Virus record (IMG/VR): IMGVR_UViG_3300025889_000611
Span: 1 to 30,657 of that record
DNA length: 30,657 nucleotides
Direction: 5' to 3' (one strand)
From: a virus
Under the pieces are notes generated by a model. It ran no database searches, was not told the origin of the DNA, and was given only the letters and a program-made list of their open reading frames with translations. Position 1 is the first letter of the stretch; every line of letters begins with the position of its first letter. This document shows positions 1 to 30,657 of this stretch, piece by piece. The position numbers were made by a program, and so were the translations under genes.

Positions 1-1328
1 AAGAGAAGGCAGCCCAAGAAGCCGCTGAGAAGGCCCAGGCAGAAGCGCAAGCCAAAGCTCAGCAAGAAGCTGAAGTTCAAACAGCTATTAAAGTTGGTGT
101 CGAGTCAGGCGCTGATCGTTTGATGGCTGATGTTGAAGCCAAGCTGGCTGAAAAAGATGCCAATATGGCAGAGGTTATCGCTCAATATAAGCGCGACCTC
201 GAAGAGAAGAGTGAAGAGCTCGAGAAGATGCGTGAGTCTAAGCGTGTATTCGCTGACCGTGCTTCTTCAGCAGATCTCGAAAAGCACTCAAAAGAGTTGA
301 TGTATGCCCATATGCTGGGTGTATTCACTCAAAAGGGTTGGGATACCAAGTATGGTCGTGAAACTCTTGAGAAGGCTGGTATGGACTACCCCAACTCAGG
401 TAACCCCGGCACTCAGCCTAATATCGCTACTAGCGTACAGACTGCTCTTGAAAAAGAAGTTCAATTCCAGTATCGTCTGGCACAAGCTTTCCGTGAGCTG
501 AACATGAACTCTCAGTCTATGATTCTTCCTCTGCAGAGTGACACCTCAAAGGCTGTCTTCTCTCAAGGTGGTGAGAATGCTCGTTTCACCGGTTCTACGA
601 CTGGTGTAACTAATGATGGTGTAAATGGTACCGGTACTGCGGGTACGTTTGACGTAGGTCAAATCGTACTTACCGCTCATCGTATGATTTCTACTACGTT
701 CCTCGACAATCACATTGATGAAGAGATTCTTGTAAATCTTCTTCCCATGATGACCGAGAATGTTGCCCGTGCTCACGCTCGTGCAGTAGATGAAATGATT
801 CTGAACGGTAACACTACTCCTCTCATTAGAGGTCTTGCAAACTTTGCTACTGCAGTAACTCTTAGCGCTACTAATGCTGTTGCTGCTGCTACAGGTTCTT
901 TGACTGCTGCTGCTCTTCTGGAAGCACGTTCCGGTATGGGTAAGTTTGGTCTGTCGCCTTCTGACGTCACGTATGTCGTTTCACAAGAGCGTTACTATGA
1001 CCTGATTGCAGACGCAGGTTTTGCAGACATCACGGATGTCGGTTCTGATGTAGCAACCAAGCTGGTTGGTGCTATCGGTTCAGTATATGGCTCGCCCGTA
1101 CTGATTTCCGACAACTTTGCTACTACTAATGCTGTTGGTGATGACATTGCTTATGCAGTTAACACTGCTAACTTTGTTATTCCGCGTCTCCGCGGCGTTA
1201 ATGTTGAGCAGGATTACGAAGTGCGCGAACAGCGTCGCTTGGTAGTTGCTAGCCAGTCACTCGGTTTTGACCGTATGTTTGGCGGTACTACTAACAACCC
1301 TGCTTGTATGGCTATCAAACTCTCCTAA
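1..1328 (+). CDS. Major capsid protein, HK97 fold (5' partial)
   Basis: Forms the icosahedral phage head shell. The reading frame is open from the first complete codon at position 3, so the true start lies upstream; the TTG/ATG codons at 120-125 are internal. The N-terminal part (to about nt 300) is Ala/Glu/Lys/Gln-rich and predicted coiled coil, as in the delta (scaffold-like) domain of HK97-type capsid proteins, which a prohead protease usually removes. The rest has the family pattern: a Gly/Thr-rich loop (GENARFTGSTTG), then helical stretches (TAHRMISTTFLDNHIDEEI, ARAHARAVDEMILNGN), and a C-terminal region ending in a GFDRMFGG motif. Arg codons are almost all CGT/CGC, unlike the AGA/CGA-rich genes that follow, which fits very high expression. 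A terminator follows directly. Family assignment is confident; the cleavage site is not visible. Confidence 0.93.
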   Translation, partial: EKAAQEAAEKAQAEAQAKAQQEAEVQTAIKVGVESGADRLMADVEAKLAEKDANMAEVIAQYKRDLEEKSEELEKMRESKRVFADRASSADLEKHSKELMYAHMLGVFTQKGWDTKYGRETLEKAGMDYPNSGNPGTQPNIATSVQTALEKEVQFQYRLAQAFRELNMNSQSMILPLQSDTSKAVFSQGGENARFTGSTTGVTNDGVNGTGTAGTFDVGQIVLTAHRMISTTFLDNHIDEEILVNLLPMMTENVARAHARAVDEMILNGNTTPLIRGLANFATAVTLSATNAVAAATGSLTAAALLEARSGMGKFGLSPSDVTYVVSQERYYDLIADAGFADITDVGSDVATKLVGAIGSVYGSPVLISDNFATTNAVGDDIAYAVNTANFVIPRLRGVNVEQDYEVREQRRLVVASQSLGFDRMFGGTTNNPACMAIKLS

Positions 1329-1346
1329 TATCAGGGTTTGGAACGT

Positions 1347-1372
1347 GGGGAGGTTCGCCTCCCCAAGTTTTT
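1347..1372 (+). terminator. Rho-independent terminator after the capsid gene
   Basis: The stem GGGGAGG/CCTCCCC (1347-1353 with 1358-1364) closes a TTCG tetraloop. A flanking T-A pair can extend it to 8 bp, and a run of five T follows at 1368-1372. It starts 18 nt after the capsid stop codon and ends 12 nt before the next ATG. It probably lets only part of the transcription continue into the neck genes, keeping capsid mRNA in excess. Confidence 0.85.
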
Positions 1373-1384
1373 ACTTATATACTT

Positions 1385-1975
1385 ATGGCTAAAGATTTAA
1401 TTACATTACAAGAATACAAGGATATGGAAAGAATTTCCAATCCGAAAGATGACTATAATCTTCAGCGACTAATTTCTTCAGTGAGTGTATTAGTAAAAAC
1501 TTATTGTGCAACAAGTTTCTTAGACTTTTATAATGTTAATAAAGTAGAGACTTTTCACCACAAATGGGGTACAGATATAATACAGCTAACAGAAACTCCT
1601 TTAGTTTCTGTTAGTTCCGTACAAGAAAGAGATAATTTATCTTCCGCCTACACTACACTAACAGTAGACGAAGATTATTACTTAGACATGGATACCGATA
1701 GTATTTTTCGTGTATCTTCTACTGGGGGAGAAAAACACTGGGCTCGAGGACCTGGAGCTGTTCAAGTGACATATCGAGCAGGGTATCCCTCTACTCCTCT
1801 TGATTTAAAACTTGCAGTAATTGATCTTGTTACATATTATGCAAGAGACGAATATAAAGAAAGACGAACGCTTGCTGGAGCTACACTGCAAAATCCACAA
1901 GCTTCTCGTCAAGATAGTAGCGTAGCTTTTCCCGATCATATCAAACGTGTACTAGATTTATATAAAAACTTTTAA
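1385..1975 (+). CDS. Head-tail connector (adaptor), gp6-like
   Basis: A 196-residue protein placed directly after the capsid gene, where lambda/HK97-type phages encode the adaptor ring that docks on the portal. Visible family features: an N-terminal helical part (LITLQEYKDMERI...DDYNLQRLISSVSVLVKTYC), a beta-rich middle typical of gp6/connector proteins (TPLVSVSSVQERD, VQVTYRAGYP), and a C-terminal helix with LKLAVIDLVTYYARDEYKERR. The ATG at 1385 is chosen because the longer in-frame opening from TTG 1304 would overlap the capsid gene and translate through the terminator hairpin. No clear Shine-Dalgarno precedes it. Its stop overlaps the next start (TAATG). The family call rests on motif pattern plus position. 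Confidence 0.75.
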   Translation: MAKDLITLQEYKDMERISNPKDDYNLQRLISSVSVLVKTYCATSFLDFYNVNKVETFHHKWGTDIIQLTETPLVSVSSVQERDNLSSAYTTLTVDEDYYLDMDTDSIFRVSSTGGEKHWARGPGAVQVTYRAGYPSTPLDLKLAVIDLVTYYARDEYKERRTLAGATLQNPQASRQDSSVAFPDHIKRVLDLYKNF

Positions 1976-3318
1976 TGAGTAGTAGTGAGTTAAAAAAAGC
2001 AACGAGATATGTAATTGATCGTGCAACTCAAAGAAAGAAAACTATCAAAAAAACTAAAGACTCTCAAGCACGCTCAGATGCAGAAAAAGATCCTGGTCAG
2101 TTCTTTGTAATTAACAAAGAAAATGAAGCCGCAAAGATTTTAAAAATTACAGGTATCCGACTAAATAAAACTGAGCGAAACGATCTATTTAAATTATGCA
2201 CTACTTACTTAGCTATAAAAGAAGCAGGGGTAAGACTAGACCCAGACGAAAAAGCTTTTTTAATGTCAAAAAAGTCGTTATTTAAGAAAAAGTCAGGAGA
2301 TGCAGTATTTTTAGTAAGAAACTTTGAAGCGGTAAAAACTCAAAAGTTTAAAAATAGAAATAAAGAAGATTTAGCAAAAATTCAAGCAAACTATTTAAAT
2401 AGTTTAGAAAGAAATAATAAAGCAGTAAGTGCGGCAGAAATTTCAAAAGGTTCACAAGTAGGGCACGGAGAACGAGGTATTGCAGCTTCGCAGTTCGGAC
2501 TAGAAAGAGCTCTTGGAGAAGCCTCTGATAAGTTTGATTTATCTGATGCAGAAGTAACGCAACTCAAAACAATTATACTTCAACAAAGAAAAAAATATAG
2601 AATAAAAGTCGATACTGGCCATCAGCAATTAATTAGTGCGGATGGAAAATTTAGTAAAAAGTTTGTGTTTGTATTAAGCTCTCAATATTACGAAAAGAAT
2701 AAATCAGAAGCAGAATTAGAAAGACTCGCCTTTGAAGGTGCAATAGAAGATTTCGAAGTACTTGAGCAAGAGACCAGTACTCCTGCAAGAGAAGCCTTAG
2801 AACAAGTAATGCTCGAAGCTATAGCACCTTCGAAAAAATCTAAGAACACCAAAGTAGTGGGCAAAAGAAAAAAGAAGGTAAAAGAAAAAAGTAAAAGCAC
2901 TAACAAAGTTAAAAAAGAAACAGAAGTTACTACTGCTTATACAGCGCAACGAGGAGTAGCTCTCAGAAAAGGTAGCGTTAGAAAGACCCGAGCTAAGAGA
3001 GCCGATACTTCTATAGTGCACTTAATTGGTTTGTTCAATCAAGAAATAAACAAAACTGTAGTTAAAAATATGGGAGATCCTAGATTAAACAATAGAACAG
3101 GAAGATTTGCAGAGAGCGTAAAAGTTACAGATATTACAAAAACTGCACAAGGCTTTCCTAGTATTGGATACACATATCAACGAGATCCATACGAAACTTT
3201 TGAAACTGGAAACAAACTAGGAAGTACAGATAGAGATCCCCGCAGATTAATTGATATGTCTATAAGAGAGATAGCAATTAAAATGAATATAGGAAGGTTC
3301 TACACAAGGAGAGTATAA
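1975..3318 (+). CDS. Lys-rich neck / tail-completion protein candidate
   Basis: A 447-residue protein translationally coupled to the connector (TAATG overlap). The N-terminal three quarters are extremely Lys/Glu-rich, predicted helical and low in hydrophobic residues, with a basic cluster around nt 2830-2940 (KKSKN...GKRKKKVKEKSKS). The C-terminal ~100 residues look like a folded domain: SIVHLIGLFNQEIN, then MGDPRLNNRTGRFAESVKV and a SIGYTYQRDPYETFE stretch. Position between the connector and the tail terminator argues for a head-closure or gp10-like tail-completion role. Such proteins are usually about 110-150 residues, so roughly 300 residues are extra. I do not recognise the N-terminal part. 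Function is inferred mainly from gene order. Confidence 0.5.
   Translation: MSSSELKKATRYVIDRATQRKKTIKKTKDSQARSDAEKDPGQFFVINKENEAAKILKITGIRLNKTERNDLFKLCTTYLAIKEAGVRLDPDEKAFLMSKKSLFKKKSGDAVFLVRNFEAVKTQKFKNRNKEDLAKIQANYLNSLERNNKAVSAAEISKGSQVGHGERGIAASQFGLERALGEASDKFDLSDAEVTQLKTIILQQRKKYRIKVDTGHQQLISADGKFSKKFVFVLSSQYYEKNKSEAELERLAFEGAIEDFEVLEQETSTPAREALEQVMLEAIAPSKKSKNTKVVGKRKKKVKEKSKSTNKVKKETEVTTAYTAQRGVALRKGSVRKTRAKRADTSIVHLIGLFNQEINKTVVKNMGDPRLNNRTGRFAESVKVTDITKTAQGFPSIGYTYQRDPYETFETGNKLGSTDRDPRRLIDMSIREIAIKMNIGRFYTRRV
3306..3311 (+). promoter_or_regulatory. Ribosome binding site that fixes a GTG start
   Basis: AAGGAG sits 7 nt before the GTG at 3319, which itself immediately follows the upstream stop codon (TAAGTG). 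The next in-frame ATG, at 3355, has no comparable site, so GTG is preferred. Confidence 0.7.
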
Positions 3319-3786
3319 GTGTCCAACCACGCTAGACGATATAGCACTCGACGAATGGCAATAGTAAATGCTTTAGTAGATAAATTAAAGGGCATAGATG
3401 GAAATGGGGGCTTCCATACTAATATTTTTAATAATGTACACCCTCGGTTAAAGTTTTGGGATGAAGTAACAGAATTTCCTGCTATTCATTTAAATGCCGG
3501 AAGCGAAACCAGAGAGTACCAAGGAGCAGGTTACAGAGACAGATTTCTTAGTGTAACCGTTCGCTGCTACGTAAATGAAGAAGATGCTGTAGAAGCATTA
3601 GAAAAATTATTAGAAGACGTAGAAACAGTAATTGAAGATAACAGTAGGTTGGATTATTTAGACAATACTCAACCTACGGGCCAATTACAATCAACTCACC
3701 AAATCTCTATTATCAGTATAGACACTGATGAAGGAGTACTAGAGCCCCTAGGAGTAGGAGAAATGCTACTAGAGGTTCGATATTAG
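3319..3786 (+). CDS. Tail terminator protein (gpU-like)
   Basis: 155 residues, starting with GTG behind a strong AAGGAG. The protein opens with a helix (RRMAIVNALVDKLKGID), followed by a beta-rich core (FPAIHLNAG..REYQGAGYRDRFLSVTVRCYV) and a helix (EEDAVEALEKLLEDVETVIED). This is the alpha-beta layout of tail terminator proteins, which cap the tail tube and stop its growth at the head-proximal end. It lies between the neck candidate and the major tail protein, the usual position for this function. Size fits the family (about 130-160 residues). Recognition is by pattern and gene order rather than a diagnostic motif. Confidence 0.68.
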   Translation: MSNHARRYSTRRMAIVNALVDKLKGIDGNGGFHTNIFNNVHPRLKFWDEVTEFPAIHLNAGSETREYQGAGYRDRFLSVTVRCYVNEEDAVEALEKLLEDVETVIEDNSRLDYLDNTQPTGQLQSTHQISIISIDTDEGVLEPLGVGEMLLEVRY

Positions 3787-3850
3787 AAAATACTGACACG
3801 AATCAAAGGATTCACGTTCAAGTCTTTTCAAGTCTCATAGGAGAAACACT

Positions 3851-5101
3851 ATGGCGCATGCGGCAAATTTGCAATTGAGTAGAAATACTCACGTATTCCT
3901 AGAGAAAACACAGGCGGCTTATTCAGCTCAAACTGCTGATTATTTGTGGCAAATTCCTGTTCTCGATGGATATTCTTTTTCTCAAGCTGTTGCAACTTCA
4001 GAGGTAACTTTGAATGAAATGGCAAGAGATAGTGATTTAAGAACTCGTAGGGCTAGAGCAATGTTTAATGATGCTCTTGAGCCTGCTGAATGGTCTTTTA
4101 CATCTTATGTTCGTCCAGCTAATAATGGACAGTCTGTTGATGAAGCTCTTTGGGCTAATATGTTAGGCAATGTATATTATGATGGAGCGGATTGGCAAAA
4201 TGTTACTACCGGTTCTCCCGTTACTCGTACCCCTGCTTCACAACAAATTTCTTTTGATTGTGAAAGTTCTAATTTTGTAGAATTAGGTATCTTTAACCTA
4301 TATTTTGTACTTGGTGCTTGTGGGGATACCGACCCTGCTGCATATTCTCAAGCAAATGGACAAACTATTTATAAGCTACATGACTGTGTTGTAAATAGTG
4401 CTACAATCGACTTTGATATTGATGGTATTGCTCAAATTACTTGGAGTGGTTTTGGTACAAAAATTGAGCAGCTTATTACTAAATCATTGGCGGGAGCACA
4501 AGCTATTGGTTTGACTGGAGCGACTCCAGGCGGCGGTTTGACTTCTACAAGAAACTTTATCAAGAATCGTTTAACTACTCTTCGCATTGTTCCAGGAGAT
4601 ATCCTCAATGTGGATCGAGACCAAGACTCTGATGGCACGGATGAATTTGAACCCGAATACTACGTAACTCTTACAGGTGGAAGTATTACTTTTGAAAATA
4701 ATATCTCCTTTTTAACTCCAGAAGAACTGTGTCGAGTTAATCTTCCTTTGGGGCATGTTACTGGAACACGAAATATTTCTGGCTCCTTTACTTGCTATCT
4801 AGATGATTCACAACATCAGTCAGGCGGAGCAACAGGAGCAACTAGCTCTAAAATGTTTGCGGATCTTGTTTCTGATAACGCGCGCGGCGTTGTAACAAAT
4901 GATTTCCAGCTATTGTTTAGTGTAGGCGGCTCTGCGGGAGTACCGAAAGCAGACTTTTCCTTCCCAACTGCTCACCTTGAAATTCCGGCACTTAATATCG
5001 AAGATGTTATTTCTCTGGAAACCAGCTTCCATGCGCTTCCGACTTCTTTAGACGGCGCGGATGAGGCAGTAATTACATACATAGGACCTTCTGTATTGTA
5101 A
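3851..5101 (+). CDS. Major tail tube protein
   Basis: A 416-residue protein that builds the hexameric rings of the tail tube. AGGAG at 3839-3843 is spaced 7 nt from the ATG. The protein is rich in Thr, Ser, Gly, Asn and beta strands, with almost no long helices. It includes a TLRIVPGDILNVDRDQDSDG stretch, a GGSITFENNISFLTPEELCRVN strand-loop segment, and GHVTGTRNISGSFTCYLDD, the hairpin type seen in siphovirus tube proteins. Position before the chaperones and tape measure fits. It is longer than lambda gpV (246 residues), so an extra surface domain is possible. A terminator follows within 12 nt of the stop, as expected for an abundant product. Confidence 0.85.
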   Translation: MAHAANLQLSRNTHVFLEKTQAAYSAQTADYLWQIPVLDGYSFSQAVATSEVTLNEMARDSDLRTRRARAMFNDALEPAEWSFTSYVRPANNGQSVDEALWANMLGNVYYDGADWQNVTTGSPVTRTPASQQISFDCESSNFVELGIFNLYFVLGACGDTDPAAYSQANGQTIYKLHDCVVNSATIDFDIDGIAQITWSGFGTKIEQLITKSLAGAQAIGLTGATPGGGLTSTRNFIKNRLTTLRIVPGDILNVDRDQDSDGTDEFEPEYYVTLTGGSITFENNISFLTPEELCRVNLPLGHVTGTRNISGSFTCYLDDSQHQSGGATGATSSKMFADLVSDNARGVVTNDFQLLFSVGGSAGVPKADFSFPTAHLEIPALNIEDVISLETSFHALPTSLDGADEAVITYIGPSVL

Positions 5102-5111
5102 CCTATTCTAT

Positions 5112-5130
5112 AGGGGCTTCGGCCCCTTTT
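5112..5130 (+). terminator. Rho-independent terminator after the tail tube gene
   Basis: The stem AGGGGC/GCCCCT (5112-5117 with 5122-5127) closes a TTCG tetraloop and runs into TTTT. It has the same loop and similar size as the terminator behind the capsid gene. It separates the abundant tube transcript from the chaperone/tape measure block, which has its own promoter just downstream. Confidence 0.88.
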
Positions 5131-5148
5131 ACCTTCTAAAAATATTTC

Positions 5149-5177
5149 TTGACTTTTAAATATTTTTATACTATACT
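5149..5177 (+). promoter_or_regulatory. sigma70-type promoter for chaperone/tape measure block
   Basis: TTGACT (5149-5154) and TATACT (5172-5177) are separated by exactly 17 nt in an intergenic region between a terminator and the next gene. An A-rich stretch (from 5138) precedes the -35 and could act as an UP-like element. Transcription would begin near 5184, giving a leader of about 40 nt before the ATG at 5224. The 16 nt ending in the -35 TTGAC match the second promoter near 25712 with one difference. Confidence 0.8.
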
Positions 5178-5223
5178 TATATTTCAAAAAACAGAAAATT
5201 TCTTTTCACGAGGCTATAAATAA

Positions 5224-5646
5224 ATGAGTGATACTCCCATTTCTCTTTCGAGTCTTATGACTCCAAGTAAAACCGTAACGTTAGACTTTCCGGGCTATTC
5301 TGGATTTAGTGTAGATGTTACTTATTTAGCACGAGAGGAGCTTTTAAAGCTTCGTAAAAAGTGTTTAACTACAAAATTCAATAGAAAAACTCGTCAACCT
5401 GAAGAAGAGTTGAACGAAGATATGTTTTTAATTGAGTATGTAAGGGCAGTAATTAAAGGCTGGAAAGGTCTGAAATTTCGATACCTAGAAGAGCTTCTTT
5501 TGGTAGATGTAACAGAACTTGATCCTGATGATGAACTTCCCTATACCCAAGATAACGCAGAGCTTTTAATGAAAAACTCTGGAGATTTTGATACGTGGAT
5601 TACTGAGGTTGTTGGTGACCTCGAAAATTTTACTGGGAACAAGTAG
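5224..5646 (+). CDS. Tail assembly chaperone, short form (gpG-like)
   Basis: 140 residues, made when the ribosome does not shift frame. In lambda-type tails, gpG coats the tape measure protein, keeps it soluble and helps recruit tube subunits; it is not in the final virion. The sequence is an acidic, small alpha/beta protein (VTLDFPGYSGFSVDVTYLAREELLKLRKKC...; later helical VRAVIKGWKGLKFRYLEELLLVD) lying between the major tail protein and the tape measure, the classic position. A weak Shine-Dalgarno (CGAGG, 5209-5213) is 10 nt from the ATG. The last codons contain a slippery site, and the TAG stop lies inside a predicted hairpin. The call rests on position and the overlapping second frame. 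Confidence 0.82.
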   Translation: MSDTPISLSSLMTPSKTVTLDFPGYSGFSVDVTYLAREELLKLRKKCLTTKFNRKTRQPEEELNEDMFLIEYVRAVIKGWKGLKFRYLEELLLVDVTELDPDDELPYTQDNAELLMKNSGDFDTWITEVVGDLENFTGNK

Positions 5647-6059
5647 CGGAAATAAAAAAGCTACTTAAAAAATATGTAAATCAACAGGAATCAGATTTAG
5701 ACATTGAACGTTACTTGGCTATTTGTGACCAACTAGGTCAAGAGCCTGATCCTGCTAAAATGCCGCTCGAACCTTCTGCTTTTCCAGAGGAAGTTCAAGT
5801 GGCATTTTTTATATTTTCATTATTTTCAGACCACTGGGAAGGAATGAGTGGTACATATTTAGGAAAAAACTGGGATAATTTACCTTATTATTTAGAGCTT
5901 TATGAAGTTCAAAATAAAAAAGAAGTAATTTACTTCATGAAAATTTTTGAAAACATAGTTGTCGAAAACCGTCATAGTGCGGCAGAAAGAAAAAGAAAAC
6001 AAAAAGAGACGGCAGCTAAAAATTCAAGCGGCAAGCAGTTTGCTCATAAGATCGGTTAA
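5224..6059 (+). CDS. Tail assembly chaperone fusion G-T (by -1 frameshift)
   Basis: Long form of the chaperone: 136 codons of the G frame, then a -1 slip at 5625-5631 and 142 codons of the T frame, giving 278 residues. The junction reads LENF-YWEQVAEIKKLL. The T frame is open only from 5619 (stops at 5589, 5604 and 5616), has no ATG with a ribosome site near its beginning, and is continuous with G through the slip, so it is not an independent gene. The T part is helical, with a hydrophobic middle (VQVAFFIFSLFSDHW, YYLELYEVQNKKEVIYFMKIFENI) and a basic tail (ERKRKQKETAAKN). In lambda, the T domain recruits the tube subunit to the G-coated tape measure. The stop overlaps the tape measure start (TAATG). 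Confidence 0.85.
5625..5666 (+). promoter_or_regulatory. Programmed -1 frameshift signal
   Basis: The heptamer A-AAT-TTT (5625-5631) is in the zero frame as gaA AAT TTT, matching X-XXY-YYZ. After 9 nt, AAGTAGC (5641-5647) can pair with GCTACTT (5660-5666), making a 7-bp stem with a 12-nt loop that contains the G stop codon. The distance from slip site to stem is typical for bacterial stimulators. Slip and hairpin are directly visible; efficiency is unknown. Confidence 0.83.
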
Positions 6060-9000
6060 TGGCTAGAAAAATACAAATTGATATTGAAGTCAATGGCAAA
6101 ATGCAAAAAGCCACTGTCTCCGCAAAAAAACTTAGAACTGCACTAGATGGTATTGACGACCGATTAAATAATACCGCAAAAGGCGCTCATAATGCAGATC
6201 GACGGTTAAAAGGAGCTGCTCAAGCTTCCGCAAATGGAACTAAAAACTTTTCTAAAATGGCACAAGGCATCTCAGGAGGTCTTGTTCCTGCCTATGCAAC
6301 TCTTGCTGCCCAAGTATTTGCTGTTAGTGCAGTCTTTCAATTTTTACGTAGTGCAAGTGATACAGCAAACCTAATTGCAGGTCAACAAGCCTTGGCCGCT
6401 ACAACTGGTATAGCTTATAAAAGTATCACAAATAGTATCAAAGAAGCGACGGATGGACAGCTCTCGTTTGCAGAATCTGCAAAAGCTGCTGCTATTGGTA
6501 CAGCTTCTGGACTAAATCCTACTCAACTTGCTGAACTAGGAAGAGCTGCTAAAAATGCTTCTATTGTACTAGGACGAGACCTAACAGATTCTTTTAATCG
6601 TCTGATTCGAGGTGTTACAAAAGCAGAACCAGAACTATTGGATGAATTAGGTATTATTCTTCGATTAGAAACTGCAACAGAAAGGTATAAAAACCAGTTA
6701 GGAATTGCCGGTCGAGAATTAACAGCATTCGAAAGAACTCAAGCGGTAGCAAACGAAGTACTTGGCCAAGCAGAACAAAAATTCGCAGCAGTAGAAGCGA
6801 TTATGGATCCTTCTGCTGCTTCATTAAATAGATTTTTAGTTAGTTTTGAAGAACTAATTAATACAATTAAAACAGGAGTTATTGGGGCTTTACGTCCTGT
6901 ATTTGATTTTCTTTCAGAAAATACAGCATCACTTACTGCAGCTTTAACTTTATTTGCCCTACCAATTGTACGATCAATATTACCTGCTTTCGGAGATTGG
7001 GAAAAAGAGTCTCGTGAAAAAATAAACAGAATAAATAGAACTCTTACTGTTTACGAAAAGAAAATTGAAAAAGCTAAAAGAAAAACTCAAGAATTTGCGG
7101 CAAGTTCTGCGGAAAGAAAGGCAGGAGCAATAACTACTGCTGAAAATATTTTAGGGAAAGATACCCCAGCAAGTAAAATGGGGCGATCAGGAGCAGACTT
7201 TTTACTAGGGCGTTCTGATAGCGCTGCAGCACAAAAAAATGCAAAGAAAATTTTAGACAATGCTGAAGCTCAAATTAAAAAATACGGGGAAGTTACTACC
7301 GGTTACTTAAAAGGTAAAAATGCAGAGCAAGTAGCAGATTTACGTAATTCTTATGCTACAAGAATGGGTATTTTGAAAGGGCACGAAGCCCGCCACAAAG
7401 GAGTAACTACTCGTATGGGAGCTCACTGGAAGCTTTATGCTCTTCAGGGTCGAGCTGCTATGGCACAAATAGGACTAGGATTACAAGGATTAGCGGCAAA
7501 AGCTGCAGCAGCAGGAGCAATGATAAATGCAGCATTTGGTTGGATAGGCTTGATAGTACTTGCAGGTCAAGCCTTGTATGCTGCATATCAATACTTTTTT
7601 CCGGTTGCAGAAGCAGTAACAAAGGCAAAACAAGCAATGGATGACTTTACTCAGTCAACCAAAGATATAAATGAAGAGCTAGGAAAAACTGCAGAAGTTT
7701 TAGGAAGAGGCGATCTTTTAAATATTTCAGATAGTGTTGTTGCAATGGGCAATGCCCTCACAAGTGCAAACTTAGCTGAAAGAGTAGCAGAATTTGGAAA
7801 ATTAGACGAATCAATTGATCCTGATAAGTATGCAGAGGCTAAGTCTGCCCTTGTAGAAACTTTCCGAACAGTAGGGCAATTTAATCCTGAAGTTCGTGCA
7901 CTAGGAGACGCTTTTGAAAGAAATGGATACTTAACAGAAGCCCAAAGCGATCGACTGTCTCAGCTTACAGGTCAAGCTGCAGATACTGCAAGCGCAATAC
8001 AAGGTCTTGCAGGCGCAATGGAAACTCTTGATCAAATTCTTCTTGAAGTTGGCGCAAAAGTACGCGCAGGTCCTTTTGCTCGTTTGGGTGCTGCGGCCAG
8101 ATCCGCGGCAGACTTGAGTAATACTGCTCTTGCTGGCATGGAAGAAGAATATGCAGGCCGACGTTCAGGTTTAGCAACTAACGTTGCAATGGCAGAAACA
8201 AATGTAAAAGTCAGAGGCTCGGATGAAGATGTCGAAGCGCTGAAAAAAGTCAGAAAAGAGCTAGAAGCAGTTGATGCTGAAATGGAAGCAGCAAGAACTC
8301 AAAATGAGTACTTAAATAATTTAGCAAAAGAATACGAAGGAATATCTGGTACTCTACTCGAAAATGAAAGAACTAGAGGAGAGCTAGGAAAGTCTTTTGC
8401 AGAAGCTCAAACTCTTGGAAGAACTGAAGCCGAAAAAATAGCAAACTTAGAAGCAGAAAGATTCAAGGCAGGTCAAGCCATTTTAAGTGCAACAGATAAA
8501 GTAACGGTTGCAAAAGCAAATCAAAATGCTCTTACTGAAAGATCTTCTCAGCAGGATAAGGATGCCGCAGCAGCAGCAGTTCAAGCCGCAGAAGATGAAA
8601 TGAGTATGCTACGTACTACTCTAGGACTAGAGGAGCAAAGAAGGCAGATACGAATCGACGAGCTAGAAAGAGCAAAAGAAATAAGACTTCAAAGAGAAAG
8701 CATGAAGCCCCTTGAGCTGCAGCAGCAAGTTACTGCTCAAATGGAAAAGCAGAATCAGCTAATTGCAGAGCAGCAAAGAGCTACAGAGCAAGTTCTCAAT
8801 GCTCGACTAGAACGCGTACTAATGAGCACTCGTAGTGAAGGAGGCTATCAAAACGAAGAACAAGCACTGCAAGCAAGAATCAAGCTAGAAGAGCACATGG
8901 TTAAAGTGAGACAAGCTGCAATTATGCGCGAGTATCGAATGAAACTCATTCAAATTGACATGGAAAATAAAATGCTCAAGGCAAGAAACAAACTTGCAAG

Positions 9001-10231
9001 ACTCGAGCTTTTAGCAGCAAGAGAAAAAACCAATCCTGGAGCAGGATTAACGGAACAAGAAGAAAGTTTATTTAAAACAATTGATGCAATGGCAGATAAA
9101 ACAAGAGATATTGCTATGACCACTGCTGAAATGTCAAAAAATGCCGCATTAGAAACGGTAGATCTTACACTAGAAAAAATGCAACAAAAGTTACAAGATC
9201 TAAGCTTCGAAGGTCAAATGGCCGCAGCTTTTGAAGGAGGTGTTAGAACTGGAATTGGAAATGCTTTTCAAACTTTAAAAGAGGGTGGAAGTTTAAAAGA
9301 TGTAGTAATGGGCTTTATTGATGGTATTGCAGACGCAGCACTAGCAGCGATTGAAAAACGTATTACAGATTCTATTATGGAAGCTTTATTCGGACCCGAA
9401 GAAGGGCCTGCGGAAAAAATGGAAAAAGTTCTTCAAAATGAGCCCTTATCTGGAAATGTAGGAACAGTTATCGAAGATAAAGGAAAGAAATTTACCGAGG
9501 ACTTAGAAAGTGCTTTAAGTTCAGAATTAGAGCATAGAGTAAAAGTAGAGTGTTGTGCCTCTGCCGAAAGTGAAAGTGAAAGTGAAAGTAGTGACCCTAT
9601 TACAAATATAGTGAAAAGCATAACAAAAAAAGACGGAGACGATCCTGTAGGTGACGATCCTGTAGATCCAGCAGGCAAAGCAGAAGAAACTGTAGGAATC
9701 CTTGGGGACCTTGGAAATTCCTTTATGAAACTTCTTGATAATCTAGGATCTTTTGGAGACGTATTGAAAGATTTAGGCTCTTGGATTATGAATCTATTTG
9801 GAGGAAGTGGCGGTGGAGGTTTTGGCGATATAATAAATATGGTAATGGGTTTCTTTGGCTTTGGTGGAGGTGCTCGCTATGGAGGTATCATGAGCGCTCG
9901 TTACGGAGCGGTCGCCCAAGCAAATTACGCCGCCGGGGGCATAGCTAGAGGTAGAGACAGTGGTTATCCTGCTATACTACATGGAACAGAAGCTGTGGTT
10001 CCTCTTCCGCATGGCAATAAAATACCCGTAGAGTTAAAGGGAGCAGGGGGAACTCAAAACAATGTTGGAGTAACCGTAAATATTAATAATAAAGATGAAT
10101 CAGAAACCTCATCAGATAGCGACAGTGCAGAAGGCGAACAGCTTGGTAGAGCAATTGCTGCGGCTGTCCAGAAAGAGCTTATAACTCAAAAAAGAGCCGG
10201 CGGAATGTTAAGTCCGTATGGAGTACAATAA
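6059..10231 (+). CDS. Tail tape measure protein
   Basis: 1390 residues, the longest gene of the proximal tail module and directly after the G-T chaperone (TAATG overlap). It sets tail length and is later ejected with the DNA. The N-terminus (about 1-130) contains a helical segment and a hydrophobic stretch (VPAYATLAAQVFAVSAVFQFL). Further hydrophobic segments lie near residues 290-315 and 477-515. A long Glu/Lys/Gln/Ala coiled-coil region spans roughly 720-1030. The C-terminus is Gly-rich (GGSGGGGFGD, FFGFGGGARYGG), followed by GYPAILHGTEAVVPLPHG, a motif typical of tape measure C-termini. At the usual rule of about 0.15 nm per residue, the tail would be near 200 nm (inference). No lysozyme or peptidase motif was recognised. 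Confidence 0.92.
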   Translation: MARKIQIDIEVNGKMQKATVSAKKLRTALDGIDDRLNNTAKGAHNADRRLKGAAQASANGTKNFSKMAQGISGGLVPAYATLAAQVFAVSAVFQFLRSASDTANLIAGQQALAATTGIAYKSITNSIKEATDGQLSFAESAKAAAIGTASGLNPTQLAELGRAAKNASIVLGRDLTDSFNRLIRGVTKAEPELLDELGIILRLETATERYKNQLGIAGRELTAFERTQAVANEVLGQAEQKFAAVEAIMDPSAASLNRFLVSFEELINTIKTGVIGALRPVFDFLSENTASLTAALTLFALPIVRSILPAFGDWEKESREKINRINRTLTVYEKKIEKAKRKTQEFAASSAERKAGAITTAENILGKDTPASKMGRSGADFLLGRSDSAAAQKNAKKILDNAEAQIKKYGEVTTGYLKGKNAEQVADLRNSYATRMGILKGHEARHKGVTTRMGAHWKLYALQGRAAMAQIGLGLQGLAAKAAAAGAMINAAFGWIGLIVLAGQALYAAYQYFFPVAEAVTKAKQAMDDFTQSTKDINEELGKTAEVLGRGDLLNISDSVVAMGNALTSANLAERVAEFGKLDESIDPDKYAEAKSALVETFRTVGQFNPEVRALGDAFERNGYLTEAQSDRLSQLTGQAADTASAIQGLAGAMETLDQILLEVGAKVRAGPFARLGAAARSAADLSNTALAGMEEEYAGRRSGLATNVAMAETNVKVRGSDEDVEALKKVRKELEAVDAEMEAARTQNEYLNNLAKEYEGISGTLLENERTRGELGKSFAEAQTLGRTEAEKIANLEAERFKAGQAILSATDKVTVAKANQNALTERSSQQDKDAAAAAVQAAEDEMSMLRTTLGLEEQRRQIRIDELERAKEIRLQRESMKPLELQQQVTAQMEKQNQLIAEQQRATEQVLNARLERVLMSTRSEGGYQNEEQALQARIKLEEHMVKVRQAAIMREYRMKLIQIDMENKMLKARNKLARLELLAAREKTNPGAGLTEQEESLFKTIDAMADKTRDIAMTTAEMSKNAALETVDLTLEKMQQKLQDLSFEGQMAAAFEGGVRTGIGNAFQTLKEGGSLKDVVMGFIDGIADAALAAIEKRITDSIMEALFGPEEGPAEKMEKVLQNEPLSGNVGTVIEDKGKKFTEDLESALSSELEHRVKVECCASAESESESESSDPITNIVKSITKKDGDDPVGDDPVDPAGKAEETVGILGDLGNSFMKLLDNLGSFGDVLKDLGSWIMNLFGGSGGGGFGDIINMVMGFFGFGGGARYGGIMSARYGAVAQANYAAGGIARGRDSGYPAILHGTEAVVPLPHGNKIPVELKGAGGTQNNVGVTVNINNKDESETSSDSDSAEGEQLGRAIAAAVQKELITQKRAGGMLSPYGVQ
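9566..9589 (+). repeat. In-frame hexanucleotide repeat (GAAAGT)x4
   Basis: Four perfect copies of GAAAGT encode Glu-Ser pairs in the tape measure protein, just after a Cys-Cys pair. Because the unit is 6 nt, slippage would change length by two residues without breaking the frame. It probably forms a flexible acidic linker before the Gly-rich C-terminal part. Confidence 0.8.
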
Positions 10232-13200
10232 ATGGCAACAACAGTATCAGCAACGACGCCTTCTAATCCGAGCCAAGGAGATTTATGGTTTGATTCTGTA
10301 AATCTTAGACTGTTTGTGTATTATGACGATGGAAGTAGTGCACAGTGGGTAATAACTGGGCCAACAGGATTAACAGGTGCTCAAGGCCCTGCAGGAGCAG
10401 CAGGTGTAAATGGAACAAGCGGTCCGCAAGGTCCGCAAGGCACCACAGGCCCACAAGGTCCCACAGGTAATACAGGGCCACAAGGCCCTCAAGGGATCCA
10501 AGGCGATGATGGTCCGGCTGGTCCTGCCGGACCAGCGGGTCCAGTAGGCCCACAAGGACCCATTGGCGTTCCCGGATCAGACGGAGCAACTGGTCCCGCA
10601 GGTCCTCAAGGACCTATTGGCTTAACTGGATCTACAGGACCTCAAGGGCCTCAAGGTCCTCAAGGAGCAACAGGACCCGCAGGCCCTCAAGGTGATACAG
10701 GAGCTACAGGAGCTACAGGAGCTATTGGCCCACAAGGCCCCGCAGGAGTAGACGGAAATCAAGGCCCAGCGGGCCCGATAGGGGCTACTGGTCCTCAAGG
10801 TCCCACAGGTCCTCAAGGTCCTCAAGGTCCTCAAGGAATTCAAGGAGATGAGGGTATTGAAGGCCCTCAAGGTCCTGCTGGTCCAATAGGGCCTGCTGGA
10901 CCTCAAGGTGCGACAGGGCCTCAAGGACTACAAGGACTTACTGGCCAAACTGGGACAAAGGGGGATACAGGTGCAATAGGGCCTCAAGGCCCTCAAGGAG
11001 ATCAAGGAGATCAAGGTCCTACTGGTCCTCCAGGTCCTCAAGGTGCTACAGGGCTCACAGGTCCTACAGGTCCCATTGGTCCTGCTGGAGCCACAGGTGC
11101 TACAGGTCCTCAAGGTGCCACAGGGCTCACAGGTCCTCAAGGACCCGCAGGCAATGATGGAGCTGACGGAGCTACAGGCCCTCAAGGCCCTCAAGGACCT
11201 GCCGGACCCGCTGGGGCTACAGGACCTCAAGGCCCTCAGGGCCCTCAAGGGATTCAAGGCGATGATGGGGCTATAGGACCTGCCGGACCTGCCGGACCTC
11301 AAGGTCTCACAGGTCCCGCTGGTAATGATGGAGTAGATGGAGTAGATGGAGCTCAAGGTGCCCAAGGCCCTATAGGCCCTCAAGGTCCTCAAGGTCCTCA
11401 AGGTGCTCAAGGTCCTACTGGTACTCAAGGCCCAATAGGACCTGCCGGAGTAGACGGAAATCAAGGTGCAGCAGGTCCTCAGGGCCCTGTTGGAGCTAGT
11501 GGTGCTGGTTTTACATCTGGATCATATAACGCATCTACAGGAATTGTAACATTTACTTCAAATGATGGATTAGGATTTATTACAGGCGATCTTCGAGGCG
11601 ATGGAAATAGAGGTATTTCTTCTGCTCTTATAGACGGAAACGATGATCTTATTCTTACTTTAAATGATGGTACAAGTCTAAATGCTGGTAATTCTACTGG
11701 ACCTACAGGTCCACAAGGTCCTACTGGTCCTACTGGTCCTACTGGTCCTACTGGCCCTCAAGGCCCAACAGGCCCTCAAGGTGCCGGAATAACTATGAAA
11801 GGAGCCGTTGCAGCAGCAGTAGATCTTCCTGCAACTAACAACGCTCAAGGAGATGCGTATCTTGTACAAAGTAACGATAGCTTACATATTTGGAACGGAA
11901 CTCAATGGGTAGATGGAGGCTCTATTCAAGGTCCTACAGGTCTTACTGGGCCTACAGGAGCAACAGGACCTACCGGACCGCAAGGAGCTACAGGTCCTAC
12001 TGGCTTGGGATTTACAGGAGGAACTTACACTGCGTCCACAGGAATTGTAACATTTACTTCAAATGATGGGCTAGGATTTACTACTGGAGATTTACGAGGA
12101 GATGGAAATAGAGGTATTTCTTCGGCAACTATTGATGGAAATGATGATTTAATACTTACACTTGCCGATAACTCAACTATAAATGCAGGAAACGCTACAG
12201 GTCCAACAGGTGCAACAGGTCCTCAAGGTCCAATTGGTCCTACAGGCGCTACGGGTGCTACAGGTTTAACAGGCGCTACAGGTCCACAAGGTCCACAAGG
12301 CGCTACAGGACCAACAGGTGCGGCAGGAGTAGACGGAACAGGATTTACAGGAGGCTCCTATGATAATAGTACAGGTGTAGTAACTTTTACATCTGACGAT
12401 GGACTCGGATTTTCTACTACTGATTTAAGAGGGGCGGATGGAGCCGATGGCCTAGATGGTCAAGCAATTTTAAATTTTGATGTTGCCCCAAATAGTACAA
12501 ATACTGCGTTTACTTTTTCAGGCGGAGTGTTTGTTGCAGATACAGATAACCCCACTTTGCACTTACAAAAAGGACTTGAATATCACTTTAATTTATTTGA
12601 TGAAGACCTTCCTTTAGCAAATACACATTGGTTTGCTTCAGGCTCTCAATTTAGTGACTATACTCAATTGTTTGGGCAGGCTACCGGAATAAGTGATGGA
12701 AGTGCAACACTATTAAATCCAATATCAGGAAGTGCTCAATTTACTACATATAATGGTAATCCTGCTATAAATGTTACAACTACTTTTTCTCAAGGACAAC
12801 AAAGCGGAGCACATACTCGCCGAGGATATGCATACTCAAATGAATTTACAGTGCCTGCAGGAACAGTATTAAGTTTTAATGTACAATCTTCAGGACACAA
12901 TTCTAATTATGAGTCAGTAAATGCAATAAGTCTTATAGATTATACAAATTCAGCATATACAATTTTATTTAATAGATTAAGTTCTAGCTCTGCACTTAAT
13001 ACCTCAGGGGATAAAACTTTTACAATTGCTCTTGCGGGTACTTACCGTATAATGATGGCAAGTGGAGGAAAACGAGCGGCTGGAGGTTTTTCTTCTACTA
13101 ATCAAACTTTTTCAATCACTCTGTCCGATCTCGCACTGTCTAATGGGCAGCCTATCTGGTTCCAAACATCTTCTGGTGCATATAATGCAGCAAATGTACT

Positions 13201-13873
13201 TGGAACTGCAGATGGCGTAACAAATAATGGTGCAGAAAGGGATAGTCTTGTATTTAAAGTTCCTATGAATGCGCCTGATGTTCTTTATTATGTAGCTGAG
13301 AACACTCCTGCAATGACCGGTACAATTTATACTAGCGATGCGGCAGCAAGTGGCAGCAGTTCTAGCTCATCAATTCTGTTTACAAAATTCTATATATCTG
13401 CAAGTCAACCAAGCTCTACTATTACAAATAGTGCATATCTAGGTCAAAATGTAGGAACTTGGTATGAAGCAACTTTTGCTAATGCTGCAAATACGGCAGG
13501 ATTATCTCCAGATAGTGCAACTCGAGATCCAACACTGACAGGTATAACTTTTAGTGGAGATAGGTTCTCCGGTTTTGAACAAGACGCAACCTATGAAATA
13601 TCAGTACAGCCAGAAGTATACGAAAGAAATAGCACAGCAGGGCAAAGGTACCACGGTTGGGAAGCAAGCACAGGCGCATTTAGTTCTGCAGGATGGTTAA
13701 GTCCAGGCACTGGATCATTTAACATTGATGGTATCACTGTATCAGATAGTATAATTGTAACATTTGAAGATGCTACACCAGCAAATAACTGGGTCAGGTA
13801 TATTTTAGATTCGGATCAAAGTCAAAACTATTGGATTGGTCAAGCAATATTGACCATAAAGAAAATAGGGTAG
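10232..13873 (+). CDS. Giant collagen-like tail appendage protein
   Basis: 1213 residues, starting one base after the tape measure stop. Layout: residues 1-42 form a small module ([20 protein letters not shown]) also seen at the start of the next gene. Residues 43-425 are Gly-X-Y with no interruption, rich in Pro-Gln, Pro-Ala and Ala-Thr triplets. Three related beta modules (starting at 426, about 593 and 704) are separated by short collagen tracts. Residues about 740-1213 are a beta-rich C-terminal region, likely the outer adhesive end. Phage collagen tracts form trimeric triple helices, so a trimeric fibre with a rod of about 110 nm (0.286 nm per residue) is plausible. Lambda has no gene of this kind between H and M. 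Host target is unknown; the structural-fibre role is inferred from composition and context. Confidence 0.78.
10358..11506 (+). repeat. Uninterrupted Gly-X-Y collagen tract
   Basis: About 127 consecutive Gly-X-Y triplets with no break, residues 43-425. At DNA level it is a degenerate 9-nt repeat dominated by ggtcctcaa and its variants (ggccctcaa, ggacctgcc, ggtgctaca). The varied synonymous codons would reduce recombination between units, but the tract is still a likely site for length change. Confidence 0.95.
11507..12448 (+). repeat. Three related beta modules in the collagen-like gene
   Basis: Modules begin at 11507, 12008 and 12341, each opening G-F-T-x-G-x-Y and continuing [15 protein letters not shown] then DLRG. 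The first two are about 65 residues and continue [21 protein letters not shown] before another collagen tract. The third is cut short after DLRG and runs into [11 protein letters not shown] separate module with [14 protein letters not shown] lies between the first two. They look like domain duplication with insertion of collagen linkers. Confidence 0.85.
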
Positions 13874-13884
13874 AGGAGACTTAA

Positions 13885-14415
13885 ATGGCAGTCAATTTTC
13901 CAGATAGCCCTAGTAATGGTGATACTTTTACTTCAAATGGAGTAACTTATGTTTATGACGCTAATATTAATGCTTGGACTGTCGTACCTGGAAGTTCTCT
14001 TATTTCTGCAGGTTACGGAGACAAGTTTATTCTTGTAATTCCTATAGACGGAATTAGTAGTGGTACTCCAAGTACAGAAACTACAATTACATTTGATAGA
14101 GGGTTTTCTCGAAATGTTAAACATAGAGTTTTACGTGCAAACTTTGGAGATGGCTACGATCAAACAATATTAGATGGAGTAAACCCGAAAGAGGATAAAT
14201 TTACGGCGAATTTTAAAAATAGAAGAGAAGCTGAGATAAACTTATTAGCAGATTATTTAGATAAAACCGCTGCAGGAAAAATACTTATAAAGGTACCAAA
14301 CTCAGACGGTATCGAAAATATTTATGTAAGATGTGAAAGTTATACTATAGCATATAACTATGACCAATATCACGATTTATCAGCGCAACTTAAGAGAGTA
14401 TATGTACCATCATGA
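13885..14415 (+). CDS. M: Minor tail protein, gpM-like
   Basis: 176 residues behind AGGAG (13874-13878) spaced 6 nt. Residues from about 55 carry the gpM/minor-tail pattern: FDRGFSRNVKHRVLRANFGDGYDQ, a GVNP turn, FTANFKNRREAEINLLADYLD, then ILIKVPN and a final DLSAQLKRVY strand. Family members act at the tail tip near the tape measure end. The first ~35 residues are an added module (NFPDSPSNGDTF...GVTYVYDANINAWTVV) resembling the start of the collagen-like protein upstream. The stop overlaps the next gene's start (ATGA), and the order M-L-K-I-J follows lambda. The symbol is by analogy to lambda only. Confidence 0.78.
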   Translation: MAVNFPDSPSNGDTFTSNGVTYVYDANINAWTVVPGSSLISAGYGDKFILVIPIDGISSGTPSTETTITFDRGFSRNVKHRVLRANFGDGYDQTILDGVNPKEDKFTANFKNRREAEINLLADYLDKTAAGKILIKVPNSDGIENIYVRCESYTIAYNYDQYHDLSAQLKRVYVPS

Positions 14416-16271
14416 GCACCTTTGATTATTACTTTGGAATAGACGATCATACAGGAAGTGGAAGCGGATATATTCCGCCTATAGCAGACCGTTCGGGAAG
14501 CTACACTGTAATTATGAAAGTCGGAGATACTGTAAATATTCGTACAGAATATGTAGGATCCGACGCAAATGCACAAGAAATACGGTATATTGCAGATCCT
14601 AATAGTAGTAGTACTCAAAATGATCCTGACGCAACAGGCACGCCCGGGCTAGATACTACATGGTCTCTTACAGCAAGTGACAGTACTGATCACTATGCAA
14701 GATGGTATTGGTTTACTAATGCTAATCCAGGCACTACTTTAACTTACCCAGCACAATTATCTATTAGATTATTAATTTTACCAAGTACTTTTGGTTTCAC
14801 AGGAGTACCAAGTTTTATAGGCCCTGGAGGTTCAGAAGAAGTACGTATAAGTGTACCTTCCACTTTAGAGCCTTATTTGGACGGTTCTTTCGATAGCTCT
14901 GCAGACGGGGTACCGGCAGATACAGGAACCGGAAACCCTGAAACATTTTTCTGGAAAATTTCAACAGATCCGGGCGGTGCTAATACTGTAGGGTCCGGAT
15001 TTGTAGACAAATACGGAGAGCTTTCAGGCCCTCAAGATGGAGATATACTAAATATTCAGCCAGAAGAAGATTGTCCTTTTGGCACTTACTATTTATGTCT
15101 TTATCACTATAAAACCACTCATCAATATACTACGAGCGGGGCCACGGCGTCCACAACTGGAGGTAGCGATACTCTAATACAAGCTATTTCTTTTTCTGTT
15201 CAAGATGACCCTCAGATAGCAGTTAAATCAGTACAAAAGCAATCTATAGAAGATTCTCTTGTTCATTTATTTGAATTAACATTGCCCAGCGGAAATATTA
15301 TTTATTTACATAATGGTGTAGATTTTGAAACTGGAACTATTGGAGAAAATATTTATTTTCCAGATGTAAACGGAAGTACTCAAAATCAATACATTGCATT
15401 TCCAATTAATATAAAAGATATAGAAACTACAGGATCTGGAGCGCAAAATCGACCAACTTTACAGATGGCAAACATACCTGTTGTAGTAAATAATAGACAG
15501 TTTAGTTCCGTTTTTAGTGGTGAAAATTATGATGCTGTTGCAGGAGACGAAAATGAAACTACTTTAGATCAAGTCTTTAGAGACGAAGGTCTTTTCGATG
15601 CAACAGACTTACTAACTTGCAGACTTGTATATAGAAGAACTCTGTTAAAGCATACTTATCGAGAGGGAGATGCTGCAACTTTACCCACAGAATACCCAAA
15701 AGCTTTTTACTATTTAGAGCGTGTTGCTTCCGAAGATAATGTATTTGTAAACTATGAATTAATCTCTCCTGCGGATACTGAAGGTGCTTTTTTGCCTGCC
15801 AGAACAGTTGTAGGAAAATACTGCTCTTGGGAATTCCAAGGAGCTTTATCGGGCAGGGGTGGATGCACTGTGCCTAAAAATTCTTTTGGCGTTTGGTGGG
15901 ACGAAGATGATAACATAATCACTACAGATGCGCAAAATGATACAAATATATTGGAATGGACTAATACAAATTATTATTCTATAGGAGCTTTAGTAAGAAA
16001 AGAGCACGGATCCCTAGGGGGTTGGAGATACTATAAGTGTCTATTACCAAATACTAAAAGAGTCCCTGAAACTAATCCTGGATACTGGGTAAGAATAGAT
16101 ACTTGTGGTAAAAGACTATCTTCTTGTAGACGTAGATTTCAAGGTAGAAGAGATGTAATTATATCGAACAATCTTGGATTCGGCGATTCTGTGCCAGACA
16201 ATGACCAGTATTTAAACTCAGCTAAAGTTTTGCCTTTCGGAGGCTTTCCAGGTGCGAAGAAATTTAAGTAA
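14412..16271 (+). CDS. L: Minor tail protein, gpL-like, with long N-terminal extension
   Basis: 619 residues, coupled to the gpM-like gene by ATGA. From about residue 269 it matches the gpL layout: HLFELTLPSGNIIYLHNG, then IYFPDVNG, YIAFPINIKDIETTGSGAQ and NRPTLQMANIPVVV. The C-terminal part carries Cys471, Cys485, Cys565 and Cys572 (C-x13-C and C-x6-C). In lambda gpL, four C-terminal cysteines hold an iron-sulfur cluster in the tail tip, and the C-x6-C pair here has the spacing I recall for lambda. The protein ends LPFGGFPGAKKF, also family-like. Lambda gpL is about 232 residues; the first ~265 residues here, beta-rich and Ser/Thr/Gly-rich, are extra and unrecognised. The symbol is by analogy to lambda. 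Confidence 0.8.
   Translation: MSTFDYYFGIDDHTGSGSGYIPPIADRSGSYTVIMKVGDTVNIRTEYVGSDANAQEIRYIADPNSSSTQNDPDATGTPGLDTTWSLTASDSTDHYARWYWFTNANPGTTLTYPAQLSIRLLILPSTFGFTGVPSFIGPGGSEEVRISVPSTLEPYLDGSFDSSADGVPADTGTGNPETFFWKISTDPGGANTVGSGFVDKYGELSGPQDGDILNIQPEEDCPFGTYYLCLYHYKTTHQYTTSGATASTTGGSDTLIQAISFSVQDDPQIAVKSVQKQSIEDSLVHLFELTLPSGNIIYLHNGVDFETGTIGENIYFPDVNGSTQNQYIAFPINIKDIETTGSGAQNRPTLQMANIPVVVNNRQFSSVFSGENYDAVAGDENETTLDQVFRDEGLFDATDLLTCRLVYRRTLLKHTYREGDAATLPTEYPKAFYYLERVASEDNVFVNYELISPADTEGAFLPARTVVGKYCSWEFQGALSGRGGCTVPKNSFGVWWDEDDNIITTDAQNDTNILEWTNTNYYSIGALVRKEHGSLGGWRYYKCLLPNTKRVPETNPGYWVRIDTCGKRLSSCRRRFQGRRDVIISNNLGFGDSVPDNDQYLNSAKVLPFGGFPGAKKFK
16239..16243 (+). promoter_or_regulatory. Ribosome binding site for the GTG-started JAMM gene
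   Basis: GGAGG lies 8 nt before the GTG at 16252, inside the 3' end of the gpL-like gene. It supports a start that overlaps the upstream gene by 20 nt. No in-frame ATG precedes the metal-binding motif at a sensible place. Confidence 0.7.
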
Positions 16272-16602
16272 TACTATTAAAGATCATTTTACAAAAAATG
16301 AACCAAAAGAAGCCTGCGGAGTTTTAGTTAATAGTAATAGTAAAGTAAAATTTATTGGATGTAAAAATATTTCTCCTAACTTGCAAGACTTTGCCTTTTG
16401 TCCCGACGAATATATAAAAATATTACTAAATAATGAGATATTAGGAATTGTTCATAATCATGTGCAGGAGAAAAACACACCTTCAGAGTATGATATAGAT
16501 AATTGCAATGCTCTTGCAAAACCTTATTATATTTATAGTTATCCGGATATGAAATTAAATATCCTACTACCAAAAATGGAGTTAAAAGAGGTAAACAAAT
16601 GA
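16252..16602 (+). CDS. K: JAB/JAMM metallopeptidase, gpK-like N-terminal domain only
   Basis: 116 residues from a GTG with a GGAGG site. The zinc-binding JAMM signature is complete: an upstream Glu in PKEACGVL, then HNHVQEKNTPSEYD, which fits H-x-H-x7-S-x2-D. In lambda, gpK has this Mov34/JAB domain followed by an NlpC/P60 peptidase domain and is needed for tail tip assembly; here the protein ends right after the JAMM fold, so the NlpC/P60 half is absent. The gene overlaps L by 20 nt and the next gene by ATGA, so it is tightly coupled in the tip cassette. Peptidase activity is likely from intact ligands; the substrate is unknown. Confidence 0.85.
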   Translation: MRRNLSNTIKDHFTKNEPKEACGVLVNSNSKVKFIGCKNISPNLQDFAFCPDEYIKILLNNEILGIVHNHVQEKNTPSEYDIDNCNALAKPYYIYSYPDMKLNILLPKMELKEVNK

Positions 16603-17246
16603 GAAGAGTTATTTTAGAAGGAGAGCTTGGAGAAAAATTCGGCAAGGAGCGCATGCTGAATGTTAAATCTTTTCGAGATATAATAAAATGTTTTCAAGCA
16701 AACTTTGACAACTTTAACGATTATTTACTAGACTGTGATAAAAAACAAATAATGTTTATTTGTAGAGTAAATGGAGTAGCAGTTGATGAAAATGAGTTAA
16801 TAATGAATTATCCAAATGGAGATTTTGTTATAACTCCTGTTCCGGCGGGTGCTCTTTCTTTAGGTGGGCTTTTTAAAGCAATTGTAGGAATTGTTTTAGT
16901 AGTTGTGGGAATTATAACTTTGAATCCAAAAATGATTATTCAAGGTATTGGCTTGTTTATTTCGGGAGTACAAGATATGCTTGCACAAGACCCTTCCGTA
17001 GATGAACGAACAACTAGTCCAGATTATCTCTATGGAGGAACAGAGCAACTAGTTAGAGAAAGAGACCCTATTCCTCTTTGTTATGGAAGAATGCGAATTC
17101 CAGCAAGACCTATAAGTTTCGAAACTCGACAAGAACTTACAAGTATATATTCTCACTATGGAAACCAATACAATACAGATGGAGATAATACTCGTCGTGG
17201 CGGTAGCTATGGAAGTCGTGTTGGCGGAAACTACATAACTAGGTAA
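16599..17246 (+). CDS. I: Tail assembly protein, gpI-like
   Basis: 215 residues between the JAMM protein and the J-like protein, the lambda position of gpI. The N-terminal ~85 residues look like a ubiquitin/ThiS-like beta-grasp domain (RRVILEGELGEKFG...FICRVNGVAVDENELIMNYPNGDFVITPVPAG). A strongly hydrophobic region follows (LGGLFKAIVGIVLVVVGIITLNP, MIIQGIGLFISGVQDML; about residues 85-130), which is typical of this family. The C-terminal part is polar and Gly/Arg/Tyr-rich, with RDPIPLCYGRMRI just before it. gpI helps start the tail tip on J and is not clearly a virion component. Coupling is by ATGA with K. Confidence 0.83.
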   Translation: MRRVILEGELGEKFGKERMLNVKSFRDIIKCFQANFDNFNDYLLDCDKKQIMFICRVNGVAVDENELIMNYPNGDFVITPVPAGALSLGGLFKAIVGIVLVVVGIITLNPKMIIQGIGLFISGVQDMLAQDPSVDERTTSPDYLYGGTEQLVRERDPIPLCYGRMRIPARPISFETRQELTSIYSHYGNQYNTDGDNTRRGGSYGSRVGGNYITR

Positions 17247-17252
17247 TAAATT

Positions 17253-20200
17253 ATGGCGAAAGTAAACAATCTTACTCCAAACTCTCCCGGACTACAAGGT
17301 ATTGGTACTTTTGCTGGAGGAGAGGCACAACATATTTCAGTTACAGATGCCCTTTGTGAAGGCCCTATTTGGGGTCTTGTAGAAGGCGCTGCCTCTGTCT
17401 ATTTCGACAATTCTCCGGTAGAACATTCTAGACTAGTAACTTATCAACCTGATATAGCAGGTGCAGGAATAACCTTTGACGGTACTACAAATGTAGGTGT
17501 AGTTGATGACGGTGTAACTCTTCCGGAAGATACGGGCACTGGTACCCGTATGATTATTGTAGAAGATTATGAACAACTTAATGTACTTATTGGAGGTATT
17601 ACCGAACTCGCAGACGAAGGTTATAGTTTTTCTTTAAGCGGTACAAATTTATCTGCAACAGATCATAATACTACGTACAATCCCCCTACACTAGAAAGAT
17701 ACGCTACTCTTATTATTACTTTAGGCAACCCTTTTGGCCAGAATTTTAAAGTATTAAGTATGGCGGGAGATCATGCTGTAAATTCAAGTACAACTTCTAC
17801 TTTTATTACTAGAGAAAATCCTTTTTTAATGGGGTCCAAAGAAGAGCTCGATGAGGCTATTGCAGCAGGAACAGTAGTATCTGGAACTGTATATTTAACC
17901 GAAAAATATCAAATAGAAGAAGTAGATCCTGTAAATAATACTGTAACTATAACAGGAATACCCCCTGCTGGTTTTTCACTTTTTAGTTTTACGGGAGTTA
18001 GTAATTTTAATTCTCTTCCTGGAGTTACAGGGGGCACTACTACTTTTGATCCTAATCAGCCCGTAGGAAAAATAGATAATTTATATGTACAACAAGTAGT
18101 AGGTTCTATAGATCAGCCTCCTCTTGCTCAAGTTGGTAACGTTGGAGGTTCTATTGCACTTGCTGGAACTGCGCCCTCATCTGCAGAATTAAAGCAAATA
18201 GCTGTCGGTAACTTAGAAGGGTTGCCTGTTATTGATGCATTTCCTGCTAATGATCCAGACTTCGATGTAAGCCAGGTTCCAATTGCGCTTAACGCTGTTG
18301 CTTTTGGCTTAGATACTCTTGCTAGAATTAAAAATTCTGATACTATATCTTTCGATATAGTTTATAATACTGGATTCAATGTATATGGAGGTAATGATGA
18401 TATTACATACCATGATTGCTATGCTTTTTATGGCTGTAAAATTACTTTCAAAGAAGATACAGGTAATGGTCTTGTAGATAAACATACTGTAAATGTTTGG
18501 CCAAATTATATTGTACATAAAGGGCGTAGAACAGGTCCGTTAGTATTTAGTCATATTATTAATATAAAACAATATAGAGAAGCTTACGGAACTTTTGATG
18601 ATTTTACAGTAAAAGTTTGGAGACTTACAAGACAGAAAGGACTGCCTGTTGGACCAAACGGCGGGAATGGCGGTAAAAGTGACAAAAATAAGTGGACTAT
18701 GCAGGCCAGCTCTACAATTGCTAATCTAGGTGCTACAATAGAAGATAACTTATCTTATCCTTATACTGCCATCATAAGCACTGCTTTTAATTCTAGACAG
18801 TTTAAGGAAACTCCAAAAAGAAGTTACGATATTCGTGGAAAAAAAGTAAGAATTCCTACAACATACACACCACGTGAGTATTCAAGCACCGGCCTTGCTC
18901 AGTATAGTGATTTCTGGGATGGTAGCTTTACTAATGATGTATACACTGATAATCCAGCATGGATATTTTATGATCTGGTAACTGACAGAAGATATGGGGC
19001 CGGAAAGTGGATTGAAGAGGGTGATGTAGACATCTATAATTTGTATAGAATTTCAAAATATTGTGACGAACTTGTTCCCGGTAGTGGCGTACAAACAGCT
19101 AATAAATGGCAAGCTTTAGAATTTTATGAAATAAAAGATACAGGTACTTTTACTGCCGCTGAGTGGAATACTATGACGGCTACTACGAATGGTACTCCTG
19201 CTGTAGGGGACATTATTCGTATAGTTAAACCTCCAACTGAAGTTAACCTTTCACTAAATTCTGCAAGAGCAATAAGATATGAGCCAAGATTTAGGATGAA
19301 TCTCTATCTAAGTAGAGCCGAAGCAGTCTATAAAGTACTAAAAGATATGGCGAGCCACTTTACGTCCATTTTGTATTTCATGGATGCACAAGTTACTCTG
19401 CTTCAAGATTCGCCACAAGAGCCTGTATATACATTCAATAAAAGTAATGTAATAAATGGTAAATTTACATATGAAAGTAGCCCTTCGAAAACTCGAGCAA
19501 ACCAAATAATTGTTCAATGGAATGATCCTAAGTCTAATTATGAAATAGTACCTTTAGTATTAGAAGATCCTTCTAATATTGTAAAAGTTGGAAAAACAAT
19601 TACAAAAGAAGTTGTTGCTTTCGGGTGTACTCATGAAAGTCAAGCTTTGCGATATGCTCGATGGAAGCTATGGACGGGACTAAATCAAACACGCTCAGTT
19701 AATTTTGAAACTGCTCTTCAAGGTATATACATTAAACCTGGCGATATTATAAATATACAAGATGCAGATCGCTATGGTGTAATGAAAAGTGGACGTATTG
19801 GAGCAAATCTTGCAACTACAGATACTGTTATTCCCTTAGATAGATATGTAGAGTTTCAAGCAGGGCATACTTATAAAATTAGTCTAATGCATGCTCTTCC
19901 CGGCGCTATTTATGTGGGCTATGAAGATACGGTAACAATAGTAGGAAGTAGTACTTACAAGAAAGGGGAATACATTCCCGAAGCTTATGTTAAATCAGGC
20001 GCAACCTATACTCTACAAGATCTAGATACAGAAGCAAAAGCAAGTAATGCTTTTATAGATGCGGCGGGCACTAAACCTCTTTCTGTAGTATGGAAGAAAT
20101 ATACTCATGTAGACGAGTACGATATTGTAAATCCAGGTACAGGACCATATAATAGTGTTACTTTAAATGCAACTCTTAATCATGAAGTTTTAGCAGGAAG

Positions 20201-21743
20201 TCCTTGGACTTTAAGACAAGAGTCTTTTGGTATAAATGTTTTAGGCTCTAAAAAACTTTATAAAGTATTGAGCGTAAAAGAAAATGCTGCAAATCTTTTT
20301 GGAATTACTGCAGTAGAACACTACAATGAAAAGTTTACTGCCGTAGACACAGATTATGATCTAGGAGTTATTCCTCCTAGTATTTATGAAGAGCAAGAGC
20401 CTGAAGTAATTCCTCCTCCTCGAAATATTACAGTTTTGGCAGAAGGAACTCGAATTCCTGATGACGGAGACTACTCTAAGTTTAGTGTTACTTGGGATCC
20501 TCCTATAAAAGTAGACCCTAACACTCAAGAAGTCACTCCCGGGGCTGACTTTGTTGCAGGCTATGAAGTTGTAGCAGGACCAAATCTATTTCCTTCAGGA
20601 GTATACTCTACTACAACTTCTGAAACAAATATATCTTTTGTAGATGTTGCCTATGGAAACTATGTTGTAAGAGTAAGAACTGTCTCGCCCAACAAAAACT
20701 ACTCGGAATGGGTAGGAGTTAATATTGACTATAATGATAGGCAGATAGGCACTCAAGATATAGAAAGAATTCATGGTATTCCCAAATGGGCCTACTCAAA
20801 TGTTACCGGAGGAATAAAAAATAGTAGTACAACTTATCAAAGTACGGATGAGTTTTACAACTTTAATGGAGTCTACCACGGAGTATATAATAGAGAATTA
20901 AATACTTTTACTCAGCAACAACCAGATGCAGATGAATTTATGATACGACAGTACGCAGGTCCTCGTAGGCATCGTTGGATTTACATCTGGGCAGGAGAAG
21001 TTATAGAAGAATTGTGGCTTGAACCAAATGGTATTCCTCCTACTTTTGAAAGGGCTGGACAAACATATGAATTAGGAAGTTTACAGTTAGCTAACCAAAC
21101 CGGTGGCAGTGTTATGGGGTACTACAATTACTATGCTATCAAAGGCGAGTCTACTATTGGTATTGAAGGATCTGAAGTTTGGACATTTGATTCTTTTCCG
21201 GCAGAACTTTCTAGCTATGGCAATCCTGGTGAATCTGTTACTATTACCGAAGCTTCTGGAAATGGAGTTGTAGATTTAAGTGGAATACCAGATGGGGATG
21301 AAAGAGAGTTATATATAGTTTTTGACGAAAGTGTCCCAAAGATATTTTTGGGTCAATTTGATAGAGATAGTCATGCAGGTGTTGGACCGGGAATATGGAG
21401 AGATATTGGAGATGGAAGCGGTGGAATGGATTTAGCGTATGAGTTAATTACTGGAACCGCGACTCTAACAGCACAAACTCAAAAACTAATAGGAACGGGC
21501 ACTTTATTTACTACTGAGGTCGTAGTGGGTGATAAAATTTCATTAAGCAATGCAACTTCTGCAGCAAATATTTCTTCAAATGGAGTAAGTAATGCAGCAA
21601 AAGTTCTAAATGTTATTTCAGATACTGAGCTAGAACTTGATCGATCTTTCCCTGAAGAAATAAATCTTACTCGAATTTATAGAAATATTTATAGACCAGA
21701 TTATCAAAAAGACGCAGTAATTGCTAGTATAGATAGGACTTAA
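17253..21743 (+). CDS. J: Central tail tip / host specificity protein, gpJ-like
   Basis: 1496 residues. The start carries the J hallmark (GIGTFAGGEAQHISVTDALCEGPIWGLVEGAASVYFDNSPVE). The middle has the conserved tip region with TYTPREYSSTG, SFTNDVYTDNPAWIFYDLVTDRRYGAG, NLYRISKYCDELVP and a FESALQ-like NFETALQGIYIKPGDIINIQD. Residues about 1054-1155 form a fibronectin type III-like domain (PPPRNITV...FSVTWDPP...GNYVVRVRTVSPNKNYSEWV). The C-terminal ~340 residues include a GTGTLFTTEVVVGDKISL module followed by SDTELELDRSF. In lambda, J forms the trimeric tip, and its C-terminus binds the receptor. Only 6 nt separate it from gpI. It has a weak ribosome site; the symbol is by analogy. Confidence 0.92.
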   Translation: MAKVNNLTPNSPGLQGIGTFAGGEAQHISVTDALCEGPIWGLVEGAASVYFDNSPVEHSRLVTYQPDIAGAGITFDGTTNVGVVDDGVTLPEDTGTGTRMIIVEDYEQLNVLIGGITELADEGYSFSLSGTNLSATDHNTTYNPPTLERYATLIITLGNPFGQNFKVLSMAGDHAVNSSTTSTFITRENPFLMGSKEELDEAIAAGTVVSGTVYLTEKYQIEEVDPVNNTVTITGIPPAGFSLFSFTGVSNFNSLPGVTGGTTTFDPNQPVGKIDNLYVQQVVGSIDQPPLAQVGNVGGSIALAGTAPSSAELKQIAVGNLEGLPVIDAFPANDPDFDVSQVPIALNAVAFGLDTLARIKNSDTISFDIVYNTGFNVYGGNDDITYHDCYAFYGCKITFKEDTGNGLVDKHTVNVWPNYIVHKGRRTGPLVFSHIINIKQYREAYGTFDDFTVKVWRLTRQKGLPVGPNGGNGGKSDKNKWTMQASSTIANLGATIEDNLSYPYTAIISTAFNSRQFKETPKRSYDIRGKKVRIPTTYTPREYSSTGLAQYSDFWDGSFTNDVYTDNPAWIFYDLVTDRRYGAGKWIEEGDVDIYNLYRISKYCDELVPGSGVQTANKWQALEFYEIKDTGTFTAAEWNTMTATTNGTPAVGDIIRIVKPPTEVNLSLNSARAIRYEPRFRMNLYLSRAEAVYKVLKDMASHFTSILYFMDAQVTLLQDSPQEPVYTFNKSNVINGKFTYESSPSKTRANQIIVQWNDPKSNYEIVPLVLEDPSNIVKVGKTITKEVVAFGCTHESQALRYARWKLWTGLNQTRSVNFETALQGIYIKPGDIINIQDADRYGVMKSGRIGANLATTDTVIPLDRYVEFQAGHTYKISLMHALPGAIYVGYEDTVTIVGSSTYKKGEYIPEAYVKSGATYTLQDLDTEAKASNAFIDAAGTKPLSVVWKKYTHVDEYDIVNPGTGPYNSVTLNATLNHEVLAGSPWTLRQESFGINVLGSKKLYKVLSVKENAANLFGITAVEHYNEKFTAVDTDYDLGVIPPSIYEEQEPEVIPPPRNITVLAEGTRIPDDGDYSKFSVTWDPPIKVDPNTQEVTPGADFVAGYEVVAGPNLFPSGVYSTTTSETNISFVDVAYGNYVVRVRTVSPNKNYSEWVGVNIDYNDRQIGTQDIERIHGIPKWAYSNVTGGIKNSSTTYQSTDEFYNFNGVYHGVYNRELNTFTQQQPDADEFMIRQYAGPRRHRWIYIWAGEVIEELWLEPNGIPPTFERAGQTYELGSLQLANQTGGSVMGYYNYYAIKGESTIGIEGSEVWTFDSFPAELSSYGNPGESVTITEASGNGVVDLSGIPDGDERELYIVFDESVPKIFLGQFDRDSHAGVGPGIWRDIGDGSGGMDLAYELITGTATLTAQTQKLIGTGTLFTTEVVVGDKISLSNATSAANISSNGVSNAAKVLNVISDTELELDRSFPEEINLTRIYRNIYRPDYQKDAVIASIDRT

Positions 21744-21744
21744 T

Positions 21745-24700
21745 ATGACTACTCCTACAAATCCAATTATAACACAGATTTGGCTTAATACCAGTCCTTA
21801 CAATGGTAACGCAAGTGTTGGGGGCGGCGGAGCCGGTGGCGGAAGTTCCAGCTCAGATACAAATGCGTTTTATACGGTTGAAAATGCACTAAATCAAGGG
21901 GTAGCACTTTATACTGAAAGCGCAGGAATAACAATTCTTGGAGCTGGTAGAATACGTGGAGGAAAAACTGACTACGATGTTGGCCAAGGTTTCTGGTTCG
22001 GAAATGACGATGGGTACCATAAAGTAGCTATTGGTGACCCTGCTGGAGATACTTTTAACTGGGACGGTCTAGAAATTAACTCTAAGATGAATAACTTAGA
22101 GCTTCGTGGCTGGCTTCGTGGTCCGGCAGAATTTGTTATTGACCCTGCTGTACATGATGATAATACTGGACAAGTAATAATAAAAGGTAATTTAGATGTA
22201 GCTGGAGGAACAATCTCTGGCCCAGATACTATTACTATTGATCCTGCAACTGTAGGTGACAACTCAGGATTAGTAGTAATTGCAGGAAACTTACAAGTAG
22301 ACGGAACAACAACTACAATTAACAGTACGGAAATGACTGTTGATGATATTAATATTGTTATCGGAGACGGAGCACCAAATGCAGCAGCCGCAAACGGAGG
22401 AGGAATTACTCTTGATGGTGCAAATGCTACCATTATTTATACTGCTTCAGATGATAAATGGAATCTGAATAAGAGTCTAAAAGTAGATGGAGATATTGAA
22501 GCAACAGGGCAACTAAAAGGACAAACATTAGATATAGGGGATCCTGCTCCTAAAATGACTGTTGCTGCAAATGGAAATATCGACACAGACGGAACTTTAA
22601 ATGTTGACGGAGCCACTACTTTAAATAGCACTTTGGATGTAGACGGTGCCACAAGTTTAAATGATACTTTAGATGTATATGGAGTAGCTCATTTTCACTC
22701 TCATGTTACTGTAGACGGAGGTACTACACTTAACGGAAATATAATTCTTGGGGATCAAACCGCAGATACTATCTACATAAATGCAGAAATAGCAGGACAC
22801 TTAATACCGGATGTAGATAATACAGGCGATATTGGCTCGAGTGCAAAAGAGTGGAGAAATCTATATATAGACGGCACTGGCTATATAGATAGCATTGTTG
22901 GCGACGATCTAAATATTGGAAACGGTAACTTTACTGTAGATTCAGCTGGCAACGTTACTGCAGCCTCTATTGATATTGGAACTAATTTCAATGTTGATGC
23001 AGACGGAAATATTACTGCAAACTCTATTGATACAGGTGAAGGCGGTATTGACGAAAACGGTAATATAACAGGAGTTAGTCTAGACTTAGGAGCTACTCAA
23101 GGTTATATACTAAAACAAGTTAATGCAACAGGCCCCTTGAGCGAAGTAGACCATGTAATATCAGAATTAAATGATGTATCTAATACAGCTCCTACAAACG
23201 ATCAAATACTTCAGTATAAGTCAGCAAGTGGAGAGTATGAGCCGGTAACATTCATACCTGTAATGGCTACTACGGACTTAACAGATGTATCAAATACTAC
23301 AGCCACTGATGATCAAATATTACAATATAATTCTTCAACTAGTAAATACGAGCCTGTAGATCTAGACATTTCTCTTTTAATTGATGTAAATATTACAGAC
23401 CCTGCTGACGGTCACATTCTTGTTTATCAAGAACCAGAAGATGAATGGCAGAATAAAACTAAAACAGGTGCAGGATTTGCAGCAATTGCAGAATCTGGGT
23501 CTTGGGCGGATCTAAGTAATACTCCTACTACTCTTGCAGGCTATAACATAGGATTACTTAGCGGTACTGATATAAAAACAGTAAATAATAATTCTTTAGT
23601 AGGGGCAGGAAATGTCACTATTGACGCAGCAAGTTTAGCAATAGCTTTAAACGATCTTACTGACGTAGGAACAAGTAGCTCAAATATACTTCAAGACGGG
23701 GAAGTCTTGATGTGGGATACGGGCGTAGGAACGGGGCAATGGACAAATCAATTCGTAGACTTTAGTGATTTAGGAAGTACTCCTACTACTTTGGCAGGGT
23801 ATGGTATTACAGATGCTTATACAAAAACTGAGGTTAATAATCTTATTCCTACTGCTTATACAGATGCAGATGTAGATAGTCATCTAAATACAAGTAGTGC
23901 TTTTATTGCATCCTTCTTAATGTGGAATGGCTCAGACTATAGTTGGCAAAGCCCATCATCATATGCTCCCGGAGCATTGGGAAATTTAAGCGATGTTTCT
24001 AGTACTGTAACTTCTGGTGCTAGTGATGAGGATCTTTTAGTATATAATAATACAAATGGTGAATGGGAAAGTATTCCATTTGGTAATTTTTCAATAGGAG
24101 ATTTAAGTGATGTCAGCTCAACTACTCCAAATAGTGGGGACTTTCTTACCTATAGTACCACTGCTAATGCTTGGGTTCCTAGCGCATTTGTACTATCAAA
24201 CTTTAATTTAGATAATCTTGGGGATGTTACTAATACAAGCCCTTCTACAGGTCAAGTACTTCGTTATAACGGCACAAATTATGTAAACTCTCAACTGTCC
24301 TATAATGATTTAAGTAACCTTCCTACTATACCAGCTGCATACACAGATTCTGACGTTGATAGTCACTTAAAAATAAACTCAGCGGCAACAAATCAAGTTC
24401 TTAGTTGGACCGGAACAGATTATGGGTGGGTAGATGCTGATCAAGTAGCGGGCGCAGTAGAACAGCTAAATGATTTAACAGATGTTTCAATAACAACTCT
24501 TTCTGATGGTCTATTCTTACGCTATAGTAGTACAAATACTCAGTGGGAAACAGGAACGGTAGCGTTTAGTGATATTCAATCCAAGCCTACGACCTTAGCA
24601 GGGTATGGTATTACAGATGCTTTTTCGGGCTCTTGGAACGACTTAGCAGATAAGCCTAGTTTTGCAGAAGATTTAGGAGATTTAGGAGACGTTACTACAA

Positions 24701-25449
24701 CAGGAGTTACTGACGGTAAAATTTTAAAATATGATGGGAATGCAACTCCTCCTGTTTGGAAGCCAGATGGTTTAACTATTGGAGAGCTCGATAACGTAAA
24801 CTCTGATGTAGATGCTCCTACAGGAACAGTACTAAGTTTAGGGGGTAGCCCAGAAGTTTTAGCCTATGATAGCGGCGCAAGTGAATGGGTTTCAACTCCT
24901 TTAGAGTTAGATGACCTTTATGGGATTAGCGCACCAGCAGCAAACAGTCTAACCGCGGGCTACGCTTTAGTTACAAACTCTACTACCCACCCTGAAACTT
25001 ATTCTTGGTCTGAAATAGGCGAGTATGAAGAAGGCACTTGGACAATTCAAGTCGCAGATGCAGGTACTGGAGGAAATAGTGCAAGTGCTAACTATACTAC
25101 TGGTGAATATACAAAAATAGGAAGACAAGTTACAATTAGCTGTCCTGTTCAGCAAATAAATACTTCAGGGCTTACAAGTACTAACGATATTTTTATAAGA
25201 AATCTACCGTTTAGTATTTCTAATGCTAGGGTTCATACTCCAACTGCAGCGGTAAATGCTACTGTTTTAACACGACAGCTAGAGGGTCTTTATGCCTTAG
25301 GAATACCGGGAACTTCTTATATTCAAGTATATGCAAATGCATTCTCTTCTAGTGGCAGTAATTATTATGATACTAGCGTAAAAGTATCAGATATTGCAAG
25401 TGGAAATACAAATTTAAGATTTACAATGGTTTATTTTAGTGATGACTAA
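21745..25449 (+). CDS. Tail fibre with L-x-DV repeats
   Basis: 1234 residues, one base after the J stop, with a weak AGGA 6 nt before the ATG. Layout: a short N-terminal anchor candidate (TNPIITQIWLNTSPYNG), a flexible GGGGAGGGSSSS linker (about residues 27-38), and a beta-helix-like region with NLQVDGTTTTINSTEMTVDD near residue 185, a module recurrent in aquatic phage fibres. Next comes SLNDTLDVYG-type repeats, then about ten L-x-DV...Y...W repeats (residues about 474-1053) interspersed with PTTLAGYGITDAYTKTEV segments. The C-terminal ~140 residues open EYEEGTWTIQVADAG and TGEYTKIGRQVTISC, a terminal domain of phage fibres. It probably attaches at the J tip. The receptor is unknown. Confidence 0.85.
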   Translation: MTTPTNPIITQIWLNTSPYNGNASVGGGGAGGGSSSSDTNAFYTVENALNQGVALYTESAGITILGAGRIRGGKTDYDVGQGFWFGNDDGYHKVAIGDPAGDTFNWDGLEINSKMNNLELRGWLRGPAEFVIDPAVHDDNTGQVIIKGNLDVAGGTISGPDTITIDPATVGDNSGLVVIAGNLQVDGTTTTINSTEMTVDDINIVIGDGAPNAAAANGGGITLDGANATIIYTASDDKWNLNKSLKVDGDIEATGQLKGQTLDIGDPAPKMTVAANGNIDTDGTLNVDGATTLNSTLDVDGATSLNDTLDVYGVAHFHSHVTVDGGTTLNGNIILGDQTADTIYINAEIAGHLIPDVDNTGDIGSSAKEWRNLYIDGTGYIDSIVGDDLNIGNGNFTVDSAGNVTAASIDIGTNFNVDADGNITANSIDTGEGGIDENGNITGVSLDLGATQGYILKQVNATGPLSEVDHVISELNDVSNTAPTNDQILQYKSASGEYEPVTFIPVMATTDLTDVSNTTATDDQILQYNSSTSKYEPVDLDISLLIDVNITDPADGHILVYQEPEDEWQNKTKTGAGFAAIAESGSWADLSNTPTTLAGYNIGLLSGTDIKTVNNNSLVGAGNVTIDAASLAIALNDLTDVGTSSSNILQDGEVLMWDTGVGTGQWTNQFVDFSDLGSTPTTLAGYGITDAYTKTEVNNLIPTAYTDADVDSHLNTSSAFIASFLMWNGSDYSWQSPSSYAPGALGNLSDVSSTVTSGASDEDLLVYNNTNGEWESIPFGNFSIGDLSDVSSTTPNSGDFLTYSTTANAWVPSAFVLSNFNLDNLGDVTNTSPSTGQVLRYNGTNYVNSQLSYNDLSNLPTIPAAYTDSDVDSHLKINSAATNQVLSWTGTDYGWVDADQVAGAVEQLNDLTDVSITTLSDGLFLRYSSTNTQWETGTVAFSDIQSKPTTLAGYGITDAFSGSWNDLADKPSFAEDLGDLGDVTTTGVTDGKILKYDGNATPPVWKPDGLTIGELDNVNSDVDAPTGTVLSLGGSPEVLAYDSGASEWVSTPLELDDLYGISAPAANSLTAGYALVTNSTTHPETYSWSEIGEYEEGTWTIQVADAGTGGNSASANYTTGEYTKIGRQVTISCPVQQINTSGLTSTNDIFIRNLPFSISNARVHTPTAAVNATVLTRQLEGLYALGIPGTSYIQVYANAFSSSGSNYYDTSVKVSDIASGNTNLRFTMVYFSDD
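23164..24903 (+). repeat. About ten L-x-DV fibre repeats
   Basis: Each unit reads roughly L-x-D-V-x3-T, then D/G-x2-L-x-Y, then W or Y at the end, with spacing of 30-60 residues. Examples: LNDVSNTAPTNDQILQY, LTDVSNTTATDDQILQY, LSDVSSTTPNSGDFLTY, LGDVTNTSPSTGQVLRY, LGDVTTTGVTDGKILKY. Copies of TTLAGYGITDA and YTDADVDSHLNTSSA/YTDSDVDSHLKINSA are inserted between units, indicating a higher-order duplication of two to three units. Confidence 0.85.
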
Positions 25450-25458
25450 GGAGGAAAA

Positions 25459-25683
25459 ATGTCTTTAACAAAAGAAATAACTACAGATAGAATACAAATT
25501 ATTCATAATACGGATATGGAGGGGTCTCCTATAACACTTGTATCAGTTCGTCAGCAAATAAAAATTTTAGAAGACGGCAGTCTTATATCATCAAAATATA
25601 ATAGATACATGATTACTGAAGGACAAGACTATTCTGCCGAGGATATACAAGTACGTAGTGTATGCGACATTGCATTTTCTTAA
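25459..25683 (+). CDS. Small protein of unknown function
   Basis: 74 residues behind a strong AAGGAGG (25448-25454) that overlaps the upstream stop codon and is 4 nt from the ATG. The product is polar and probably beta-rich (TTDRIQIIHNTDMEGSPITLVSVRQQIKIL), with no signal peptide or membrane segment. I recognise no family. It is the last gene before an intergenic promoter, so it is likely co-transcribed with the fibre upstream. A fibre-assembly or accessory tail role is conceivable from position only. Confidence 0.65.
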   Translation: MSLTKEITTDRIQIIHNTDMEGSPITLVSVRQQIKILEDGSLISSKYNRYMITEGQDYSAEDIQVRSVCDIAFS

Positions 25684-25711
25684 CTACTAATACCCTTACA
25701 AAAAATATATC

Positions 25712-25740
25712 TTGACAAGGCAGGTATGCTTTGTTATAAT
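25712..25740 (+). promoter_or_regulatory. Perfect consensus sigma70 promoter
   Basis: TTGACA (25712-25717) and TATAAT (25735-25740) are separated by 17 nt: a full match to the bacterial housekeeping consensus. It lies in the 113-nt gap before the gene at 25797, so the leader would be about 50 nt. The 16 nt ending in TTGAC are nearly the same as in the promoter at 5149. No terminator was seen between the upstream gene and this promoter. Confidence 0.88.
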
Positions 25741-25746
25741 CATACC
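25723..25746 (+). promoter_or_regulatory. Inverted repeat over the -10 element (operator candidate)
   Basis: GGTATG (25723-25728) and CATACC (25741-25746) form a perfect 6-bp dyad with a 12-nt spacer that covers the whole -10 box. A protein dimer bound here would block the polymerase. It could also be a chance dyad; no second copy was found in the window. Confidence 0.4.
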
Positions 25747-25766
25747 ATAGAATATTTAAAAAAAGC

Positions 25767-25782
25767 CTTCTTAAATAAGAAG
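25767..25782 (+). other. Leader hairpin between the promoter and the next gene
   Basis: CTTCTT and AAGAAG pair as a 6-bp stem with an AAAT loop. The 3' arm is the only purine-rich, Shine-Dalgarno-like stretch before the ATG at 25797 (14 nt away), so it might limit translation. The stem is AT-rich and not followed by a T run, so a terminator is unlikely. Confidence 0.35.
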
Positions 25783-25796
25783 TTAGCGCCCTTCCA

Positions 25797-26165
25797 ATGA
25801 ATAGATTAGTGACACTTGTTAAAAACGATACAGGACCTGATTTAACTGTAGTTATTGTCAGAAATGAAAATAATGACAGATTTGTCACTGATGCTGCAAA
25901 CGTATTTTTAAATATTCGAAGAAAAGATACGTCTACTGCAATTGTGAGTATACCTGCAGATGAGTATAAATCAACGGATACTCAAGGTCAATATGTTTTT
26001 AATTTAAAATCCTTTCTTACTCATTCAGATGTAAATGATGACTTCTATGAAGCAGAAGTAGAATTCATTGTACCTTCAGGCATTGATGAAAATAATAATC
26101 AGCTAACTGATGTTTATACAACATTTGAGCAAATTACTATACAGGTGCGGGATGATTACACATGA
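25797..26165 (+). CDS. Ig-like baseplate/fibre adaptor candidate
   Basis: 122 residues, first gene behind the consensus promoter. The sequence suggests a single beta-sandwich: LVKNDTGPDLTVVIVRNENNDR, then VFLNIRRKDTSTAIVSIPADEY, TDTQGQYVFNLKSF, FYEAEVEFIVPSG and a last strand (TTFEQITIQVRDDY). This order (polar start, 'D..G.Y.F', 'Y.AEVEF..PSG') recalls the N-terminal domain of upper baseplate proteins (BppU/DUF2479 type), which dock fibres onto the tip. The similarity is by eye and weak. It overlaps the next gene by ATGA, so the two probably act together, with this one as a possible adaptor for the large protein downstream. It has no good ribosome site. Confidence 0.5.
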   Translation: MNRLVTLVKNDTGPDLTVVIVRNENNDRFVTDAANVFLNIRRKDTSTAIVSIPADEYKSTDTQGQYVFNLKSFLTHSDVNDDFYEAEVEFIVPSGIDENNNQLTDVYTTFEQITIQVRDDYT

Positions 26166-29100
26166 GTGGAAAGTTTCGATTTATATCTTTAACTGACTCT
26201 TCTTTACTAATAGAAGATACTTCAGATACGGCAATAGAAATAGATAGTGCTTTTGGGTTAAATTTATCTTTTTTAGATATAAGAATTACTCATGAGCAGC
26301 TTATGCGTTTCTTTCTTTTGGATAATGTTTTCCAAGAAGATTTCTTTAGCAGGATTGCTCATTATCACAGAAAGTTTTTTGAAGAAATTCCAGCAGAAGA
26401 TGCAGTAAAACTCGCTGTAGCTTTGGCTACAGAATTAGAAGAATTATTCTTAGAAGATAGCGATTTTGAATACTTTCATTTAATGCGTCGTCTTCCTCAA
26501 GATAATGTTTTATTCACTGAATCAGTTATAGCTCCTCGCATTAAAACAGAAAATGAACTATTATTTACTGCAGAGCGCGTAAGTAAAAGACTGCCTGATT
26601 TATTAGCAAGGCACGCTACACAGGATGAAAAATCTGATTTTGATTTTATTGTAGAGTTTTTTGATGAGAAACTTGACCTACTTTTATTACAAAACAGATT
26701 GCCAAAAGAAATCACAGAACTTGTAGAAGTTTTTAATATTTACAGGTTCCAAAGTCCTAGAGAAAAAGTTTTTACAGATGAAGTAGTTACTCGTGCGCGA
26801 GGAATAGTAGCAAAGCATGAAACTCAACTTGTAGATCCTTTTGGGGACGGCTCTGTGCCTCAAAAACCTGGACTAGAACACATTGTAGAATTTTTAGACG
26901 AAAGAATAAAAATTGCCCGCATAAAAGGTTCGATACAAGAAGGATCTAAAGCAATTGAAACCTTTTTAATTGCTAGAAAAGTAGATCCTACTGACACGAC
27001 TTTTACTGCTGTACAAGAGCTTTTAAAAGTTGATAAAAATATAAATATGGATAGTGCAATACCTTCTAGGGATATTGCTTATGTACAAACAAAAAGAGAT
27101 ACTGTAAATAGACTTTTAAACTATGTAAAGTTTACTCATATTGTAAAAACAGTCAAAGAAATTACTGAATTAAATGATAATGTTTTAAATAGTGCTATCG
27201 CACGTATTTCCAGAGATCAAGTATATAACGAAGACAACTCTAAATGGTTATGGAAGCACAGTGCAAAACACGATACAAATACTAGTGGTAAAACAGGATT
27301 TGATTTTGTAGTCGAAGCAAATGCTACAAGAGACCCCGCTACTCCAGGAAACAACTTCGTTTCTTTTTTTAGCAATAAAAACTTTTCAGATGATATTGGA
27401 GAGCTAAATGAAACATTATTAAATGTATCAAACTCTTCTTTCCTTTCAGATAAGTTTTATAGCAAAGAAGATTCTGCTTGGAAGTGGAGTCACATTGCAA
27501 AACACGATACAAATACTAGTGGTAAAACAGGTTTTGATTTTGTAGTAGAAGCAAATGCTACAAGAGACCCCGCTACTCCAGGAAACAACTTCGTTTCGTT
27601 TTTTAGCGTTAAAGGCTTTCATGACGATATAGGGGAAGCAAAAGATTTTTTTCTAAATATTTCTAAGTCTAAAATATTACGAGATTTAATAAATACGGAA
27701 GCAAAGCCTTCAAAGTTTTTTAAAAATTATCATTCTATACTTACAGTTTTACCTAGTGGAAAAGTCACCGAAGGTAGACTTGGGCATACGGATGACGATG
27801 TATATGAAGAAGATGATACAGTTTTAAAGCCCGGTCTTGGTAAAAAAGAAAAAGTATCTTCCCAAGATCAATCTTTAGTAGCTCTTAGTACCCCTTCTAT
27901 TAGAGAATTGGTAGATTTTGAAGATTTAAAAAGTCATGTCTTAGAAATTAATAAAACAGTTCCAGTTGAATTTGTAACAGATTTTCAATATTCCGGCGGC
28001 GAAGCAAGAGCACCTGGCACGCCTAAAATTAAGCATCGGCCGTCTGAAAATTCTCCTATTGTAGATCCTTATTATGTTAAAAAGTGGCAGGAAACTTATA
28101 GACATCTTGTAGATCCTACTACAGGCAATAAAAAATACCCAACATTTTCAAGCCTTGCAGTACCTTCCTTTTTAATTGATGGTATTAATACTTTTACACT
28201 TCCTCATCCTCAAGACTCTAGAATCATATTTCAACCCGATAGTAAGCACAGAGAAGACTATGCACTTGTAGATGATGGACATGGATCTTTATCAGGAGAT
28301 TTTTCGGCTCTTGTAGGAGCAGAATATAAAGTACTAAAACCAGTTTGGGGAGGAGGTAGCATAGGTTGGTGGACTACTACTAGAAATTATTACCCTACAA
28401 GAACCGCAGAAGGTCGTAGAATTCTTTTTCGTAGGGATATGACGGCAGAAGATATTAACCGAGCCCAAGTACTTACATATAGCTATAATTCCGAAGGACA
28501 AATTACAGGCTCGTACTATGTTCCTTTAACTATTCAAACAACAGGAAAAAGTATTTTTGAAAAACTTCGAGACCTTGGCAGGCTCGGAGGTACTTTTTTC
28601 AGAAGTCTAGGAGTAGAGTATTTATTTAGTTCTAGCCTTGCTGTAGAAACAGTCTCTAATATAGCGGGCACGATACCTACCGTAGCTACTGACAGAATTA
28701 GTGCTACTTTTTATCCGTTCGGGCAAAACCCTCTGGGAGAGCCAGAAGATGTAAAATTACGAAAGTCTTTAGGAACGCGAAAAGATTTTGTACAAATCGG
28801 GGGTATAGATTTAAACGGAGATAGTTTAGAAAGTATTGGTAAGTTTTTTAAAAATTATCATACTGTTTCTGTCTATAGAAAAGAGTTCGCGGATTCTGTA
28901 GAAGGAAAAGTAGGGGGCGTAGAAAGCAATAATGCAACTCCTAGATCAAGATTTCATGTCGGAAGTTTTGCCCCTCGTGCCGTATATTTTGAAAGACTAT
29001 TTTTAAGAAGTCGAAGATATGCTGCAAGCGGAGATTCTGATGTTATACTTAATTCAAATGTTCAGCCCCCAAACGAAGATGCATGGACAGACGAAAAAAC

Positions 29101-30421
29101 ATCTAAAAATATTTCAAACTCAATAAAAAATAATCTGTATTACTTTGGTAAAATTAGACAAGGAATAGACGGATTTCCTAATGAAGAAGCCCATTCTAGG
29201 GATAAAGTAATTGCAGCAGCAAAAAATAAAATACAAGAATCCAGAGCTTTTATACGACAAGAGCTATTTGGAATAAAAGAGTTTGTAGAAATACGAGAAG
29301 AAGATCCTGATCTATTACAAATAATTAGTAAGTTTTATCCTAATTCTCAAAATTTAATTAATTTAAATACGGAAGCTCCTTATAATAGAGGTACTATACG
29401 AAGATGGAATGATAAACTATACGTTTCTTATTCTAGACTGACAACTAGAGAAATAGGCCAAACATATAATTATACGGGGTTTAATACTTGGGAAGTTACT
29501 AATCGTATTTATTCGTGGCAACGTAGCGGATATGGCCCTACAATACAAAATACTGGTACAAAGTATGATAGAGAATATACGTATAATAAGGGGTATGCTT
29601 GGAATGGGTATTCTATTTCTCCTACCTTTGACGATACCCCATACTATGTTCATGTACCGAATGGAGGCGCAAATGCGTATGGATTTTTTTGGCACTCGGC
29701 ACAAAATCAGTGGATTTTTATAGATGGTATAGGTACTTCTGGGGGACAACTACGAATAGGATCGAGCGGTATTGTTGGGATAGATGAAGCTAATTTTCTT
29801 TTTGAACCTCTTATAGCTTCTGATCCTGAAAGACCTACAGGCGCCCATACAATTCCTGATATAGAAAATGGCGGATTAATTAATTTTACTATATATTACC
29901 CTCCTTATACTACTCCGTCAGGAGTTGTAACTGAGTATTTATGGCAAAATCTAGGAGAGATAAACCAAATTATTGCAGGAAATGTACAATATCCTTATGT
30001 AAATCCTGAAACTGGTTTTACAGTAAATGTTAGTAATCCTGCAGGTAAATTGCTTTTTGCTAATAATGGCCATGTTTATATTGCATTATATAATGTATCA
30101 GGCTTAGGGCCTTATTCAACAACTGCAAGTCTTAATAGTCAAAATTATGGAACTCCTCCCGGGGGTATTTGGCGTATAGTAAGTTACAGAACTTTCGAAG
30201 ATTTACAGCCCGCCCCAGGAGAAGTAATATCTCCTGTAGGAGTTCAAGCAAAAAATACTTTAACAGATAATTCATTCTATAAAAGAATAATGAATTATCG
30301 AAGAACACATACGGAAACGGTCGAGGTTGCTGACCCTGGATCGGCTTATATACCCGTGTACTGCGCTTCATACTTTTTGGAGCCTTATGTCAGCGAAGCA
30401 GGCAAAAATGCCAATTTTTAA
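26162..30421 (+). CDS. Large repeat-containing virion/fibre protein
   Basis: 1419 residues, coupled by ATGA to the Ig-like protein. The first ~330 residues are helical and built of degenerate 25-40 residue units with F/L-x-D/E patterns (DNVFQEDFFSRIAHYHRKFFEE, DFDFIVEFFDEKLDLLLLQN, LEHIVEFLDERIKIARIKG). Residues 337-492 hold two tandem 78-residue units (LN...LN, KHDTNTSGKTGFDFVVEANA, SFFS). FFKNYH occurs twice further on. From about residue 1070 the composition changes to Tyr/Gly/Asn/Pro-rich beta structure (TYNYTGFNTWEV, PTFDDTPYYVHVPNGGANAYGF), a likely adhesive end. I do not recognise a named family as a whole. Virion appendage is inferred from size, position and composition. The codon use is AT-rich like the tail genes before it. 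Confidence 0.65.
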   Translation: MSGKFRFISLTDSSLLIEDTSDTAIEIDSAFGLNLSFLDIRITHEQLMRFFLLDNVFQEDFFSRIAHYHRKFFEEIPAEDAVKLAVALATELEELFLEDSDFEYFHLMRRLPQDNVLFTESVIAPRIKTENELLFTAERVSKRLPDLLARHATQDEKSDFDFIVEFFDEKLDLLLLQNRLPKEITELVEVFNIYRFQSPREKVFTDEVVTRARGIVAKHETQLVDPFGDGSVPQKPGLEHIVEFLDERIKIARIKGSIQEGSKAIETFLIARKVDPTDTTFTAVQELLKVDKNINMDSAIPSRDIAYVQTKRDTVNRLLNYVKFTHIVKTVKEITELNDNVLNSAIARISRDQVYNEDNSKWLWKHSAKHDTNTSGKTGFDFVVEANATRDPATPGNNFVSFFSNKNFSDDIGELNETLLNVSNSSFLSDKFYSKEDSAWKWSHIAKHDTNTSGKTGFDFVVEANATRDPATPGNNFVSFFSVKGFHDDIGEAKDFFLNISKSKILRDLINTEAKPSKFFKNYHSILTVLPSGKVTEGRLGHTDDDVYEEDDTVLKPGLGKKEKVSSQDQSLVALSTPSIRELVDFEDLKSHVLEINKTVPVEFVTDFQYSGGEARAPGTPKIKHRPSENSPIVDPYYVKKWQETYRHLVDPTTGNKKYPTFSSLAVPSFLIDGINTFTLPHPQDSRIIFQPDSKHREDYALVDDGHGSLSGDFSALVGAEYKVLKPVWGGGSIGWWTTTRNYYPTRTAEGRRILFRRDMTAEDINRAQVLTYSYNSEGQITGSYYVPLTIQTTGKSIFEKLRDLGRLGGTFFRSLGVEYLFSSSLAVETVSNIAGTIPTVATDRISATFYPFGQNPLGEPEDVKLRKSLGTRKDFVQIGGIDLNGDSLESIGKFFKNYHTVSVYRKEFADSVEGKVGGVESNNATPRSRFHVGSFAPRAVYFERLFLRSRRYAASGDSDVILNSNVQPPNEDAWTDEKTSKNISNSIKNNLYYFGKIRQGIDGFPNEEAHSRDKVIAAAKNKIQESRAFIRQELFGIKEFVEIREEDPDLLQIISKFYPNSQNLINLNTEAPYNRGTIRRWNDKLYVSYSRLTTREIGQTYNYTGFNTWEVTNRIYSWQRSGYGPTIQNTGTKYDREYTYNKGYAWNGYSISPTFDDTPYYVHVPNGGANAYGFFWHSAQNQWIFIDGIGTSGGQLRIGSSGIVGIDEANFLFEPLIASDPERPTGAHTIPDIENGGLINFTIYYPPYTTPSGVVTEYLWQNLGEINQIIAGNVQYPYVNPETGFTVNVSNPAGKLLFANNGHVYIALYNVSGLGPYSTTASLNSQNYGTPPGGIWRIVSYRTFEDLQPAPGEVISPVGVQAKNTLTDNSFYKRIMNYRRTHTETVEVADPGSAYIPVYCASYFLEPYVSEAGKNANF
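27170..27637 (+). repeat. Tandem 234-bp duplication
   Basis: Two in-frame 78-codon units (27170-27403 and 27404-27637), with a third start motif (LNISKSK...D) following at 27638. The core of 112 nt (27262-27373 and 27496-27607) differs at only three positions, all synonymous third bases (gga/ggt, gtc/gta, tct/tcg), while the flanking parts of each unit have diverged. Confidence 0.92.
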
Positions 30422-30432
30422 GGAGATTTAAA

Positions 30433-30657
30433 ATGCAAAAAGACAGTGCTCAAATTAAAGGTATTGTCAATCTCGTGCTTCGAGATAAGGAGGGCCGGGT
30501 AAAGCAGCACAAAACTATTCGTAACCTTGTGACTGATTATGGTCTGGCACATATTGTGGGTCGAATGATTGACCCTCGTCAAGACATTACAGGAAAGCAT
30601 CAAATTCCTCGTATGATGAGCCACATGGCAATTGGTACAGGTGATTATGCAAATGCT
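30433..30657 (+). CDS. Virion-type protein, 3' partial
   Basis: The first 75 codons of a gene that runs off the window, preceded by AAGGAG (30420-30425) spaced 7 nt from the ATG and overlapping the upstream stop. The protein begins MQKDSAQIKGIVNLVLRDKE and continues RNLVTDYGLAHIVGRMIDPR and SHMAIGTGDYANA. A 'fvr...NLVtd.G...ia......MAIGTG' layout recurs in phage structural proteins near tail fibres, but I cannot name a family. Codons are CGT/CTC/CTT/GGT-rich, like the capsid gene and unlike the AGA/TTA-rich gene before it, pointing to an abundant product. The frame is open to the last base, with no stop. Confidence 0.75.
   Translation, partial: MQKDSAQIKGIVNLVLRDKEGRVKQHKTIRNLVTDYGLAHIVGRMIDPRQDITGKHQIPRMMSHMAIGTGDYANA

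Follow-up and report, generated by a model that had tools for sequence, protein, structure and literature searches.

Lambda makes the tail assembly chaperones gpG and gpGT by a -1 frameshift, an event reportedly described by Levin in 1993 and by Xu in 2004 and 2013. The place of G and T in lambda precedes the tape measure gene. The locus analyzed here lies in a virus record of 30,657 bases, which was examined as a whole and is called the window below. Its layout is the same as that of lambda, with G followed by a T in the -1 frame that lacks a start of its own, and its presumed job is also the same; in lambda, the shift is a low-level -1 slip. The two differ in the slip site, which is G_GGA_AAG in lambda and A_AAT_TTT in the window, and the window further departs from lambda in having a covarying stem 8-9 nt downstream and in its sequence kinship with T5-like phages. 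According to the available text of PMC5009743, the ratio of G to G-T is important in lambda, and both proteins bind to the tape measure and to the tube protein. The gp17.5/gp17.5* pair of SPP1 resembles the window as well, as it has an AT-type heptamer in the tail chaperone gene and a T domain at -1. The available part of PMC6316719 gives a putative -1 shift at UUUUUUC for this pair and describes no stem for SPP1.

By sequence, the T5-like phages (Demerecviridae) are closer. Their G is 30-39% identical to that of the window, their T is homologous and the pair is located before the tape measure region, but their T lies at +1 with UUU_CG(U/A), whereas T of the window lies at -1. The UUU_CGN of these relatives fits the class of the influenza A PA-X +1 site UCC_UUU_CGU; PA-X belongs to a eukaryotic virus, and the likeness concerns the relatives and not the window. 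In the excerpts of PMC3498833 available, UUC is a better match than UUU for the Phe anticodon, UUU_C is predicted as a class of sites, and CGN is favoured in the A site. Signals for -1 shifting in other genes, namely E. coli dnaX and IS3-type elements, consist of a heptamer with a downstream stem and sometimes an upstream Shine-Dalgarno (SD) element, and 72% of heptamers in IS elements are A_AA.A_AA.G or A_AA.A_AA.A (PMC4066793, in part). The direction of the shift differs between unrelated tail systems, as passages on haloarchaeal viruses (PMC5009743) and on the -2 shift of Mu (PMC3498833) indicate. A further -1 case is not surprising, because G-T frameshifting in tail chaperones is textbook knowledge. 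A literature search that left most subscription papers outside found no description of a chaperone frameshift in T5-like phages, and searches of the same reach on a direction switch within a family and on a conserved stem in a tail chaperone signal found no report of either.

The head-tail module of the window is siphophage-like, and all features given here are on the plus strand. The chaperone pair is placed between the gene for the major tail (tube) protein (3851-5101; PHROG 3575, E 5.9e-50; Pfam Phage_tube_2) and the gene for the tape measure protein (6059-10231; PHROG 3779, E 9.4e-45). G (5224-5646) starts with ATG at 5224, ends with TAG at 5644-5646 and encodes a zero-frame product of 140 aa that matches PHROG 313, 'tail assembly chaperone' (E 2.2e-13). 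T (5619-6059), the putative C-terminal domain of a G-T fusion, is read in the -1 frame, matches PHROG 3914, also 'tail assembly chaperone' (E 4.1e-16), and stops at 6057-6059, where the tape measure gene begins. Directly after the tape measure gene, positions 10232-13873 encode a 1213-aa protein with long collagen-like G-X-Y repeats.

When G was compared with annotated records, 875 were matched, mainly from Vibrio, Salmonella, Escherichia, and Klebsiella phages and all below 60% identity. The nearest annotated phage records are T5-like, and the tape measure and capsid proteins agree with G in this respect. By tblastn, the major capsid protein, the N-terminus of the tape measure protein, G and T all have homologs in T5-like phages, with best matches all below 60% identity. 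The initial annotation had described the tail as lambda-type, which fits the job of the pair but not the kinship of the sequences. Nearer relatives are uncultivated viral contigs. The first scan alone gave 401 stretches, of which the best 80 of 401 were kept, and later scans added more; the 70E34 G protein as query contributed two loci only. Duplicates were removed on the 300 bases before and the 60 bases after the G stop. This gave 202 distinct junctions in the first pool (188 with T at -1, 13 at +1, and 1 unreadable) and 216 once later loci were included (194 at -1, 21 at +1, and 1 unreadable). Two rows were excluded, L064 as too short and L256 as having no G, and the incomplete loci L344, L347, and L359 were omitted from the 216-junction set.

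In the window, T overlaps G at -1 and has no start at the junction. A TGA at 5616-5618 shuts the T frame upstream, and the first start-like codons within it are TTG at 5715 and then ATG at 5760, so that the earlier statement that T is open only from 5619 and has no start nearby was correct. Comparison of the relatives establishes the same frame layout. The slip heptamer A_AAT_TTT is located at 5625-5631, inside the overlap, and the zero-frame codons at 5623-5631 are GAA AAT TTT. A canonical X_XXY_YYZ heptamer in the zero frame is intact in 194 of 194 distinct -1 junctions, being A_AAT_TTT in 193 and T_TTT_TTT in the other. The junction reads GAAAATTTTAC in 192 of the 194, GAAAATTTTAT in one, and GATTTTTTTAC in one, L175, which is the row with the T_TTT_TTT heptamer. 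In 98 of the 194 junctions the T frame opens at exactly the first base of the heptamer, because the bases just before it form a stop in the T frame. On the other side, the zero-frame stop sets the limit.

Codon usage also sets the slip site apart. Among 128 profiled G codons (5248-5631), synonymous variation is absent only at GAA, AAT, and TTT, which are kept in 191, 191, and 192 of 192 rows, with L175 as the exception; elsewhere in G, the codons for Glu, Asn, and Phe are mostly variable synonymously. The profiling left out two of the 194 rows in one count and one in the other. Just downstream, the AAC codon at 5638 likewise shows no synonymous variation, and its last base, the C before the stem, is C in 194 of 194 junctions. 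Heptamers of the form H_HH.U_UU.Y, including A_AA.U_UU.U, are listed among the most efficient in E. coli measurements in the portion of PMC4066793 available.

In a scan of 1,429 codons in five genes, with the terminator gene represented by 36 rows only, the 6-codon mean fell below 0.45 only at the slip site, at the start of the tail tube gene, and at two further islands. One of these, in G at 5482-5508 (TACCTAGAAGAGCTTCTTTTGGTAGAT), precedes the slip site by some 120 nt. Synonymous variation is almost absent from it (observed/expected 0.03-0.17 at six of nine codons), and it can fold as a hairpin of -6.8 kcal/mol. The other is in T at 5796-5813 (CAAGTGGCATTTTTTATA), where synonymous variation is near zero. 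Part of it, AGTGGCAT, pairs with ATGCCGCT at 5760-5767 across a loop of constant length (30 nt), and the 5' arm at 5760 begins ATGCC in every one of the 186 relatives whose 3' arm could be located. Long-range pairing of 5482-5508 with 5796-5813 was considered and rejected, as the duplex (-14.2 kcal/mol) is not among the best partners of either island.

A stem of only 7 bp follows the heptamer. The spacer is 9 nt (5632-5640), or 8 nt where the stem of relatives closes with an additional C-G pair; the 5' arm AAGTAGC is at 5641-5647, the 12-nt loop at 5648-5659, and the 3' arm GCTACTT at 5660-5666. The initial annotation had placed the slip site, the spacer, the stem and the loop length correctly, but it had put the G stop inside the loop, and the stop at 5644-5646 sits in the 5' arm. 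Its further proposal that the hairpin hides the stop does not hold, because the ribosome must open the stem before it decodes the stop. The usual spacer between heptamer and stem is quoted as 5-8 nt in the available text of PMC4066793, and the 9 nt of the window is slightly longer, while the 8 nt of relatives with the additional C-G pair is at the upper limit. Folding of the 44 nt at 5632-5675 gave -7.9 kcal/mol (z -4.4); equal stability was reached by 1 of 200 shuffles and by 10 of 1000 synonymous T-frame recodings of the window. When 99 nt were folded (5632-5730), the minimum-energy structure paired the same 5' arm with a later stretch. Folding of a single sequence does not settle the pairing, which is settled by the alignments.

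Covariation was evaluated in 177 of the 194 -1 junctions, with 12 left out for another stop position and 5 for short flanks. Twelve pairs were each tested against 300 simulations in which columns changed independently of one another along a tree built from the flanking DNA. With positions counted from the G stop, the pair +3/+16 occurs as AT in 64 loci, CG in 51, GC in 21, and TA in 14 (n = 177), which amounts to all four Watson-Crick pairs; it ranks first among 570 column pairs and exceeds 300 of 300 tree simulations. Protein constraint does not explain this matching, because in T the two bases belong to different codons, +3 at the second position of its codon and +16 at the third. Pairs +4/+15, -1/+20, and +2/+17 were judged by two measures: at least one of these lay above every simulation, and the other was equalled or passed by at most one simulation. 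The signal is weaker at +5/+14 (p about 0.01), and pairs +6/+13 and +7/+12 fit the null expectation. Five of the 12 pairs could give no signal because one side is invariant or nearly so. Covariation of the stem in relatives, which had been named beforehand as a check, was found at +3/+16 and at three more pairs.

RNAalifold and shuffle tests were performed on 48 of the 177 rows, picked by script for diversity. Given no structure, RNAalifold recovered six of seven pairs, three of them compensated, at a modest consensus energy of -3.1 kcal/mol, of which -0.7 came from covariation. The covariation score was 0.313 against 0.160 in shuffles, none of 500 being as high. When the 9-pair stem was named, 83.8% of cells paired against 74.3% in shuffles (0/500), and cells with a double change numbered 43 against 16.0 (0/500). 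Further pair types numbered 15 against 12.8 (27/500), and the count of pairs with a double change showed no excess over shuffles in these 48 rows (455/500). Slid versions of the same stem paired in only 28-40% of cells. In 60 sets of synonymous T recodings, 6.15 of the 9 pairs were kept against 7.72 observed, and the mean minimum free energy was -4.2 against -10.6 kcal/mol observed. The stem is maintained by compensatory change, and, on this comparison of aligned sequences, selection preserves it 8-9 nt past the heptamer throughout the 177 relatives examined.

The stem is not uniform, and in 29 of the 177 relatives no more than 5 pairs form without interruption when the stem is read in the register of the window. 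In 12 of the 194 -1 junctions (L186, L289, L199, L272, L270, L215, L263, L259, L245, L334, L229, and L228), the end of G is longer, the G stop is 28 nt past the heptamer, and the register of the window holds no stem. By eye, several of these 12 have other inverted repeats about 15 nt or more past the heptamer, such as CCCGAAT/ATTCGGG, and in some of them the arms could also cross-pair in pseudoknot order.

We consider it very probable that this locus carries a programmed -1 ribosomal frameshift, with a stem downstream, that fuses the tail chaperone G to the T domain. Most ribosomes would end G at the TAG at 5644. In a minority, tRNA-Asn would occupy AAU in the P site and tRNA-Phe UUU in the A site as the leading edge of the ribosome meets AAGUAGC/GCUACUU. 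A pause at the stem, 9 nt downstream, would allow both tRNAs to slip back onto AAA and UUU, and decoding would then run through LENF-YWEQ into T, with the predicted junction peptide ...GDLENFYWEQVAEIK. The resulting many G and few G-T may chaperone the assembly of the tape measure and the tail tube, a role assumed by analogy with lambda. For the stem, the most plausible role is that of a stimulator of -1 slippage, acting through a pause or through tension. Other ways of extending G were rejected. Readthrough of the G stop would end early, as the zero frame stays open for 6 codons in the median (maximum 29, n = 176), and a +1 shift would do the same, with the +1 frame shutting after 7 codons in the window and after a median of 7 in relatives (maximum 25, n = 176). 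Use of TAG as a sense codon in the window is not supported, as its long genes are open under table 11.

It is possible, if unlikely, that the -1 shift at A_AAT_TTT is real while the stem serves another purpose (mRNA stability, a folding pause, or termination control) or is largely dispensable. Such a reading would accommodate the 12 of 194 relatives in which the stem is absent at the place seen in the window and the 29 of 177 in which it is weak. Lambda is not known to need a clear downstream structure. Of 194 relatives, 120 have an SD-like motif in range upstream, most commonly AGGTG at 8 nt (89 relatives), compared with a frequency of 8.1% at control positions in G, and another stimulator may therefore carry the load; protein constraint on Val-Gly-Asp may account for part of this signal. 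In the window, the corresponding element is GAGG at 5605-5608, which lies 17 nt upstream, at the limit of the range, and is a weak candidate. Against a stem without stimulating function stand the 177 relatives in which it is under selection close to the place expected of a stimulator, and the inverted repeats that, by eye, several of the 12 exceptions carry downstream instead.

Readings without a ribosomal shift fare worse. Production of T as a separate protein, by reinitiation or from an internal start at TTG 5715 or ATG 5760, appears highly improbable, even though in 107 of 176 relatives an ATG, 113 or 116 nt past the G stop, is the earliest codon in the T frame that resembles a start, and a start of its own is annotated for T in most T5-like records fetched. 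From the heptamer onward the T frame is open, and it begins exactly there in the 98 junctions mentioned above. The earliest start-like codon comes 71 nt or more downstream in the most frequent arrangements; among the cases listed, the distance is 32 nt in 7 and 59 nt in 2. A heptamer devoid of synonymous variation also counts against a separate T. Slippage of RNA polymerase in the A4T4 tract, in place of the ribosome, would suit an AT-rich site, but it has no need of a covarying downstream stem or of the exact phasing on zero-frame AAT TTT, and transcriptional slippage usually wants a longer homopolymer; we give it even less credence. That a single gene was split by an assembly or sequencing error has a negligible probability and is already refuted, because independent contigs share the split, which is common to 194 distinct junctions, and both the slip site and the stem are under selection.

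The probable -1 shift of the window appears to have a counterpart in the opposite direction. T lies at +1 in 18 named T5-related phage records (L162-L166, L168-L174, and L361-L366), most of whose annotations give T a separate start, and in 12 readable uncultured loci. A script searched no farther than 100 nt from the G stop and took the last TTTC in the zero frame as the site, which makes UUU_C a requirement and the following codon the only free result; the sites read UUU_CG(U/A) in 28 of the 30 loci and carry CAC after UUU in 2 of 30. Some of the 30 are near-copies, and 21 distinct +1 junctions were counted before the last seven records were added. In 18 of the 30 loci the +1 frame opens 5 nt before UUU, and in L164 and L168 the G stop starts 6 nt past the first base of UUU, so the frame opening and the stop pin the site in these two to about 11 nt. 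Loss of the slip site in relatives whose T has a start had been named in the initial annotation as evidence that would speak against frameshifting. The T5-like phages do lack the -1 site and have an annotated start for T, but they carry a putative +1 site at the same Phe codon. In phage DaisyDussoix (L171), for example, this site is ACT TTT CGT, and the fusion would read HLDTF-VAQK across the junction. In the available part of a genome note (PMC6256483), the chaperone gene of T5 and Sugarland is said to lack any predicted frameshift signal; our reading of the T5-like junctions suggests the contrary.

The Aeromonas phages AhSzw-1 and Akh-2 (Shenzhenvirus; L167 and L360) are not readable under table 11. 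They have many in-frame TAG codons in tail genes, up to 16 in a single partial frame, and these genes read through only with TAG as a residue. This suggests a reassigned UAG, which would explain the fragmentary annotation. Their chaperone pair is also at +1, with F-R at the junction.

The junction Phe is invariant in an alignment of 16 G proteins and corresponds to F136 in the window, the codon at which the window would slip back. The window does not share the +1 position of T with UUU_CGN, and sister lineages of one gene pair appear to shift in opposite ways at the same Phe codon. Among the relatives with T at +1, L348 reads GAG AAT TTT CGT ACT GGA TCA A, and the window reads GAA AAT TTT ACT GGG AAC AA. 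Aligned by eye on the shared T Gln codon (VLDQ vs YWEQ), the junction of the window is 2 nt shorter. A shift that re-reads one base instead of skipping one makes up for exactly these 2 nt, and the length of the fusion would therefore be unchanged.

A G tree of 86 rows, comprising all 21 +1 junctions and 65 -1 junctions thinned by identity, places -1 and +1 as one change of state (support 99/90; 200 of 200 bootstrap trees). One change was also obtained after the junction columns were removed (SH-aLRT 85); both trees have few columns, several long branches, and a midpoint root only. The +1 state is the likelier ancestor, because both the T5-like lineages and the clade that is sister to the -1 group have it. 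On balance, we think it probable that one family reversed its frameshift. An ancestral +1 site UUU_CGN, of the T5-like kind, would have lost CGN and gained a base, GAA AAU UUU would have become a -1 heptamer at the unchanged Phe codon, and a stem would have been added downstream while the length of the fusion was kept.

The covarying stem over 177 related junctions provides a natural series in which to study how stem strength and spacing may set the product ratio. As the opposite directions appear to be used at the same codon and are separated by a single change, the way in which the direction of recoding evolves becomes testable. On this reading, laboratory T5-like phages of E. coli K-12 should make a +1 product that is missing from their annotation.
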